Positions 1 to 64,000 of a stretch of 64,000 nucleotides of DNA are shown here, in pieces; within the stretch, counting starts at the first letter, position 1; each line of letters opens with the position of its first letter. Origin of the DNA: Adhaeribacter arboris (GTDB lineage: Bacteria > Bacteroidota > Bacteroidia > Cytophagales > Hymenobacteraceae); NCBI RefSeq assembly GCF_003023845.1, contig NZ_PYFT01000001.1, forward strand, positions 558,001-622,000. The letters run 5' to 3'. Position numbers and translations under genes: made by a program. The notes beneath the pieces are model-generated. The model made no database searches, was not told the origin of the DNA, and was given only the letters and a program-made list of their open reading frames with translations.

Positions 1-202
1 CCATCCAGTTTTTTACATCTTGGGCCGCTTTACCAATTTTATCGCCGATTTTACCGAACCATTCCTCCTGGGTGCCTTCGGCGTATTCTAAATCATCATC
101 GGTTAAGTGTCCGTACTCCTGGCGGATTTTTCCTTTTGTTTCCGTCCAGTTACTGCGGGCTCTCAGCTCAGCAGCATCGTTATCAAAATCATTATAGGCC
201 AT
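1..202 (-). CDS. CsbD family stress-response protein (3' end cut by window)
   Basis: The minus-strand frame begins at an ATG at 200-202 and stays open to the window edge, giving 67 codons. The product is small, charged and hydrophilic. It carries the CsbD-family pattern NWxETKGKIRQEYGxLTDDDL at about residues 18-37, followed by a second half with EEWFGKIGDKIGKA. CsbD proteins are usually 60-70 residues, so only a few residues are probably missing. They are general-stress proteins of unknown molecular role. The ORF is too short and truncated for an ordinary ORF listing. It may be functionally related to the LEA-like lipoprotein at 5.5 kb, but that is only an inference. Confidence 0.8.
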   Translation of the reverse strand, partial: MAYNDFDNDAAELRARSNWTETKGKIRQEYGHLTDDDLEYAEGTQEEWFGKIGDKIGKAAQDVKNWM

Positions 203-447
203 AGTTTTTTAGTTTAGGTTAAAAATAGAGCTATGTTATTGTTAACGTTACGCAGCCTATTTAGTTTATTTAAAATAAAATGCTTTAATTGTCAGAACTG
301 TAAATGGCTTCCATTTAATTACTTTGTTCATTCTGGATTAATTAGAAAGTAAAATGATAGAAAGCTGAAAATGTTATTAGTAAACTTATCTTATTTTAAA
401 GTAAGCTCTGTAGATTTTAAGAGAGAGATTCCTTTAATCTAGCTGTT

Positions 448-987
448 ATGAAAATTCTTGGTATTTCGGGTAGTCTTAAAACCACTTCTAAAAATTCTGT
501 ATTGGTACGGGCAATTCAAACCTTTATACCAACTAATTGGCATTATACTATTTACAACGGACTTGATGATTTGCCCCATTTTAGCCCAGAACGGGATATT
601 GATCCGGCTCCAGAAGCGGTACAAAAATTACGTTCCTTGCTACAGACAGCCGATGCAGTTTTGATTTGTACGCCGGAATATGCCCATGGTATGCCGGGCT
701 CCTTAAAAAATGCTTTGGACTGGACAGTTTCATCCGGCGAATTTGTTAATAAACCGGTAGCGGCGCTTAGTGCTTCGCCTTCGATGATGGGAGGGGATAA
801 AGCGCACGCCGGTTTGGTACAAACCCTTACGGTATTATCCGCCATTATCCCCGAAGAAGCTAAAATTATTATTCCTGGTATTCCCCAAAAGCTGGATAGC
901 AATGGCGAGTTAATGGATGGAACTACTATTCAGCGGGTTAAACAAATGCTGGAAGTTTTAGCCGAAACAGTGGTAAAGGGCAATTAA
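448..987 (+). CDS. NADPH-dependent FMN reductase family protein
   Basis: This 179-residue flavodoxin-fold protein belongs to the NAD(P)H-dependent FMN reductase / chromate-quinone reductase family. The N-terminus has the FMN phosphate-binding loop GISGSLK (residues 5-11). A second flavin-contact region, PEYAHGMPGSLKNALDW, sits at residues 76-92 and is highly typical of the family. The likely reaction is two-electron reduction of a flavin or quinone in the cytoplasm. The length is normal for the family, and the ATG at 448 is the natural start. It stands alone: 68 bp separate it from the next gene. The exact substrate cannot be read from the sequence. Confidence 0.88.
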   Translation: MKILGISGSLKTTSKNSVLVRAIQTFIPTNWHYTIYNGLDDLPHFSPERDIDPAPEAVQKLRSLLQTADAVLICTPEYAHGMPGSLKNALDWTVSSGEFVNKPVAALSASPSMMGGDKAHAGLVQTLTVLSAIIPEEAKIIIPGIPQKLDSNGELMDGTTIQRVKQMLEVLAETVVKGN

Positions 988-1055
988 AAAAGAAAATAAC
1001 TTTTTAAGGAAGTATTTAAAATAAGTTTTATCGGACCTACAACTAAATAGATTTT

Positions 1056-2375
1056 ATGCGGAAACAATTACTAAGCTTGGTTTTTTTTCTTTGGGTATTG
1101 GGTACGTACGCGCAAACGGCCAGCACCATCCAGAAAGCGGGTACGAACTTAAAAGTAACTACTCCCGAGAGCGTAGGCATGAGTAGTGCGCGCCTGCAGC
1201 GCATGGATAAAATGATTCAGGAGTATACCAGTAAGAACTATTTGCCCGGGGTAATTGCTTTTATTTCACGTGACGGTAAAACGGTATACCAAAAAGCATT
1301 TGGCGTTAACGATACCGAAACAAAAGCCGCTTTAGAGCTTAATGCCATTATGCGTATTGCTTCCCAAACCAAAGCGCTTACCAGTTTAGGCGTTATGCTC
1401 TTGTTCGAAGAAGGTAAGTTTTTGTTAGATGACCCCGTTTCTAAATATTTGCCCGCCTTTAAAAACCAGCAAGTACTCGATAAATTTAGCGAAAAAGATT
1501 CTACCTACACCACCGTACCGACCAAACGCGAAGTAACCATCCGGCACTTACTCACGCACACTTCGGGTATCGGGTATGCCGGTATTGGCAGTAAAGAAGC
1601 CACCGCTATTTATGCCAAAGCAAAAGTAACCAGTGGTATTGGTACTCCAGAAGGTAAAATTGGCGATGCTATGAACCGTTTAGGCGCCTTACCCCTGATG
1701 CACCAGCCCGGGGAGAAATTTACCTATAGCTTAAGCACCGATGTATTAGGTTATTTTATTGAAGTAATGTCGGGGCAACCATTAGATAAATTTATGCGTT
1801 CCCGGATTTTCGAGCCGCTCGATATGCAGGATACTTACTTTTATTTGCCGGCCAGCAAGCACAACCGCCTGGCTACTTTGTATACCGAAGATGCTCAAAA
1901 GAATACCATAAAAGCGCAGGCCCGTAATGGCCAATCGCCCGATTATCCGAAAGTTACCAATGGTACTTATTTTTCGGGTGGGGCAGGTTTGTCTTCTACC
2001 ATTACCGATTATGCCAAATTCCTGCACATGATGTTAAACAATGGTTCCTATAATGGGAAACAAATTATAAGTCCAGCCACCGTGCACTTAATGACTACTA
2101 ACCAGATTGGGGAAGTTAATCAAGGCGATAATAAGTTTGGTTTAGGATTTGGAATTATTACTTCAAAAGGAGCTACTAAATTGGGCGTAAGCGAAGGATC
2201 GTACGAGTGGGGCGGTTATTATGGTACCAGCTATTGGGTAGACCCTAAAGAAGGTATAATTGGGCTGCTCTATACGCAAAAAGCGCCTAATACTACCGGT
2301 GGTTCTATTGCTGATAAGTATAAAGCTATGGTTTACCAAGCCATTACCACTTCGCATAATCAAAAAGCGGAGTAA
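1056..2375 (+). CDS. secreted serine hydrolase, class C beta-lactamase fold
   Basis: This 439-residue protein has a signal peptide (hydrophobic residues 5-18, cleavage probably after TYAQ at 17-20). It carries the serine beta-lactamase/transpeptidase-like fold. The SxxK motif is SQTK at 103-106 (nucleophile Ser103, Lys106). The HLLTHTSG motif lies at about 164-171, and the second catalytic element is YSLSTDVLG starting at Tyr224. This group contains esterases, D-aminopeptidases and AmpC relatives, so hydrolysis of an ester or amide in the periplasm or outside the cell is likely. True beta-lactam resistance is unlikely to be the main role. A rho-independent hairpin follows at 2463-2504. Confidence 0.88.
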   Translation: MRKQLLSLVFFLWVLGTYAQTASTIQKAGTNLKVTTPESVGMSSARLQRMDKMIQEYTSKNYLPGVIAFISRDGKTVYQKAFGVNDTETKAALELNAIMRIASQTKALTSLGVMLLFEEGKFLLDDPVSKYLPAFKNQQVLDKFSEKDSTYTTVPTKREVTIRHLLTHTSGIGYAGIGSKEATAIYAKAKVTSGIGTPEGKIGDAMNRLGALPLMHQPGEKFTYSLSTDVLGYFIEVMSGQPLDKFMRSRIFEPLDMQDTYFYLPASKHNRLATLYTEDAQKNTIKAQARNGQSPDYPKVTNGTYFSGGAGLSSTITDYAKFLHMMLNNGSYNGKQIISPATVHLMTTNQIGEVNQGDNKFGLGFGIITSKGATKLGVSEGSYEWGGYYGTSYWVDPKEGIIGLLYTQKAPNTTGGSIADKYKAMVYQAITTSHNQKAE

Positions 2376-2380
2376 TTTAG

Positions 2381-2420
2381 AATCGCGGATTTTCGCGAAT
2401 TAAACAGATGGCGCGGATTA
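2381..2420 (+). repeat. family A intergenic repeat, left arm
   Basis: This GCGGATT-rich unit starts six bases after the serine hydrolase stop codon. Its reverse complement, with about three mismatches over 39 bases, occurs at 2561-2599, so the two form a long inverted pair around the terminator at 2463-2504. Related units occur at 7881-7912 and in the 63.3-63.6 kb gap. No coding potential is seen. Confidence 0.75.
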
Positions 2421-2462
2421 TATTTTGAAATGAAAGGTGGAATAGCAGAGGATTTGTCTATC

Positions 2463-2504
2463 AAAAAAGAAAGGCTAACCTAATACATTTCGCCTTTCTT
2501 TTTT
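2463..2504 (+). terminator. rho-independent terminator of the serine hydrolase gene
   Basis: A perfect 13-bp inverted repeat (2463-2475 with 2492-2504) has an AAAAAAG start and a CTTTTTT end and a 16-base loop. It lies 87 bp downstream of the stop codon and centrally between the two arms of the family A repeat. The A and T tails make it likely to work in both directions. Confidence 0.75.
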
Positions 2505-2560
2505 AATTCTTTATTGTTTACAACATTCTTTCTGATTGACTATCAGTATTGTGTAATAAA

Positions 2561-2599
2561 AATTCGCGCCATCTGTTTAATCCGAGAAAATCCGCGATT
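2561..2599 (-). repeat. family A intergenic repeat, right (inverted) arm
   Basis: This is the reverse-complement partner of 2381-2420. It ends only five bases before the TTG of the ffs promoter, so the repeat boundary and the promoter are adjacent. Confidence 0.75.
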
Positions 2600-2603
2600 C
2601 AGT

Positions 2604-2635
2604 ATTGTGCGTTAAAAAATCATTAGCTATCTTTG
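2604..2635 (+). promoter_or_regulatory. Bacteroidota-type promoter of the SRP RNA gene
   Basis: ATTG at 2604-2607 serves as the -33 element. A 20-base spacer is followed by TATCTTTG at 2628-2635, an exact match to the Bacteroidota -7 consensus TAnnTTTG. Transcription would start about five bases later, which is where the folded SRP RNA begins (about 2640). The agreement between box spacing and RNA 5' end makes this the best-supported promoter in the window. Confidence 0.72.
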
Positions 2636-2639
2636 CAAC

Positions 2640-2735
2640 GGCAAATCGGCACGACCAGCTCCTGCTGAACTCCCCCAGGTTCGGAAGGAAGCAAGGGTAG
2701 GTGGTTGAGCGGTGCGATGTTCGGTTTGCCACTTT
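2640..2735 (+). ncRNA. ffs: signal recognition particle RNA, small bacterial type
   Basis: The RNA contains the conserved SRP domain IV core: the GTTCGGAAGGAAGC segment around 2679-2693, with the asymmetric loop strand GCAAGGGTAG after it. It closes with terminal pairing of GGCAAA (2640-2645) to TTTGCC (2725-2730). A T-run at 2733-2738 follows the stem and would terminate transcription. The length of about 95 bases fits the 4.5S-type RNA of Gram-negative bacteria. It pairs with the Ffh protein, whose gene is in this window at 27.8 kb, to deliver membrane proteins to the translocon. The exact ends are estimated from the pairing. Confidence 0.92.
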
Positions 2736-2804
2736 TTTCCTTCCTCTTTCCAGCATCTTCGCTAAATTCTTTCTTTTTCGCAGCTAGTTTCTTTTAAATT
2801 CCCG

Positions 2805-2812
2805 TAGCTTTG
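2805..2812 (+). promoter_or_regulatory. -7 box upstream of the transaldolase-like gene
   Basis: TAGCTTTG matches TAnnTTTG and lies 21 bases before the ATG at 2834. No convincing -33 TTTG is present at the right distance. The upstream TTG at 2810 that would extend the downstream ORF overlaps this box, which argues for the ATG at 2834 as start. Confidence 0.5.
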
Positions 2813-2833
2813 CTTTGGAAAAAACTGTTTACT

Positions 2834-3490
2834 ATGAAATTTTTTATTGATACTGCGAATCTAAACGAAATCCGGGAAGCTTACGATTTAGGCGTACTCG
2901 ATGGGGTAACTACCAATCCGTCTTTAATGGCGAAAGAAGGCATTAAAGGTCACGACAAGGTAATGGCCCATTATAAAGCAATCTGCGAAATAGTAGATGG
3001 CGATATTAGCGCCGAAGTAATTGCCGTGGATTACGAAGGCATTATCCGGGAAGGTGAACTCCTGGCTGAACTGCACCCCAATATTGTCGTAAAAGTACCC
3101 ATGATCCGGGAAGGCGTGAAGGCCATTAAATATTTTTCAGATAAAGGAATCAAAACCAATTGCACTTTAATTTTTAACGCGGGTCAGGCCTTGTTAGCCG
3201 CAAAAGCCGGGGCTACTTACGTGTCGCCCTTTATTGGCCGTTTGGATGATATCGGGCAAGATGGTATGCAGTTAATTGAGCAGATTGTACAGATATTTAG
3301 TAATTACGGTTACCCAACCGAAGTTTTAGCCGCTTCCGTACGCCACACCATGCATTTGCTGCAATGCGCCGAGATTGGTGCCGACGTGGTAACCTGCCCT
3401 TTAAATGTAATTACTTCTTTACTCAATCATCCGCTCACCGAAAGCGGTCTAGCCAAATTCCTCGCCGATCACAAGAAAGTAAATGCTTAA
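2834..3490 (+). CDS. fsa: fructose-6-phosphate aldolase / small transaldolase
   Basis: This 218-residue protein is of the TalC/Fsa subgroup of transaldolases, whose usual length is 214-222. The N-terminus [10 protein letters not shown] and the motif [12 protein letters not shown] (about 25-36) are diagnostic. The Schiff-base lysine is Lys87 in NIVVKVPM, matching Lys85 of the E. coli enzyme. It acts in the cytosol, either cleaving fructose 6-phosphate to dihydroxyacetone and glyceraldehyde 3-phosphate or doing transaldolase chemistry in the pentose phosphate pathway. Many such proteins in Bacteroidota are annotated as transaldolase. The ATG at 2834 was preferred to the TTG at 2810 because the latter overlaps a -7 box and adds residues absent from the family. 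Confidence 0.92.
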
Positions 3491-3493
3491 ATT

Positions 3494-3526
3494 TTAGTTG
3501 TTGGTTGCTAGTTGTTCGTTGTTCGG
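3494..3526 (+). repeat. family B intergenic repeat, left arm
   Basis: This TTGTT-rich unit with core AGTTGTTCGTTGTTCG begins three bases after the fsa stop codon. Its inverted partner lies at 3556-3585. The same unit recurs at 13991-14023 and 14085-14117 as a pair, and singly at 30511-30544 and 58687-58713. Confidence 0.75.
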
Positions 3527-3555
3527 AAAATATTTATTTTACTAACTCAACCCTA

Positions 3556-3585
3556 GTAACGAACAACTAGCAACCAATAACTAAA
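3556..3585 (-). repeat. family B intergenic repeat, right (inverted) arm
   Basis: This is the reverse complement of the 3' part of the left arm with about one mismatch over 26 bases, after a 29-base spacer. It ends one base before the GTG start of the next gene, so it occupies the ribosome-binding region of that gene. Confidence 0.72.
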
Positions 3586-3586
3586 C

Positions 3587-3790
3587 GTGTACATCATTAA
3601 AGTAAAAGGGAAAGCTAAAATTCCGGATTATATTCAGTTGCGCGACGAAAATTTTGTGCTGATTGCCTACTTCCGCGCCGATCGCCCATTGAAGAATATG
3701 GACCGGTACGGACTGGCCAACAAAGAGGAACAGCTAGCGGCTGTTATACAAGAACTGGAATTCGGGAAGCTCCAGAAACTGGAAATTTAA
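3587..3790 (+). CDS. small protein of unknown function upstream of ftsE
   Basis: This 67-residue protein starts with GTG. It is not recognised as a named domain. It is soluble and mixed in charge, with a beta-rich first half (MYIIKVKGKAKI, then ENFVLIAYFRADR) and an alpha-helical second half (NKEEQLAAVIQELEFGKLQ). It has no signal peptide or membrane segment. It ends two bases before the ATG of the FtsE-type ATPase, so the two are probably co-transcribed. The base composition is codon-like and similar to its neighbours, which supports a real gene. No clear Shine-Dalgarno is visible because repeat sequence abuts the start. No function can be assigned. Confidence 0.68.
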   Translation: MYIIKVKGKAKIPDYIQLRDENFVLIAYFRADRPLKNMDRYGLANKEEQLAAVIQELEFGKLQKLEI

Positions 3791-3792
3791 TT

Positions 3793-4509
3793 ATGCGTAA
3801 TTTTTCTTCTTCGGCGCCCGTGGTGTCGTTAAAAGATGTTTCTATCCACCAGGATGTACAAACGGTATTACAAGGGGTAACCTTTGATATTGAAAAAGGA
3901 GAGTTTGTGTATTTGGTGGGTCGCACGGGCAGCGGCAAATCTTCTTTATTAAAAACGTTGTACGCCGATTTACCACTCCGCACGGGTATGGCCAGCGTGG
4001 CAGGATTTCCTATTTTTAAATTACCCCGTACCCAGGTTCCTTTTTTGCGCCGTAAAATCGGGATAGTGTTTCAGGATTTTCAGTTACTCTTCGATCGTAC
4101 CGTAGCTGATAATTTACGGTTTGTCCTAAGAGCTACGGGCTGGTCCGATTCTTCTAAGGTAAAACAGCGGATTTCGGAGGTACTTATGCGGGTGGGCTTA
4201 GATGCCGCTTCTAGTAAAATGCCGCACCAGCTTTCGGGCGGTGAACAACAGCGCATTGTAATTGCCCGGGCCTTGCTCAACGAACCCGTTATTTTATTTG
4301 CCGATGAACCTACCGGTAATTTAGACCCGGAAGTAGCAGACGGGATTATGCAACTATTTAACCAAATAAATAACCACGGCACGGCCGTTTTAATGGCCAC
4401 GCACAATCACCATATCCTAAATACGTATCCGCACCGGATCTTAAAATGCGAAAATGGAAAGGTGCTGGATTCGGCGAAGCAAAGCTTTTCCTTAACGGAT
4501 GGTATCTGA
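3793..4509 (+). CDS. ftsE: FtsE-type cell-division ABC ATPase
   Basis: This 238-residue ABC ATPase has Walker A GRTGSGKS (43-50), signature LSGGEQ (147-152) and Walker B ILFADEPTGNLD (167-178). The DEPTGNLD form and the short length fit the FtsE/LolD/MacB branch, and the overall layout fits FtsE best. In known systems FtsE works with the membrane protein FtsX to control peptidoglycan hydrolases at the septum. No ftsX is adjacent: the next gene is a glycosyltransferase that overlaps by 11 bases. A LolD-like lipoprotein-release ATPase is the main alternative. Confidence 0.78.
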   Translation: MRNFSSSAPVVSLKDVSIHQDVQTVLQGVTFDIEKGEFVYLVGRTGSGKSSLLKTLYADLPLRTGMASVAGFPIFKLPRTQVPFLRRKIGIVFQDFQLLFDRTVADNLRFVLRATGWSDSSKVKQRISEVLMRVGLDAASSKMPHQLSGGEQQRIVIARALLNEPVILFADEPTGNLDPEVADGIMQLFNQINNHGTAVLMATHNHHILNTYPHRILKCENGKVLDSAKQSFSLTDGI

Positions 4510-5401
4510 GTTATCCATTTTAATTCCGGTTTATAATTTTGCAGTTGATAAGTTGGTTAATGTATTGTGGGTGCAATGCAAGGAAGCAAATATTATTTTC
4601 GAAATAATATGTTTGGACGATGCCTCAGATTCCTATTTTCAGGATAACAACAGATTTTTACAAAAACTGGAGAATGTTATTTACGAAGAATTACCGGTAA
4701 ATATTAGCCGGGCTGCTATGCGAAATGCATTAGCTCAACGTGCCCGCTATTCGTACCTGCTTTTCCTGGATAATGATTCAGAAATAATTGAGCAGGATTT
4801 TATCAAAAAGTATTTACAGAAAGCCCACCCAAATCAAATATTAATAGGCGGCACCCTTTACCCAGATAATCTGCCTCTTCAACCATACCGTTTACACTGG
4901 AAGTTTGGCCGTAACCGCGAACAAAAAACTGCCGCTTTGCGAAATCGCCACCCGTATCAAAGCTTACAGGTAAACAATGCGCTCGTACCCCGATCTATAT
5001 TTCAAAAATTTCCCTTCGACGAAAAGATCGTGCAATACGGGCACGAGGATTCGCAGTGGGGAAAACGCTTGGAAAGCGCTAGTATACCGGTCGTTCACAT
5101 TCAAAACCCCGTAGGCCATTTAGGGCTTGAGCCTTGCGAAATTTTTTTAATAAAAACGCAGCAAGCTATTTATAACCTGCACCGGCTTTACTATACCGAA
5201 GGAATTGGAAGCAAGACTTCTCTGATTAAAGCTTATATACGGCTATCCCGATATCGTTTTAAGCAACTTTATTTTAGTTTTTTTAAATTAATACAGCCTT
5301 TGCTGCTGCTTAATTTACGCAGTTCTTGGCCAAGTTTGTTCTGTTTCGATTTGTATAAATTAGGATTATTCATTCAGGCAGATTGTACTCGCGAGCAGTA
5401 A
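4499..5401 (+). CDS. glycosyltransferase family 2 protein
   Basis: This 300-residue GT-A glycosyltransferase starts with LSILIPVYN (about 5-13). It has the acidic CLDDASD segment near 39-44 and the metal-binding DND at 91-93 in FLDNDSE. A later GHEDSQWGKRL segment carries the acidic catalytic region usual for GT2. A basic C-terminal third without clear membrane helices may associate with the membrane. The ATG overlaps the end of the FtsE-like gene by 11 bases, implying translational coupling. The sugar donor and acceptor cannot be inferred. A strong terminator follows at 5441. Confidence 0.85.
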   Translation: MVSELSILIPVYNFAVDKLVNVLWVQCKEANIIFEIICLDDASDSYFQDNNRFLQKLENVIYEELPVNISRAAMRNALAQRARYSYLLFLDNDSEIIEQDFIKKYLQKAHPNQILIGGTLYPDNLPLQPYRLHWKFGRNREQKTAALRNRHPYQSLQVNNALVPRSIFQKFPFDEKIVQYGHEDSQWGKRLESASIPVVHIQNPVGHLGLEPCEIFLIKTQQAIYNLHRLYYTEGIGSKTSLIKAYIRLSRYRFKQLYFSFFKLIQPLLLLNLRSSWPSLFCFDLYKLGLFIQADCTREQ

Positions 5402-5440
5402 CAACCCAATTAGGTATCAAGAAGATGAAGGAGTTTATAA

Positions 5441-5479
5441 CAGAAGAAGCCCGGGTGTTCGCCGGGCTTCTTCTGTTTT
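5441..5479 (+). terminator. rho-independent terminator between convergent genes
   Basis: A perfect 14-bp GC-rich stem (5441-5454 with 5462-5475) with a 7-base loop is followed by TTTTC. It lies 40 bp after the GT2 stop codon and 32 bp before the stop codon of the convergent lipoprotein gene. Confidence 0.85.
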
Positions 5480-5510
5480 CATAGTTTTATTAGCTTGAAT
5501 CAGGTCGGAA

Positions 5511-6539
5511 TTATTCGTTTTCTTTTTTACCGTCAAAGGCATCTTTTACTTTTTCGCCGGCTTTATCCGCGGTTTTTCCAACTGCTTTAGCACCTTTTAC
5601 CACTCCTTCTTTCACGTCTTTACCGGTTTCTTTGGCCGCATGGCCTACTTTACTGCCTACCTTAGCCCCCGTTTCGGTTACATCTTGGGCAGTGTTTTTG
5701 GCGGCGGTGCCTACTTTATCGGCTACTCTACTACCAGTTTCTTTCGCATCTTTACCAGTTTCTCTGGCTTTCTGACCTACTTGCTGGGCACCTTTCTGCG
5801 CCTTGTCTTCCACTTTTTCGCCGGTTTGTTTCACATCGGCGGCCACTTGGCTAACAACCGGATCTAACTTTTCGCCGGTTTTAACCGTTTCGTATTTTGC
5901 TTTGGCCTTGGCAATTTCAATTTTATCATTGTTGGATATTTGGTCCTTAACGGCATCTTTACGATCATCTAAGGCCCGGTAATAAGCTTCCACTTTTTGC
6001 CATTCATCTTTCGTAAAACTATTCTTATTTGCCCGTACTTTTTCTACAAAGCTATCGTAAGCTTCCCGGATAGCAGATGCGGATAGAGCAGAAATAGTGG
6101 CGGTATTAAACGATGTCATGATAGTATTTGCTCCGGTACTGGCTACTTTGTCCGGTGCCATACCCCCACTCAGGTTCGTGCCCCGGGAATTCCAATAAGA
6201 GCTGTACCGGGTCTTTAAGCGGTCAATTTCCTGGCGGCGATTTTCGTCGTAATTAGTACTGTATTGGTCTAAACGGGCTACTTTTTCATCGTACATGCTC
6301 CGTTGGTCTTTCCAACTCGTACTTGCGGTATCCAAGGAGGCAATGGTGCTGGAATCAAGGGTGCTCACGTAGTTTTTGTAATCAGTATAGGCTGATTCGC
6401 CATCATTAGCTGCCGTAGCAGCAGTATCGGTAGATTCAGAAGTGGTATTTTTATTATCCGATGAACAGCTTACCTGCAGGGCAGCTAAACTTAAAGCTAG
6501 TGCGTAGCTCAGTATCGGGGTTTTAATTAAATTTTTCAT
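5511..6539 (-). CDS. lipoprotein with LEA-like repeat tail
   Basis: The 342-residue product starts at the ATG at 6537-6539; an in-frame GTG four codons upstream is less likely. The N-terminus is a lipoprotein signal with a hydrophobic stretch and lipobox LQVSC, followed by an SSDNKNTT linker. The middle (about 40-215) is charged and helical, with no domain recognised. The last 110 residues are an amphipathic helix of imperfect 11-residue repeats of the type KxTGxxVxDKVGxA, resembling group 3 LEA or YtxH/apolipophorin-like proteins. It should sit on the inner or outer membrane facing the periplasm. LEA-like repeats are linked to desiccation, freezing or membrane protection, but the role here is inferred. 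Confidence 0.78.
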   Translation of the reverse strand: MKNLIKTPILSYALALSLAALQVSCSSDNKNTTSESTDTAATAANDGESAYTDYKNYVSTLDSSTIASLDTASTSWKDQRSMYDEKVARLDQYSTNYDENRRQEIDRLKTRYSSYWNSRGTNLSGGMAPDKVASTGANTIMTSFNTATISALSASAIREAYDSFVEKVRANKNSFTKDEWQKVEAYYRALDDRKDAVKDQISNNDKIEIAKAKAKYETVKTGEKLDPVVSQVAADVKQTGEKVEDKAQKGAQQVGQKARETGKDAKETGSRVADKVGTAAKNTAQDVTETGAKVGSKVGHAAKETGKDVKEGVVKGAKAVGKTADKAGEKVKDAFDGKKENE

Positions 6540-6744
6540 AGTTTTGTTCACGTTGTCAATAGGGCTAAACTAATTATTTTACAGTCTAACTTCTTTCTAA
6601 AACGAAAGGAACATAAGATTGTTTCAATTTTACGTTTGCTGGTGAACGTTCTGCGCCTATTTTGGCTCGGAAATGTTATTATTTTACGGATTATAACTTC
6701 CTTATATTTAATCTGAATTTAAATTTCTTGCTTGTTTTCTGCTT

Positions 6745-7881
6745 ATGAATCCTATCCGCTTATCCGACGTTTCGGATAGTTGTGCTTTATTAAAACCAGC
6801 TTTAGAAAATGCTTTTGCCCAGGTGTTAGCCGAAGGTAATTTTATTAAAGGAGCTCCGGTAGCAGAATTTGTCCATTACCTGAGTGAATACTTACAAGGG
6901 CCGCAAGTTATACCTTGTGGGAATGGCACCGATGCCCTGCAAATTGCTTTAATGGCTTTGGATTTGCCACCCGGTAGCGAAGTTATTGTACCCGTTTTTA
7001 ATTACGTTTCGGCGGTAGAAGCAATCGCTTTATTGGGTTTGGTGCCGGTATTTGCCGATGTGCTGCCGGGTACTTTTACTATTGATCCTGATTCTGCCGC
7101 GGCAAAAATTTCTTATAAAACCCGGGCCATCATCGCAGTGCATTTGTTTGGCCAATGCGCCGATTTAAAAGCGCTTACCGAATTGGCGCGAAAACACGAC
7201 TTATTTTTAATGGAAGATAATGCTCAAAGTCTGGGTGCTCAGTTTGTAGCCGCCAATGGTTTCCGTTATTTTGCGGGTACCGTAGGGCATATCGGTACTA
7301 CTTCTTTTTTCCCGACTAAAATGTTGGGAGCTTTAGGCGATGGGGGAGCTCTATTTACCAAAGATGAAGATTTAGCAACAATCCTGCGGCAAATTGCCAG
7401 TCACGGGCAGAGCCGCAAATACACCTACGAACGAATTGGAGTAAACTCCCGGTTGGATACTTTACAAGCTGCCTTTCTTTCTATAAAATTGAAATACTTA
7501 AACGCTAATATTGGGCAGCGGCAATTACTCGCCCAAAAATACGATCAGAATTTACAGGAAAGCCATTTTATACAAGTTCCGAAACGTGCCGATTACAGTA
7601 CCCATGTTTTCAACCAATATGTAGTGCAGGTACCCGCCGGGCATCGGAATAATCTTCGCGCTTTTTTACTCCAGAAGCAAATACCTACTGCTGTTTATTA
7701 CGCTACCCCTTTGCACCTGCAACCCGCTTACCAATATTTAGGTAATTTCGCCGGCGACTTTCCGGTAGCCGAAAATATTTGTCAGAAAGTAATTGCCTTG
7801 CCTTTACATCCGTCCCTTACCTTAGAACAAGCAGATTATATAAGTAGCAGTATTCAAGAATACGTCCAAAAAGTTAGTTGA
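6745..7881 (+). CDS. DegT/DnrJ/EryC1/StrS family sugar aminotransferase
   Basis: This 378-residue PLP enzyme has CGNGTDALQIALMAL (58-72), the cofactor-pyridine Asp in MEDNAQSLGA (Asp158) and the Schiff-base lysine Lys192 in SFFPTKMLGALGDGG. The family transfers an amino group, usually from glutamate, to a 3- or 4-keto nucleotide sugar. The sequence is closest in style to the WbpE/QdtB-like subgroup. It is monocistronic and points toward the nonulosonate locus that follows on the other strand, so it may supply an amino sugar for the same polymer. The specific substrate is unknown. Confidence 0.88.
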   Translation: MNPIRLSDVSDSCALLKPALENAFAQVLAEGNFIKGAPVAEFVHYLSEYLQGPQVIPCGNGTDALQIALMALDLPPGSEVIVPVFNYVSAVEAIALLGLVPVFADVLPGTFTIDPDSAAAKISYKTRAIIAVHLFGQCADLKALTELARKHDLFLMEDNAQSLGAQFVAANGFRYFAGTVGHIGTTSFFPTKMLGALGDGGALFTKDEDLATILRQIASHGQSRKYTYERIGVNSRLDTLQAAFLSIKLKYLNANIGQRQLLAQKYDQNLQESHFIQVPKRADYSTHVFNQYVVQVPAGHRNNLRAFLLQKQIPTAVYYATPLHLQPAYQYLGNFAGDFPVAENICQKVIALPLHPSLTLEQADYISSSIQEYVQKVS

Positions 7882-7912
7882 ATCGCCGATTTTCGCCGAT
7901 TTAGCCGATTAT
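7881..7912 (+). repeat. family A intergenic repeat, single arm
   Basis: This unit has GCCGATT repeated about every ten bases and starts at the last base of the aminotransferase stop codon. No inverted partner is obvious before the next gene at 8064. It is the most diverged copy seen in the window (GCCGATT in place of GCGGATT). Confidence 0.55.
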
Positions 7913-8063
7913 TTTATCGAGAGCGGGATAGTAAGATTTCTGGATTATTAATTTGTCCGGAAAAACCAAATCAATGGCAATCATTAAAAATCTTTGGTCA
8001 CTATAAAGGCTATTCAAAATCTATAGCATCCGGTAACCAACGGTTAAAGGAAAAAATCTTGCC

Positions 8064-9542
8064 TTATTTAAAGTTTTGCCGAAAGCGCGAAAGTATTTTA
8101 TCCGTCATTTCCGGGGCCAAATTTAGGTTTAAGACTCCGATGGCATAGATTAAGGTTATTAAACCGGAACGAATTATAATATCGATAAAAGTTGAGTACA
8201 GAAACGGCAATTGCCAGCCAACAACGTAGGCCAATAATGCCAGCATTATAATCTGCAACGAAGTTTTGTCAAAAGGCTGCATTTTATAAAAGTAATACAC
8301 GCAGGCCAAGCGCGTAGTATTAATTACCCCGTACACAATTAAGAAAACAAAGCCGGCGCCGTTAATGCCATAATTTTGAATAAAATAAGGATTGGCCATA
8401 ATGGTTAATAAGGCCAATAAAATATTAAAGATTAAATCGTAGCGGTAGCGGGGGGAGGTTAACAATATATGGCCGTTAATGCCGGATGCCAAATCAAAAA
8501 GCCGAGCGGCACACACAAATAAAATAACGTATTTCCCGGCACTGTAAGCTTTCGGTAATAAAGCCAATAAATTATCGATATTGGCCCAAATACCGATAAA
8601 CAACAAACAGCCAATAACCAAATTGATGCGGGTAACCTGTTTATATAGCGTCTGCATGGCCGTTAAATTATAGTTTTTCCAGAAATCGGCGATTTGAGGC
8701 AGCGCAATTTTGTAAATAGAACTGCCGGCAATTAAAATAACACTCGCCACATTGGTGGCGGTGGTATAAATTCCTGCATCGCCCAAACCATTATAATGGG
8801 TGATCATAATGGAGTCGATAACCGTAATAATGGTACTGGAAATATTTCCTAAAAAGGCGTACAAACCGTATTGCAGCATGGGCCGAATAGGTCGATTGTG
8901 CCAAGCCGTTAGGTTGGGCGAAAGATGAAATTGTTTCAGCCAAACAACGTAAATAAACAACACAACCGCTATGCCCGCATTTACGACGATAAATAAAAGT
9001 AAAAACGTTTGGAAATTTATAAGATGAGTGGCGTACAGCAAAACACAGGCACTAATACCTACCCGCAGTAAAAAGTCTTTGGTGAAAGAAGGAATTACCG
9101 TTTTATAAAGCGAGGTTAAGTAACTGTTAAATAAAGTGAAAAGAAGCGTAAAAAAACTAAGTGGACCAATGTAAAAAGAGTATTGCCGCAAAAGAGGAGC
9201 TTCTTTGGCGTAATAAGCCAGAATTTGCGGTTGAAACAAGTAGTATAGACTAATGATAACCCCAAAACCGAGCAAAGGAATTCCTAGAAGTAGAGTCAGA
9301 AAATTATGGTGCTGCTTGGCCTTATCTCTAAAAAATGGAAAAAATTTAATGCCCGCGCTGCCAAAACCAAGCGCCGAAAGCTGGGCTAATACTAAGGCAA
9401 TATTGGGCAATACCCGGGTTAAACCCACCTGCTCTACGTTTAAGATCCGCGGAAACAACACCATTACGTTAATGTAACCAATCAGCACGCCGGTGTACGA
9501 AATAATGCTATTCTGAATACCCTGCCGCTTGATAATTCCCAT
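8064..9542 (-). CDS. oligosaccharide flippase (Wzx/MATE-like)
   Basis: This 492-residue polytopic protein has about 12-14 hydrophobic segments spread evenly along its length. The N-terminus (GIIKRQGIQNSIISYTGVLIGY) is typical of Bacteroidota polysaccharide-biosynthesis flippases of the MOP superfamily. It would move lipid-linked oligosaccharide across the inner membrane. It is the last gene of the minus-strand nonulosonate locus, 108 bp after the deacetylase pseudogene. It is likely the Wzx of this locus; a second flippase lies at 42.4 kb. No terminator hairpin was seen between it and the convergent aminotransferase. Confidence 0.88.
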   Translation of the reverse strand: MGIIKRQGIQNSIISYTGVLIGYINVMVLFPRILNVEQVGLTRVLPNIALVLAQLSALGFGSAGIKFFPFFRDKAKQHHNFLTLLLGIPLLGFGVIISLYYLFQPQILAYYAKEAPLLRQYSFYIGPLSFFTLLFTLFNSYLTSLYKTVIPSFTKDFLLRVGISACVLLYATHLINFQTFLLLFIVVNAGIAVVLFIYVVWLKQFHLSPNLTAWHNRPIRPMLQYGLYAFLGNISSTIITVIDSIMITHYNGLGDAGIYTTATNVASVILIAGSSIYKIALPQIADFWKNYNLTAMQTLYKQVTRINLVIGCLLFIGIWANIDNLLALLPKAYSAGKYVILFVCAARLFDLASGINGHILLTSPRYRYDLIFNILLALLTIMANPYFIQNYGINGAGFVFLIVYGVINTTRLACVYYFYKMQPFDKTSLQIIMLALLAYVVGWQLPFLYSTFIDIIIRSGLITLIYAIGVLNLNLAPEMTDKILSRFRQNFK

Positions 9543-9650
9543 GCCTTGTTTTACTAAAATTAAGTTGGATTAAGTATTTATGTTCTTCCGCAAGCTTCTC
9601 CCATAAAAATGCTTTAAGAAACAACTTGAATCTGATGGAGTAATTTTTAT

Positions 9651-10981
9651 TTAGCCGGATGCAGGTTTTAGCAATTGAACAACTTGACTTAAGGTTTTAA
9701 AGCTAGCCTCTTCTTTTTGTAAATACTGCATTATCTGATGGAAAGCAACCGGACCATTGTTTAGGTTATGAGGTGAGAAATTTTCGTTGTGCCAGAGCCA
9801 GGTAAAGCAGCCGCCAAATCTCTTTATTTCTTGTAGCATCGGCATTATGGCCGGTAGAATTTCTGCGGCGGATAATTGTAAATATTGAGGATGATGTAAG
9901 GTAGCATCCATTAACTGTAAAGGAACTTCCCAAAAACCAAAAGCTCGCCTGGTTTTATAATTAAATAACTGAAACGGAAAACAGGTGCCGTGCCGAAATC
10001 CAAAGTACTCCGGAAAGCCCAGAGTAGTATCGTAAGTGACATTTGCTTCTTCTAGTAATTGGGGCGTTGTTTTGGGTTCAAATCGTAAATAATGAAACCG
10101 GTTCCCGCGTACAGGTATGGCTACTTTCTGGATTTCCGCTTGGAGTTTACCTTGGGTAAAAGAGGTAATATGACTGCCGTGAATGCCAATTTCAAACTTA
10201 TTCTGCTGCAATAAAGGTAACCAAGCCTGATAGCGAGGCTGCGTAATATCGTAATCGGCGTTAGCTACCCCGTTATATTTTGATGATTGGCCAAAAAGAA
10301 AAAGGTGGATTGTACCCCGTAGTTCTGCACCTGCTGCATTACTTCCGGCACGTTAAACCAATTATCCTGATTGGTTATTTTCTGTTTTAATAGTTTACTT
10401 AAAACGGACCAATTACCTTGTTTTAGAGCTGATACTCCTTCTACGCGCCAAGCCGTTTGGCAATTATCAATATCGTGCGTCAGGCAAGTAGTAAAGGGGG
10501 CCTTACGAGCTAAAACCGATTTTAATTCTAAACCATACACCCTTTCAATTGCGGTCTTCAAAATATCAAAATAATAATTAACTACGGGTACGGTAATAAA
10601 GCCATACTTTTTTTGTAAGCTTTCCGCGTAAGGAAAGCGGCCGTACGTATCTCGTTGCGAAGAATAATACTCCTGCCAGCCACTCAAATAATAAAAAACA
10701 TTGGCAATAATATCTACCTGAATAATTGCTTTATCATCCACGTAGGTTACGAATTCTTTTAATTCCGAGGAAGTAAACCAAAACGCAATTTTCTGATTTT
10801 GCCAGGTGTAATATACCGGCGCTTTTTCGGGGAAAGGAGCTGTGTTTTCGAAAAAAGTTGATTCTGAACGATGAATCTGAATGCGACTTTGCTTATCTAA
10901 CCCGTACTGAATATCAAAAACCTGACCAGGTGAATAAATCGCGTAAAACTGAGCCAGTACGTATTGAAAGATTGCTTCCAT
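9651..10981 (-). pseudogene. polysaccharide deacetylase-like protein, frameshifted
   Basis: Two minus-strand reading frames together make one protein. The first (10981 to 10265, 238 codons) ends in STFFFLANHQN then ITG-stop. The second continues as KYNGVANADYDI and runs to 9651 with NKFEIGIHGSH. Restoring one base in the A run at about 10278-10281 joins them. NodB-like motifs are THDID (168-172) in the first part and HGSH in the second, so both halves of the metal site are present. The likely role was deacetylation or processing of the surface glycan. A sequencing error in the run cannot be excluded. A start at the ATG 10979-10981 is clear. Confidence 0.8.
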
Positions 10982-10989
10982 CCCCCAAT

Positions 10990-12279
10990 TTAGCTCGTTT
11001 TAACTAGAAATTCTTTAATGTACCGTAAAGCTAATTCGTGGCTGCGGCCTTCGTATTCGGTACCTAGCACCGCGTTATAATAACGTGCCCGCCCGGAAAC
11101 TTGCGGTCGATTATGTTCATGGGTACGAATAATTGCAAGTACTTTGTCTACATTTTCAGCTTTTTCTACCAAATGGTGGCGCACATAGCCGTAATAATCC
11201 TGCACAAAATTACTTTTTTCCAGACGGTAATAAATACTTAGAATGTTTAGCATTACTGCTTCCAGGTGAATGGAAGAATCAGCCGCAATAATAACATCTT
11301 GCTTTAGCAAAAAATCAAAAGCCGGTTCTACTTTCGCATTCGAGAACTGAATCCGCGAACTAATCTGATGAATAAAAAGGAAATTTCGCCGGTCGCTGGG
11401 ATGCGGACGAAAGCTTATGTTTTTATCCGGGAATTCTCTGGTCAGTTGGGTGAGTAGTTGTTTAATAAGGTCGGTTTCATCCATAATATTCGCGCATACC
11501 GCAAGGGAAGTAATGGAAGTGCGGAGATTTTTGTTTTGGAGGTATTTATCTGCCTTGGGCATACCAATCAACTCTACTTTCCCTAAAACCGGGCCGCACA
11601 CCCGGTATTTATTTAAGCTATCCTGACCTTCTAATAAACTTAAGTCGAAAGACAGAGGTGGAAAGTTGGTACTTACGCTGGCGTGTTGCAAATAAATGGT
11701 TGGAATACCTACTTCTTTAGCCGCCAATAACAAAGCCCGGGGATCGGTATTATGATCGTTCGCGAAGATGATGGCTCTTGGCCGGTATTTTTTTAAATAA
11801 TTTACCGACAACTCATAATAGCCAATTGCAGAATAAATTAAATCAAAAAAGCGGAGCGCCCGTTTTCCTTTCAACTGATATAAACCCCACAGCAAGGGCA
11901 AGAATTTATAGTAATAAAAAATCTTAAAACGGGTAGGTAAGCGGTTTACCTGTTTATTGTAAATACCAATTTGTTTGTTTTGGCCGGATACGAAAATTGC
12001 TTCCGGAACGGCTTCTTGGATAAATTGCAAGGATTCGTAATTATTTTTACTAACCACATACAGCCAAATTTTGCCCGAAATGATTTCTTTATTCCGGAAA
12101 GGTAAGAATAAATTTAAAAATAACCGGCCGCCGGTATACAGTATTACCCTGCCCAAGCGGGCAAACCCATTTACCGGGCTAATAGCATTAATAGCGTGGG
12201 CGGGGATGGCCGCAAATGTGTCCGTAAAGCGTAGTTGTAAGATGTCGGCGTAAATTTGAACCAGCTTTTTATACGGCAT
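10990..12279 (-). CDS. GT-B glycosyltransferase, possible nonulosonate/polysialyltransferase-like
   Basis: This 429-residue soluble protein has no recognised closer family. The C-terminal half resembles the CDP-glycerol/polysialyltransferase type of GT-B enzyme. It shows RPHPSDRR (HP at 293-294), ADSSIHLE (DSS at 334-336, Glu340) and an LLEGQ segment near 215-219. In bacterial sialyl- and polysialyltransferases an HP motif and a serine pair bind the CMP-sugar. Its start overlaps the pseI stop by one base, so it is tightly coupled to nonulosonate synthesis. A role as transferase of the CMP-activated nonulosonate is an inference from motif and position. Confidence 0.6.
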   Translation of the reverse strand: MPYKKLVQIYADILQLRFTDTFAAIPAHAINAISPVNGFARLGRVILYTGGRLFLNLFLPFRNKEIISGKIWLYVVSKNNYESLQFIQEAVPEAIFVSGQNKQIGIYNKQVNRLPTRFKIFYYYKFLPLLWGLYQLKGKRALRFFDLIYSAIGYYELSVNYLKKYRPRAIIFANDHNTDPRALLLAAKEVGIPTIYLQHASVSTNFPPLSFDLSLLEGQDSLNKYRVCGPVLGKVELIGMPKADKYLQNKNLRTSITSLAVCANIMDETDLIKQLLTQLTREFPDKNISFRPHPSDRRNFLFIHQISSRIQFSNAKVEPAFDFLLKQDVIIAADSSIHLEAVMLNILSIYYRLEKSNFVQDYYGYVRHHLVEKAENVDKVLAIIRTHEHNRPQVSGRARYYNAVLGTEYEGRSHELALRYIKEFLVKTS

Positions 12280-13319
12280 TAGAGCAATTCCCAGGTTAAA
12301 GGAGTTCCGGCTTTAATATTAGTTTTGGCAGTCTTACTTAATACCTGATCTAAATACTTCGGCTCCAAACCTACATTAGGGCGGATAATGCGAATATTTT
12401 CTTTCGTGAATGGTTCTCCCGCCTGTATATCTTTCGCCACGTAAATGGACCGCTTGTACAAGCGGCTGTTTTTTTCGGCTTGCTGCACCCCGTATTGAAT
12501 GGTTCCCAATGCTAAAAAGGCCCGTTCCGATTCTACTACTAATGCTTGTAGCTCCTGCGGTTCTAAAGAAAAAGCGGAATCTACGCCACCATCCGCCCGG
12601 CGCAAGGTAAAATGCTTTTCGATAACGCAAGCCCCTAAAGCTACCGCGGCCACTGAAGCGCCTACGCCCATAGTATGATCACTTAACCCTACGGGCAAGT
12701 CAAATAATTGGGCTAAGTGCGGAATAGTAAGAAGGTTAGTGTTTTCCGGGGAAGAAGGATAGGTGCTCGTGCATTTCAGTAATACAATCTCATGACAACC
12801 ATGCGTTTTTAAAGTGCGAACGGCTTCATCTATTTCGGCAACCGTGGCTACCCCTGTGGAAATTATAACCGGTTTGCCCGTAGAAGCTACTTTTTTGAGT
12901 AAAGGCAAATCCGTGTTTTCGAAAGAAGCAATCTTATAGGCCGGTACCAGCAAGGATTCTAAAAAATCTACCGCTGTTTCGTCGAATGGAGAGCTAAATG
13001 CCAGTATGCCCCGCTCCTGAGCCCGCTGAAATAGTGCTTGGTGCCATTCCCAGGGAGTATAAGCCTCACGGTATAAATCGTATAATTCCCGGTTTTTCCA
13101 AAGCGAGTTGGGATCTTCAATGGTATGTACTCCTTCTATCGTCATGGTGTCGGGAGTATAGGTTTGTAACTTTATGGCGTGGGCTCCCGCATCGGCGGCC
13201 GCATCTACAATGGCTAAGGCTCGGTCGAGCGATTGGTTGTGATTACCCGACATTTCGGCAATGATAAACGGCCGGTGCGCCGGACCAACTTTACGGTTGC
13301 CAATGGTTACTTCTAACAT
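12279..13319 (-). CDS. pseI: pseudaminic acid synthase
   Basis: This 346-residue protein has a NeuB-type TIM barrel starting with FIIAEMSGNHNQSLDRA (18-34), KLQTYTPDTM near 51-60 and DHTMG near 217. A C-terminal SAF (antifreeze-like) domain carries IRPNVGLEPKYLDQVL and ends in KAGTPLTWELL, the ending typical of PseI rather than NeuB or LegI. It condenses phosphoenolpyruvate with a 2,4-diacetamido-2,4,6-trideoxyhexose to give pseudaminic acid. The neighbours pseB and pseC upstream in the same operon support this assignment. The gene abuts the HAD gene before it by one base. Confidence 0.9.
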   Translation of the reverse strand: MLEVTIGNRKVGPAHRPFIIAEMSGNHNQSLDRALAIVDAAADAGAHAIKLQTYTPDTMTIEGVHTIEDPNSLWKNRELYDLYREAYTPWEWHQALFQRAQERGILAFSSPFDETAVDFLESLLVPAYKIASFENTDLPLLKKVASTGKPVIISTGVATVAEIDEAVRTLKTHGCHEIVLLKCTSTYPSSPENTNLLTIPHLAQLFDLPVGLSDHTMGVGASVAAVALGACVIEKHFTLRRADGGVDSAFSLEPQELQALVVESERAFLALGTIQYGVQQAEKNSRLYKRSIYVAKDIQAGEPFTKENIRIIRPNVGLEPKYLDQVLSKTAKTNIKAGTPLTWELL

Positions 13320-13320
13320 T

Positions 13321-13986
13321 TTATAAATTCTTTAAAAAATCTTCGGTTAATTCGTCCAGGGTATAGATGTTCCGGTCGGCTTCGTAAGCTCCGCCCGGCT
13401 GTAAATGCGAGTAATTACCCCGCATAATCCGGATAGTCTTAAACCCATGCGGTTTTAAACCCACAAAATCCTTGCTGGGATTATCCCCAACGTAAACAAT
13501 ATGGGCGGGTTCTGTTTTCTCTAACTTACTAATTAGTTCAAAACAGTACACCGAGGGTTTTGCATTTTTTATCCCGTAACGATGCGTAATAAAAACCTTT
13601 TTAACTTTATCGGGAACGTGTAAAGCCGTTACTTTATTCTGTTGCACTAATTTATTGCCATCCGTAACAAGGTAAAGGGGGTAATGACGGAACCGTTCCA
13701 AACACCGAATAGCATCGGGGTACAAAGAAATCTCTGGCGGGTGCAAGCGGTAAATAGCAAGACATTTCGTCACCAGTTGTTTAGAGTTTTTGCCGTGCAT
13801 TTGTAAAACATCATTAAAAATAGAACCCCGGCCGCCTGCTTCCAGCCGATTAACTAATTGAATAAATAATTCTTCTGCGGGGCAGTTAAGCAAAGGAGCT
13901 AAGTAGTTAGCAACGGCTTTAAATCCACTTTTCACAAAAGTTATTTCTTCGTAGAGTGTGTCGTCGAGGTCAAATACAAGAACCAT
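13321..13986 (-). CDS. HAD family hydrolase in the nonulosonate operon
   Basis: This 221-residue HAD subfamily IA phosphatase has motif I DLDDT (Asp6, Asp8), motif II near VTDGNK, motif III lysine near KNAKPS and motif IV GDNPSKDF. It is likely a phosphatase or sugar-phosphate hydrolase in the cytosol. It sits directly upstream of pseI, separated by one base. The locus lacks a recognisable PseG (the UDP-sugar hydrolase), and this enzyme is the only hydrolase available next to pseI. Whether it could replace PseG is speculative, since HAD enzymes and PseG use different folds. Confidence 0.85.
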   Translation of the reverse strand: MVLVFDLDDTLYEEITFVKSGFKAVANYLAPLLNCPAEELFIQLVNRLEAGGRGSIFNDVLQMHGKNSKQLVTKCLAIYRLHPPEISLYPDAIRCLERFRHYPLYLVTDGNKLVQQNKVTALHVPDKVKKVFITHRYGIKNAKPSVYCFELISKLEKTEPAHIVYVGDNPSKDFVGLKPHGFKTIRIMRGNYSHLQPGGAYEADRNIYTLDELTEDFLKNL

Positions 13987-13990
13987 AGGG

Positions 13991-14023
13991 AGTAGTTACT
14001 CGTTATTAGTTGTTGGTTGGTAG
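13991..14023 (+). repeat. family B intergenic repeat, one arm of an inverted pair
   Basis: The unit (core TTAGTTGTTGGTTGG) lies just upstream of the HAD start codon. It pairs imperfectly with 14085-14117 in inverted orientation across about 61 bases. It is AT-rich and shows no coding sense. Confidence 0.65.
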
Positions 14024-14084
14024 GGTATAAAATACTGAAAATGAATGTGCTGTGATGAATTATGATTGGCAGATCTTTATAAGT

Positions 14085-14117
14085 CGAACAACGCACAACT
14101 AGTAACCAACAACTATT
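14085..14117 (-). repeat. family B intergenic repeat, inverted arm
   Basis: The reverse complement reads AGTTGTTGGTTACTAG and then a TTGTTCG end, matching the arm at 3494-3526. Its edge overlaps the stop codon of the SDR/ATP-grasp gene (14116-14118), as the 3494 copy nearly does for fsa. Confidence 0.68.
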
Positions 14118-16017
14118 ATACAATCAAATCCTGGGCAAACCGAATTTGCTTTTTATCCGGCGTACGCGCAAACGGATAAGTTTCCAGGGCTTCGCCTTGA
14201 GCTTCCAATAAAGCCCAATAAAAGGAATCCAACCCGCATTGTGTACTTAAAGTAGAAGCTCCACCAAACCGGCTGTTACACTCAATGATATGAAACTGCC
14301 CATCCGGCGTAAGTAATACTTGTAACACCACGTGACCCTGTAATGGTAAAACACGGACTAATTCTTCTCCTAATTTTTCCAGAGCGGGAAACGAAACCGT
14401 TTGGGTAACTTGGGATTCGCCATTGATAACTAAATCCCGGGTACGGGCAACTATACCTTTTACTTGGCCTGTTTGGGTTACGTACATATCCAAACTGTAT
14501 TCCTGGCCTTCGATAAAAGGTTGAAATATGGGTTGCTTTAATTTTTTGGCGTGAGCAAGGGCGTCCTGTTGGTTTAAGTTTAATCCCATGCCCAAAGCAC
14601 CCGCCCCATAACGTTCCTTAACCACGTATTTTTCGGTATTGGGTAAATCTTCGATAGTTTCGGCAGTTGGAATAACCGGTAAATTCTGAGCGCTTAAGGT
14701 TTGATAGAACTGTAACTTATCCAGACAAACCTGCACTGCGGATAAAGAACTCAGCATTACCGAAATACCCTTAGCCATCAGTAAATCTTTATGACTTGCC
14801 CAAAATTCCAGTTCGCCATCGCGAGAAGGAATAATTAAAAAAATATTTTCTTGCTGGCAGTAGCGCAATACCTCTTCTATGGAAAGATCAGCCATGCGCG
14901 GCATTTGCCAGAAACGATCCACAAAGTGTTTTCCAATTACCTCGGCACTAACATCTGCCCCGTGCAATACAAGGTTTGGATGTAACTTTTTCGTAGCCAG
15001 TTTTATCGCTTGTAACATGGGTACTTTGCGGGATATACTGGTTACTAAAACATTGCTGCTAGGGGAAAATACGTCTTTTTTCTCTCGGGCTTGTTTCTCG
15101 TAAGCAACAATCTCCGGAATGGCATTTTCTAATTGATACGCCGGTAACCAACCCGTAATTTTTTGAAACAACGTCATATCTGCTTGCGACGCTTCGTACA
15201 AGATATCGGAACTTGCTTCCTGGAAAGTTAATGCCGGGAAATGCTGTTTCAGAATCCTGATCATTTCTTCTACTTTTCGGGACTTTCCGCTGCCCAAATT
15301 GACAATGCCTTTAAAAGTAGTCGCGCCTACTCGCATTAATCCTTCGGCCACATCGCCGGCGTAGATGTAATCGAAAATCCCTTCTTTTTTAAAAACCGTT
15401 AAAGATTCCTGGTTTAGTAAGGCCCGTACCCAACGCGAAATTATATCGCGCGAATTTTTCCCATAGCTCCGGTAAATTCGCACGCAAATGGTCTGAAATT
15501 GTTCTCCCCGGAAATCCTCTAAAAAACGCAGCTCAATCTCGTGGTTTAATTTAGCGGAACCCGTTAAATTGCGGGGTAGGATAGGATCGGTTTCTTTTAA
15601 AGAATAAGGAGCAGAAGCGGGCTCCTGAAAATTATATAAAACTGGATCGTAAATCAGGTAACTAGACGCAAATATTACTTTTTTGATGGACGGAAGATCT
15701 TTTATTTCCGTCATTAAATAGTGGCTCAGATTGACGTTGTGCTGGTAGTTTTCTTCCCAAAAGCCATACGTTTCTTTCGAACGCTCGAAGGTAGCCGCTA
15801 AATGAAAGAAATACTCCGGGGCAAAATCCTGCAACTCCCGAGCAGTAATATAATTTAGGTCACCTTTGCGGTATTGGATGTCAGATGGCAAGTGTTTCGG
15901 ACGGTCTTTTAAATCGCCAACGAGTAAAACTGCACCCGCTTTGTGCAGCTTTTTAACTAATTCGTTGCCTATAACGCCATTACCACCGCTGATAAATACC
16001 TTTCTTCCTTTATACAT
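14116..16017 (-). CDS. SDR (epimerase-like) and ATP-grasp fusion protein
   Basis: This 633-residue protein has two domains. Residues 1 to about 315 form an extended SDR with GGNGVIG (11-17) for NAD(P) binding. The usual YxxxK is TGSAK (152-156), so the catalytic Tyr is Thr152. From about 325 the protein is a CPSase/PylC-like ATP-grasp ligase, with VVKERYGAGALGMG in the ATP-binding half and ECNSRFGGAS near the metal-binding end. ATP-grasp enzymes join a carboxylate to an amine or other nucleophile through an acyl phosphate. Here that could modify a sugar acid or attach an amino acid. It lies inside the pse operon and overlaps the acetyltransferase gene by eight bases. The reaction is unknown. 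Confidence 0.82.
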   Translation of the reverse strand: MYKGRKVFISGGNGVIGNELVKKLHKAGAVLLVGDLKDRPKHLPSDIQYRKGDLNYITARELQDFAPEYFFHLAATFERSKETYGFWEENYQHNVNLSHYLMTEIKDLPSIKKVIFASSYLIYDPVLYNFQEPASAPYSLKETDPILPRNLTGSAKLNHEIELRFLEDFRGEQFQTICVRIYRSYGKNSRDIISRWVRALLNQESLTVFKKEGIFDYIYAGDVAEGLMRVGATTFKGIVNLGSGKSRKVEEMIRILKQHFPALTFQEASSDILYEASQADMTLFQKITGWLPAYQLENAIPEIVAYEKQAREKKDVFSPSSNVLVTSISRKVPMLQAIKLATKKLHPNLVLHGADVSAEVIGKHFVDRFWQMPRMADLSIEEVLRYCQQENIFLIIPSRDGELEFWASHKDLLMAKGISVMLSSLSAVQVCLDKLQFYQTLSAQNLPVIPTAETIEDLPNTEKYVVKERYGAGALGMGLNLNQQDALAHAKKLKQPIFQPFIEGQEYSLDMYVTQTGQVKGIVARTRDLVINGESQVTQTVSFPALEKLGEELVRVLPLQGHVVLQVLLTPDGQFHIIECNSRFGGASTLSTQCGLDSFYWALLEAQGEALETYPFARTPDKKQIRFAQDLIV

Positions 16018-16585
16018 GATATTCTTTTAAAAAACCGTGCAACAGGGAATCCACCAATTGCTGGTCAATAACTACGTGTTGCCGCATCCTACCCTCGAAC
16101 CGGAATCCATTCTGTTCTAAGATGGCAATATGATAAGGGCGGATGTCGTATGTTTCGGTAAATATCCGGTTAAATTTTAAGTCCTCAAATGTAACTTGTT
16201 TGATTAGCGTGATAAAAGCCGAAAAACTTAAATGGTAGCGTTTCTGATCTTGGTAAATAGCCGGGTCAACCAAAAAGGAAAGCTCTATCCGCCGCGATTC
16301 CCAATCAATGTTGGTCAGGCCACCATAGCCGATGCAGGTTTCATTTTGTAAGAAACTAAATAAAATAATTTTGGGCTGTTCTTGAGTAAAAGTAGGCAGA
16401 ACCGCTCGGCGATAATAATTTTCCTGATCTGTATTCGTTAAAGGAGTTTTTTGACGTAAAACGGTAAGTTGACTGTTGCGCCAATCTTTTATCAGGTAAA
16501 TATCCCGTTCCCGCAAAGCAACAATACTATACCCCTCAAAATGGTAGGATTCTTTGGCAAGTGCCTGGTATCTAGTTACCTGCAT
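16010..16585 (-). CDS. GNAT family N-acetyltransferase (PseH-like candidate)
   Basis: This 191-residue GNAT acetyltransferase reads ALRERDIYLIKDWRNS near the N-terminus, CIGYGGLTNIDW around 108-119, a strand ending in FLVDPAIYQ, and the C-terminal YHIAILEQNGFRFEGRMR. The RD/WRN opening and the EQNGFRFEG ending are those of RimJ/RimL-like enzymes and of the PseH group that N-acetylates the 4-amino sugar before PseG and PseI. Overlaps with both neighbours (14 and 8 bases) place it in the operon. Assignment to PseH rests on context. Another acyl group or sugar acceptor is possible. Confidence 0.8.
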   Translation of the reverse strand: MQVTRYQALAKESYHFEGYSIVALRERDIYLIKDWRNSQLTVLRQKTPLTNTDQENYYRRAVLPTFTQEQPKIILFSFLQNETCIGYGGLTNIDWESRRIELSFLVDPAIYQDQKRYHLSFSAFITLIKQVTFEDLKFNRIFTETYDIRPYHIAILEQNGFRFEGRMRQHVVIDQQLVDSLLHGFLKEYHV

Positions 16586-17465
16586 GATGATGAGGTTTAA
16601 AGAAAGAAATAATTTGACGTCCCATACCTAAATCGGCTAAGGCTCGGTAATATTCTACGGTTTTTTCCACCGAAACCGCGTGCATCAGGTTATCAATTTT
16701 AATCCGGGTCTGGTTGCATTCTTTGCCTTTGCTCCTTTCTTTTACGTAGTTGGTATCCGGGTTTACTAAAGCAAAATCAATCGGAAAATCGGCCATGGTA
16801 AAAACTTCGTCCCAATTGGATGCTGTTGCCAGGTTTAGTAAACCTGTTTTATTAAAATAAGATAGGTGATCCGGTAAAGCCACCCAAAAATCAGAATCTA
16901 TCGCACCCGTTTCTTTTAAGTATTGCTGCAACACCGAAAAATCATTGGGAACTTCCACTACTAAAGCACCATCCTCGGCCACCAATTCGCGACAACTTTG
17001 TAAAAGTTGCCGCGGGTTTACCACATGCTCCAACACATTGTCGAGCCAGATTACCGTAAACTTTACTTTTTGGGAAATTAATTTTTGAATGTTTTCGTAA
17101 ATATTGCCCGTTAACAGGTTCTCTAAACAATTAGGATTAAACGTTTCGCAACCGTAACGACTGAAATCTAATCCGGTAACCTGCCAATCGCGCTGTTTGT
17201 AAAAGTTTAAAACCCAACCTTCCCCGGAACCTACATCTAATAAGGAATGAGGAGTAGTGGATACCTGAAAGTTTTTTTCCAGCACCAGCTGTTTTTGGGC
17301 AATCTTGTTGTAAATGTATTGCAGCTCATGATCGGCGTACGTTTTTTCGTAAGTGCCTTGGGTGTTTTGATAATATTTTTGCGAATAATAGGTCTCTAGT
17401 TCTGCTGCCGAAGGTTTATTTAACACTTCGTAGAATCCGTATTTATTTAGTTCGATTGTAGCCAA
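16572..17465 (-). CDS. class I SAM-dependent methyltransferase
   Basis: This 297-residue Rossmann-type methyltransferase has motif I LLDVGSGEGWVLNF (about 74-87) and a post-motif region WLDNVLEHVVNPRQLL (about 139-154). The first 60 residues are helical and probably bind the acceptor. The listed start is a TTG, and no in-frame ATG exists nearby, so the start is uncertain by several codons. It overlaps the GNAT gene by 14 bases. It probably methylates a sugar of the locus's glycan, but the acceptor is unknown. Confidence 0.82.
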   Translation of the reverse strand: MATIELNKYGFYEVLNKPSAAELETYYSQKYYQNTQGTYEKTYADHELQYIYNKIAQKQLVLEKNFQVSTTPHSLLDVGSGEGWVLNFYKQRDWQVTGLDFSRYGCETFNPNCLENLLTGNIYENIQKLISQKVKFTVIWLDNVLEHVVNPRQLLQSCRELVAEDGALVVEVPNDFSVLQQYLKETGAIDSDFWVALPDHLSYFNKTGLLNLATASNWDEVFTMADFPIDFALVNPDTNYVKERSKGKECNQTRIKIDNLMHAVSVEKTVEYYRALADLGMGRQIISFFKPHHHAGN

Positions 17466-17577
17466 GATAATTTTGTTTAGTGTTCTAAATGCCGCAACTT
17501 CTCCGGTAAATTCAACAATTGGTGCTTATACAAAATTGATGGGTTGTCGAGACTGGGGCTTCTAAAAAGCTATGTCT

Positions 17578-18429
17578 TTAGTTTTGTTCATTCTGAGCTA
17601 ATTGCTTGGCAGCATTAGGTAAATCATTATTGTGTAATAAACTAATTGCCTCCTTAATTTCCTCTGCTACATTCGAAAATAACTTTTTTTGGTAGTTATT
17701 TTTATTTATAAGTAATACCCATGGATTAGCGTATATAAAACTGGCTGTTTGTTTCAGTGAAAATGATTTGTTATTATCAGTTAATTGCCAAAACAGTAAA
17801 CAAGCAAGTGCATAATCACTTTCCGTATCTACCGTAAGTCGCCAGTGCTCTTGCCCATACGTAGCATCCTGAAACGCAAAGGTATTTACCTTAAAAAGAC
17901 TATTGTTTAATCGTATATAAGGAGTAACATGTTCTTGATGTTCCGGAAGTACTGCTTCCTGATAGGTTTTTTTAAGCGATTGAAAAGAGAAAACTTCGAT
18001 GTTAGTACCAAGCGGTAAACCGTTAGTAATGGTATAATCGAAATTATGTTCCGTATGATTCAAAAGAACTGTATGGATTACATCCGGATCGATAAAAGGA
18101 TTATCACCGGTTAAACGGACGATAATATCTAACTTATGCTGGGCCGCCGCCTCGTAAAATCGTTGCAGTACGTTGTTTTCTGAACCAGCATAAAAAAAAA
18201 TAGAATTCGCTTCTGCTACATCTTTCAGAATTTTATTCTCTAAAGTATCAGAAGTAGCTAGAATAATGACGGCATTGTTACTAATTGCTTTTACGCGTAT
18301 AATAATCTGCTCTAATAAACTGGTAGCTGATCCATAAGGTAAGGGTAACAAAATCTTGCCTTTCAAGCGCGAAGAGTTCATGCGTGCCTGTATGATAAAA
18401 CCAATTTTGGGTGCTACCATGCCGTCCAT
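17578..18429 (-). CDS. SpsF-type cytidylyltransferase
   Basis: This 283-residue protein begins with the nucleotidyltransferase signature FIIQARMNSSRLKGKIL (about 12-28) and has the RLTGDNPFIDP motif near 105-115. This is the SpsF/CTP_transf_3 type, not the classical PseF/NeuA type with a PARGGSK motif. In this operon it is the best candidate to activate the nonulosonate with CMP. Two starts are possible: ATG at 18427-18429 (16-base overlap with the SDR gene) or ATG at 18418-18420. A C-terminal extension of about 60 residues beyond the core domain is not recognised. Confidence 0.8.
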   Translation of the reverse strand: MDGMVAPKIGFIIQARMNSSRLKGKILLPLPYGSATSLLEQIIIRVKAISNNAVIILATSDTLENKILKDVAEANSIFFYAGSENNVLQRFYEAAAQHKLDIIVRLTGDNPFIDPDVIHTVLLNHTEHNFDYTITNGLPLGTNIEVFSFQSLKKTYQEAVLPEHQEHVTPYIRLNNSLFKVNTFAFQDATYGQEHWRLTVDTESDYALACLLFWQLTDNNKSFSLKQTASFIYANPWVLLINKNNYQKKLFSNVAEEIKEAISLLHNNDLPNAAKQLAQNEQN

Positions 18430-19190
18430 CCTCCGTCTACTACCAAATTCTGACCCGTAATATAAGTTGCTTCATCAGAACAAAGAAAAACGAAAATACC
18501 TTTTAACTCGGCCGGGTTACCAATGCGACCTAAAGGACTTTTTGCCCTTAGATTTGAGATAAATGATTCACTTTCCTGTACTTTTTCGCTGGGGAAAGGT
18601 CCCGGCGAAACGGCATTCACTAAAATGTTATTTTTACCTAAATAGCAGGCAAAATAACGGGTTAATTGCAGCAGGCCCGCTTTCGCCGCTCCATAATGCG
18701 GAGGGTTTAAATAGGCTTCATGATTTTTATAGATACTAAACTCGGGCGATACCATACCATACATGGATGATACATTAATAACACGACCGCCTTGCTGCTG
18801 CATAAAATAAGGTGTAATTGCTTTTATGCATCGGTAAACAGAGCCGAGATTACCATCTAAGGTGAAAGCAAATTCTTCATCCGTAATGTTTAAGGGTTGC
18901 TGACCCTTACTATAAATGGCATTATTTATTAAAGCATCTATCCGTCCAAATTTTTGGTAGAGTTGTTGAAAACTACTATCGACTTCTGAACTGCTACTAA
19001 TATCCGTTTTTTGAAAAATTAGATCAGGGTTGGAGTAGTTAAAAGCAGACTTAAATTTTTCTTCGTTTCTGCCTAAGACAACTACCTGCGCGCCACTATC
19101 CAATAAACCTTTGGTTATATGACGGCCTAAATAGCCATAACCTCCGGTAATAAGAATAACCTTATTTTTAAGAGAAAAAGGATTGTACAT
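18414..19190 (-). CDS. SDR family oxidoreductase
   Basis: This 258-residue classical short-chain dehydrogenase has LITGGYGYLGRHI for cofactor binding, NNAIYS, NVSSMYG for the catalytic Ser, and YGAAKAGL for Tyr and Lys. It ends in the usual VVDGGWTAW. The ATG at 19188-19190 overlaps the stop of the aldo/keto reductase gene in a TAATG arrangement. This start is preferred over an upstream TTG at 19205. It likely oxidises or reduces a sugar intermediate. SDR, aldo/keto reductase and SpsF genes sit as a coupled trio between pseC and pseI, suggesting a sidebranch in sugar modification. Confidence 0.86.
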   Translation of the reverse strand: MYNPFSLKNKVILITGGYGYLGRHITKGLLDSGAQVVVLGRNEEKFKSAFNYSNPDLIFQKTDISSSSEVDSSFQQLYQKFGRIDALINNAIYSKGQQPLNITDEEFAFTLDGNLGSVYRCIKAITPYFMQQQGGRVINVSSMYGMVSPEFSIYKNHEAYLNPPHYGAAKAGLLQLTRYFACYLGKNNILVNAVSPGPFPSEKVQESESFISNLRAKSPLGRIGNPAELKGIFVFLCSDEATYITGQNLVVDGGWTAW

Positions 19191-20068
19191 TAACTTAGTT
19201 GCCAATTAAAGGGTAAAAGAAAACGCTCATCAAAAGTAGCCATTTTCTTAAGAGTATGATATATTGGCTTTATATCGGTTAAAACATTTAAATAATTACT
19301 ATTATGCGCTAATTCTTCCATCGAGGTTACGCCTACTACTATTTTACTGATTTCTGGATGTAGGTGCGCAAAGGCCAGTAAAACGTGTGATAAAGATAGA
19401 CCACTTTGTTTTACTACTTCTTGTAAAAATAGCAAGTTTTCCCGGAATGGATGAAAATAGGGGGGTAGCGTAGCAATTTCTTTAAACAACAATCCTTGCA
19501 AAAAAATAGATCGAATATGAATCTCTATATCATTTTTGTTCAGGTAAGGGAATAGGTAAGCGAAGCGTTGATCAAACACGTTAAAAGGAATTTGAATCAA
19601 TTGAATAGGCAAGTTTAACTTTATAATTTCTTCGAGATGTGGCGGATAATATAACGAAAAGCCTATTTTCTGAATTAATCCTTCTTGCTGCAGCTTATAA
19701 ATTTCATCAAATATTCCGGGGTCCTTAGTAAAAGCTGAATAATCGTGAATTAAATACCCAAAGATTTTATTTTTTTTTAGTTCTTGTAGTGAATTATTAA
19801 AAATAGTTCTTACTTCGGCAGTAGAGCAGTTCGGTAGTTTAGAAATAATCTGGAAGCTATTATCCTCATTAGCCAAGCTTTTCCCAATCACAGCTTCGCT
19901 GTCACCATAAGCAGCAGCCGTATCTAAAGTGGTAATATTCTGTTCTAGGCAAAGTTTTAAAATATTCCGAACAATCGTTATGGGTACTTTGCCACCCGAA
20001 TTACTCACCCCGTAATCTAAACCGAATTGAACCGTACCAAGAGCTAATTTGCTTCGTTCGTTAGCCAT
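19190..20068 (-). CDS. aldo/keto reductase in the nonulosonate operon
   Basis: This 292-residue AKR has the complete catalytic tetrad in family positions: Asp and Tyr in TLDTAAAYGDSE (about 46-57), Lys in ISKLPN and His in YLIHDYS. The opening KLALGTVQFGLDYG is characteristic of AKRs in O-antigen and nonulosonate clusters. It should use NADPH to reduce a sugar carbonyl in the cytosol. It overlaps pseC by 25 bases upstream and meets the SDR gene downstream. Its exact step is unknown. An isomerisation or epimerisation by oxidation and reduction with the SDR is one possibility. Confidence 0.86.
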   Translation of the reverse strand: MANERSKLALGTVQFGLDYGVSNSGGKVPITIVRNILKLCLEQNITTLDTAAAYGDSEAVIGKSLANEDNSFQIISKLPNCSTAEVRTIFNNSLQELKKNKIFGYLIHDYSAFTKDPGIFDEIYKLQQEGLIQKIGFSLYYPPHLEEIIKLNLPIQLIQIPFNVFDQRFAYLFPYLNKNDIEIHIRSIFLQGLLFKEIATLPPYFHPFRENLLFLQEVVKQSGLSLSHVLLAFAHLHPEISKIVVGVTSMEELAHNSNYLNVLTDIKPIYHTLKKMATFDERFLLPFNWQLS

Positions 20069-21228
20069 GTTTTTATCTGATGAATCACAAATTCTTGTTC
20101 CTGTTCCGTTAGAGTAGGATACATGGGTAAACTCAAACAGTGTTCGTAATAATTTTCGGCCGCCGGGAAATCACCTGGCTTCCAACCTAGTCGCTGGTAA
20201 TAAGGCATGGTATGCACCGGAATGTAATGCACCTGGGCATAAATTTGGTGTTGCCGCAAATAGTCGTATAAACCCCGGCGATTTTTTACCTGAATAACGT
20301 ATAAATGATAAGCGTGGCCCGTTTCGGTTTTATCAGCTAAATAAGCAGCTGGATTCAAAATGGTAAGATTAGCTTCTTTCCGAAAAGCGGCGTCGTAGCG
20401 GATGGCTATTTGGCGGCGGCGTTGCAGACCCGCATCTGCCCGTTGTAATTGAGAAATACCTAAAGCGGTTAATATGTCCGGAATGCGGTAATTATAACCC
20501 AATTCCTGCATTTCGTAGTACCAGCCACCTTTATCTGGCGGTAATAACTCGGGTTTTTTAGTGATGCCGTGGGTGCGTAATAATATTAATTTGTCGTACA
20601 ATTCCCGGTTATTAGTTGTAATCATGCCGCCCTCGCCGGTAGCAATATGCTTTACCGGGTGAAAGGAGAAAATGGCTAGATCCGCAAACTTGCCGTTACC
20701 GCAGTTTTGTTTCTGGCCAATTTTATCTACAAAGTAACCACCCGGAGCGTGACAAGCATCTTCGAGCAACCAAAGATTAAATTCGTCCGCCAACTGTCGA
20801 AATGCTTCTAAATCAACGGGTAAACCGGCAAAATCAACGGGTACAATGCCGGTAAAAAAGCCTTTAGGTTTACTTTCCAGTAATTCTCTGACCTTCTCAA
20901 TGTCTAATAAGCCGGTGGCGGGATCTATGTCGGCAAAACACACGTTGCCGCCGCCATAACGTACGCAATTAGCCGATGCCACAAAGGTTATAGGAGTCGT
21001 GATAACGTTACTTTGTTCATTCACACCCAAAGCTAGGACGCTAAGGTGCAAGGCAGCGGTGCCATTTGCGACCGCCACGGCATATTCACAGCCAATATAA
21101 TGGGCGAACTTTGTTTCAAATTCTTCAATTTTTGGCCCTTGCGTTAAAAAATCAGATTGCAGCGTTTGAATAACCGCCTGAATATCTTCTTCGGTAATTT
21201 GTTGTTTCCCGTACGGAATGGGTTGCAT
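20044..21228 (-). CDS. pseC: UDP-4-amino-4,6-dideoxy-N-acetyl-altrosamine transaminase
   Basis: This 394-residue DegT-family PLP enzyme has VANGTAALHLS (53-63), Asp157 in EDACHAPGG and Schiff-base Lys193 in SFHPVKHIATGEGG. The opening IPYGKQQITEEDIQAV and the LEDACHAPGG form are typical of PseC, which aminates the C4 keto group of the PseB product using glutamate. It follows pseB (114 bases apart) in the same direction. The close match of context and motifs makes this assignment solid. Confidence 0.92.
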   Translation of the reverse strand: MQPIPYGKQQITEEDIQAVIQTLQSDFLTQGPKIEEFETKFAHYIGCEYAVAVANGTAALHLSVLALGVNEQSNVITTPITFVASANCVRYGGGNVCFADIDPATGLLDIEKVRELLESKPKGFFTGIVPVDFAGLPVDLEAFRQLADEFNLWLLEDACHAPGGYFVDKIGQKQNCGNGKFADLAIFSFHPVKHIATGEGGMITTNNRELYDKLILLRTHGITKKPELLPPDKGGWYYEMQELGYNYRIPDILTALGISQLQRADAGLQRRRQIAIRYDAAFRKEANLTILNPAAYLADKTETGHAYHLYVIQVKNRRGLYDYLRQHQIYAQVHYIPVHTMPYYQRLGWKPGDFPAAENYYEHCLSLPMYPTLTEQEQEFVIHQIKTWLTNEAN

Positions 21229-21342
21229 GGTTCACCTGGGTTATTTGGGAGTGTAAAGATACTAGCGACCGGTACATTTACCAGAATAGAAAATGGTAAA
21301 TTTAAGGAAATAAAAACTGAATAGAACGCCACAAATAATCGA

Positions 21343-22362
21343 TTAAACCGAGAAAGTAGAATCTACGTGTTCTCTAATTTGTTCCCGGATTTGCTCCGGA
21401 GTCAACCAATCTGTGTTGGATTCGGAATTATACCGAAAACCGGGTTCCACGTAGTTACCATTAAACTTTTCTAAGAACTTTTCTATTGACCAGACCGGAG
21501 TGGAAGGCAGAATAACGTAATATTTCTCTAATTCAATGGTGTTATAAGAGTCAGATTCCGTAATCATTTCTTCGTGTAATTTTTCCCCTGGCCGGATTCC
21601 TACAATATGGGGCTGCGCATTTGGAGCAATAGCGGTAGTCACATCAATGATGCGGTAAGAAGGAATTTTAGGAACGAATATTTCACCTCCCCAGGCATTT
21701 TCTAAGGCGTGTAATACTAGTTCTACTCCATCTTTTAAAGAAATATTAAAACGAGTCATGTGCGGATGCGTGATTGGTAAGACTCCCTCGTGGCGCTTGC
21801 TCAGGAAAAAAGGTACTACTGAACCTCGCGAACCAATAACATTACCATAACGTACCACCGAAAAAGTTAAATCGCGGGAGCCTTTCATGTTATTGGCGGC
21901 CACAAACAATTTATCTGAACAAAGTTTGGTAGCGCCGTATAAATTGATGGGAGCCGCCGCTTTATCAGTACTTAAGGCCACTACTTTTTTTACCCCGCAA
22001 TCCAAAGCTGCATTTATAACGTTTTCGGCGCCAAAAATATTGGTTTTAATGCATTCCATGGGGTTGTATTCGGCAGCTGGTACTTGTTTTAATGCGGCCG
22101 CGTGTACTATTATATCAATTCCTTCGCACGCTCGTTTTAAACGTTCACCGTCGCGCACATCGCCGATAAAATAACGGATGGCTTTGTATTGCTGCGGGGA
22201 GAATTCCTGGCTCATTTCGAATTGTTTTAGCTCGTCGCGCGAAAAAATTACCAATCGTTTCACCTGCGGCCAACGTTCTAAAACTGTTTTAACAAATTTT
22301 TTACCGAAAGAACCGGTAGCGCCGGTAACTAAAATAGCTTTATTATTTAAATCTAATGGCAT
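21343..22362 (-). CDS. pseB: UDP-N-acetylglucosamine 4,6-dehydratase (inverting)
   Basis: This 339-residue extended SDR of the FlaA1/PseB group has the NADP loop GATGSFG (14-20), SRDELKQ (41-47), the catalytic Asp and Lys in STDKA (132-136, Asp133, Lys134) and Tyr142/Lys146 in LYGATK. This Asp-Lys-Tyr set is the signature of 4,6-dehydratase with 5-inversion. It makes UDP-2-acetamido-2,6-dideoxy-L-arabino-4-hexulose, the first committed step to pseudaminic acid. It is the first gene of the minus-strand operon. The long intergenic space of 169 bases before the divergent gene should hold the operon promoter, but no clear -7 box was found. Confidence 0.93.
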   Translation of the reverse strand: MPLDLNNKAILVTGATGSFGKKFVKTVLERWPQVKRLVIFSRDELKQFEMSQEFSPQQYKAIRYFIGDVRDGERLKRACEGIDIIVHAAALKQVPAAEYNPMECIKTNIFGAENVINAALDCGVKKVVALSTDKAAAPINLYGATKLCSDKLFVAANNMKGSRDLTFSVVRYGNVIGSRGSVVPFFLSKRHEGVLPITHPHMTRFNISLKDGVELVLHALENAWGGEIFVPKIPSYRIIDVTTAIAPNAQPHIVGIRPGEKLHEEMITESDSYNTIELEKYYVILPSTPVWSIEKFLEKFNGNYVEPGFRYNSESNTDWLTPEQIREQIREHVDSTFSV

Positions 22363-22531
22363 GAGATTGTATCCTTCTTAAAGAAAGAAACCAGTGTAAA
22401 TTGTAGCGAAATTCAAACACTCATTTCTTTTAAAGCCGCGAATTTACGCATTATTTATTAGTCTGCTGTTTAAAGCTGATTAGAAACCTTACTTTTATCA
22501 TTTTAAAAGAACGAAACAGATTATTTAGTTA

Positions 22532-23632
22532 ATGCTACTTAAAAAGCTATTTCAAATTTTTAGTACTTCCGTTAATTATTACTATCAGGCAATTTCCGTT
22601 TTCACTCATTCGCAAAAAAAAACGTTACAACCGGTTTATTTGGTAAATTTTACCCCAGAAGAACAGCAGTTTTTAGAAAAATGCGCAAGTTCCCTCAATT
22701 ACGTGGTAGATTATTCTCTAGGATTCCGGCAAAAAGAATTATTCACGGTTAGGCTAAACAATGTTGTTTTCCTCGGGAATTCGGGGGCATTGGTCTGGAA
22801 AGGTAAAGTAATCATTGAATCGGTATTTGACTTAATGCGCTTAACCAAGTCACCGGCTTTCCGCAGTTTTGCTCTTTTAAAATCTAAGCAAAGAAATGGC
22901 TTATACAGCTCACTGATGCATTTGCCCTGGGCGGAAACCAGTAACTACCATTGGTTTTTAGATGTCTTACCGCGGTTATTCGTATTAATGCAGAATGCTA
23001 CTGAAACAATTACGTTGATTATGCCGCAAAACATGCCCGAATTTCAAAGGGAAACGTTGAAATTTTTATTAGCAGATCAACCCTATATTCAATTGGCATT
23101 TATTAGTAAGCAAGAAAAATGGCAACTGAATAGTTTTATTTTACCTTCTTTCGTGGCGAATCACAACAGCGGGTATTTACCGCCAAGTATATTAGAGAAC
23201 CTCCGGAATACAATTTGGGCGGGCTACCAGGTTACCTCAACCGGAAAACCGAAACGAATTTATATAAGCCGCCAGAAAGCTACTAAACGCAAAATTTTAA
23301 ACGAAGAACAGGTTATAGCCGCTCTACTGCCTTACCAAGTAGAAGTAATTTATGCCGAAGAATTAACCTACCGGCAGCAGGTTCAGCTATTCTATAACAC
23401 GGAGGTAGTCATAGCTCCTCACGGGGCCGGTTTAACAAACGTTTTATTTTGCCGGCAAGCACAAGTGTTAGAACTACATCCGGTAGATATCATAAAATCG
23501 CATTATTTTATGTTAAGTAAAGGTTTGGGCTTTCCTTATTTTTACACGATTGGCAGCTCATCTGATAAAGAATTAAATTTCCAAGTAGATTTAGTTGATT
23601 TAGCTTTTAAACTAAAGCAGTTGTTTGAATGA
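22532..23632 (+). CDS. glycosyltransferase family 61 protein
   Basis: This 366-residue protein has the DUF563/GT61 features: SNYHWFLDVLPRLFVL (about 132-147), IYISRQKATKRKILNE (about 239-254) and the strongly conserved VVIAPHGAGLTNVLF (about 293-307). Members of this group are EPS or glycan transferases. No membrane segment is visible. It is divergent from pseB and followed by an adhesin-like secreted protein, so it may act on the same polymer. The donor is unknown. Confidence 0.85.
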   Translation: MLLKKLFQIFSTSVNYYYQAISVFTHSQKKTLQPVYLVNFTPEEQQFLEKCASSLNYVVDYSLGFRQKELFTVRLNNVVFLGNSGALVWKGKVIIESVFDLMRLTKSPAFRSFALLKSKQRNGLYSSLMHLPWAETSNYHWFLDVLPRLFVLMQNATETITLIMPQNMPEFQRETLKFLLADQPYIQLAFISKQEKWQLNSFILPSFVANHNSGYLPPSILENLRNTIWAGYQVTSTGKPKRIYISRQKATKRKILNEEQVIAALLPYQVEVIYAEELTYRQQVQLFYNTEVVIAPHGAGLTNVLFCRQAQVLELHPVDIIKSHYFMLSKGLGFPYFYTIGSSSDKELNFQVDLVDLAFKLKQLFE

Positions 23633-23670
23633 ATATATAAAATTATTTATATTTGTTCTTTATATTGGAT

Positions 23671-26229
23671 ATGAATACAGCTTTTTATTATCGGGTTTAT
23701 AGAGGGACTTTTTATTTGTGGTCCCTATTTTTATTATTAAGCTCTTCTCAAGTTTTAGCACAGATAAGTATACCTGGTTCAGGCAATTGCTTAAAATTGG
23801 ATGGAGCAAACGATTATATTAATGCCGGTCAGCAAAACCGAGGTATTACGAATACTATAACAGTAGAAGCGTGGATTAAGACTACTAATTTCAGTTATAC
23901 TTGGATTGTAGGTAAATATTCCAATTCATTAGGTGAAGATGGAGGCTACCATTTATATATAATTGACGGTAAAGTTGGTTTTAATGGACGCGATGGTTCG
24001 GGAAATTATCGGGCTTCTGGTCTTTCTCAAACAATTGTAGCCGATAATAACTGGCATCATGTGGCGGGAGTATGTAATAATGGCCGTTGGGAAGTTTGGG
24101 TAGATGGTATTCAGGAAAGCTTTTTAAATTCTGGTTTTTCCGCCACTAACTTAACTACCCAACAAGCTTATTTAACAATTGGTAATTATGATGACTATAA
24201 TACCAATTACTTTAAAGGGAACATAGATGAAGTAAGAATTTGGAAAACTGCTAGGACAGCGGAACAGCTTCGTACGAATATGTGCCGTAAATTACAAACT
24301 TCTGATGCAAACCTAGTAGCCTACTTTAAATTTGATGAAATTAATACTACTACTTTCAAAGACTTCAGTTTAAGTAACAACAGTGGCCAACTCGTAAATT
24401 CTGTTGGTAATAAGGCAACTATTACTTCTGGAGCACCAATCGGAGATGAAAGTTTAGCTATTTACCAGAATACCTGGAGTGCATTGAAACTCTCCCTGGG
24501 AAATAATTCTTCAAACGATATTTTCAGCATTAATAATATTGCCCAATATACTAAAGGTATCCACTTATATCGAGTAAATAACTTACCTAATTCTTTAAGC
24601 GGCATTTCAGGTAGTACCCCTCCTAATTTTTATTTTGGCGTATTTACCGTTTCGCCGGGTAAATCTTCGACTTACACGGTACAATATAAAACAGAATTAG
24701 AATTAACAGATAAGTGTTTAGCCTTATACGGCCGAGAAGATAACGCACAAACCCAATGGAATTTACTTGGAACCACAAAAGAGCCTGATAAATTAATCAA
24801 AGAGAATGAAAATTACCGGGGAGAATATATCTTTGATTCTTCAGATTTGGTGCCCGTTACCATCTCCGGAAAAGCTGAAATCTGTTCAGGCGGCTCCACT
24901 ATCTTACAAGCGAATGCTAGCGGCGTAAGTAAATTTTTATGGAATACCGGCGAAACAGCAAGTAGCATTCAAGTAAATACTGCGGGTACCTACTCCGTGA
25001 AAGCTTTTACTACGGACCAATGTTTTACGGAAGCATCTATAGTAGTTAGAGCAATTGAACCCTCTCCGATAGCAATTTCAGGCGAATCAACTATTTGTCC
25101 TGGATCAACGGTAAATTTACAGGCAAGTGGTTCGGGTTTTATTAAATTCATGTGGAATACTGGCGCAACAACTAACAATATTCAAGTAAGTAGTCCGGGT
25201 ACGTATTCAATAAAAGCCTTCACTACGGATCAATGCTTTACCGAAGCTTCCATAGTGGTAAAGCTTGTTCAACCAGCTTCGGTTACTATTACCGGAGAAA
25301 GTAAAATTTGTGCAGGTAGTTCTACCGTGCTACAAGCAAACGCTAACGGTGTTTCCAAATTTTTATGGAACACCGGTGAATCTACTCCCGCTATTCAAGT
25401 TAGTAAGGCGGGCATTTATTCGGTAAAGGCTTTTACAACGGATCAATGTTATGCCGAGGCCTCCATCCAAATTGAATTATTAAATAAAACTGATGCAGAA
25501 ATAGTAAAAGCTTCAGGGCTAAGTATTTGCCCGAACAACTCGGCAACCTTAGTGGCTTCTGGTTCGAGTGGAACCTACCAATGGTACGATGCGGCCACCG
25601 GAGGAAATTTAATTTTTGAAGGCGCCTCTTTTACCACTTCCCTCTTAACTAAAACTACCACCTTTTTTGTGCAATCCACCCGTAATAATCAATGCAGTTT
25701 AGGAGAACGTACTCCCGTTACAGTTCAAGTAGGCGTTATAAACGCGGACGCTGGACGTGATACCACCATTAAGGAAGGTAATGCCGTAATTTTGCAAGGT
25801 AAAGGTGGCGTAAAGTATCACTGGGAGCCTGCCACCGGACTTAGTAATGCTAACGTAGAACGCCCAATTGCCAGCCCAAGTAAAACAACCACCTATCAGG
25901 TAACTGCCTATTCACCGGATGGTTGTTCATCTACAGATGAAGTAACAATTACGGTTATTCCCCGGATTATGGTGGTTAATACGTTTTCTCCTAACCACGA
26001 TGATAGGAATGATCAATGGGAAATCTTAAATATTGAGAATTACCCGGAAGCGGCAGTGGAGATATTTAATCGCTGGGGTGGGTTGATTTTTAAATCGACG
26101 GATGGCTATAAAAAGCCTTGGGATGGTACTTACAAAGGGCAAGATCTGCCACTAGCAACTTATTATTATATTATTCGCCTAAATAAGAAATCTAAACCCA
26201 TTGCCGGATCAGTAACCTTAATCCGATAA
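23671..26229 (+). CDS. LamG and Ig-like repeat protein with T9SS type-B sorting domain
   Basis: The product has 852 residues. A signal peptide (ATG at 23671, ending near VLAQ) precedes a LamG-like concanavalin fold (about residues 25-210) with NWHHVAGVC and EVRIWKTART. After a spacer come three very similar Ig-like repeats of about 70 residues (24.86-25.48 kb), each with FLWNTGE or a variant and a KAFTTDQC motif. A further Ig-like domain and a PKD-like region (DAGRDTTIKEG) follow. It ends in the gliding-motility type C-terminal domain with NTFSPNHDDRNDQWEI and IFNRWG. It should be exported by T9SS and act as a cell-surface adhesin. A TTG at 23653 is a less likely start. Confidence 0.88.
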   Translation: MNTAFYYRVYRGTFYLWSLFLLLSSSQVLAQISIPGSGNCLKLDGANDYINAGQQNRGITNTITVEAWIKTTNFSYTWIVGKYSNSLGEDGGYHLYIIDGKVGFNGRDGSGNYRASGLSQTIVADNNWHHVAGVCNNGRWEVWVDGIQESFLNSGFSATNLTTQQAYLTIGNYDDYNTNYFKGNIDEVRIWKTARTAEQLRTNMCRKLQTSDANLVAYFKFDEINTTTFKDFSLSNNSGQLVNSVGNKATITSGAPIGDESLAIYQNTWSALKLSLGNNSSNDIFSINNIAQYTKGIHLYRVNNLPNSLSGISGSTPPNFYFGVFTVSPGKSSTYTVQYKTELELTDKCLALYGREDNAQTQWNLLGTTKEPDKLIKENENYRGEYIFDSSDLVPVTISGKAEICSGGSTILQANASGVSKFLWNTGETASSIQVNTAGTYSVKAFTTDQCFTEASIVVRAIEPSPIAISGESTICPGSTVNLQASGSGFIKFMWNTGATTNNIQVSSPGTYSIKAFTTDQCFTEASIVVKLVQPASVTITGESKICAGSSTVLQANANGVSKFLWNTGESTPAIQVSKAGIYSVKAFTTDQCYAEASIQIELLNKTDAEIVKASGLSICPNNSATLVASGSSGTYQWYDAATGGNLIFEGASFTTSLLTKTTTFFVQSTRNNQCSLGERTPVTVQVGVINADAGRDTTIKEGNAVILQGKGGVKYHWEPATGLSNANVERPIASPSKTTTYQVTAYSPDGCSSTDEVTITVIPRIMVVNTFSPNHDDRNDQWEILNIENYPEAAVEIFNRWGGLIFKSTDGYKKPWDGTYKGQDLPLATYYYIIRLNKKSKPIAGSVTLIR

Positions 26230-26286
26230 ATAGAACATGTCAGTATGCTTTCACAACTGCAATAGATAGTAAGTAAAGTCTAATCC

Positions 26287-27612
26287 TTACTTCTCCTGAA
26301 TAATTTCCGCCAGTTTACCCGTTAAAGCACGGCGGGAATAGCGATGGTAATCTACAATGGGTAAATCCAGGTTCGGGTTTATTTTCCAGCTATGGGCTAA
26401 TTGATCCAGGTAATCTACCATCTGATCGTAAGCGGCATAATGAAATACCCGCCCTGCCCCACATTCATCAATTATCCGGTCGGCATCGCTGTGTAATGGC
26501 CCAATGCAGATGATGGGTTTATTAGAAGCCAGGTATTCAAAAAGCTTACCGGGTAAAATGCAAAAGTTATTCACCACATCCGGAATCCCCATTAACAATA
26601 CCGTAGCCGATAATAAATAGCGGATCGATTCGTGATGGGGTACAAACGAAATAATTTCTGTAATATTTGCTAACTCGGCTTGCTCTACTTGCCGGCGCAC
26701 CATTTCCGAAATTTTACCTACAAAACGTAATTGAAAAGGCACATCGGGGTAACGACGAGCCACCTCGGCCAGGGCTTTTAAAAATAATTCGATGTTATAG
26801 GTTTCCGAAATAGTACCGGTGTAGGTAATGCATAGTTTATCTTTCGGCGGTTCAGAAGCATAAGTAAAATCTTCTTCGTCGTAGCCATTCGGTAAAACTA
26901 TTATTTTGGTGGAATCAATCCGGGCGGATTTAGCTACCAATAAGCGTTTGGTATCGGCGCTGGTTACCAGTATGGCATCGGCTCCTTCAATAACCGCTTT
27001 TTCGTAGCGGGCATCCATTTGTTTGGCCAGAGCAGTATGATTCAGCTCTTTATAATAATAAATATCCGTCCAGGGATCCCGCAAGTCGGCTATCCATTTA
27101 ATATGCGGAAACTCTTTTTTTAGTTTTAACCCAATTAGCTGCGACGAATGCGGCGGACTAGTAGTAATAATCGCGCTAAAAGATTCAGATTGGAACAATT
27201 CTTTTGCGGCCTTTATCGCGAACCGGTTCCAACCTACCCGGGCATCCGGAATAAATAAATTGCCCCGGATAAAATTAAAAACTTTTTGGACCAGGCTCTG
27301 GTTGTTTTGGTTGGCAAAGCCACCGTATGGAATCTCCTTTTTGCCCGTTAATTTTTTGTAATATTCAAAAGGTTCGCTCGTATTCGTCCGGATTACTTTA
27401 ACGGAGGCGGGTACATCCGTGGCAAGCGAGTTGTCCAGCACCGGATAAGCACCTTTTTTTTCATCTACCGTTATTACTGTAGGCGTTAAATGAAACTCGG
27501 GCAGATGCTTTACAAACTTTAAGCAACGCTGCACTCCCGCTCCACCGGAAGGCGGCCAGTAGTAAGAAAAAAATAATACATTACCGGAAGAAGGAGCTTT
27601 TGGGTTTGCCAA
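26287..27612 (-). CDS. glycosyltransferase family 4 protein
   Basis: This 441-residue GT-B enzyme has the FSYYWPPSGGAGVQRCLKF opening (about 15-33), typical of Bacteroidota GT4 transferases for exopolysaccharide. A PNGYDEEDF donor-site motif lies near 242-250 and an EYLASNKPI motif near 366-374. No ATG is available at the N-terminus. The listed start is TTG at 27610-27612, so the start is uncertain. It diverges from ffh with 156 bases between. The sugar and acceptor are unknown. Confidence 0.85.
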   Translation of the reverse strand: MANPKAPSSGNVLFFSYYWPPSGGAGVQRCLKFVKHLPEFHLTPTVITVDEKKGAYPVLDNSLATDVPASVKVIRTNTSEPFEYYKKLTGKKEIPYGGFANQNNQSLVQKVFNFIRGNLFIPDARVGWNRFAIKAAKELFQSESFSAIITTSPPHSSQLIGLKLKKEFPHIKWIADLRDPWTDIYYYKELNHTALAKQMDARYEKAVIEGADAILVTSADTKRLLVAKSARIDSTKIIVLPNGYDEEDFTYASEPPKDKLCITYTGTISETYNIELFLKALAEVARRYPDVPFQLRFVGKISEMVRRQVEQAELANITEIISFVPHHESIRYLLSATVLLMGIPDVVNNFCILPGKLFEYLASNKPIICIGPLHSDADRIIDECGAGRVFHYAAYDQMVDYLDQLAHSWKINPNLDLPIVDYHRYSRRALTGKLAEIIQEK

Positions 27613-27739
27613 GGATAATTTAATTCTGATTTAAGTAAGAGAAAAATATTACAGCATAAAGGTTTAATTACCGTAAATATTAATTGAGCGAATATACGTT
27701 GCTGGCGTAAAAATATCAGGTATTTTTATTTTTTCTGCT

Positions 27740-27747
27740 TATTTTTG
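27740..27747 (+). promoter_or_regulatory. possible -7 box for ffh
   Basis: TATTTTTG matches TAnnTTTG and lies 22 bases before the ffh ATG at 27769. No matching -33 TTTG was found at the expected distance, so the call is weak. Confidence 0.35.
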
Positions 27748-27768
27748 TTTACTAAAGAAGATACACGC

Positions 27769-29097
27769 ATGTTTGATAGTTTAAGTAGCAAATTAGACCG
27801 GGCCTTCAAAACCCTGAAGGGTCAGGGCAGCATCACGGAAATTAACGTAGCCCAAACCATTAAAGAAGTCCGCCGGGCTTTGGTCGATGCCGACGTGAAT
27901 TATAAAGTGGCTAAATCGGTAACCGATAAAATAAAAGATGAAGCCATGGGCCGCGACGTGTTGATTGCGGTATCGCCCGGGCAGTTGATGGTTAAAATTG
28001 TGCACGAGGAGCTTACCCACTTAATGGGAGGCGAAAAACAGGATATTCAAATAAAAGGCGACCCGGCTATTATATTAATTGCGGGTTTGCAAGGTTCGGG
28101 TAAAACCACTTTTACCGGTAAACTGGCGAATTACCTGAAAAAGCAAAATCGCAATGTGTTGGTGGCGGCTTGCGACGTGTACCGGCCAGCCGCGATTGAC
28201 CAGTTAAAAGTATTAGCCGAGCAAGTAGGAGTGGAGGCTTATACCGAGACGGACAATAAAAACCCCTTACAAATCGCTCAAAATGCAATAGCTTACGCGA
28301 AAGCGAATAATAAAAAAGTTGTAATTGTGGATACGGCGGGCCGTTTAGCCGTGGACGAAGCCATGATGCGCGAAATTGCGCAACTAAAAGAAGTTTTAAA
28401 GCCAACCGAAACCTTGTTCGTGGTAGATTCCATGACCGGCCAGGACGCGGTAAATACGGCCAAAACCTTTAATGATCGTATTAATTTTGATGGGGTAGTT
28501 TTAACTAAGCTGGATGGCGATAGCCGGGGGGGGGCAGCGCTTTCTATCCGGGCCGTGGTAGAAAAGCCAATTAAATTTATCAGTACCGGCGAGAAAATGG
28601 AAGCCCTCGATTTGTTTTACCCCGACCGGATGGCGCAGCGGATTTTGGGTATGGGCGACGTGATTTCGTTGGTAGAACGGGCACAGCAAACTTTCGATGA
28701 GGAAGAAGCGCGCCGTATTAACCAGAAAATCCGCAAGAATCAGTTTAACTTTGATGACTTTTTGTCGCAGTTAGAACAGATTAAGAAGATGGGAGATATT
28801 AAAGATCTCGTCAGTATGATACCGGGCGTAGGCAAAGCCATGAAGGATGTGGAAATTGACGAGAATGCGTTTAAACCTATCGAAGCCATCATTAAATCCA
28901 TGACGAAAGAAGAACGCGCTAATCCGGACATTATTAGCGGTAACCGTCGGAACCGGATAGCCAAAGGCAGCGGCACCAACATTCAGCAGGTAAATAACCT
29001 CATGAAACAGTTCAACGACATGCGCAAAATGATGAAAAATATGAATAAACTTACCGGGAAAGGCGGTGGGTTATCAAAAATGAAAATGTTTAAGTAA
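27769..29097 (+). CDS. ffh: signal recognition particle protein Ffh (SRP54)
   Basis: This 442-residue protein starts at the ATG at 27769, with the usual MFDSLSSKLDRAFKTLKGQG opening. An N-domain is followed by the GTPase: GLQGSGKTT (106-114), DTAGRLAVDE, TKLDGDSRGG. The methionine-rich M domain has MGDIKDLVSMIPG, SGNRRNRIAKGSG and the C-terminal QFNDMRKMMKNMNK helix that binds SRP RNA. It directs signal-anchor proteins to the FtsY receptor. Its RNA partner is at 2.64 kb in this window. A nine-base G run (28526-28534) inside the conserved SRGGAA motif leaves the frame intact. Confidence 0.97.
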   Translation: MFDSLSSKLDRAFKTLKGQGSITEINVAQTIKEVRRALVDADVNYKVAKSVTDKIKDEAMGRDVLIAVSPGQLMVKIVHEELTHLMGGEKQDIQIKGDPAIILIAGLQGSGKTTFTGKLANYLKKQNRNVLVAACDVYRPAAIDQLKVLAEQVGVEAYTETDNKNPLQIAQNAIAYAKANNKKVVIVDTAGRLAVDEAMMREIAQLKEVLKPTETLFVVDSMTGQDAVNTAKTFNDRINFDGVVLTKLDGDSRGGAALSIRAVVEKPIKFISTGEKMEALDLFYPDRMAQRILGMGDVISLVERAQQTFDEEEARRINQKIRKNQFNFDDFLSQLEQIKKMGDIKDLVSMIPGVGKAMKDVEIDENAFKPIEAIIKSMTKEERANPDIISGNRRNRIAKGSGTNIQQVNNLMKQFNDMRKMMKNMNKLTGKGGGLSKMKMFK

Positions 29098-29140
29098 AAG
29101 ATATTTGTATCTGGATTTTAGGCATTAGACTTTTTTGAAT

Positions 29141-29190
29141 AATTATAAAAACAAGAGGCTTCTCACGAGAAGCCTCTTGTTTTTATAATT
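29141..29190. terminator. bidirectional terminator between ffh and the deaminase
   Basis: A perfect 24-base inverted repeat (29141-29164 with 29167-29190) has an AT-rich outer stem (TATAAAAA and TTTTTATA) and a GC-rich core. It lies 44 bp after the ffh stop and 24 bp before the convergent deaminase stop, so it should end both transcripts. Confidence 0.88.
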
Positions 29191-29214
29191 AGATTAGAAT
29201 TCCTGCTGTAGAAT

Positions 29215-29691
29215 CTAATATTCAGATTTATGAGGATTTTTGCTCCATTCTTCAAAAGCCACAATAGCTTCTTCGGGTAGTAATTGTTCCATGGCAATCC
29301 GGCATTCTTGCCGTGGTTTTTTTAATTCTTCGTAGATAAAATTATCGTCGAAGCCGACGGCAGCCGCATCTTGTTTCGTGTTGCCATAATAAACTTTCCG
29401 GATTCGGGCCCAGTAGATAGCACCAAAACACATGGGGCAAGGTTCGCAACTGGTATAAAGTTCACAATCGCTTAAATGATACGTTTGTAGAGTGGCACAG
29501 GCTTTCCGGATGGCATCCACTTCGGCGTGGGCTGTGGGGTCGTTAGAGGCTAATACCTGATTAAAGCCGTAGGCAATAATTTCTCCGTTACGCACCACTA
29601 CTGCGCCAAAAGGTCCCCCATAGCCGGCCCGCATTTTATCAAGAGACAGCCGAATCGCTTCCCGCATGTATTTCTCTTTATTTTTTTCCAT
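29215..29691 (-). CDS. guanine deaminase-like nucleoside/base deaminase
   Basis: This 158-residue zinc-dependent cytidine-deaminase-fold enzyme has HAE at 55-57 (ligand His55, general base Glu57) and PCPMC with ligands Cys85 and Cys88. The GGPFGAVVV, HAEVDAIRKA, GAIYWAR and C-terminal GFDDNFIYEEL motifs are those of bacterial guanine deaminase (GuaD) rather than the tRNA enzyme TadA. It would convert guanine to xanthine in the cytosol. Length and start are normal. The substrate is inferred from motifs. Confidence 0.85.
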   Translation of the reverse strand: MEKNKEKYMREAIRLSLDKMRAGYGGPFGAVVVRNGEIIAYGFNQVLASNDPTAHAEVDAIRKACATLQTYHLSDCELYTSCEPCPMCFGAIYWARIRKVYYGNTKQDAAAVGFDDNFIYEELKKPRQECRIAMEQLLPEEAIVAFEEWSKNPHKSEY

Positions 29692-29845
29692 TTTAAATAC
29701 TACTCAGCTCCCTGTACAACTACTTAGTTGTTCGCGATTGGGTTTAAAACCTTCTTTAATTAGCTTAATAAGTAATTAATACACCCAACTAATTCTGTTA
29801 GAATACTAATAAAATAGCTCAAATAGAATTATTTAATGAGCTTAT

Positions 29846-30292
29846 CTATTCTTCTAAGTTGTTTTGGCTTAGATTATTCAGCTTTATTTGTAATTCAATA
29901 ACCGCTTTTTCCCAGACTTCAGTAAAAAGGTTTACTAAAGAAGGTACAGATTCCAAACGTATTAATTTACTAGTATTAGCTTCCAACTTAGTTAGTAATT
30001 TTAATAACTTTTCTATTCCCACCAAAGTTATGGGGGAGCGCATTTTGTGAACTAACTTTCTCAGATTTTCCCAATCATTTTGCTTCGCCAAAAAATTGAG
30101 GTTCTTTACATTTTCCGGGGATTGTTGCAGGAATAAGATGATTATATCGGACATAAATCTTACATCGCCCCCGGCAATTTCCTGTAAATAGGTAAGATTT
30201 ATATAATTAGCTTCTGGCGGGGAAGCATTATAATCCCTTGTTTTTAAAGAAGGGGATGATTGGATTTTAGCTGGTTTCTTCTTTGGCACCAA
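29846..30292 (-). CDS. Hpt domain phosphotransfer protein
   Basis: This 148-residue protein is a histidine phosphotransfer domain in residues about 30-135. The phosphorylated histidine is His82 in KLVHKMRSPI, with the preceding YLQEIAGGDVRFMSDIIILFL opening of an Hpt helix. It would relay phosphate between a hybrid kinase receiver and a response regulator, but no partner is adjacent. No ATG is present at the expected N-terminus. TTG at 30290-30292 or GTG just inside is used, so the first 20 residues are uncertain. Confidence 0.82.
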   Translation of the reverse strand: MVPKKKPAKIQSSPSLKTRDYNASPPEANYINLTYLQEIAGGDVRFMSDIIILFLQQSPENVKNLNFLAKQNDWENLRKLVHKMRSPITLVGIEKLLKLLTKLEANTSKLIRLESVPSLVNLFTEVWEKAVIELQIKLNNLSQNNLEE

Positions 30293-30510
30293 AGCAATAA
30301 TTTAGTAAAATTAACAAAGTTATTGTTTAATGATTAAAATGAGTGTATGTAAGCATTTACAAAAGCAAGTTCGCCGGAATTAATACATAAAATTAATTTA
30401 TTTTAAAATAAATCCCGCATAAACAACTAGTATGCAAAATATTAAATTTTAAGGAAAAATCCCATCCTAATACCTAAATTTTAGCTTTAAATTTAATATT
30501 TTTTATATTA

Positions 30511-30544
30511 AGTAGTTGTTAGTTATTAGTTGCTCGTTGTTCGC
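30511..30544 (+). repeat. family B intergenic repeat, single arm
   Basis: AGTAGTTGTTAGTTATTAGT is followed by TGCTCGTTGTTCGC, closely matching the arms at 3494 and 13991. No inverted partner is present nearby. Confidence 0.65.
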
Positions 30545-30658
30545 TTAATTAATTCATAAGGATCCGTAAGTTATCTCACCTGGTAGTCTAAACTTATTTC
30601 GTCGAAGTACTTACGAGTAATCAGATTAAAATACCAATACCTGATTTTAGTTAAAATT

Positions 30659-30714
30659 AATTTAACAAAGAAGCCGTTAGTTGTAATTACAATTAACGGC
30701 TTCTTTGTTAAATT
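30659..30714 (-). terminator. terminator-like hairpin downstream of the chain-length protein
   Basis: A long inverted repeat of about 28 bases (one G:T pair) centres near 30687, with a GC core AAGCCGTTA. The T-rich tail on the minus-strand transcript suits termination of the Wzz-like gene, whose stop codon is about 40 bases upstream on that strand. Confidence 0.7.
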
Positions 30715-30754
30715 AAAGAGAAATGCAAAACAATCTCCAACTTCAGACTCGAAA

Positions 30755-31768
30755 TTAATCTTCTTCCACCATAGTACGGAACCGATGCAAGCCATTGCGT
30801 AAAATAATATAGAAAACGTAAAGCAAACCAATCAGCAAGCCACCAATAGCTCCTTTAGCGGCATTTTTATAGATGGTTCCGCTCGCTGGCCTGCCAAAAG
30901 TGATAAATCGGTCGATAATTTCAATCTCTGAATTAATAAATAACAACCGGTCAATTTTTAGTTGCTGATCATACAGCCGGAAATCTTCGCGGTAAATATC
31001 AATGGGATTTGATTCTTTATCATTTAAAGTAACATTGGTTCCGGTTTTACTTGGTCCATCGGGTAAATAGCTTTTTGCCATATAAGATTTAAGGGTATCT
31101 AGGTTTTTCGATTCCCGGATTAACTTGGCCTTTCGGCTAAGCAAATTCTTTCTCTCAATGGCTATCCGTTTATTTACGAATTTATTGTTTTTAATATAGT
31201 TTACCAGAACAGTATCTAAACCAACCAGAGTGGTAGTATCATATACTTGCACCATAATCTGGAAGGTAGAATCACTGTGATTCAAAATTAAAGAATCTAA
31301 TCGTCGCTGATTTCCTTTTGTATTTTTATAAAGGTCAATCAACATTTGCATATTAGGCGAAATAATCTGCTCTACCTGAATTTTCCGGAGGCTTTTCGCT
31401 TTTTTGGGCTCAATTTTTAATAAGCTTGCCAAAACCCGAAAATTATTTTCGGAGCAAAGGCGGTTTAAGTTTTGAATGGAATTATCTAAAAATTCGCCCC
31501 GATAATAAGCTGAATTTAAAGTCATTCTTGATTCATAATAAGGTTTGAAAGCGTAGAAATAGGCTACTCCCAAAATTGTACCTACAAGTATTAAAGCAAA
31601 AATTACCTTAGTTTTAGAAATAAAAGTATCGAGGTATAAAAAGAACAATCTAAAAATAGATTTAAGAAATTTTACAAATCCTCTACCTATAGATATAAAA
31701 ATTTTACTCAGATCAATTTCATCCAAACTGGTATTATTCTCAACTGGAGTACGCTCTTTGTAATTCAT
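30755..31768 (-). CDS. Wzz-like polysaccharide chain-length determinant
   Basis: This 337-residue inner-membrane protein has two membrane segments: one near 54-72 (FALILVGTILGVAYFYAF) and one near the C-terminus (about 309-327, GAIGGLLIGLLYVFYII). A long extracytoplasmic helical region lies between. This is the topology of Wzz and Wza-partner regulators. A gene for polymer chain-length control is expected beside the plus-strand cluster that begins 254 bases away in the opposite direction. No tyrosine-kinase domain is fused. Assignment rests on topology and context. Confidence 0.72.
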   Translation of the reverse strand: MNYKERTPVENNTSLDEIDLSKIFISIGRGFVKFLKSIFRLFFLYLDTFISKTKVIFALILVGTILGVAYFYAFKPYYESRMTLNSAYYRGEFLDNSIQNLNRLCSENNFRVLASLLKIEPKKAKSLRKIQVEQIISPNMQMLIDLYKNTKGNQRRLDSLILNHSDSTFQIMVQVYDTTTLVGLDTVLVNYIKNNKFVNKRIAIERKNLLSRKAKLIRESKNLDTLKSYMAKSYLPDGPSKTGTNVTLNDKESNPIDIYREDFRLYDQQLKIDRLLFINSEIEIIDRFITFGRPASGTIYKNAAKGAIGGLLIGLLYVFYIILRNGLHRFRTMVEED

Positions 31769-31982
31769 AAATTAAATTCAGAAAAACTATTTATATAGAT
31801 TGTAATGGGCAAGCAGTTTTATTTAGTTAAATAAACTATTAGAATACTCAAGTATTTTTCTAGTTTAAAATATTATTTATTCTGAATAGAGAATTTAGTT
31901 CTCTTCCAATCTTCATGGTCTTGGTTCCGTGCAAAAGTATAAATATTTCCTAAAAGGTAAGCTACGGTTTAGGGTACTAAAT

Positions 31983-31990
31983 TATTTTTG
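31983..31990 (+). promoter_or_regulatory. possible -7 box upstream of rfbF
   Basis: TATTTTTG matches TAnnTTTG and sits 33 bases before the rfbF ATG. No good -33 element is seen, so support is weak. Confidence 0.35.
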
Positions 31991-32022
31991 CTTTTTAATC
32001 CTACAATCATGAAGTTTGTGCA

Positions 32023-32793
32023 ATGAAAGTAGTCATTCTTGCAGGGGGGTTAGGTACCAGATTAGCCGAAGAAACAGATTTACGGCCTAAACCCATGGTC
32101 GAAATAGGGGGCAAGCCCATCATCTGGCATATCATGAAAATTTACTCAACCTATGGGTTTAACGAGTTTGTCGTTTGCCTGGGCTATAAAGGTTATGTAA
32201 TTAAAGAATACTTTGCCAACTATTTTTTGCATCAGTCAGATGTCACGATTGATTTATCCAACAACGATCTGGAAATTCACAATAGTTTTTCGGAAAAGTG
32301 GAAGATAACCTTAGTAGAAACCGGCAAGGATACGCTTACCGGCGGTAGAATCAAGAGAATTCAGAAATATATTGGGAATGAACGGTTTATGCTTACTTAT
32401 GGAGATGGAGTTAGCGACGTCAATATTCACGAGTTAATCAGAACGCATAATTCTGGTAAAAAATACGTTACTATTACTGCTATTCAGCCTTCGGGTCGTT
32501 TTGGGGTATTAAGTTTCGGTGAAGATAATTACATTACTTCTTTTCACGAAAAGCGCAGTGAAGATGTTGGTTGGGTTAATGGCGGTTTTTTTGTTTGCGA
32601 ACCTGAAATTTTTAATTACATAGAAGGCGATAGTACTATTTGGGAACGCGAACCGTTAGAGAATCTATCAAAAGAAAATCAGTTAAAAGCTTATAAGCAT
32701 AGAGGCTTTTGGCAACCTATGGATTCGTTAAAAGACAAATTAGATTTAAACGAACTTTGGAACAGCGGGAATGCCGCCTGGAAAATTTGGTAA
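32023..32793 (+). CDS. rfbF: glucose-1-phosphate cytidylyltransferase
   Basis: This 256-residue nucleotidyltransferase has the activation loop ILAGGLGTRLAEETDLRPKPMVEIGGKP at 5-32, the VNGGFFVCEPEIF segment near 188-200 and the HRGFWQPMDSLKDK region near 226-239. These are characteristic of RfbF/AscA. It makes CDP-glucose from CTP and glucose 1-phosphate. Its stop overlaps the start of rfbG (TAATG). It begins the CDP-sugar operon. Confidence 0.94.
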   Translation: MKVVILAGGLGTRLAEETDLRPKPMVEIGGKPIIWHIMKIYSTYGFNEFVVCLGYKGYVIKEYFANYFLHQSDVTIDLSNNDLEIHNSFSEKWKITLVETGKDTLTGGRIKRIQKYIGNERFMLTYGDGVSDVNIHELIRTHNSGKKYVTITAIQPSGRFGVLSFGEDNYITSFHEKRSEDVGWVNGGFFVCEPEIFNYIEGDSTIWEREPLENLSKENQLKAYKHRGFWQPMDSLKDKLDLNELWNSGNAAWKIW

Positions 32794-33887
32794 TGGAAGC
32801 ATTTCTGCGAGAAAATTACGCTGGTAAAAAAGTTTTAGTAACGGGTCATACTGGCTTTAAAGGTTCCTGGCTGCTTGTTTGGTTAAAGCAATTGGGAGCA
32901 GAAATAATGGGCTATGCCAAAGCACCTGAAACCCAAGAAGATCTGTTTAATCAAATCTCCGGCGAAGATTATTGTTATTCGGTAATTGGAGATGTTTTAG
33001 ACAAATCGGTTTTATCGAAGTGTATTTCGGATTTTCAGCCCAGCTTTGTATTTCACCTTGCGGCTCAGCCTTTGGTAAGAACTTCTTATGAAATACCAGT
33101 TGAAACATTTGAAGTAAATACGATTGGAACAGCGAATGTACTAGATGCAGTAAGAATAATTTCTGGCAAATGTACGGTGGTTATAATTACTACGGATAAA
33201 GTTTATGAAAACCAGGAGTGGCCGTATCCTTACCGCGAAGTGGATGCTCTTGGTGGCTATGATCCTTACAGTGCGAGTAAGGCCTGTGCCGAACTAGTAA
33301 CCAATTCTTATCGAAATTCCTTTTTTAACGTAAAAACTGTTTCTGTTCATCAGAAGGCAGTTGCTACCGCCCGGGCAGGCAATGTAATAGGTGGGGGTGA
33401 TTGGGCCCGCGATAGAATTGTTCCGGATATTGTGCGGGCTTTACAGAGTAAAAATCTGATTCCTTTACGTAATCCAGCCGCCATCCGGCCCTGGCAACAT
33501 GTGTTAGAACCTTTGTTCGGGTATTTGCTTTTAGGCGCTAAATTAGCCTTAGAGCCCGAAATATATTCTACGGCCTGGAATTTTGGTCCCAATACAAATG
33601 ATATTTTATCAGTAGAAAAATTGGCTCATTTAGCGCTTCAAGTATGGGGAGAAGGAGATATTCAAAAACTTGATTTGGCAGATCAACCCCATGAGGCAGG
33701 AGTACTTAAATTAGATATAAGTAAAACCTACAAGGTATTGCAATGGCGGCCATATTTAAATACCCATGAAGCCGTAGAAAAGACCATTCAATGGTATAAA
33801 AGCTTTATCTTAAAAGAAAAGAATGCTTCGGAATTGATACTTGCCGATATTGCCAGTTTTTTGAATCAAATAAATGAAAGTGAATAG
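32793..33887 (+). CDS. rfbG: CDP-glucose 4,6-dehydratase
   Basis: This 364-residue extended SDR has the NAD loop [11 protein letters not shown] (about 16-26) typical of RfbG and the catalytic [13 protein letters not shown] (Tyr and Lys). The ATG at 32793 overlaps the rfbF stop. An in-frame upstream extension inside rfbF is not used. It produces CDP-4-keto-6-deoxyglucose for the RfbH dehydrase. The length is in the family range. Confidence 0.93.
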
Positions 33888-33889
33888 AA

Positions 33890-35245
33890 ATGAGTGCATT
33901 GGAAAATTTAACAGCTACTGGCTTCAAAAATATTAACGGAGAACTACTTTCTGGCTTAGAAGAGATTGCTGTGCGCAATACTAGCAAACAGTTTCGGCCG
34001 GGGGTAGACTATATTCCAGTTACAGGCAAAGTATTAGATGCCCAGGATTTACTTTATGGGGTAGATGCTACCTTAGATGGTTGGTTAACTACTGGTCGGT
34101 TTGGCCCTGAGTTTGAAAAGAATCTGGCCGAGTGGGTAGGCGCTAAATATAGTTTTTTAGTAAATTCTGGTTCTTCCGCTAACCTGGTTGCTTTCTACAC
34201 TTTAACTTCACCTAAATTGAAAGACCGGGCTTTAAAACCCGGCGATGAAGTAATAACGGTAGCTGCCGGTTTTCCTACAACGGTTAACCCCATGATTCAG
34301 TTTGGGTGCATACCGGTTTTTATTGATGTAGATATACCTACCTATAATATTAAAGCCGAATTAATTGAGCAGGCAATTACTCCTAAGACGAAGGCCATTA
34401 TGATGGCGCATACTTTAGGTAATCCATTTAATTTGGGAGTAGTAAAAGAAATTGCTAAAAAATATAAACTCTGGCTAATCGAAGACGATTGCGATGCGTT
34501 AGGGGCTACTTACCAAGGTAAAAAAACCGGCACTTGGGGCGATTTAGCTACTTTATCTTTTTACCCGGCGCATCATATAACCATGGGCGAAGGCGGAGCA
34601 GTATTAGTGAACAACCTGAATTTACGGCGAATAGTAGAAAGTTTCCGGGATTGGGGAAGAGATTGCTATTGTGTACCGGGCGCAGATAATACCTGTGGTA
34701 AACGTTTCTGCTGGAAACTAGGCGAATTACCGGAAGGTTACGACCACAAATACACGTATTCTCATATTGGGTTTAATTTAAAAGTAACTGATATGCAGGC
34801 CGCCATTGGTATTAGCCAGCTTAAAAAGGCCGATTACTTTGTAGAGAAGCGCAGAGAAAATCATAAGCTGTTATATCAAAAGTTAAAACTTTTTGAAGAT
34901 CATTTTATTTTGCCGGAAGCAACTCCCGAGGCTAACCCGAGTTGGTTTGGTTTTATGATTTCTATCCGGGAAAACAGTCCGATAAACCGGAAAGATCTTG
35001 TTTCTTACTTAGAAGAAAATAAAATTGGTACCCGTTTATTGTTTGCCGGAAATTTACTCCGTCAACCGGCTTATCAGCATATCCAATATCGGAAAGTAGG
35101 TGATTTAACAAACACCGATTTTATAATGAGTAATTCTTTTTGGTTAGGAGTTTGGCCCGGATTAGAAGAAACGCATTACGATTATATTGTAGAAACCCTG
35201 CATACTTATTTTAAACAAAATAATATTTCCAGGGGAGAAGCTTAA
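33890..35245 (+). CDS. rfbH: CDP-4-dehydro-6-deoxyglucose 3-dehydrase E1 (RfbH/AscC)
   Basis: This 451-residue aspartate-aminotransferase-fold enzyme uses PMP and removes the C3 hydroxyl. The lysine of the DegT family is replaced by His228 in [13 protein letters not shown], the RfbH hallmark. Cys259, Cys261, Cys269 and Cys274 lie in the [2Fe-2S]-cluster region, fitting the cofactor set of this family. It gives CDP-3,6-dideoxy-4-keto-glucose together with its reductase (E3, not visible in this window). The ORF follows rfbG by 2 bases. Confidence 0.93.
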
Positions 35246-35248
35246 GGA

Positions 35249-36283
35249 ATGGTTTCCCTACTACCTGATCTGGAACATATTCTGCTTTATACAGAAGGAG
35301 TATGGCCTTTTCTCCGGGATAAGCACTTGTTTATTTCGGGAGGAACTGGTTTTTTTGGCCGATGGCTTTTAGAAAGTTTGGTTCATGCCAACACCAAGGG
35401 TAATCTTAATATTAAAATTACTGTTTTAACGCGTAACAGGGAGGCATTCCGGACAAAAGCCCCTCACTTATTTGAGTATTCATTTTTAAATTACCTGGAA
35501 GGAGATATTCAAAATTTTACTTTTCCGGAAAGCTCTATAGATTTTATTATTCATGCTGCTACCGAAGCCAATGCGCAACTAAATGCGGAGAGTCCGCTTT
35601 TAATGACAGATACTATTGTTGCTGGTACTCGCCGGGTATTGGATTTAGCGCGGCAGAAGCAGGTGAAAGCTTTACTTTTAACCAGTACCGGAGCTGTTTA
35701 TGGCCGCCAGCCCCCCGAATTAACGCATTTACCCGAAGATTATTTGGGAGGGCCGGATATTACGAATCCTTATTGGACCTATGGCGAAAGTAAACGCATG
35801 GCCGAGTTACTCGCGGCCATTTATTTTAAACAGTTTAATGTTCCGGTTAAAATTGCCAGATGTTTTGCTTTTGTAGGCCCCTTTTTACCTTTAAATACAC
35901 ATTTTGCTGCCGGTAATTTTATTTTGAACGGTTTAAACCAACAGCCCATTATTATAAAAGGCGATGGTACTCCTTACCGGTCTTATTTGTTCGCCGCCGA
36001 TCTCGTAATCTGGTTACTGCACATTTTAATTCATGGGCAAGCCGGGCAACCGTACAACGTAGGCTCAGATGAAGAAATATCGATTGCGGAATTAGCAAAT
36101 TTAGTGGCCCGGCAATTTCAACCGGTTTTAGAACCGCAAATATTAACGAAGCCACAACCACAATTACTAACAGAACGTTATGTGCCATCGGTTGAGCGGG
36201 CAAAAAAAGAGTTACAACTTAAAATAACTATCTCTTTAGAAGAAAGCATTAAACGCACCATACATTTTTACGGGAAAGAATAA
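35249..36283 (+). CDS. NAD-dependent epimerase/dehydratase, deoxysugar 4-ketoreductase candidate
   Basis: This 344-residue extended SDR has FISGGTGFFGRWL (28-40) and the catalytic YGESKRMAEL (Tyr, Lys), plus LTSTGAVYGRQPPEL. Its position right after rfbH fits reduction of the 4-keto group of the CDP-3,6-dideoxy sugar (abequose/paratose synthase, or the YerF reductase). Assignment to one of these is an inference. It starts three bases after the rfbH stop. All catalytic residues are present. Confidence 0.84.
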   Translation: MVSLLPDLEHILLYTEGVWPFLRDKHLFISGGTGFFGRWLLESLVHANTKGNLNIKITVLTRNREAFRTKAPHLFEYSFLNYLEGDIQNFTFPESSIDFIIHAATEANAQLNAESPLLMTDTIVAGTRRVLDLARQKQVKALLLTSTGAVYGRQPPELTHLPEDYLGGPDITNPYWTYGESKRMAELLAAIYFKQFNVPVKIARCFAFVGPFLPLNTHFAAGNFILNGLNQQPIIIKGDGTPYRSYLFAADLVIWLLHILIHGQAGQPYNVGSDEEISIAELANLVARQFQPVLEPQILTKPQPQLLTERYVPSVERAKKELQLKITISLEESIKRTIHFYGKE

Positions 36284-36292
36284 CCTTAGATT

Positions 36293-37513
36293 ATGCCAGT
36301 AGAATTAAAGCGTCCTTGTCCGGTATGCCAATCGCAAACCGGAAATTTTCTTTATCATCAAGATTTTATTCTGTTTGATGGGCATCCGCTAAGTCAAGGG
36401 TTCGATCTGGTTTATTGCGACAATTGTTACTTTACTTTTGCGGATACCACTGTTACCCAAGCAGATTACGATGAGTACTATACTAACTTATCGCGCTACC
36501 AGGATAATAAAACATCTACCGGCGGCGGAGAATCTAATTACGATTCTATCAGGCTAGATAATGCTGTAAACGACATTGTTCAGGTTGTGCCAAACAAAGA
36601 AGCAAGAATATTAGATATTGGTTGTGCGAATGGAGGGCTTCTAAAACGTTTAAAAGATATTGGTTATAAAAACCTGGTCGGACTTGACCCATCGCCTGTT
36701 TGTGTGGCAAATACCAAATCCCTGACCTGTTTGGAGGCTTATGCTTCCAGTTTGTACCATATTCCTGTTGAATTAGGTAAATTTGATTTAATAATTGTTT
36801 CGCACGTTTTAGAACATTTGTTTGAAGTAGGTGAAGCAGTGTCAGCGTTTGCGGATATTTTAAACGCAAACGGAATATTATATGCGGAATGCCCGGATGC
36901 AGCCAAGTATGATCAGCAAGTTCATGCCCCATTCCAGGAATTCAATACCGAACACATTAATCATTTTTCTTTAATTTCTTTTCAGAATATTTTCTCTTTA
37001 GCAGGTTTTGAGAAAGTAAAAGACGGGCAACGGTTTGTATTAAATCCCTCTGGTTTACCATATGCCGTGGTGTATGGATTTTATGCCAGGAAAGAAGCCC
37101 TGGAAACACCGTCTACTCTAGCCAAGGATCAGGAAGCCTTAGAATCAATTAAGAACTATATCCAGCTTTCTTCCAATATTTTATCTTGTATGGAAAATAA
37201 GATTAGCTTATTAAACCAGGAGCAACAAGAAATTTTAGTGTGGGGCACGGGCCAACTTACCATGAAGCTTTTAGTAAATACTTCTTTAAAAAAGTCAAAA
37301 ATTAAAGGTTTTATTGATTCTAGTCCGGTTAACGAAGGCCGGCAATTACTTAATATTCCTATCCACCATCCTTCCAATATGGCAGATAAAATAAGCCATA
37401 AAGATATTATCCTCGTAACTTCTACTATTTATGAAGATGCTATTAAAGAGGATATTGTTACTTTATATAAATTTACGAACCGAATAGAAGGATTAAAATC
37501 CTGTTTAAACTAG
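36293..37513 (+). CDS. sugar C-methyltransferase-like SAM enzyme with zinc site
   Basis: This 406-residue protein begins with a zinc-binding module (Cys9, Cys12, Cys42, Cys45 in CPVC and YCDNC), followed by the SAM domain (LDIGCANGGLL about 107-117, HVLEHLFE about 165-172). A C-terminal Rossmann-like domain (VWGTGQLTMKLL about 313-324) has the layout of NDP-hexose 3-C-methyltransferases. It probably adds a methyl branch to a nucleotide-linked keto sugar. Its substrate could be the CDP-3,6-dideoxy-4-keto sugar, which fits the operon. This is inference from domain order. Confidence 0.8.
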   Translation: MPVELKRPCPVCQSQTGNFLYHQDFILFDGHPLSQGFDLVYCDNCYFTFADTTVTQADYDEYYTNLSRYQDNKTSTGGGESNYDSIRLDNAVNDIVQVVPNKEARILDIGCANGGLLKRLKDIGYKNLVGLDPSPVCVANTKSLTCLEAYASSLYHIPVELGKFDLIIVSHVLEHLFEVGEAVSAFADILNANGILYAECPDAAKYDQQVHAPFQEFNTEHINHFSLISFQNIFSLAGFEKVKDGQRFVLNPSGLPYAVVYGFYARKEALETPSTLAKDQEALESIKNYIQLSSNILSCMENKISLLNQEQQEILVWGTGQLTMKLLVNTSLKKSKIKGFIDSSPVNEGRQLLNIPIHHPSNMADKISHKDIILVTSTIYEDAIKEDIVTLYKFTNRIEGLKSCLN

Positions 37514-37519
37514 TCTGAC

Positions 37520-38701
37520 ATGATTCTACCGGTAATTGAGGAATTAGAAGCCCAACTTGACTTTTTGTTGAACGAAGATATAAGCAAGGCTGAAAAAAGG
37601 GCTGGTGAAGGTTTTATAAATCTGGCTGCTCAAAAAAAAATAGTATTAATTGGTTCCGGAAACGTAGGTTCTAAGGTACTGCACGTATTACGTGAGCAAA
37701 AGTTTGAGGTAGTTGCCTTTACAGATAATAACCAAGCCAAATGGGGTACAAAAAAAGATGGCCTGGAAATAGTAGCTCCGGAGGTTATAGCGGCAGAATT
37801 TCCGGACGCTTTGTATATTGTATGTATATGGTCGGCAGGCCATTTTTATAAAGATTCAAAAGCACAGTTTACCGCTTTGGGCTGTAAAAATATTATTCAC
37901 TGCGGGCTTGTATTTTGGCAATATCCGCAGCAACTTTTGCCGCATTTTCATTTTGATCTACCGCAAAATTTTTTGAAGCACCGGAATGATATAAAAAGTG
38001 CTTTTAATTTATTCTTTGATCGGGAGTCAAAAAGCCAGTTCCTGGCGCACGTACGCGCCCGCTTATGGCTTGATTTTGAAGGATTACCTACTCCTTTACC
38101 CGTAGCCGAGCAGTATTTTTTGCAGAACGTAATTACAACTTTAGAAGATGAGGTATTATTAGATGGCGGCGCCTACCGCGGCGATACCTTACACGAGTTT
38201 ATTAAAATCTATAATTCTAACTTTAAATCTTATATTGCTTTAGAGCCAGATCCTACTAATCTGAACTACCTAAATAATTATTTAGCGAGTTTGGAACCAG
38301 ATATTGCTAAAAAAGTTTCGGTGTTACCCTATGCTTTGGGTGCCAAAAATGAAACTTTACGGTTTGATGCTTCGGGCGGTACAGGAGCGGCTTTAAGCTC
38401 TACAGGTTCCTTAGAGGTTGCTTGTGTGGCCTTGGATATTGAATTTCCAAACGCCGATATATCCTTTATAAAGTTGGATATTGAAGGGGCCGAACAGGAA
38501 GCCTTAAAAGGAGCTAAAACTATTATACAAAATAATAAGCCGGTAATTGCCGTTTGTATTTATCATATGCCCGATTGCCTTTGGTATATAGCTTTATACT
38601 TACATAGCTTATTACCCGATTATAAGTTTTTTTGCCGGACCTACGACAGCGACGGTTGGGAATTTGTCCTGTACGCAGTTCCGGTTGCCAGAATTAAGTA
38701 G
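37520..38701 (+). CDS. FkbM family methyltransferase with N-terminal Rossmann-like domain
   Basis: This 393-residue protein has an N-terminal Rossmann-like module VLIGSGNVGSKVL (about 42-54) with TDNNQAKWG, then an FkbM methyltransferase domain from about residue 200: LLDGGAYRGDT (213-223), ALEPDPTN and the conserved FIKLDIEGAEQEALKGA. FkbM enzymes O-methylate sugars or lipids. The N-terminal module resembles the C-terminal module of the previous gene. It starts six bases after that gene. The target hydroxyl is unknown. Confidence 0.84.
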   Translation: MILPVIEELEAQLDFLLNEDISKAEKRAGEGFINLAAQKKIVLIGSGNVGSKVLHVLREQKFEVVAFTDNNQAKWGTKKDGLEIVAPEVIAAEFPDALYIVCIWSAGHFYKDSKAQFTALGCKNIIHCGLVFWQYPQQLLPHFHFDLPQNFLKHRNDIKSAFNLFFDRESKSQFLAHVRARLWLDFEGLPTPLPVAEQYFLQNVITTLEDEVLLDGGAYRGDTLHEFIKIYNSNFKSYIALEPDPTNLNYLNNYLASLEPDIAKKVSVLPYALGAKNETLRFDASGGTGAALSSTGSLEVACVALDIEFPNADISFIKLDIEGAEQEALKGAKTIIQNNKPVIAVCIYHMPDCLWYIALYLHSLLPDYKFFCRTYDSDGWEFVLYAVPVARIK

Positions 38702-38720
38702 ATTTTACGATTAAATAAGA

Positions 38721-40529
38721 ATGATTAAACTATCAGATTTTATTTTTAAGTATTTAGCCGATAAGGGAGTTTCCGATATTTTTCTGGTTACGGGTGGCGG
38801 TGCGATGCACTTGAATGATTCTATTGGGAAAGAAAAAAGAATTAATTATATCTGTAATCACCATGAGCAGGCCTCTGCCATGGCTGCCGAAGGTTACGCG
38901 CGCGTAAAAAATTCGGTAGGAGTGGTAAACGTTACTTCCGGGCCGGGTGGCATTAATGCTCTTAATGGGGTTTTTGGCGCCTGGACCGACTCTATTCCGC
39001 TTTTAGTTTTATCCGGCCAGGTAAAACGGGAAACTTTAATGTCGGGGTACAACATACCGGGGTTGCGGCAATTAGGCGATCAGGAAGTAGATATTATCCG
39101 GATGGTGCAAGGTATAACTAAGTACGCCGTGCTGGTTACAGAGCCTAACTCTATTAAATACCATTTGCAAAGAGCTTTACACCTGGCTATGGCTGGTCGT
39201 CCCGGTCCTTGTTGGCTCGATATACCTGTGGATGTACAGGGAAGTATGATTAACGAGGAAGACCTTTTCGAGTATGATAAGAAAGAAGATGAAATTGCTT
39301 TTGACTTAACCAACTTACCAGGCTATTGTCTGCGGGTTATTCAAAAAATAAAAGATTCAGAAAGGCCGGCCTTAGTGGTAAGTACCGGCATTCGTTTAGC
39401 CGGAGCCACCGATTTATTAGAACAGGTAGCCGATAAATTAGGTATTCCGGTAACAACCGCCTGGTCCCACGATGTTTTTCCGCACGACCATCCTTTGTAC
39501 TGCGGTAAACAAGGCACTATTGGCGATCGGCCGGGTAATTTTACGGTTCAAAATGCCGATACCGTATTAATAGTAGGAAGCCGGATGCCCATCCGGCAGG
39601 TGAGTTATAATTGGGATAATTTTGCCCGTTGTGCGTACAAAATACAAGTGGATGTGGACCTGGCCGAGCTAAGTAAACCTACTTTTAAGGTAGACCTGCC
39701 CCTGCACTACGATGCCAAAGTATTTTTAGAGGAAATGAATCGCCAACTGGATCAATTAAACTACGATGCCTCTAAGTTTGAATCATGGCTTAACTGGTGT
39801 AAACAAAGAGTAGAGAAGTACCCGGTTTTGCAGGCCAAACACATTAATGGAAGTGAAAATTTAAACCCTTATTACTTTTTACATACTCTTAACCGGCAGC
39901 TTAACGAAAAAGATGTAATTGTTTGCGGCGATGCTACTGCTTGTATTGTTACTTTTCAAACTTCTTATATTGTTAAAGGTCAGCGGCTTTTTAGTAATTC
40001 TGGTTCTGCTTCCATGGGTTATGATCTTCCGGCGGCGATTGGTGCAGCTGTAGCCAATAAAGGGCAGCGTATTATTTGTTTAGCGGGCGATGGCAGCATT
40101 CAAATGAATATTCAGGAACTTCAAACGGTAGTTCATTACCAATTGCCCATTAAAATTTTTGTTTTAAATAATGGCGGTTACTTGTCTATTAAATCAACCC
40201 AAAACAGCTTTTTTAAACAAGCGGTAGGTAGTGGCCCCGAAAGTGGCGTAAGTTTCCCTAACATGGAGAAAATTGGCAATGCCTACAGTATTCCGTCGTT
40301 CCGGATAGAAGGAAACAATTTTAAAGATACGCTTGAAAAGGTATTAGCTGCCGAGGGACCCGCTTTGGTTAACGTTATTTTAGATGAGCAACAATTATTT
40401 GAGCCTAAACTAAGTTCCAAACAATTGCCCGACGGTCGGATGGTTTCTGCGCCCTTGGAAGATATGTTCCCTTTTCTGGAAAAAGAAGATCTGATGCAAA
40501 ACCTACTTATTCCGGCTATTGAGTTCTAA
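38721..40529 (+). CDS. thiamine-diphosphate enzyme, acetolactate-synthase-like (YerE candidate)
   Basis: This 602-residue ThDP enzyme has three domains. Activating Glu49 lies in NHHEQASAMAAEGYAR, the central domain carries the SGQVK region, and a C-terminal ThDP motif reads GDGSIQMN then NNGGYLS. It resembles acetolactate synthase, but its location after rfbFGH matches YerE, the ThDP enzyme that adds a pyruvate-derived acetyl branch to CDP-3,6-dideoxy-4-keto-glucose in yersiniose synthesis. An ordinary metabolic acetolactate synthase is unlikely here. YerE identity is inferred and needs a phylogeny. Confidence 0.8.
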   Translation: MIKLSDFIFKYLADKGVSDIFLVTGGGAMHLNDSIGKEKRINYICNHHEQASAMAAEGYARVKNSVGVVNVTSGPGGINALNGVFGAWTDSIPLLVLSGQVKRETLMSGYNIPGLRQLGDQEVDIIRMVQGITKYAVLVTEPNSIKYHLQRALHLAMAGRPGPCWLDIPVDVQGSMINEEDLFEYDKKEDEIAFDLTNLPGYCLRVIQKIKDSERPALVVSTGIRLAGATDLLEQVADKLGIPVTTAWSHDVFPHDHPLYCGKQGTIGDRPGNFTVQNADTVLIVGSRMPIRQVSYNWDNFARCAYKIQVDVDLAELSKPTFKVDLPLHYDAKVFLEEMNRQLDQLNYDASKFESWLNWCKQRVEKYPVLQAKHINGSENLNPYYFLHTLNRQLNEKDVIVCGDATACIVTFQTSYIVKGQRLFSNSGSASMGYDLPAAIGAAVANKGQRIICLAGDGSIQMNIQELQTVVHYQLPIKIFVLNNGGYLSIKSTQNSFFKQAVGSGPESGVSFPNMEKIGNAYSIPSFRIEGNNFKDTLEKVLAAEGPALVNVILDEQQLFEPKLSSKQLPDGRMVSAPLEDMFPFLEKEDLMQNLLIPAIEF

Positions 40530-40530
40530 G

Positions 40531-41171
40531 ATGATATTCCAAAATATTATTTTTGATTTAGACGGTACTATAATAGATTCTTTTCCGGGCATAGAGCAGG
40601 CATACCAGCAAGCCCTGCTTCATGTCTTGCCGGATAGAATCGTGCCCGATATTAAAAATCTGATTGGGCCTCCCATTCATAAAATATTTGCTCTTTCCTT
40701 ACAACTCGATGATGAAGTTATTTTAGCCGAGTTAGTGAGAGAGTTTAAAATTGCTTACGATACCATTTGCTGGAAAAACACTTTGGTCTATGAAGGTGTA
40801 ATAAATACGCTTGAGCAATTAAAAAAGAGAAACATAATTTATTTATTGTAACGAACAAAAGGCAGGTACCAAGCTTAAAAATTTTAAACTATTTCAACTT
40901 AGCCGATTATTTTACCGAAATTATTTCTCCGGATTCATATTCAGCCAACTTTACCGTAAAAAAGCAAACTTTATCTTTTTTAATGAATAAGTATCAAATG
41001 CCGGCTAAAAAAACTATTTTTGTCGGCGATTCAGAAGATGATAGAGAGGCTGCAGCGTCAAATAACATAGATTTTGTAGCAGCTGTATACGGATACGGCA
41101 AAGCATATACAAACCAGGTTTATAGCATAAACCATCCGGAACAATTACTTACATTGATATTTAATAATTAA
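40531..41171 (+). pseudogene. HAD phosphatase interrupted by a single-base frameshift
   Basis: The ATG at 40531 starts DLDGTIIDSF (motif I) and runs to a TAA at 40849-40851. The protein continues in the +1-shifted frame with VTNKRQVPSL and then VGDSEDDREAA (motif IV), ending at 41171. Adding one base near 40846-40848 restores an uninterrupted HAD phosphatase of about 214 residues. All HAD motifs are otherwise present. It lies between the YerE-like enzyme and the NeuB-like synthase, so it may once have dephosphorylated a higher-sugar phosphate. A sequencing error is possible. The TTG at 40519 is not the start. Confidence 0.82.
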
Positions 41172-41177
41172 TTTTTC

Positions 41178-42272
41178 ATGATTAATACAAATATATTCGA
41201 AGATCTATTTGTCCTGGAAATGGCAAATAACCATTGGGGAAGTGTAGAGCGGGGATTGAAAATAATCAATGATTTTGCCAAGATTGTTCGGTTTAACAAT
41301 GTTAAAGCCGCTATAAAATTACAGTTCCGGGATGTAGATAATTTTATTCATAAAGATTTTAAGAACCGTACCGATATCCGGTACATTAAAAAGACTTTAG
41401 ACACCAAATTATCCCGGGAAGAATATGGTACTTTAGTCGATGCTATTCGTAAAAGTGGTTGTATTCCCATGTCTACTCCTTTCGACGAGGCTTCCGTAGA
41501 CTTATGCGCAGAATTAAACATTCCTATCATTAAAATTGCCAGTTCTGATTTAAATGACTGGCCTTTGATTGAGAAAATAGCGAAAACTAAAAAACCAGTT
41601 ATTGTTTCTACGGGTGGTTCGTCCTTAAAAGATATGGACGATTTTGTTACTTTTTTTACGAACCGTAATATTCCGTTGGCCATTAACCATTGCGTTTCTA
41701 TTTATCCAGCCGAGGATTATGAATTAGAATTAAATCAAATTGATTTTTTAAAGAATCGTTATCCTGATTTAGTAATTGGGTATTCCACGCATGAATATAC
41801 CGATTGGACTTCTTCTATTATGATGGCTTACGCCAAAGGTGCCCGTACGTTTGAACGGCACATTGATATTGAAAGCGACGGAATACCGGTTTCTCCTTAC
41901 TGTACTTTACCTCATCAGGCTGATACCTGGTTTAAAGCATTTAACAAAGCCAAAGAAATGTGTGGCGCACCGGGAATATCCAAAAGAAATCCACCAGAGA
42001 AAGAAATTAAATATTTAGATGCATTAGTAAGAGGAGTGTATGCTAAACGGACTCTTGAAAAAGGGTATACCATTACGCATGAAAATGTAGAGAAAGATTT
42101 TTATTTATCTATTCCTTTACAAAAAGGGCAGCTTTCTTGCCGGGAGTTAATGTCGGGGGAGACCTTACTTACCGATTTACAGGTCGACCAAGCCGTTAAA
42201 ATAGATGATATTGATTCTCCGTATGCCGGTAATGAATCTTTAAAAAACATTATCTACAAAAGAGGATTATAA
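41178..42272 (+). CDS. NeuB-superfamily synthase, divergent type
   Basis: This 364-residue protein has a TIM barrel with LEMANNHWGS (13-22), KLQFRDVDN, MSTPFDEASVD, YSTHEYTDWTS and ERHIDIESDG, then a C-terminal SAF-like domain with RGVYAKRTLEKGYTITHENV. It condenses PEP with a sugar to make a nonulosonate-like sugar. It differs from the pseI product at 12.3 kb. The HAD gene directly before it suggests a phosphorylated substrate, as in the N-acetylneuraminate 9-phosphate route. A perfect terminator follows at 42291. Confidence 0.82.
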   Translation: MINTNIFEDLFVLEMANNHWGSVERGLKIINDFAKIVRFNNVKAAIKLQFRDVDNFIHKDFKNRTDIRYIKKTLDTKLSREEYGTLVDAIRKSGCIPMSTPFDEASVDLCAELNIPIIKIASSDLNDWPLIEKIAKTKKPVIVSTGGSSLKDMDDFVTFFTNRNIPLAINHCVSIYPAEDYELELNQIDFLKNRYPDLVIGYSTHEYTDWTSSIMMAYAKGARTFERHIDIESDGIPVSPYCTLPHQADTWFKAFNKAKEMCGAPGISKRNPPEKEIKYLDALVRGVYAKRTLEKGYTITHENVEKDFYLSIPLQKGQLSCRELMSGETLLTDLQVDQAVKIDDIDSPYAGNESLKNIIYKRGL

Positions 42273-42290
42273 TTTTATTATAATTTATTG

Positions 42291-42329
42291 AAATGGAATC
42301 TATTATGCGGTAGATTCCATTTATTTTTT
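42291..42329 (+). terminator. terminator-like hairpin after the NeuB-like gene
   Basis: A perfect 12-bp inverted repeat (42291-42302 with 42311-42322) is followed by ATTTTTTC. It lies only 23 bases before the TTG start of the flippase gene, so it may end the CDP-sugar transcript or attenuate the next one. Confidence 0.75.
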
Positions 42330-42351
42330 CATTCTATTTTACTAAATTGTC

Positions 42352-43698
42352 TTGATACTTAGATTAATAAAGAAAACAGGATTCAATAAGACGATTGCTT
42401 TCACCGTTGCTGGCAAGAGTGTAAGCATTCTTGGAAGTGTTCTCATTATTGTTCTTATATCTTATTTTCTTAGTAGCAAAGAACAAGGCTTTTATTATAC
42501 ATTTGGTAGTATTACTGCCCTGCAGGTTTTCTTTGAATTAGGGCTTTCCTACGTAATCATCCATTTTGCCAGTTATGAAACTGCCTGGCTAACCTGGAAC
42601 AATAACATCTTTGAAGGTGATTTTAAAGCAAAGTCACGTTTGTCTTCGCTATTACATTTCACTGTAAAATGGTATCGAATAGTTTCAATTTGTTTGGTTT
42701 TATTGCTTTTACCTTTAGGTTGGTTTTTTTTCTCGGCTAATCAAGCAAATACAGAACAGGTTAATTGGTTAGGACCTTGGATTCTATTATGCATTAGTAC
42801 GGCCTTATTTCTATTTATTACTCCTGTTTTTTCTTTTCTGGAAGGCTGTGGTAAAGTAAAAGAAGTGGCGCTTTATCGTGTATATCAAAGTTTATCAAAT
42901 TATATTTTTATTGGCTTTTCCCTGGCATTAGGACTCCGGCTATATGCTTTAGGCGTAGGAGTAGCTATTTCTTTCCTATCGGGTTTAATTTGGTTAAATC
43001 TTAAATCTAACCGCATCTTTTTAAAAGATATCTGGGTTTCTAAAATCTCAGATTATAAAATTAACTGGCAGCAGGAAATTTTACCCTTTCAATGGAAAAT
43101 TGCGATAAGCTGGTTGAGTGGATATTTAATTTTTCAATTATTCAACCCGGTTTTATTCACTTTTCAAAGTGCTGCGGTTGCTGGTCAAATGGGAATAAGT
43201 TTAGCTGCTTTTAATGGCGTGTCTTTAGTAGCAATGGCATGGGTTAACACTAAAATACCGGTTTTTTCTGTTCTAATTGCTAAGAAAGAATTTGAAGAAC
43301 TAGATCGAATCTTTTTTAAAGCCGCCATTCAATCTTTGGTTGTTGTTGCTTTCGCCTCTTTTACCTTAGTAGCCGTTATTTACTTTTTGCAAAGTTTGGA
43401 TATTTCAATTAGTACCCGGTTTCTTCCCATTAAACTATTAGCTATTTTAGGTTTTATAAACATTTTAAATCAGATTACTTTTTGCCAGGCAATTTATTTG
43501 AGGGCTCATAAGAAAGAACCGTTTTTATTAAATTCGGTAGTGGGATCTATCTTAACTGGTATAAGTACCTACGTGGCTGGTCGTTATTTTGGTGTAGAAA
43601 CAGTAGTGGTAATGTACTTTTTATTAAATCTGGTTGTTGGCTTACCCTGGAATAGTTATACTTTCCTGCATAAAAGAAAAGCTTGGCATAGTTATTAG
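42352..43698 (+). CDS. oligosaccharide flippase (Wzx-like)
   Basis: This 448-residue polytopic protein has about 11-12 hydrophobic segments spread along its length. The N-terminal KSVSILGSVLIIVLISYFL and FELGLSYVIIHFA segments suit the MOP-superfamily flippase group. The only start found is TTG at 42352, immediately after the terminator-like hairpin and with a TAA in frame seven bases upstream. No ATG is nearby. It should carry lipid-linked repeat units to the periplasmic face. Confidence 0.76.
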   Translation: MILRLIKKTGFNKTIAFTVAGKSVSILGSVLIIVLISYFLSSKEQGFYYTFGSITALQVFFELGLSYVIIHFASYETAWLTWNNNIFEGDFKAKSRLSSLLHFTVKWYRIVSICLVLLLLPLGWFFFSANQANTEQVNWLGPWILLCISTALFLFITPVFSFLEGCGKVKEVALYRVYQSLSNYIFIGFSLALGLRLYALGVGVAISFLSGLIWLNLKSNRIFLKDIWVSKISDYKINWQQEILPFQWKIAISWLSGYLIFQLFNPVLFTFQSAAVAGQMGISLAAFNGVSLVAMAWVNTKIPVFSVLIAKKEFEELDRIFFKAAIQSLVVVAFASFTLVAVIYFLQSLDISISTRFLPIKLLAILGFINILNQITFCQAIYLRAHKKEPFLLNSVVGSILTGISTYVAGRYFGVETVVVMYFLLNLVVGLPWNSYTFLHKRKAWHSY

Positions 43699-43731
43699 CC
43701 TAATTAAATTTTTCCAAGCGAAAATTTACCT

Positions 43732-44676
43732 ATGGAAGAACTCGTGTTAATGTCTAAATATAAGAAGTTAGCTCAAAAATTAGAATTAGTTCTTTTTACT
43801 TACAATCGTGCGCAATTTCTAGATCATGCTTTAACCCAGTTGCGGGGTTGCCCTTTTTATTTTTGCAAAATCACCATCCTGGATAATTGTTCCACTGACG
43901 AAACTCCAGAAGTAGTTCAGCGGCATATATCCTGTTTCCCTAATATGGTTTATGAAAGAAATAAACTCAATATTGGGGGTAATGCTAATATACTAAGAGC
44001 GGCCGAAAAAAGTAACGGCCTGTATACCTGGCTCATCTGCGACGATGATGAATTCGACTTTACTAATTGTGATGATGTTATTGATGTTGTATTAGAAGAA
44101 AAGGTAGATTTGATACACATGGGAGGGCATGGTATTAAACCTTGGCAACCAGCCGGAATTACTGCTACGCCCAAAGAATTAATGACTATGGGTTACCATT
44201 TTGTTAATAATGCTAGTTTTGTGCCTGCTGGTTTGTTTCGTACGCAAGTATTCTACGATAGCCTGGACGCAGCCTACCAGAATATTCGTAACTGGTACCC
44301 ACATTTGGTCTATGCTTTTAAATTTTATACAGAAAACAAGCCTATCTATTTGGCCAAGAACCGGATTGTAACGGCTTCAGTTGGACGTGCCGGCTATAAT
44401 TATGATGATTGGCTCGACCGCTGGGTAAACACAAGCTTTTTAATGAAGCAATTTTCGGATAGAAGAAAAGCCTTTTTTGATGTATATAACGGAGAAAAGA
44501 AGTTAATTACTTTAGCAAGACTTACCCTGCATGCTTTTAAGAAAAAAATAAGTTTCTTCTCCTTATTCAAAGTATTTTACTTATACTCCGTTCCGGGTTT
44601 ATTAGCGAGTATATTCTATTTAGCAGGTATTGGACTTCTGTATCCATTTATTAAAAATATAGAAAAAAAAGATTAA
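43732..44676 (+). CDS. glycosyltransferase family 2 protein
   Basis: This 314-residue GT2 enzyme has the LVLFTYNRAQFLDHAL opening, ILDNCSTDET, NIGGNANILRA and the DDDE motif in LICDDDEFDF for metal and donor binding. The C-terminus is hydrophobic (about 282-308), probably one or two membrane segments. It starts 33 bases after the flippase. An ATG at residue 7 (43750) is an alternative start. It likely adds one sugar of the repeat unit. The donor is unknown. Confidence 0.86.
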   Translation: MEELVLMSKYKKLAQKLELVLFTYNRAQFLDHALTQLRGCPFYFCKITILDNCSTDETPEVVQRHISCFPNMVYERNKLNIGGNANILRAAEKSNGLYTWLICDDDEFDFTNCDDVIDVVLEEKVDLIHMGGHGIKPWQPAGITATPKELMTMGYHFVNNASFVPAGLFRTQVFYDSLDAAYQNIRNWYPHLVYAFKFYTENKPIYLAKNRIVTASVGRAGYNYDDWLDRWVNTSFLMKQFSDRRKAFFDVYNGEKKLITLARLTLHAFKKKISFFSLFKVFYLYSVPGLLASIFYLAGIGLLYPFIKNIEKKD

Positions 44677-44710
44677 ACCAGATGTTGGTTTAGCTTTTAA
44701 AAAAGTATTT

Positions 44711-45841
44711 ATGAAAATGGCAATTGATTGTAGGGCTTTAAGAAACGCTCCTTCCGGAATCCCAAATTTCTTAGTGGCTTCTATCAATGAGTTTTCGAGG
44801 TGTTTTACTAATTGGGAATTTTTTCTTTTATCCAACGAAGAATTTCATCCGGAAATAGCTAAACAGATAATTTACCGTGCTAATGTTAAAGTAATTATTG
44901 AGCCTTTACTATTATTTAAAAAGGTTTCTTTCTTATGGTTGTTAACCAAAGCAAATTTTATTGTTAACAAAATTAAACCCGATTTATACTGGTCGCCCGC
45001 TTTTTTATTACCCCCTTTTTTACGCAACGAAATACAAACGCTTGTAACTGTTCATGATATTGTTAACAAGGAATTCAAAAGTACTATGTCCTTAATCGGA
45101 AGAATTTACGCGCATCTGTTGCAAGATTATTCTATTAATAAAGCAGATAAATTGTGGGCAAATTCTTATTACACTACCCATTCCATAAAAAAATATTATA
45201 AAGCCAGAAATAGTAAAGACATATTTACAGGTTTTTTCATTAATAAAACCTTATTTAAACCAATTACCGTTTCACCCGAAGAAAAGGCTGAGCTTTTAAA
45301 CAAGTATAAAGTAAATTCTAAATTTATTTTATTTGTAGGTACCCTGGAGCCCCGGAAAAATTTAGAGTTTCTTTTGAAATTAATGCCTTCTATTAAGCAT
45401 TTAGAAGTTAAATTGCTGGTAGTTGGAGCAAAAGGGTGGGGCAATACAAAAATCAGTAGTATTGTAGAGAGTAAAGATTACCCTTCAGAAAATGTACTAT
45501 TTCTGGGCTTTGTTCCTACTGAAGATTTAATTAAATTATATAATCTTGCCTCTGTTTTTATTTCAACATCGCTTAACGAAGGCTTTGGGATGCCCCAATT
45601 AGAAGCAATGGCTTGTGGCTGCCCGGTAATTACACCCCATAATTCAGCAATGATTGAGGTGGTGGAAGGAGCAGGAGAAACGGTACGCTCCTGGTATGTA
45701 AACGATTGGGTAAACGCAATCACTAAAGTGCTTTCAAACCGCGAAGGATATAGCTTGAAAGGCTTAGAGCGCAGTAAGCAATATGAAGCAGAGTTAGTAT
45801 TAAAACAGTTATTTTCTTATATAAACAATGAGAAAAGTTAA
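44711..45841 (+). CDS. glycosyltransferase family 4 protein
   Basis: This 376-residue GT4 enzyme has TVHDIVNKEFK, FVGTLEPRKNLEFLL and the C-terminal NEGFGMPQLEAMACGCPV, in which acidic Glu residues contact the donor. It follows the previous GT by 34 bases and is strongly AT-rich. It is likely soluble and associated with the inner face of the membrane. The sugar is unknown. Confidence 0.9.
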   Translation: MKMAIDCRALRNAPSGIPNFLVASINEFSRCFTNWEFFLLSNEEFHPEIAKQIIYRANVKVIIEPLLLFKKVSFLWLLTKANFIVNKIKPDLYWSPAFLLPPFLRNEIQTLVTVHDIVNKEFKSTMSLIGRIYAHLLQDYSINKADKLWANSYYTTHSIKKYYKARNSKDIFTGFFINKTLFKPITVSPEEKAELLNKYKVNSKFILFVGTLEPRKNLEFLLKLMPSIKHLEVKLLVVGAKGWGNTKISSIVESKDYPSENVLFLGFVPTEDLIKLYNLASVFISTSLNEGFGMPQLEAMACGCPVITPHNSAMIEVVEGAGETVRSWYVNDWVNAITKVLSNREGYSLKGLERSKQYEAELVLKQLFSYINNEKS

Positions 45842-45888
45842 GTTATATCATTTGTATATAAATTATTAAAACTCATAATAATTAAAGG

Positions 45889-47169
45889 GTGAAATTAATT
45901 TTAAATAAACGTGAGTTAGCATTAGTAGCATTTACAATCTTCTGTTTTATTTCTTTTCAATTAACAGAAATAAAATTTTACAATATAAAAATTAACGAAT
46001 TACTAGCCCTTCTTTGTTTACCATTTCTGCTTTATAACATAAAGACTTTAAATAAATATGTAATTTATTTTTTATTGTTTTTTTGTTTCTTATTAATCAC
46101 AACAGTTATTCAAAATAATTTTCAAACGTTTTACTTTGATATTGAAAGCTTAAGTATTTTAAGAAAGCCTTATTTTATTAGTATATCCAGATTTCTGGAA
46201 TTGATTTCTTGTTTAGTATTTGCAGTAATAGTTTACAAAACAATTAATTACTTAAGAGACAATCAGGTAAGTTTAAAAGTAATAATTAATTCGGTTTTAT
46301 TGTTAAATTTTTATTTTGCCTTATTTCTCCTGTTTGCCTCTTTATTTTATTACTTAAATATTTTTTCTTACAGAGAATCAACCATTATTTACGATACTAC
46401 TCCTTACTTGCCTACTTATACCTTACGATTAAGAGGATATTATGTAGAAGGCGGGCCTTTAGGTTTAATGTTTGCTTTTCTTTTTTGCCTTTCTACTTTA
46501 GTAAACAAAAAAGAATATCTTCAGAAATCTGTTTATATACTAATAATACTTTTAGCCCAATCTAAGGCCGGAATGATTGCTGTTTTGGGATGGCTTTCAT
46601 TTGAATTTTACAGAAAATTCAGGCATACCAAGCTGATGAAATATATTATATTTTTGCTTGTTCTTCCTGTTTTTCTGTTTCTCTCCTATAAAATAGCCAG
46701 CGGGTATGTAATAACTCTTAAAAACTTTGAGCAACAATTATTAGATAGAGAAAAAGATGAAACCCTAATTATGGGTCGTACAGCCGCTATTAAAATTGCT
46801 CCGAAAATGGTAGCGCACCATCCATTATTAGGTATAGGTTTAGGAAATTACTCATTAGTTAGAAATGATCCTAATTACCTTAATGGTATGCCTCCCGTGC
46901 AAGGATGGGACTTGCCCGGATTAGGAGGAATAATAACCTTATTAATTGAAAACGGAGTTATTGGGTTTGTTTTGTTTATCTTTCTTTTATGGCAAATCTA
47001 TAAAAGATATGCCCCTTACTCACTTATATCTCAAGATGCAATTATCATATTCTGTCTGATTTGTTTGTTGGGGATACAGCTTCAATTTTTATATATCTGG
47101 TTTTTAATTGGCTTAGCCTTAGCAGCTCCGGATGCTATAGAAGAGAATTTAGCAAATGAAGAGGAATGA
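45889..47169 (+). CDS. O-antigen polymerase/ligase family protein (Wzy-like)
   Basis: This 426-residue polytopic protein has about 11-12 hydrophobic segments and the Wzy_C-type periplasmic loop with HPLLGIGLGNYSLVRND. It begins with GTG at 45889, with an AAAGG just upstream. It should polymerise repeat units or ligate the polymer at the periplasmic face. A second such protein is encoded at 48.3 kb, so one of the two is likely polymerase and the other ligase. Its stop overlaps the start of the next glycosyltransferase gene by 14 bases. Confidence 0.78.
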   Translation: MKLILNKRELALVAFTIFCFISFQLTEIKFYNIKINELLALLCLPFLLYNIKTLNKYVIYFLLFFCFLLITTVIQNNFQTFYFDIESLSILRKPYFISISRFLELISCLVFAVIVYKTINYLRDNQVSLKVIINSVLLLNFYFALFLLFASLFYYLNIFSYRESTIIYDTTPYLPTYTLRLRGYYVEGGPLGLMFAFLFCLSTLVNKKEYLQKSVYILIILLAQSKAGMIAVLGWLSFEFYRKFRHTKLMKYIIFLLVLPVFLFLSYKIASGYVITLKNFEQQLLDREKDETLIMGRTAAIKIAPKMVAHHPLLGIGLGNYSLVRNDPNYLNGMPPVQGWDLPGLGGIITLLIENGVIGFVLFIFLLWQIYKRYAPYSLISQDAIIIFCLICLLGIQLQFLYIWFLIGLALAAPDAIEENLANEEE

Positions 47170-48274
47170 TAAACCTTTGATGGTAATTGATGCCAGATTA
47201 ATTGACACTTCTGGTATAGGAACAGTTTGCCAGAATGTAATTCCTTTACTAAAAAGTAAATTTGATATTATTTTATTGGGTAAACGTGCTGTATTGCAAC
47301 AATTTAGTTGGATAGATTCCATTCAAATAATTGAATTCGCTACAAAAATTTATTCTTTAAAAGAGCAATTAGATTTTTTTAGTAAAATTCCTTTGTGCGA
47401 TTACTTTCTTTCGCCGCATTACAATGTGCCGCTTTTACCCATCAGAGCAAAAAAAAGAATTACTATCATTCATGATGTGAATCATATTGCTCTGGCTGCT
47501 AATTTCAGTATTATGAAAAGATTATACGCAAAATGGATTCTGGCAAGTGCATTAAAGTTATCTGATATAATTTTTACCGTATCAAGTTTTTCAAAATCAG
47601 AGATTGTTAAATTCTTTGGTGTAAAAGAAGATAGAATAAACACTATTCCGCTGGGAGTTGATAAATCCATTTTCAAAACTTATAGCATATCTGAAAAGCA
47701 AAGTATTCAAATTAAGTACAAGCTACCAGAGAAGTTTATTCTGTATGTTGGTAATGTGAAGCCGCATAAAAACTTAATAACTTTAATAAAAGCATTTGCT
47801 TTGTTAAAAGCTGAAAGTTTTGGTGAAATAGATAAGTTGGTAATTGTTGGTAAAAAAGAAGGCTTTATTACTAATGACTTGAATTTAGATAATGAAATAG
47901 AACGCTTGCAACTAAGGGATGCAATTATTTTTACCGGATTTGTAGAAAGTCAAGACTTACCTGTAATTTACAATCTCGCTGATTTATTTGTTTTTCCATC
48001 TTTTTACGAGGGTTATGGGTTACCGCCCATTGAGGCTATGGCATGTGGTTGTCCCGTTTTGGTATCAAATGTTTCCAGTTTGCCGGAAGTATGTAAAGAG
48101 GCAGCTCTGTATTTTAATCCTTATGATTTGGAAGAGTTAGCTCAATCTATTCATTTAATTTTAAATGATAAATTAAAGCAAGAAGAATTACGGACAAAAG
48201 GATTTTACTTAACAGCTAATTATAACTGGCAGAATACGGCGAATAGGATGGAAGAAATTATTTTAACTAACTAA
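47156..48274 (+). CDS. glycosyltransferase family 4 protein
   Basis: This 372-residue GT4 enzyme has TIIHDVNHIALA, YVGNVKPHKNLITLIKAF (about 199-216) and FPSFYEGYGLPPIEAMACG, the retaining GT4 donor-site region. Its start overlaps the upstream ligase gene by 14 bases. It is similar in layout to the enzyme at 44.7 kb but clearly a different sequence. Confidence 0.9.
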   Translation: MKRNDKPLMVIDARLIDTSGIGTVCQNVIPLLKSKFDIILLGKRAVLQQFSWIDSIQIIEFATKIYSLKEQLDFFSKIPLCDYFLSPHYNVPLLPIRAKKRITIIHDVNHIALAANFSIMKRLYAKWILASALKLSDIIFTVSSFSKSEIVKFFGVKEDRINTIPLGVDKSIFKTYSISEKQSIQIKYKLPEKFILYVGNVKPHKNLITLIKAFALLKAESFGEIDKLVIVGKKEGFITNDLNLDNEIERLQLRDAIIFTGFVESQDLPVIYNLADLFVFPSFYEGYGLPPIEAMACGCPVLVSNVSSLPEVCKEAALYFNPYDLEELAQSIHLILNDKLKQEELRTKGFYLTANYNWQNTANRMEEIILTN

Positions 48275-48281
48275 AGGATTT

Positions 48282-49535
48282 ATGATTTTAAAATTTCGCA
48301 ATTATAAAGTTTTATACGAAATTAATTTAATATTGATTGCTCTCTTGCTTCCTTTTACTGAATACTTTTCTATTCAGTTTGTGAGCATTAGTATAATTTT
48401 ATTGCTGTTAGGTTGGTTGCTTTTTAACGGTAAATCTAAATTTTTTACCCTTACCAAATCTGAGAAACTAGTTTTATTTTTGTTTATACTTTTTTACTTA
48501 ATTAATCTTAGTGGTTTATTCAGGGGCGGAAGTAGTATTGCGGAGAAAGTTTTAATAAAGAAGTTAGCTCTTTTATTATTACCTGTTATTATAGCCACCG
48601 GCCCCGGTTTAACACTTCTTCAAATCAAGCGAATCATATTTTGTTTTATCTTTAGTTTATCAATTAGTACTCTTCCTACTTATTCTATAGGTATTAACAA
48701 TCTGTTAGCACCTCAAAACGATCTTAATGATCTAGCTGATGTCTTATTAATTCATCGTCCGTATTTTGGGTTGTTTTGTGCCTTTTCTGTGATTGCTCTT
48801 TTAATTTTATTCAGAGTTAAAGACAAGCTTTTTATTAAGCTGGCTAGTTTTATAATAATAGTTTATCTATTGTTTTTTGCCGGTATTATTTATGCCAAAA
48901 TGGCTCTGATTTCATTTTCTATAACTGTTGTTCTATCTGGTTTGGTGTGGCTTTTATATAAGCGGTTCTATATTTATTCTTTACTTTTAACTGCCATACT
49001 AATAATGGGGGCCTTGTTAGTTTATCAAAAAACGCCTTCTATAAAAAATAATATCAGCAATGTGCTGGCAGGCAAAGACTTCTCTTTTAATGATTACAAT
49101 ATATTGGTAGTAGGAAGCATAAATACCCGATACGTAAATTGGGGTTGTGCCTTCAAAGTATTAAACACCGATAATAATTGGCTCTATGGTGTAGGATCGG
49201 GCAACTCTCAGAATAAACTGCAAGAATGTTATAAAACAAGGAATTTATGGGTTTATGAAAGTAAAATGAATTCTCATAATCAGTTTATAGAAGAAACGCT
49301 GTATAACGGCCTTGGCGGATTTATTATCTTTTTAAGTAGTTTACTGTTGCCCGGAATAATTTCTTTTAAAAGAGGTAATTTTTTGCATTTATCCTTTCTG
49401 ATTTTATTTACCCTTTGTTGTTTAACCGAAAGTATTCTGTCGAGGCAAGTTGGGATTATATTTTATTCTTTCTTTAACTCCATTTTATTCTTTAATTTTA
49501 AAAATAATCCAGAAAGTATAACCTTACATGAATAG
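48282..49535 (+). CDS. O-antigen ligase family protein
   Basis: This 417-residue polytopic protein has about 10-12 hydrophobic segments. The large periplasmic loop carries NWLYGVGSGNSQNKLQ and SHNQFIEETLYNGLGG, where the HNxxxE pattern is the WaaL/O-antigen-ligase hallmark. It would join polymer to lipid or polymerise it. It starts eight bases after the preceding GT4 gene and overlaps the next gene by eight bases. Confidence 0.82.
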   Translation: MILKFRNYKVLYEINLILIALLLPFTEYFSIQFVSISIILLLLGWLLFNGKSKFFTLTKSEKLVLFLFILFYLINLSGLFRGGSSIAEKVLIKKLALLLLPVIIATGPGLTLLQIKRIIFCFIFSLSISTLPTYSIGINNLLAPQNDLNDLADVLLIHRPYFGLFCAFSVIALLILFRVKDKLFIKLASFIIIVYLLFFAGIIYAKMALISFSITVVLSGLVWLLYKRFYIYSLLLTAILIMGALLVYQKTPSIKNNISNVLAGKDFSFNDYNILVVGSINTRYVNWGCAFKVLNTDNNWLYGVGSGNSQNKLQECYKTRNLWVYESKMNSHNQFIEETLYNGLGGFIIFLSSLLLPGIISFKRGNFLHLSFLILFTLCCLTESILSRQVGIIFYSFFNSILFFNFKNNPESITLHE

Positions 49536-50334
49536 GAGAGTTGCCTTAGCTAAGCATTGGTTTTTAAATAGTAAAAACGATATTTCTTTTGCCGAATTAT
49601 TGTCAAAAGTTTTTGAAAAAACCTGTGACTTAAAAGCTAAACCCTTTATTTCAGAAATACTGCATGAAAATGGACAATATATAGTTGATATAAAAAATAT
49701 TGGCGTTTTATATTATCCGGATAATATGCCTGTTAAGTCTTTATACCAGGTAATTACCGAAAGTACAGATAAAAAGCAATGGCATTATTACGAGATTCCG
49801 GAAACCCAGGTAGTCAAGTCAGATGTGGTAGTGGATTGTGGTGCAGCCGAAGGATTATTTAGTTTAATAGTTGCGAATAGGTGCGCAAAAGTTTACGCAA
49901 TAGAACCGCTACCTTCCTTTATTCATTCACTGAAATTAACCTTTGCCAAATTTCAAAATGTAGAAATAATTGCCTGTGCTTTGTCTGATAAAAGCGGTAA
50001 TGCTTTTATGAACGACCACGATATTTCTTCGGCTATAAGTGATAAGGGAAATGTACCTATTAAAATAGAAACAATTGATAATTTGTTTTTTAATAAAGGA
50101 ATTAAAATAGATTATTTAAAAGCTGATTTGGAAGGATACGAAATGGATATGCTAAAAGGAGCGACAAAAACCATTGAGCAATCCAGGCCAAAAGTGGCAA
50201 TAACTACTTATCACAAAGCAGAACATGCCAATCAAATCAGAGAATTTTTACTAAAAATCCATCCTGATTATAAAATTAAGGTTAAAGGTATTGAAGAAAG
50301 AGCGGGAGCTCCCGTAATGCTGCATACGTGGTAA
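49528..50334 (+). CDS. FkbM family methyltransferase
   Basis: This 268-residue protein has the FkbM domain from about residue 108, with VVDCGAAEGLFSLIV (SAM-binding), YAIEPLPSF and IDYLKADLEGYEMDMLKGA. The N-terminal 100 residues are not recognised. It is AT-rich like its upstream neighbours and overlaps the ligase gene by eight bases. It is expected to O-methylate a sugar of the polymer. Confidence 0.85.
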   Translation: MNRRVALAKHWFLNSKNDISFAELLSKVFEKTCDLKAKPFISEILHENGQYIVDIKNIGVLYYPDNMPVKSLYQVITESTDKKQWHYYEIPETQVVKSDVVVDCGAAEGLFSLIVANRCAKVYAIEPLPSFIHSLKLTFAKFQNVEIIACALSDKSGNAFMNDHDISSAISDKGNVPIKIETIDNLFFNKGIKIDYLKADLEGYEMDMLKGATKTIEQSRPKVAITTYHKAEHANQIREFLLKIHPDYKIKVKGIEERAGAPVMLHTW

Positions 50335-50510
50335 TGTAAAGAGTTATATAAAGATTTTTTTCTTCATTATTAACATTATTTATTTCTAAGATAGCCGCTT
50401 TATTAACTTTTATACATCGTTCTTATTCTCTATCAATTTAAATGTATGTGTATGAGGCATGGAGCAAGTTCTTAGTTATTAAGTTTATAAAAGATTAAAG
50501 CAAAGTTTTA

Positions 50511-51653
50511 ATGAAATTAGCCATTGTGCACGATGATTTAATGCGGCGTGGTGGAGCAGAACAGGTAGCACGGTGTTTTCATTATGCTTTTCCGAAAGCG
50601 CCTATTTTTACTTTGGCTTATGATCCGGAAAGTACGTATCCGGATTTTAAAAATTGTAAAGTAATTACTTCCTGGTATCAGAAGCTGGCCAAAGACGAAA
50701 ACAAAATGAAAAAGCTGTTTTTTCCTTTTGGCCTTATGGCCATGCATCAGGTAGATGTAACCGGGTTTGACGTTGTTCTACTATCTTCTACCTATTGTGC
50801 TAAATACATTAAAGTCTCTCCCGAAGCCCTAGTTATTAATTATTGTCACCAACCTTTCCGGCTTGCTTGGTACCCGGAATCTTATGCGGAATTTGTTCAG
50901 GCTAAAGGCTTTAAGAAATTAATGCTAATGTCTATTATTGCCATTCTTCAGCATTACGATTTTAAAGCGGCTCAGCGCACTAACTACTTTATTGCTAACA
51001 CCCTTGAAACCAGTTATAAGATTAAAGATAAATATAAGGTAGAAGAAGAAATTGAAGTGATATATCCTCCGGTTAGTAGCAAACAATTCTACGTGGCTTC
51101 GGAGCCAAAAAACTACTACTTAATGGTGACCCGGTTAGAATATTACAAAAGGGTTGACCTGGCGATTGAAGCTTTTAACCAATTAGGCTTACCCCTTATA
51201 ATTGTAGGTACAGGTACAAAAGAAAGCGAACTAAAAAGTAAGTCAAAAAATAATATTCAATTTAAAAGTGGGTTATCCGGTTCGGAGTTAAGTAAGCTCT
51301 ATGCAGAATGCCGGGCGTTAGTGTTCCCGCAGCACGAAGATTTTGGAATTACCCCATTAGAAGCCAATGCTTCGGGTAGGCCCGTTATCGCGTACGGTGC
51401 CGGGGGAGTTTTAAGCACGATGATACCTTTGAAAGATGCAATTCAAAAAAGTACGGCTATTTTCTTTCAGGAACAAAGTGTGGAGGCTTTGCGGCAAGCC
51501 GTAAAAATAATGGAAGATATTTATTTGGATTTCAATCCTGACTTTATCCGTAAAAATGCCTCCCGGTTTGAGGAAGAAGCTTTTATAGAAGCTATTCAGA
51601 GTTTTGTTAAAACTAAATACCAGAATATTTGCAAAAGCTTTATTAAGAGCTAA
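50511..51653 (+). CDS. glycosyltransferase family 4 protein (WbaZ-like)
   Basis: This 380-residue GT4 enzyme starts KLAIVHDDLMRRGGAEQVARCF, a common opening of mannosyl- and rhamnosyl-type transferases of the WbaZ group. MVTRLEYYKRVDLAIEAF (about 205-222) is followed by FPQHEDFGITPLEANASGRPV (about 275-295), the donor-site acidic motif. A gap of 176 bases separates it from the previous gene. It is compositionally closer to the following transferase than to the AT-rich block. Confidence 0.9.
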   Translation: MKLAIVHDDLMRRGGAEQVARCFHYAFPKAPIFTLAYDPESTYPDFKNCKVITSWYQKLAKDENKMKKLFFPFGLMAMHQVDVTGFDVVLLSSTYCAKYIKVSPEALVINYCHQPFRLAWYPESYAEFVQAKGFKKLMLMSIIAILQHYDFKAAQRTNYFIANTLETSYKIKDKYKVEEEIEVIYPPVSSKQFYVASEPKNYYLMVTRLEYYKRVDLAIEAFNQLGLPLIIVGTGTKESELKSKSKNNIQFKSGLSGSELSKLYAECRALVFPQHEDFGITPLEANASGRPVIAYGAGGVLSTMIPLKDAIQKSTAIFFQEQSVEALRQAVKIMEDIYLDFNPDFIRKNASRFEEEAFIEAIQSFVKTKYQNICKSFIKS

Positions 51654-51689
51654 TTAAAAATCATTTCGAACACTAAGGCAATTTTTTAA

Positions 51690-51697
51690 TAGATTTG
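51690..51697 (+). promoter_or_regulatory. possible -7 box upstream of the initiating sugar transferase
   Basis: TAGATTTG matches TAnnTTTG and lies 25 bases before the ATG at 51723. No proper -33 TTTG is seen at 19-20 bases, so the call is tentative. Confidence 0.4.
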
Positions 51698-51722
51698 CCC
51701 AAAAAAGAGGTGTTTAACATTA

Positions 51723-53105
51723 ATGGCAGGCCAGAATCAGAAGTACATTAAATTAATAAATTCTTTAGGTGATTTAGTTTTACTAAACTTAGCAGCGCTG
51801 GCCGGGTACATAAGTCGTTTTAAAGGATTCGATAATTTTGTAGAATCTCAATTTTTAAGCTTATTATTGTATTGTAATCTCGCCTGGATAACCTCTGCCT
51901 CTATTTTAAATTCTTACAATATCAAGCGGGTAACCCGGGTTACATCTATTATAAGTAATCTTATTAAACAAGTTATTTTATATATCTTGTTAGTAGAAGC
52001 TTCCTTAAACATCACCAAACCTTACTTTTTCTCCCGACAATTCCTTACTTACTCTTACCTGTATTTAACCATTCTGATGGTTAGCTGGCGGGTAGGTCTT
52101 ACTTATTTGTTAAAATACCATCGCATAAAAGGGGGTAACTTTAAAAAAGTAGTTATTGCGGGTTATGGTAAGGCTTCTAACCAACTACGAAAATATTTTG
52201 AATCCCGCCCCGATACAGGTTACCGGTTCTTAGGGTTTTTTGATGATAATTCGAAACATACGAGCAAATACTTAGGGCAAATTGAGGAGCTGGAAGAATA
52301 CGTGCTGCATAATGAAGTAGATGAAATTTACTGCTCGGCTTTTGAACTCAACAGCAACCAGGTAACCAATATTATTGATTTTGCCGAAGATAATTTGATC
52401 CGCCTAAAATTTATTCCGGAAGCTAACTTAATTCAATCGCGCAAGTTAGAAGTAGATTTTTATGATTTACTTCCTATTATGAATCTCCGTCCTATTCCGC
52501 TGGATGATTCTTTCAATATGGTAGTGAAAAGGGCCTTTGATATAGTATTCTCGTTTTTAGTAATTGTGTTTATTCTTTCTTGGCTTATACCAATCATAGG
52601 ATTGTTGATAAAATTGGATTCCAAAGGACCAATTTTATTTAAGCAATTACGAAATGGACGGGATAATAAACCTTTTGTTTGTTATAAATTTAGAAGTATG
52701 CGGTTGAATGAAGAGGCAGATACCAAACAAGCAACTAAAGGCGATGACAGAGTTACAAAAATAGGCCAGTTTTTAAGGAAATCTAATTTAGATGAGTTGC
52801 CGCAGTTTTTTAATGTTTTGTTGGGGCATATGTCGGTGGTAGGACCCAGACCGCACCCAGTAAAATTAAACGAAACGTACCGGCGATTAATCGGGCGCTA
52901 CATGTCGCGGCATTTAATTAAACCTGGGGTAACCGGCTTGGCGCAAGTAAAAGGATACCGCGGGGAAACCTCCGAGCCGCACCAAATGAAGAATAGAATA
53001 AAGATTGACTTGTTTTACATTGAGAACTGGACTTTCTTACTGGATATTAAAATTATTATGTTAACCATCCATAACATGTTTAAAGGCGAAGAAAACGCTT
53101 TTTAA
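51723..53105 (+). CDS. polyprenyl glycosylphosphotransferase (initiating sugar transferase)
   Basis: This 460-residue protein has four N-terminal membrane segments (about residues 10-130), a Rossmann-like central domain with VVIAGYGKASNQLRKYF (about 141-157), one further membrane helix (about 274-295) and a C-terminal bacterial sugar transferase domain with KRAFDIVFSF, FKQLRNGRDNKPFVCYKFRSM and SNLDELPQFFNVLLG. It is the WcaJ-like enzyme that starts repeat-unit synthesis by moving a sugar phosphate to undecaprenyl phosphate. A terminator follows 13 bases later, so it is the last gene of the cluster. Confidence 0.92.
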   Translation: MAGQNQKYIKLINSLGDLVLLNLAALAGYISRFKGFDNFVESQFLSLLLYCNLAWITSASILNSYNIKRVTRVTSIISNLIKQVILYILLVEASLNITKPYFFSRQFLTYSYLYLTILMVSWRVGLTYLLKYHRIKGGNFKKVVIAGYGKASNQLRKYFESRPDTGYRFLGFFDDNSKHTSKYLGQIEELEEYVLHNEVDEIYCSAFELNSNQVTNIIDFAEDNLIRLKFIPEANLIQSRKLEVDFYDLLPIMNLRPIPLDDSFNMVVKRAFDIVFSFLVIVFILSWLIPIIGLLIKLDSKGPILFKQLRNGRDNKPFVCYKFRSMRLNEEADTKQATKGDDRVTKIGQFLRKSNLDELPQFFNVLLGHMSVVGPRPHPVKLNETYRRLIGRYMSRHLIKPGVTGLAQVKGYRGETSEPHQMKNRIKIDLFYIENWTFLLDIKIIMLTIHNMFKGEENAF

Positions 53106-53118
53106 ACGTAGTTAGCCC

Positions 53119-53162
53119 AAAAACAAAAAGCCGGAGTTGAGTAATTCCGGCTTTTTGTTTTT
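53119..53162 (+). terminator. rho-independent terminator at the end of the polysaccharide cluster
   Basis: A perfect 17-base inverted repeat (53119-53135 with 53146-53162), with core AAAGCCGGA and TCCGGCTTT and an A/T tail, lies 14 bases after the sugar transferase stop. Confidence 0.88.
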
Positions 53163-53288
53163 ATTAAAAATTATCAATTAACTGGACTAAATCCATTTAA
53201 TACTTTTGATGTTGCATTACGCAACAGGATAGAGTAACGCAGTGTTTTAATTAAAAAGTCTAATCTCTTGGTACTTGTGTCTCTTTAC

Positions 53289-54272
53289 TTACCCTTTTCG
53301 GTAAAGAACTTCTTTAACTGCTTTAACGGTACGTTCGATGTTAGGTAAGGAAGCTTCAATGAGAGTAGGAGCGTAAGGCAAAGGCACATCGCGGCAGGTA
53401 ACTCTTTTTACCGGAGCATCCAGGTAATCAAAAGCATTGTGCTGCACATGAAAAGCAATTTCCGAAGATATAGAGGCTAATGGCCAGGCTTCCTCTATTA
53501 CTACCAGCCGGTTGGTTTTCTTCACCGATTCAATTACGGTTTTATAATCAATCGGGCGGACGGTACGTAAATCAATTACCTCAGCAGATATATTTTCTTT
53601 TTGGAGTTCTTCGGCGGCGGCTAAAACAACTTTCATCATTTTACCAAACGATACTAAAGTTACCTCTTTGCCGGGGCGTTTTATATCAGCTACCCCGATA
53701 GGGATAATGTATTCGTCTTCGGGCACTTCGCCTTTGTCGCCGTACATTTGTTCCGATTCCATAAAAATAATTGGATCTTCGTCGCGGATAGAAGCTTTAA
53801 GTAAACCTTTGGCATCGGCCGGATTGCTGGGAACTACTACCTTTAAACCAGGACAGTTGGCGAACCAGTTTTCGAAATTCTGCGAGTGCTGCGAAGACAA
53901 CATGCCCGCACTACCAGTTGGTCCCCGAAAAACAATCGGCACCCGGTATTGCCCTCCCGACATCGACATCATTTTTGCCGCCGAGTTAATAATCTGATCA
54001 ATGGCTACCAGCGAGAAGTTAAAGGTCATAAATTCAACAATCGGGCGCAGGCCGTTCATGGCGGCACCAATACTTATTCCGGCAAAACCAAGTTCGGCAA
54101 TGGGAGTATCTATAATCCGTTGAGGACCAAACTCATCCAGCATTCCCTGACTTACTTTATAAGCTCCGTTGTATTCGGCTACTTCTTCGCCCATTAAAAA
54201 AATACTAGGGTCGCGCCGCATTTCTTCGGTCATGGCTTCGCGCAAAGCCTCTCTAAACTGAATTGTTCGCAT
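53289..54272 (-). CDS. pdhB: pyruvate dehydrogenase E1 component, beta subunit
   Basis: This 327-residue protein has the transketolase-like pyrimidine-binding domain, FLMGEEVAEYNGAYKVSQG (25-43), and IDTPIAELGFAGISIGAAM. A C-terminal transketolase domain includes VIDLRTVRPIDYKTVIESV. Its length is that of the E1 beta subunit of pyruvate or branched-chain dehydrogenases. The YNGAYKVSQGMLDEFG segment favours pyruvate. It acts in the cytosol with an alpha subunit (not in the window) to make acetyl-CoA. Confidence 0.92.
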   Translation of the reverse strand: MRTIQFREALREAMTEEMRRDPSIFLMGEEVAEYNGAYKVSQGMLDEFGPQRIIDTPIAELGFAGISIGAAMNGLRPIVEFMTFNFSLVAIDQIINSAAKMMSMSGGQYRVPIVFRGPTGSAGMLSSQHSQNFENWFANCPGLKVVVPSNPADAKGLLKASIRDEDPIIFMESEQMYGDKGEVPEDEYIIPIGVADIKRPGKEVTLVSFGKMMKVVLAAAEELQKENISAEVIDLRTVRPIDYKTVIESVKKTNRLVVIEEAWPLASISSEIAFHVQHNAFDYLDAPVKRVTCRDVPLPYAPTLIEASLPNIERTVKAVKEVLYRKG

Positions 54273-54716
54273 TTAAATTTTGTTTTATTCTAGCTAAGAT
54301 GATGTTACAAGCTCCTTCTGTTAGCTAATCCTAGAAAAATCAATTAAAATCCGGAAAGGCAACATTCGCTTTTTTAACAATCAAAACTACGTATTTTCTG
54401 AAATACTTACAGTATGTAGCCTTAAATTTTGTGATTAGTACGAAGAAAAAGCAAGTTACAGCCAGCCAAAACTTACTTTTATTTTATGCAGGAGCAATGC
54501 TTGACCCAAAGACAATGTGTCGGGGTATTCTGCAACCTTGTACCTGGTAAGTAGTACATACAATATACCTGGCAAAAGAACTTGATTCGTTTGGAAACTA
54601 AAATTATTCTTACCTGTTTTCCGTATTAGTAAACTAAAGCAGAAATAGTAGACGGAAAGCAGTAAGTAAAAATCGGGTTTTAGCTTTGTGTTTTATAGTA
54701 TAAATTTACAGTATAA
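54273..54716. other. 444-base intergenic region, nothing recognised
   Basis: This stretch lies between divergent genes and should contain promoters for both. One candidate -7 box is listed separately at 54681. No ORF with codon character, RNA gene, repeat or clear hairpin was found. A 20-codon ORF with four Cys near 54487 is too short to support. Confidence 0.5.
54681..54688 (+). promoter_or_regulatory. -7 box upstream of the PspC gene
   Basis: TAGCTTTG matches TAnnTTTG and lies 28 bases before the ATG at 54717. The position fits a short leader, but no clear -33 element precedes it. Confidence 0.45.
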
Positions 54717-54935
54717 ATGAAACGGTTACAATATTTTATCGAGTCGCAGGCATTTGGCGTTTGTACGGCTTTAGGCGAAAAACTAGGTTTTGCCACCAGC
54801 AGTATCCGGATGTCTTTTATTTATTTATCGTTCCTTACTTTTGGCTCACCGGTTCTTATTTACCTCATGCTGGCTTTTTGGCTAAATATTCAGAAATGTT
54901 TGCGTCGGCAGAAAAGTACGGTTTGGGATTTTTAA
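54717..54935 (+). CDS. PspC domain protein, short form
   Basis: This 72-residue protein consists of a single PspC domain: FGVCTALGEKLGFATSSIRMSFIYLSFLTFG is the family core, with the last hydrophobic segment (about 41-58) as a membrane helix. PspC proteins are inner-membrane parts of the phage-shock response. In Bacteroidota the short free-standing form is common. The regulatory partners PspA and PspB are not visible here. Confidence 0.82.
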   Translation: MKRLQYFIESQAFGVCTALGEKLGFATSSIRMSFIYLSFLTFGSPVLIYLMLAFWLNIQKCLRRQKSTVWDF

Positions 54936-54952
54936 ATCTTACTAGCACTTAC

Positions 54953-56005
54953 TTAATTTCTGAATGAAGTAAACCTTTTGAATTTTAATTCGCGGTACGA
55001 TTTTTTTCGCCGGATAAAATATTCCCATACAATACTGCCATTAAACCAACCCGATAAATTAGGTAAATCTAAGCCAAATTGTTCTGCTCGCTTTTGTCGC
55101 CAATAGGATCTGTTTTGCCAAACGGCTCGGTGCGCCTTTAATACGGCCCAACTATCTGCCGGGTGCCCACTCAATAAAAATTTTAAGGCTGCTATCCAAT
55201 CTAAAACGAGGCGGGTAAATAAAGTAGAATAAAATCCCCGAGCGGGAAAATTCTTGTAAAGCAAGGCCAAACCATTCCGGAAGTTTAAAAACGTTTTTCG
55301 CGGATTAGATGCCGGTAAAGTTCCTCCTCCTACGTGATACACTTCGCTTTGGCCGCAATACATTACTTTATAACCCTTGTTTTGGAAACGCCAGCATAAA
55401 TCTATTTCTTCCATGTGCGCGAAAAAGGCGGGTTCTAACCCTTTCATTTGGTGATAGGTAGCTGCCCGCACGAACATACAAGCACCGGTAGCCCAAAATA
55501 CCAGCAATATATCGTTGTATTGGCCTTCGTCTTTTTCTAAAGAGTTAAATAAGCGGCCCCGGCAAAAAGGATAACCGAACCGGTCTAAAAGGCCACCTCC
55601 TGCCCCGGCGTACTCCAAATAATCGCGTTGTTGGTAAGATTTTAATTTCGGTTGACAAGCAGCGATAGTAGCATCGCTTTCCATTAAGGTAATTAATGGA
55701 TCTAACCATCCGGCCGTTACTTCTACATCCGAATTCAATAACACGTAATAATCGGCTCTAATTTGCCTTAGAGCTTGGTTATAACCTTCGCAAAAACCCA
55801 GGTTTTGGTGGTGTTGAATTAACTTTATTTGAGGATAATTTTCTTGTAAGTAGGCAACAGAGTTATCCGTAGAGTGATTATCTACTACATAAATTAAATG
55901 ACCAATGGAATTTGCGGTTACCGAAGGTAAGAATTGCGCCAGAAACTTTTGCCCGTTCCAGTTTAATAGTACAATCGCAATAGTAGGAGCTGGTTTATAA
56001 ACCAA
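54953..56005 (-). CDS. glycosyltransferase family 2 protein
   Basis: This 350-residue GT2 enzyme has IVLLNWNGQKFL, VVDNHSTDNSV, NLGFCEGYNQAL and LLNSDVEV for donor and metal binding, then FAHMEEIDLCWR (ED-type catalytic acid) and a C-terminal basic region. The layout is that of rhamnosyltransferase-like GT2 enzymes. It overlaps the YbaB gene by 11 bases with a TTG start (56003-56005) and has no alternative ATG. The sugar is unknown. Confidence 0.87.
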   Translation of the reverse strand: MVYKPAPTIAIVLLNWNGQKFLAQFLPSVTANSIGHLIYVVDNHSTDNSVAYLQENYPQIKLIQHHQNLGFCEGYNQALRQIRADYYVLLNSDVEVTAGWLDPLITLMESDATIAACQPKLKSYQQRDYLEYAGAGGGLLDRFGYPFCRGRLFNSLEKDEGQYNDILLVFWATGACMFVRAATYHQMKGLEPAFFAHMEEIDLCWRFQNKGYKVMYCGQSEVYHVGGGTLPASNPRKTFLNFRNGLALLYKNFPARGFYSTLFTRLVLDWIAALKFLLSGHPADSWAVLKAHRAVWQNRSYWRQKRAEQFGLDLPNLSGWFNGSIVWEYFIRRKKSYRELKFKRFTSFRN

Positions 56006-56330
56006 GGCTGCTTAAATCTAAACCCGGAATATTAGGTAAAAGGCCTTCGGTGTGGCGTTTCATCTCGTCGCGTGCTTTATCGCTGGCTTCGTCTAAGGCT
56101 TTATTAACGGCAGCTACTACTAAATCGGTCAACATTTCTTTATCCTCCTGGTTCAATAAAGAGGCATCAATCTCTAAGGAAATTAACTTACGTAAGCCAT
56201 TCGCTTTTGCTTTTACCATGCCTGCTCCTGACTCCGCGGTTACCGTAATAAACTGAAGGTTATCCTGGGCTTCTTTCATCTTAGCCTGGACCTCTTTTAT
56301 TTTACCCATCATAGAAAACATATCAAACAT
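55995..56330 (-). CDS. YbaB/EbfC family nucleoid-associated protein
   Basis: This 111-residue protein has the MFDMFSMMGKIKEVQAKMKE opening, the KANGLRKLISLEIDASLL strand and the LTDLVVAAVNKALDEA helix of the YbaB family, which binds DNA as a dimer. It starts with an ATG and overlaps the glycosyltransferase gene downstream. A TACCTTTG -7 box lies on the minus strand at 56370-56377. Confidence 0.93.
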   Translation of the reverse strand: MFDMFSMMGKIKEVQAKMKEAQDNLQFITVTAESGAGMVKAKANGLRKLISLEIDASLLNQEDKEMLTDLVVAAVNKALDEASDKARDEMKRHTEGLLPNIPGLDLSSLGL

Positions 56331-56369
56331 GGCAATTACGGTTTTTAGTTAAAAATAAACTTAGCGGAG

Positions 56370-56377
56370 CAAAGGTA
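56370..56377 (-). promoter_or_regulatory. -7 box upstream of the YbaB-family gene
   Basis: On the minus strand TACCTTTG matches TAnnTTTG and lies 39 bases before the ATG. A matching -33 element was not found, so confidence is limited. Confidence 0.42.
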
Positions 56378-56455
56378 AGAATTTACGAAAATAATACCTA
56401 TCGGTTAACAGGAGACAAGAAGGTGCGAGTCAAAAATAGAACTATCTTTTTCACA

Positions 56456-58453
56456 TTACGGAGCTATGCGGGTACTGATCCGGTCGCCCAGCATTAACTT
56501 ATTATTGGGCGATTTATGCGGATTGTCTTCTACTTCATTCGTTTTATTTACAATATCCCGGATAATGGTATCCAGGTCGTGCGTAACAATGTTCAGATTA
56601 GCCAAAACTTCCAGATTAAACGGATCCGCTAAGTTTTTGTAATTAAAAGCATGAATGAGGCCTAGAATGTTTGCTACCGGAACCCGCACTTTATGCGATT
56701 GAATCCAGGCTATTTCTTTTAATTTTTCGTTTTGTTCCTGAATTTTTAACTGGTGCCGTTTCGTTTCGGTAATGTCCCGCGAAAAGCAGCCCGTACCGGT
56801 GATATTGCCATCGCGGTCGCGAATAGGATTAAAGCTTATTTCTACGTAATTTACCTCTTTATTCGCGGTGATTAACTGGTCTTCTACCGTATAAATTTCG
56901 CCCTGAAACGCTCTTTCGTATAAAGCTATCCATTTTGCATTTATTTCCGGATTTAAGTTCGGGTAGAGAACACTATCGCCTTTTTGCAAGTACCGGCCGG
57001 TAGTAAGCGCCAGTTGTTCCAAAAAGGGTTGATTGGCCGTAATCAGTTGATAATCTCTGTTCACCGACCAAATTAACGCATTGGGATTATTTATCAGCGC
57101 ATTTAAATTTTGCGTGTTCTCAAAATCTTTTTCCTGCGCTAATTTTTCCTGGGTTATATCCTGAAAATAAACGGTCAAGCCGTCCACGGATGGATAAGCC
57201 GATACGCCGAACCATTTCCGGAAACGCGGATAATATTCTTCAAACTGTACTTTTACCTGCTCGGTCATGGCCCGCTGGTACTCGCTGTAGAATTTAAGCG
57301 ATTTTAGCTCCGGAAATTGATCCCAGAGAGAATTGCCCATAATCTCTTCCCGCTTACAGTGCAGGATGCGTTCAAATTCTTTATTCACGTAAGTAAAATT
57401 CCAGTTCTTGTCGATGGCATAAAAGCCATCCGTAATACTTTCCAGTATATCATTGATGCGCTGGGTATATTCTTTGATTTTCTCGACGGATTTAAATTCT
57501 TCCGTAACGTCCCGGCCCATACCCTGCAACTCGGTAATTTTAGCGTTAACTGTTTTTATAGCAACAAATTCCCATTCCAATATCCGAATCTCACCGGCTG
57601 TGTTGTATTTATGAATAATTAAAGGCTGAACTTGCCCTGGTTGCCGCAAACATTTAGTTATTACATCCTCAAAGTATTTTTGATCTTCTGGGTGCGTATC
57701 CTGCGTAAATGGCTGCCCTATTATGGATTCGGGGCGGTAATCTAACTTTTGGCAGTAAGCTTGGTTCACGAAGGTATGTTGCCCCTGGGTATCAATCCGG
57801 ATAAGGAAGGTAGTTTGAGAATCAATGAGCGAACGCAGGTGACGTTCTTTTTTTGCCAACCGGTTCGTTAATATCCGGTTTTCCTGCTCCGCGTGGATAA
57901 TGGGAGAAATATCGAAGGCCATTACCAGCCGGCATTTGCGGCCATTATATTCCGTAGTGTTAGAGTAAATGCGCACGTAAAACAATTCGCCATTTTTGCG
58001 CCGATGGCACCAGATTCCGCTTTTAGAGTAGGAGGGAATTTCTTCCTGTAATCTTTTCTCCAGCGCCTCAATACTTTCCGCTGGCCGGATATCTTTAATG
58101 GTCATTCCAAGCAGTTCTTCTTGGCTATAGCCGTATTCTTCGAGCATGGCCCGGTTTACAGCCAGGAAACGTAAAGTTTCCGCATCAAACACCCACATGG
58201 GGTTCGGATTGTCGTCGAAAAGCCGCCGGAATTGCTTGTCCGCATTACGACGTTTCGTGAACAGGCGGTGCAAAAAACCGTATAAAACTATAGCCGTAAC
58301 GGTAACATACGCATACCCCTTCCAGCTTTCCAGCCAGAAAATCTGTTGTATCGAAAGCTGCAAAATAGTACCCATTTTTTGCAGAGTCCAACTGCTAAAA
58401 GTAATCCAACTCAGCCCCAGAACTAAGTAAACCAGTGCAATTCTTTTAGCCAT
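56456..58453 (-). CDS. PAS-repeat sensor protein with truncated histidine-kinase end
   Basis: This 665-residue protein has two N-terminal hydrophobic segments (about 6-25 and 46-62) and four PAS domains (about 88-195, 207-318, 335-440 and 450-575). One PAS opens with RRLFDDNPNPMWVFD and another with INDILESITDGFYAID. It ends with a HisKA-like helix, EIAWIQSHKVRVPVANILG, where the histidine of the H-box lies in SHKVR. No HATPase catalytic domain follows: the protein stops about 75 residues later. This PAS plus dimerisation form is common in Bacteroidota. It could sense a signal and work with a separate kinase, but is unlikely to autophosphorylate. Confidence 0.85.
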   Translation of the reverse strand: MAKRIALVYLVLGLSWITFSSWTLQKMGTILQLSIQQIFWLESWKGYAYVTVTAIVLYGFLHRLFTKRRNADKQFRRLFDDNPNPMWVFDAETLRFLAVNRAMLEEYGYSQEELLGMTIKDIRPAESIEALEKRLQEEIPSYSKSGIWCHRRKNGELFYVRIYSNTTEYNGRKCRLVMAFDISPIIHAEQENRILTNRLAKKERHLRSLIDSQTTFLIRIDTQGQHTFVNQAYCQKLDYRPESIIGQPFTQDTHPEDQKYFEDVITKCLRQPGQVQPLIIHKYNTAGEIRILEWEFVAIKTVNAKITELQGMGRDVTEEFKSVEKIKEYTQRINDILESITDGFYAIDKNWNFTYVNKEFERILHCKREEIMGNSLWDQFPELKSLKFYSEYQRAMTEQVKVQFEEYYPRFRKWFGVSAYPSVDGLTVYFQDITQEKLAQEKDFENTQNLNALINNPNALIWSVNRDYQLITANQPFLEQLALTTGRYLQKGDSVLYPNLNPEINAKWIALYERAFQGEIYTVEDQLITANKEVNYVEISFNPIRDRDGNITGTGCFSRDITETKRHQLKIQEQNEKLKEIAWIQSHKVRVPVANILGLIHAFNYKNLADPFNLEVLANLNIVTHDLDTIIRDIVNKTNEVEDNPHKSPNNKLMLGDRISTRIAP

Positions 58454-58686
58454 GGTTACAACAATAAGTATGTATGAAAGTTTAAGAAGATACTTCTTCC
58501 AATAAGCGCGAAAAACTAACTAAAAATACTACTATTATTAGAATTACAAAAAAAAGAAGGTAGTTCCTGGGTAATTGGCTAGTGCTTGGCTAAATTAAAA
58601 AATTAGAAATGAGGCCTAAATACTTTCATCTGATACTTTATCAGTACAGTTTATTGTCATGCACTGACATTTAAGTATTATTTATC

Positions 58687-58713
58687 TAACAACGAACAAC
58701 TAAAAACAAACTA
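58687..58713 (-). repeat. family B intergenic repeat, single arm
   Basis: The reverse complement of the unit contains TAGTTGTTCGTTGTT, matching family B. It lies immediately after the stop codon of the T9SS protein gene (58714-58716), the same stop-adjacent position as the copies near 3494 and 14117. Confidence 0.6.
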
Positions 58714-60624
58714 CTACTTGATTAAAGTAACAGAGCCTTTTCGCTGAATCGTGTTACCATCGAGGTCTTGCGCCGTAAAGGAGAAAATATACGTTCCTAC
58801 GGGGGCATCCTGGCCGTTTATTTTACCGTTCCAGCCTTCGCCGGGATTTTTGCTTTCGAAGATAACCTGGCCCCAGCGATTATAAATTTTGAGGCGAACA
58901 GCTTGAATAAACCGGCCTTTTACTTCAAAAATATCGTTCAAGCCATCGCTATTCGGCGAAAAAGCGTTGGGTATGGTGGCAGTAAAAGCTTGCGCGACGC
59001 GTATTTTATTCGAATAGCTTATTTCCGGTGAATTAGCAGTAGTAACTTTTATGCGATAGGCCAAAAGTTGACTAGTCGTATTTAGTTTTCTATCCGTAAA
59101 AGTAGTATTGCTTCCCACTTCGGAGGAACTAAGCAGTTGACCGGTAGCATCATCCGATACTTCAATCGTATACCTAGGAGCAGCGGTAAGGCCCACAAAA
59201 GCCGACCAGCGCAAATTCACCCGGTTCTCCGTTGAATGAAACGTTCCACTTAAAATAACCGGACAAGTTTGATTGCTCACCGCCGAAGTAAGTCCACAAG
59301 AGTCCGTGTAAGTAGCCTGGTAGCAAGGTTGATTATTTTCGTTAAAAGAGGCACTATCCAGATAAAGGGTTTGCTTTACTTGACCGAGATTGACGAAGGG
59401 CCCATTATTTATTTTCTTTTGCCAGCTTACTTCCGCTAAGGTTTCGTTTGTTGGGATAAGTAATTTTAATACTACCTGATTTTGCGCGTTAAAGGAGGCC
59501 AGAGCAAAGCCGTATTGGGGCGGCACGGTAGCCACACCTGTTTGGCAAGTATCGTTAGAGCGCGAACTACGGTTAGAAATTAATTGCGCGACTACCTGGT
59601 AACAATACTGGCGACCACAGGCTACGGCTGCATCCAGATAAGTAGTAGCGGCAGCCGGCAAAGTTTGCAGTAGCTTGTTGTCGCGAAAGATTTGGTAATT
59701 TACTACTTCAGTTGTATTGGGGTACGGTGACCAAAGTATTTGTAAAGCCTTTTCGGCGGAAGTAATTTTAATGGGTTGCGATACCAGCACCTGGGAGAAA
59801 ATACCGGTTTTAGTACCACAAGAATCTGTTACCTGTAGGCGGTATTGGTAAGGGGTACGCGTATCGGTATGGGTGAGGGTAATAGTGCCGGAAACGGGAA
59901 CGGAGGAAAGTAGTTGTATTTCCTGAAAGTTGGTGCTACCCACCGGGGCTCGTTCAATGAAATAATTATAGTCCGGTTGTAAACTGGAGGCTTGCAAAAT
60001 TAAACTGCCCTGACTCACGGCGTATTGAGTGATTTGCAGGCTTTGTAGTTCCGGAATGTTTATAGCCGGTAAGGTTTGTACCTTTACTGTATTCTCGACG
60101 GTACAAGTAGCATTACGATACGCCGCTTTAATACTAATCTGATAGGTGCCGGCATTTTTATATTGGTAGCTAGTGTCTTTGCCCGGTAAAACCCGCCGCT
60201 CAGTACCATCGCCGAAGTTAAGGCGGTAATAATCGTAATGCGCATCCGTAATTCTAAAATTAACTTTATTGAAGGCGCAGGTAAAACTCGTGAGGGTGGG
60301 TGGGGGAGTGTTTAATACGGTAAATGTTCGCTCGAACTGGTTATTACCGGGCAAGCCCGTATTAATTAATTGCGTAACGGTGTAAGTGCCCGGCGCATTA
60401 TAAGTAACGCTTTTCGTCGTGTCCGGGAAAGCTAATCCGTCGTTTTTGTTAGCGTCGTAATATTCTTTATCGGGTTGGGCGTTAGTTGAGCAAGATTTAA
60501 ATCGAATTTTTTCACCTACGCAAAAGATGTTTACTTCCAAGCCTTTGGCATTATAAGCTTTAAATTTCTCGGGACAATTTGTTTGGGCTTGTAGTTTTGT
60601 GCCGAATAAAAGACTAAGCAGCAA
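58714..60624 (-). CDS. secreted protein with PKD-like domains and T9SS type-B sorting domain
   Basis: This 636-residue protein begins at a TTG (60622-60624). Its signal peptide ends near LQAQ, but the hydrophobic run starts several codons upstream of this TTG. PKD-like and fibronectin-like beta domains follow, with FNFGDGTERR-like segments, repeated cysteines and a STAEV-type strand pattern. The last 85 residues are the gliding-motility type C-terminal domain with NAFSPNSDGLNDIFEV, IYNRWGQVIFES and NGQDAPVGTYIF. It should be exported by T9SS. It lies in the same frame as the preceding HAL-like gene, separated by one stop codon. Confidence 0.82.
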   Translation of the reverse strand: MLLSLLFGTKLQAQTNCPEKFKAYNAKGLEVNIFCVGEKIRFKSCSTNAQPDKEYYDANKNDGLAFPDTTKSVTYNAPGTYTVTQLINTGLPGNNQFERTFTVLNTPPPTLTSFTCAFNKVNFRITDAHYDYYRLNFGDGTERRVLPGKDTSYQYKNAGTYQISIKAAYRNATCTVENTVKVQTLPAINIPELQSLQITQYAVSQGSLILQASSLQPDYNYFIERAPVGSTNFQEIQLLSSVPVSGTITLTHTDTRTPYQYRLQVTDSCGTKTGIFSQVLVSQPIKITSAEKALQILWSPYPNTTEVVNYQIFRDNKLLQTLPAAATTYLDAAVACGRQYCYQVVAQLISNRSSRSNDTCQTGVATVPPQYGFALASFNAQNQVVLKLLIPTNETLAEVSWQKKINNGPFVNLGQVKQTLYLDSASFNENNQPCYQATYTDSCGLTSAVSNQTCPVILSGTFHSTENRVNLRWSAFVGLTAAPRYTIEVSDDATGQLLSSSEVGSNTTFTDRKLNTTSQLLAYRIKVTTANSPEISYSNKIRVAQAFTATIPNAFSPNSDGLNDIFEVKGRFIQAVRLKIYNRWGQVIFESKNPGEGWNGKINGQDAPVGTYIFSFTAQDLDGNTIQRKGSVTLIK

Positions 60625-60645
60625 TAAACAAAAAAATGTAAAAGT

Positions 60646-61800
60646 TTAAAGGTTGGTTGTAACACGGGCATAGATAAACGAAATCGTTTTCCGGATGAGT
60701 TCAGCAAAAACAGTTTCCTTTAAAACGTCAATTACCTGATTTCGGTATACTGCCCGCAAGTTCTCTTCTGAATTTATATTTTTCTTTAAACTGTCTGTTG
60801 TAGTTAATTGTAAAATGGTGGCAAGGGCCAGTATATGTTCCAGGTTTTTTAATATCTGGTAAGGTTGTAGCCAAAAATGACGAATAAAATTAGTCGAAGG
60901 CCCGGAATTCGTGTCAAAGCCGCTTTCGTACATAATTAAATTTTCCTCGCTTAAGGTTTGCAGCAAAGCAAGCAAGTACTCTGCCTTCACAGACAAGTTT
61001 TCGTTTAAAGTAAAAAGCGTAGAATTATTATTTCTATTTTCGGAAAAGCTTTCTGTAATATGTTCCCCAAATTTAGCCAGTAATTTCTCTAATTGGCAGG
61101 TTAAACCGCTGAGGTGCTTTTGTTGCGTTTGCGGATAAGCCAGGGCTTCGTTTAACTGACTTTGCAAATGCTCTATTTGAGCCGGGAAAAGTTTTTCTGT
61201 AGAGGATAGATTCGGAGATTCCGGAAGCAAAATTTGGTAATAGCTAAATAATTTCTTGAACTGAATAAAATTGTATACCAAGCTACCCCAACCTAAAAAA
61301 GAAGCTTGCGGCAGGGTGGCCGGCAACTTTTCGGGCCAGGAGTTGATTTGCCAGCTAAAAATATCGTGCACATCAGCGGCATTTAGTAAGTAATTTTGGA
61401 AGTATACTTTGCCCTGGCCAAATACCGGCATCAGCAAATGGGCGGTCGGAGAAACGGCAAGTCCCTGACTGAAAACTTGCGGAAGAATTTCAAACTCGTA
61501 AAATTCCAGTATCCGGCTAATAATTTTGGAATTTAAAGGTAGCGGGTTTTTCGCGAAGAAGTCGGCCAGTAACAAAAGCATGACGCGCGTAATTTCTGCC
61601 GGAACTTCTAAGCCCAACCCAATAGCAAAATTCTTTAATTCTTCGGAAGTTAAACCCTCTCTTTCAGAATAATTATTAAACGCATCAGCTTTATCCCTTG
61701 GCTCAACTGAATATTTGAGACTTACTTGTTGAGAAAGAATATCCTGAATAATTTCAATGGTGAGCGGAATTTCGGGTTGAAGCCGGAATATTTCTTCCAT
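60646..61800 (-). CDS. degenerate histidine/aromatic ammonia-lyase homologue lacking the MIO motif
   Basis: This 384-residue protein is shorter than a usual ammonia-lyase (about 500). Residues 60-133 follow the HAL pattern closely: GLEVPAEITRVMLLLLAD, SKIISRILEFYEFEILPQV, then SQG and TAHLLMPVFGQGKVYF. In active HAL the sequence between these last two pieces contains Ala-Ser-Gly, which forms the MIO cofactor. Here that segment is missing. The usual N-terminal YGINTGFG region also seems absent. The C-terminal STNFIRHFWLQPYQILKNLE resembles the HAL helical core. It ends one base before hisS. It may be a pseudoenzyme. Alignment is by eye. Confidence 0.62.
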   Translation of the reverse strand: MEEIFRLQPEIPLTIEIIQDILSQQVSLKYSVEPRDKADAFNNYSEREGLTSEELKNFAIGLGLEVPAEITRVMLLLLADFFAKNPLPLNSKIISRILEFYEFEILPQVFSQGLAVSPTAHLLMPVFGQGKVYFQNYLLNAADVHDIFSWQINSWPEKLPATLPQASFLGWGSLVYNFIQFKKLFSYYQILLPESPNLSSTEKLFPAQIEHLQSQLNEALAYPQTQQKHLSGLTCQLEKLLAKFGEHITESFSENRNNNSTLFTLNENLSVKAEYLLALLQTLSEENLIMYESGFDTNSGPSTNFIRHFWLQPYQILKNLEHILALATILQLTTTDSLKKNINSEENLRAVYRNQVIDVLKETVFAELIRKTISFIYARVTTNL

Positions 61801-61801
61801 T

Positions 61802-63277
61802 TCAAACCGCTAATTTCTTCAAAATTTCGTCTACCCGCAGATTTTCCTGTTCGCCGGTACGCATATTTTTTAATTTTAACTTGCCGGTTGTTATTTCTTC
61901 CGAGCCGATTAGTAAAACATAAGGTATATTTTTCTGATCGGCATAGGTCATTTGCTTCCCTAATTTCACCTGATCGGGATAAAGCTCGGTAGCAATATTC
62001 GCTGCCCGTAACTGCTGTAAAATGGGTAAGGCGTACTTTTCGGATTGATTATCAAAATGGGTGATCAAAACTTGGGTACTGGTTTGGGCTGACTCAGGAA
62101 ATAATTTCAACTCTTCTAGCACATCGTAAATACGGTCCACGCCAAAGGAAATTCCCACTCCCGAAACATTCGGTAAACCAAACATACCCGTTAAGTTATC
62201 GTAGCGCCCGCCGCCGGAAATACTTCCTATTTTTACATTATTTACTTTTACTTCGAAAATGCAACCGGTATAGTAGGAGAGACCACGGGCAAGGGTAATA
62301 TCCAAGGCAATTCTGCGAAAATTTTTAAAACCTAAATTTTCTAAATAAAATTTTAATCTTTTTAAATCGTCATATCCATAAGGATTGCGAAATACCCGCT
62401 TTAGAATATTCGGCCTATCTTCTCCTATTGGCAATCTGTTTTCATCTAATTCAACATCCTCTCGAATCTCACCAATAGCTTCATCAACCTTTATTTTAAG
62501 CTCATCAATTTTATCAAACGTACCATTTAATGATAATATATCAAACAGTCTTTCAACCATTTCAATAGTAAATCCTTTTTCTAATAGTTCTTTACTTACT
62601 CCTTCACGACCAATTTTGTCTAACTTGTCAATAGCGGCAAATAAATCGGTTTCAGTACCTTGCGCTCTTAGTGCCTGGTATAATCCGCCTAAAATATTTC
62701 TATGATTAATCTTTATCGTAAAATCAGTAATCCCTAAATTAGTTAAAACCTCATCAATCATCAGCACTATTTCGGCTTCGCAGAGCAGCGATTTAGTACC
62801 AACTACGTCGGCATCACATTGGTAAAATTCGCGATAACGACCTTTTTGCGGACGATCGGCCCGCCAAACCGGTTGAATCTGGTAGCGTTTAAAGGGGAAA
62901 GTAATTTCGTTGCGGTTCATTACCACGAAGCGGGCAAAAGGTACCGTTAAGTCGTAGCGCAAAGCCCGTTCGGTAATGGCGGGAGTGGAAAAGGGCTGTT
63001 GAAGAATTTTATTCCAATTCTCTTGAAGTTTCTCTTTTTCCGGCTCTTTCTTTTCGTGCAGACCGTTGTTTAAGATTTTAAACATTAATTGATCGCCTTC
63101 TTCGCCGTACTTACCCGTTAGCACCGATAAATTTTCCATGGCGGGCGTCTCTAAAGGCTGAAAACCAAATTTCTCGAAGGTTCTCTTAATGGTATTAAAT
63201 ATATAATTACGCTTTCCTACTGTTTCCGGACTAAAATCCCGGGTTCCTGTCGGAAGGCTCGGTTTTTCTTTGCTCAT
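61802..63277 (-). CDS. hisS: histidyl-tRNA synthetase
   Basis: This 491-residue class II synthetase starts with PSLPTGTRDFSPE. It has the LRYDLTVPFARFV segment with motif 2 nearby, the QIQPVWRADRPQKGRYREFYQCDADVVG motif, the LARGLSYYTGCIFE histidine-binding loop and the GGGRYDNL motif 3. A C-terminal anticodon-binding domain ends the protein. It attaches histidine to tRNA-His. The start ATG at 63275-63277 is clear. It is followed, one base away, by a HAL-like protein of the histidine-lyase superfamily. Confidence 0.96.
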   Translation of the reverse strand: MSKEKPSLPTGTRDFSPETVGKRNYIFNTIKRTFEKFGFQPLETPAMENLSVLTGKYGEEGDQLMFKILNNGLHEKKEPEKEKLQENWNKILQQPFSTPAITERALRYDLTVPFARFVVMNRNEITFPFKRYQIQPVWRADRPQKGRYREFYQCDADVVGTKSLLCEAEIVLMIDEVLTNLGITDFTIKINHRNILGGLYQALRAQGTETDLFAAIDKLDKIGREGVSKELLEKGFTIEMVERLFDILSLNGTFDKIDELKIKVDEAIGEIREDVELDENRLPIGEDRPNILKRVFRNPYGYDDLKRLKFYLENLGFKNFRRIALDITLARGLSYYTGCIFEVKVNNVKIGSISGGGRYDNLTGMFGLPNVSGVGISFGVDRIYDVLEELKLFPESAQTSTQVLITHFDNQSEKYALPILQQLRAANIATELYPDQVKLGKQMTYADQKNIPYVLLIGSEEITTGKLKLKNMRTGEQENLRVDEILKKLAV

Positions 63278-63314
63278 GCTTGCTTTCGTATTCTGGCGCG
63301 AAGGTACTAAATTT

Positions 63315-63357
63315 TAAATCGCGGATTTACGCGGATTGTACGGATTACGCAGATTAT
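63315..63357 (+). repeat. family A intergenic repeat, left arm
   Basis: The unit has GCGGATT-like motifs spaced by about 9-11 bases and matches the reverse complement of 63545-63587 with few mismatches. Confidence 0.78.
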
Positions 63358-63360
63358 TTC

Positions 63361-63401
63361 TAAATCGCAGATTAAACGGATTGCACGGATTACACAGATT
63401 T
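63361..63401 (+). repeat. family A intergenic repeat, tandem second unit
   Basis: This is a second copy directly after the first, with the same order of motifs (AAATCGCAGATT, then ACGGATTGCACGGATTACA). It is more diverged than the outer copy. Confidence 0.68.
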
Positions 63402-63458
63402 TTTCTCATATACAATACTGAATTATTTATCCAGAAGAATACGGTAAAGAGTATTGAA

Positions 63459-63515
63459 AATATATTTAAAAGTAAAGGCTAATGGATTAAGTTAGCCTTT
63501 ACTTTTAAATATATT
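63459..63515 (-). terminator. perfect hairpin between hydrolase and hisS genes
   Basis: A 24-base perfect inverted repeat (63459-63482 with 63492-63515) has a 9-base loop and an AT-rich outer stem. It lies 77 bases after the hydrolase stop on the minus strand and would terminate that transcript. Confidence 0.75.
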
Positions 63516-63544
63516 CCCTACTATCATAACTCCTATTTCAAGTT

Positions 63545-63587
63545 ATAATCTGCGTAATCCGTGCAATCCGCGCAAATCCGCGATTTA
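63545..63587 (-). repeat. family A intergenic repeat, inverted right arm
   Basis: The reverse complement matches 63315-63357 closely. It ends four bases before the stop codon of the hydrolase gene at 63592. Confidence 0.78.
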
Positions 63588-63591
63588 GAAC

Positions 63592-64000
63592 TTAATCTAA
63601 AATCCAGTTTACGTTATACAAATCTTTGCGACGATCGCGCAAGTTACGTACACTGCCGCCGGTGTTCAGGTCTTTTAATAAATCCAAATCTAGGTCGGCT
63701 ATCAAGGTCATTTCGGTGTTCGGGGTAGCTTCGGCGACTACCGCATCGTGCGGAAAAGCAAAATCGGAGGGCGAAAATACGGCGGATTGCGAATACTGAA
63801 TATCCATGTTTTCTACGCGGGGCAAGTTGCCCACGCTACCGGTTATAGCTACGTAACACTCGTTTTCAATGGCCCGAGCCTGAGCGCAGCGCCGCACCCG
63901 GAGATAAGCGTTTTTGGTATCCGTCCAGTAAGGCACAAATAAAATTTTCATGTCCATGTCGGATAACATCCGGGCCAGTTCCGGGAACTCCACGTCGTAG
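63592..64000 (-). CDS. nitrilase-superfamily hydrolase (C-terminal part, 5' end outside window)
   Basis: The minus-strand frame is open past the window edge, so only the last 136 codons are seen. The sequence shows YDVEFPELARML, KILFVPYWTDTKNAYLRVRR and AQARAIENECYVAITGSVG, the C-terminal half of a carbon-nitrogen hydrolase including the region after the catalytic Cys. In Bacteroidota this form is often the C-terminal half of a GNAT/nitrilase fusion, but the N-terminal part is outside the window. Confidence 0.85.
   Translation of the reverse strand, partial: YDVEFPELARMLSDMDMKILFVPYWTDTKNAYLRVRRCAQARAIENECYVAITGSVGNLPRVENMDIQYSQSAVFSPSDFAFPHDAVVAEATPNTEMTLIADLDLDLLKDLNTGGSVRNLRDRRKDLYNVNWILD

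Follow-up and report, generated by a model that had tools for sequence, protein, structure and literature searches.

The gene at positions 60646–61800 of the minus strand in the window, the whole 64,000-nucleotide stretch of DNA that we analysed, encodes a protein of 384 residues with the fold and ancestry of the HAL/PAL family. It is probably a pseudoenzyme derived from HutH and kept by selection for a non-catalytic role of its scaffold. The window case is one instance of a change that has recurred in its family and goes with loss of the Hut pathway.

Likeness to the HAL/PAL family, which the original prediction had drawn from alignment by eye, is borne out by sequence and by structure. PF00221 matches the window protein at 37 bits (E = 2.2e-9), above its curated gathering cut-off of 27.3; the hutH equivalog model gives 24.6 bits, far under its cut-off of 539.15. 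Searched against the PDB as a single sequence, the protein recovers the P. putida HAL at E = 0.008, with an unrelated yeast protein scoring equally, and a single-sequence scan of the genome contigs did not find its relatives. A profile (A1) of the window protein and 14 other MIO-lost relatives, 2 of the 15 near full length, aligns with residues 9–490 of P. putida HAL at E = 4.7e-45 and picks out 78 loci in the genome contigs. The AlphaFold (AF2) model has a mean pLDDT of 81.5 and a pTM of 0.87; it is not independent of intact HALs, because they are among the 50 sequences of its input alignment (A2). In the AlphaFold and Foldseek comparison that the prediction had proposed, HAL/PAL-superfamily folds came out on top: Foldseek returned 90 PDB matches at E ≤ 1e-3, including HAL 1b8f at E = 3.9e-9 with a TM-score of 0.71 of the query, and the 50 of these that were listed comprise HALs, PALs, TALs, aminomutases and ergothionase. 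The ancestor of the protein was a genuine HutH. An intact relative, P0001, scores 612 bits against the hutH equivalog model (cut-off 539) and aligns with P. putida HAL at E = 1.6e-109. Ancestry from a flexirubin TAL was considered and ruled out: P0001 reaches 350 against the FlxA model (NF053541), whose cut-off is 700, yet lies above the hutH cut-off.

The window protein has lost the HutH active site at every position checked. In the family alignment, QGLAVSPTAH (residues 112–121; 61438–61467, minus strand) stands at the lost MIO loop where HAL has QGSLGASGDLAPLAH, and Ala-Ser-Gly occurs nowhere in the protein; the columns of the catalytic Tyr53 loop, YGINTGFG, are a gap, and the equivalents of Asn195, Tyr280, Arg283, Phe329 and Glu414 are missing or replaced. 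The predicted absences of the MIO triad and of the N-terminal catalytic Tyr region are thus confirmed, as is the short length: described as about 100 residues under the family norm, the protein has 120 fewer than P0001 (504 aa, stop to stop). We checked 13 active-site positions, given in the numbering of P. putida HAL and located through its alignment with P0001, and 0 of the 13 residues remain. Histidine deamination by the window protein is very unlikely, because the lost residues include those described as catalytic or positioning, namely the Ala-Ser-Gly triad and the equivalents of Tyr, Glu414, Asn and Arg (PMC11432326), and the loop Tyr, mutants of which are reported to be inactive (PMC9002059). 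Neither a urocanase match nor a hutI above cut-off was found in the genome, and together with the 0 of 13 residues this supports the predicted lyase fold unable to deaminate. The suggestion that the protein may bind histidine fares worse, at least for the old pocket: the substrate-site residues are lost too, and we reject binding by that route on this ground. A role in regulating another HAL alongside it can also be set aside in this organism, since the window gene is the sole PF00221 match in its 7.2-Mb genome; of 45 family genomes sampled, 43 likewise have one match each.

The family to which the window belongs shows how this state may have been reached. A homologue was found in all 204 of its genomes, which include Hymenobacter, Pontibacter, Rufibacter and Adhaeribacter; those of the window's own genus include A. 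rhizoryzae, A. aerolatus and A. aquaticus. The MIO motif was read in 191 of the 204, excluding as rows two second copies (G365hut and G255par) and one entry from outside the family (G011x); the other 13 genomes all have urocanase, with homologue matches at ~1e-207 or better. ASG(D) is kept in 155 of the 191 and lost in 36, namely all 8 of the window's own genus, 26 of genus g2 and 2 of genus g3. The lesions vary: AYG or AFG (Ser to Tyr or Phe), deletion of Ser (AGD), AGHD, and deletion of the loop. One clade of genus g2 (L040–L044 and L047) carries Ala-Tyr-Gly or Ala-Phe-Gly as its MIO triad, the former similar to the triad that makes the chromophore in GFP-like proteins.

Urocanase (PF01175) is missing from 55 of the 204 family genomes, and its presence was set against the state of the MIO motif. 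Among the 191 genomes, 135 have both ASG and urocanase, 20 have ASG without urocanase, 35 have lost both, and a single one has urocanase with a lost motif. That genome, G365, contains a second HAL (L049) with ASG and the Tyr loop, on the same contig as urocanase and hutI, and its dead lyase (L087) lies on the hisS contig; the separate hut locus is either a regained pathway or contamination. None of the 55 urocanase-negative genomes has a hutI above cut-off, but G365 and all 10 urocanase-positive controls do. Of the 135 genomes with ASG and urocanase, 134 retain the full set of 13 checked residues, the exception being G306, which is gapped in the Tyr region. The full set is also present in 18 of the 20 with ASG and no urocanase, and in 0 of the 36 MIO-lost genomes, each of which keeps 0 to 8. 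From this distribution of MIO motif, urocanase, hutI and active-site residues we conclude that the Hut pathway was lost first and the active site later. The active site can outlast the pathway: because 18 of the 20 urocanase-negative ASG genomes keep the whole checked site, decay is not immediate or not obligatory. Two urocanase-negative genomes with ASG and an altered Tyr loop, G337 (L074) and G414 (L082), are possible first steps of the same decay. A hutI relic split by stops (G305:C1:599621-600375) lies in a genome with an intact HAL and no urocanase, apparently a pathway caught in decay.

Outside the family, 124 of 246 sampled genomes of the order have no urocanase match, and 83 of these 124 have no PF00221 match either; 2 of the 122 urocanase-positive genomes lack a PF00221 match (all counts made by hand from lists). 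Inside the family, the lyase gene is absent from 0 of the 55 urocanase-negative genomes. This contrast in retention is suggestive only, being confounded in two ways: the ten hisS-linked HALs that we looked at outside the family come from urocanase-positive genomes, and the HALs that disappeared elsewhere could have belonged to hut clusters.

Loss of the MIO motif arose, we estimate, about six times or more. Parsimony requires 11 changes of MIO state on a FastTree hisS tree built from the 181 rows for which both traits were available. An IQ-TREE hisS tree of 87 rows, in which the outgroup G011 was entered twice under two names, requires 10. Three MIO-lost clades of Hymenobacter are strongly supported and separate (G255/G309/G374; G276/G300/G334; and G261/G258/G208/G351/G308). 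Further origins, in other genera or places, are the window's own genus, G140 and G431; the G140 lesion, a deleted Ser, is of the same kind as that of the G255 clade, but in a different genus. The remaining MIO-lost rows of Hymenobacter are intermixed with intact rows on weak branches. Support is weak for the deep branches of the hisS tree as well, and the window's own genus is not recovered on it as a single supported clade. An independent-pairs test of MIO loss against urocanase yielded only six pairs (starred branches; median p 0.125), too few for the test to carry the link, which is drawn instead from the distribution described above.

These losses are alike in what they spared. In lineage after lineage, the part removed is the active site and the part kept the helical scaffold. 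Seven lineage groups retain almost nothing of the stretch equivalent to P0001 residues 246–296, which includes Tyr280 and Arg283: the window's own genus, the G276 clade, the G261 clade, the G352 group, G344/G358, G214 and G366. The Tyr loop is missing or mostly so in the same seven groups. The same applies to the MIO loop in the majority of these groups and to the Glu414 loop in several; near full length is retained in the AYG clade and the g3 cases. Control stretches (92–147, 158–215, 345–365 and 430–460) are nearly complete in all 36, at the lowest 26/31, with G308 as an exception at 41/56 residues. In the window protein, conservation and segment dN/dS mark out a retained scaffold block at residues 122–155 (helix, beta-hairpin, helix, FSW; 61336–61437, minus strand), in which P125, Q135, Y137, L139, F148 and W150 are invariant across the 15 MIO-lost sequences.

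High conservation of the retained block, together with Arg96, Gln135 and Tyr137 invariant across the same 15 sequences, might be expected of a novel MIO-independent enzyme or ligand binder built on the HAL scaffold, and ergothionase (6s7j) is among both the structural and the profile matches. The A1 profile nevertheless matches HAL more closely (E = 4.7e-45) than it does ergothionase (6.3e-18) and, because the ways in which the old pocket was emptied vary among clades, no common new site is visible. We consider a new activity of this kind very unlikely.

Purifying selection acts on the remnants. In 14 MIO-lost pairs, hand-picked from a longer set of listed pairs together with two own-genus pairs, NG86 dN/dS lies between 0.09 and 0.47, all below 1, with upper 95% bootstrap bounds of at most 0.62; for the window gene against G293 it is 0.23 (0.17–0.31). 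Every value among the listed pairs of the longer set is below 1, the highest being 0.60. As NG86 estimates of dS are unreliable in GC-rich genomes, comparison between groups outweighs the absolute values. Intact HAL pairs (80 drawn) have a median dN/dS of 0.153 (range 0.026–0.285), which the whole-gene values of many lost pairs exceed, and hisS in six lost pairs gives 0.012–0.147; the remnants as a whole are therefore relaxed. The segments 92–147, 158–215 and 428–460 give 0.14–0.17 in 10 lost pairs and 0.16–0.21 in 6 short-form pairs, against 0.14–0.21 in 20 intact pairs; these scaffold segments are about as constrained as in intact HALs. At the C-terminal end the values are 0.27 in lost and 0.21 in intact pairs. 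As far as sequences can tell, the window protein thus combines a dead active site with purifying selection, as a pseudoenzyme under selection would.

Slow neutral decay of a useless gene, on its way to loss, would account for the graded series from intact to short forms in lineages deprived of the Hut pathway, and for evolution faster than that of hisS in the six pairs compared. It is difficult to reconcile with dN/dS below 1 in 14 of 14 pairs, with open lyase frames in 8 of 8 members of the window's own genus, which diverge down to ~21% identity, or with the gene being absent from none of the 204 genomes. Such decay strikes us as highly improbable.

The neighbourhood of the gene bears both on the main rival and on the choice of a partner. 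Immediately upstream lies hisS (61802–63277, minus strand), encoding a histidyl-tRNA synthetase of 491 residues (TIGR00442, 402.5 bits; cut-off 286.75), and immediately downstream a gene for a CHU_C (T9SS type) protein with a PKD domain (58714–60624, minus strand; PF13585, E = 6.1e-20). The frame of the pseudo-HAL begins with ATG and a single base separates it from the hisS stop (TGA A ATG), just as predicted. In a promoter and terminator scan, no terminator-like site was found on the coding strand of the hisS–lyase interval; promoter-like sites numbered 19, where shuffled sequences gave 11.2 (sd 4.0), and terminator-like sites 5, where they gave 5.2. Upstream of hisS, at 63317–63400 and 63540–63590, a short repeat with ATCCGCG and ACGGATT words occurs in two copies of opposite orientation. 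Among the matches listed for the window HisRS, full-length alignments at 70% or more come only from G293, G296 and G430, and many relatives' HisRS align to it in part, which raises the possibility of a mid-protein insert in the window HisRS.

The original prediction held that the lyase homologue travels with hisS. This is so in the window's own genus, where hisS is directly upstream of the lyase gene in 8 of 8, but the association is not exclusive. At the 76 family loci from the A1 scan, hisS lies within 300 bp in 47, at 459 to 5426 bp in 19 and outside the fetched stretch in 10, some of which are contig ends; a CHU_C homologue follows the lyase gene in all 76, even where hisS is displaced. 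In G273, hisS is ~2 Mb from the lyase gene and the CHU_C gene is still next to it. Ten loci outside the family, chosen for adjacent hisS and HAL, keep ASG and the Tyr loop in 10 of 10 HALs and have the CHU_C gene next in 9, from which we take the hisS–HAL–CHU_C cluster to predate the family. Linkage to hisS is genuine, but it does not point to HisRS in particular as the partner; linkage to HisRS as the sole reason for retention is weakened by G273 and by the 47 of 76 loci set against 76 of 76 for CHU_C.

The main rival explanation is that the protein is idle, a relic whose frame stays open and foldable owing to its position between hisS and CHU_C, because premature termination would have polar effects and misfolding of the product would be harmful. 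The constant CHU_C neighbour, shrinkage of the reading frame in frame and the one-base junction with hisS are all what such upkeep of operon expression would produce. Upkeep of an open frame does not by itself predict that three scaffold segments should be constrained at about the level of intact HALs; G273, moreover, retains the protein with hisS far off, and not one of the 204 genomes has lost the gene. We judge the relic explanation unlikely, if less so than neutral decay or a new activity.

We therefore favour a pseudoenzyme kept for its scaffold. On this view a genuine HutH had long resided in a hisS–hutH–CHU_C cluster, and loss of the Hut pathway left its catalysis without a use. In-frame changes then altered or removed the active-site loops, several independent times, and the scaffold stays under purifying selection. 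Its putative non-catalytic role would already have been present in the intact enzyme and would most likely be the binding of a protein partner; histidine is not sensed through the old pocket. HisRS is our first candidate for this partner, at less than even odds, given how long the two genes have been linked and the single base between them. One could go further and envision the hisS-linked HAL of the order as a protein with two jobs, a deaminase that has long had a second, non-catalytic function in the hisS cluster, where it might bind or restrain HisRS and so couple charging to histidine supply; we hold this broader proposal to be possible and somewhat doubtful. If it were true, each loss of the Hut pathway would have freed the protein of its enzymatic job and left the structural one, and the family would offer about six or more replicate natural separations of two functions.

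Most known pseudoenzymes come from duplicated genes. In the present family, a metabolic enzyme that is mostly single-copy became a pseudoenzyme several times in parallel, in an identifiable setting, the loss of a downstream pathway, and with living intermediates that could show which parts of the fold have a second function. Were HisRS the partner, the system would constitute a new link from histidine breakdown to tRNA charging. Among the listed literature matches, drawn from open-licence PMC papers, we recognised neither a dead HAL like that of the window nor a hisS–hutH cluster.

The closest known system is HutH itself (TIGR01225, PF00221; 1b8f), with which the window protein shares ancestry and fold, and whose intact family members share the position after hisS; the window protein differs in that the MIO triad, the Tyr53 loop, Asn195, Tyr280, Arg283, Phe329 and Glu414 are missing or replaced. 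FlxA (NF053541), other MIO lyases and aminomutases belong to the same superfamily. Ergothionase of Treponema denticola (6s7j) is an example of the HAL fold in a different job, an enzyme that catalyses another reaction without MIO; unlike the window protein, it is about full length, at 497 residues, and active, and the A1 profile finds it well behind HAL. For the reuse of a dead protein, the nearest parallel is HisZ, the regulatory subunit of ATP phosphoribosyltransferase, a dead relative of a housekeeping enzyme that serves as a partner protein in histidine metabolism. HisZ resembles HisRS (PMC8305728). HisZ may thus offer a model for the pseudo-HAL, the one derived from HisRS and the other from HAL.
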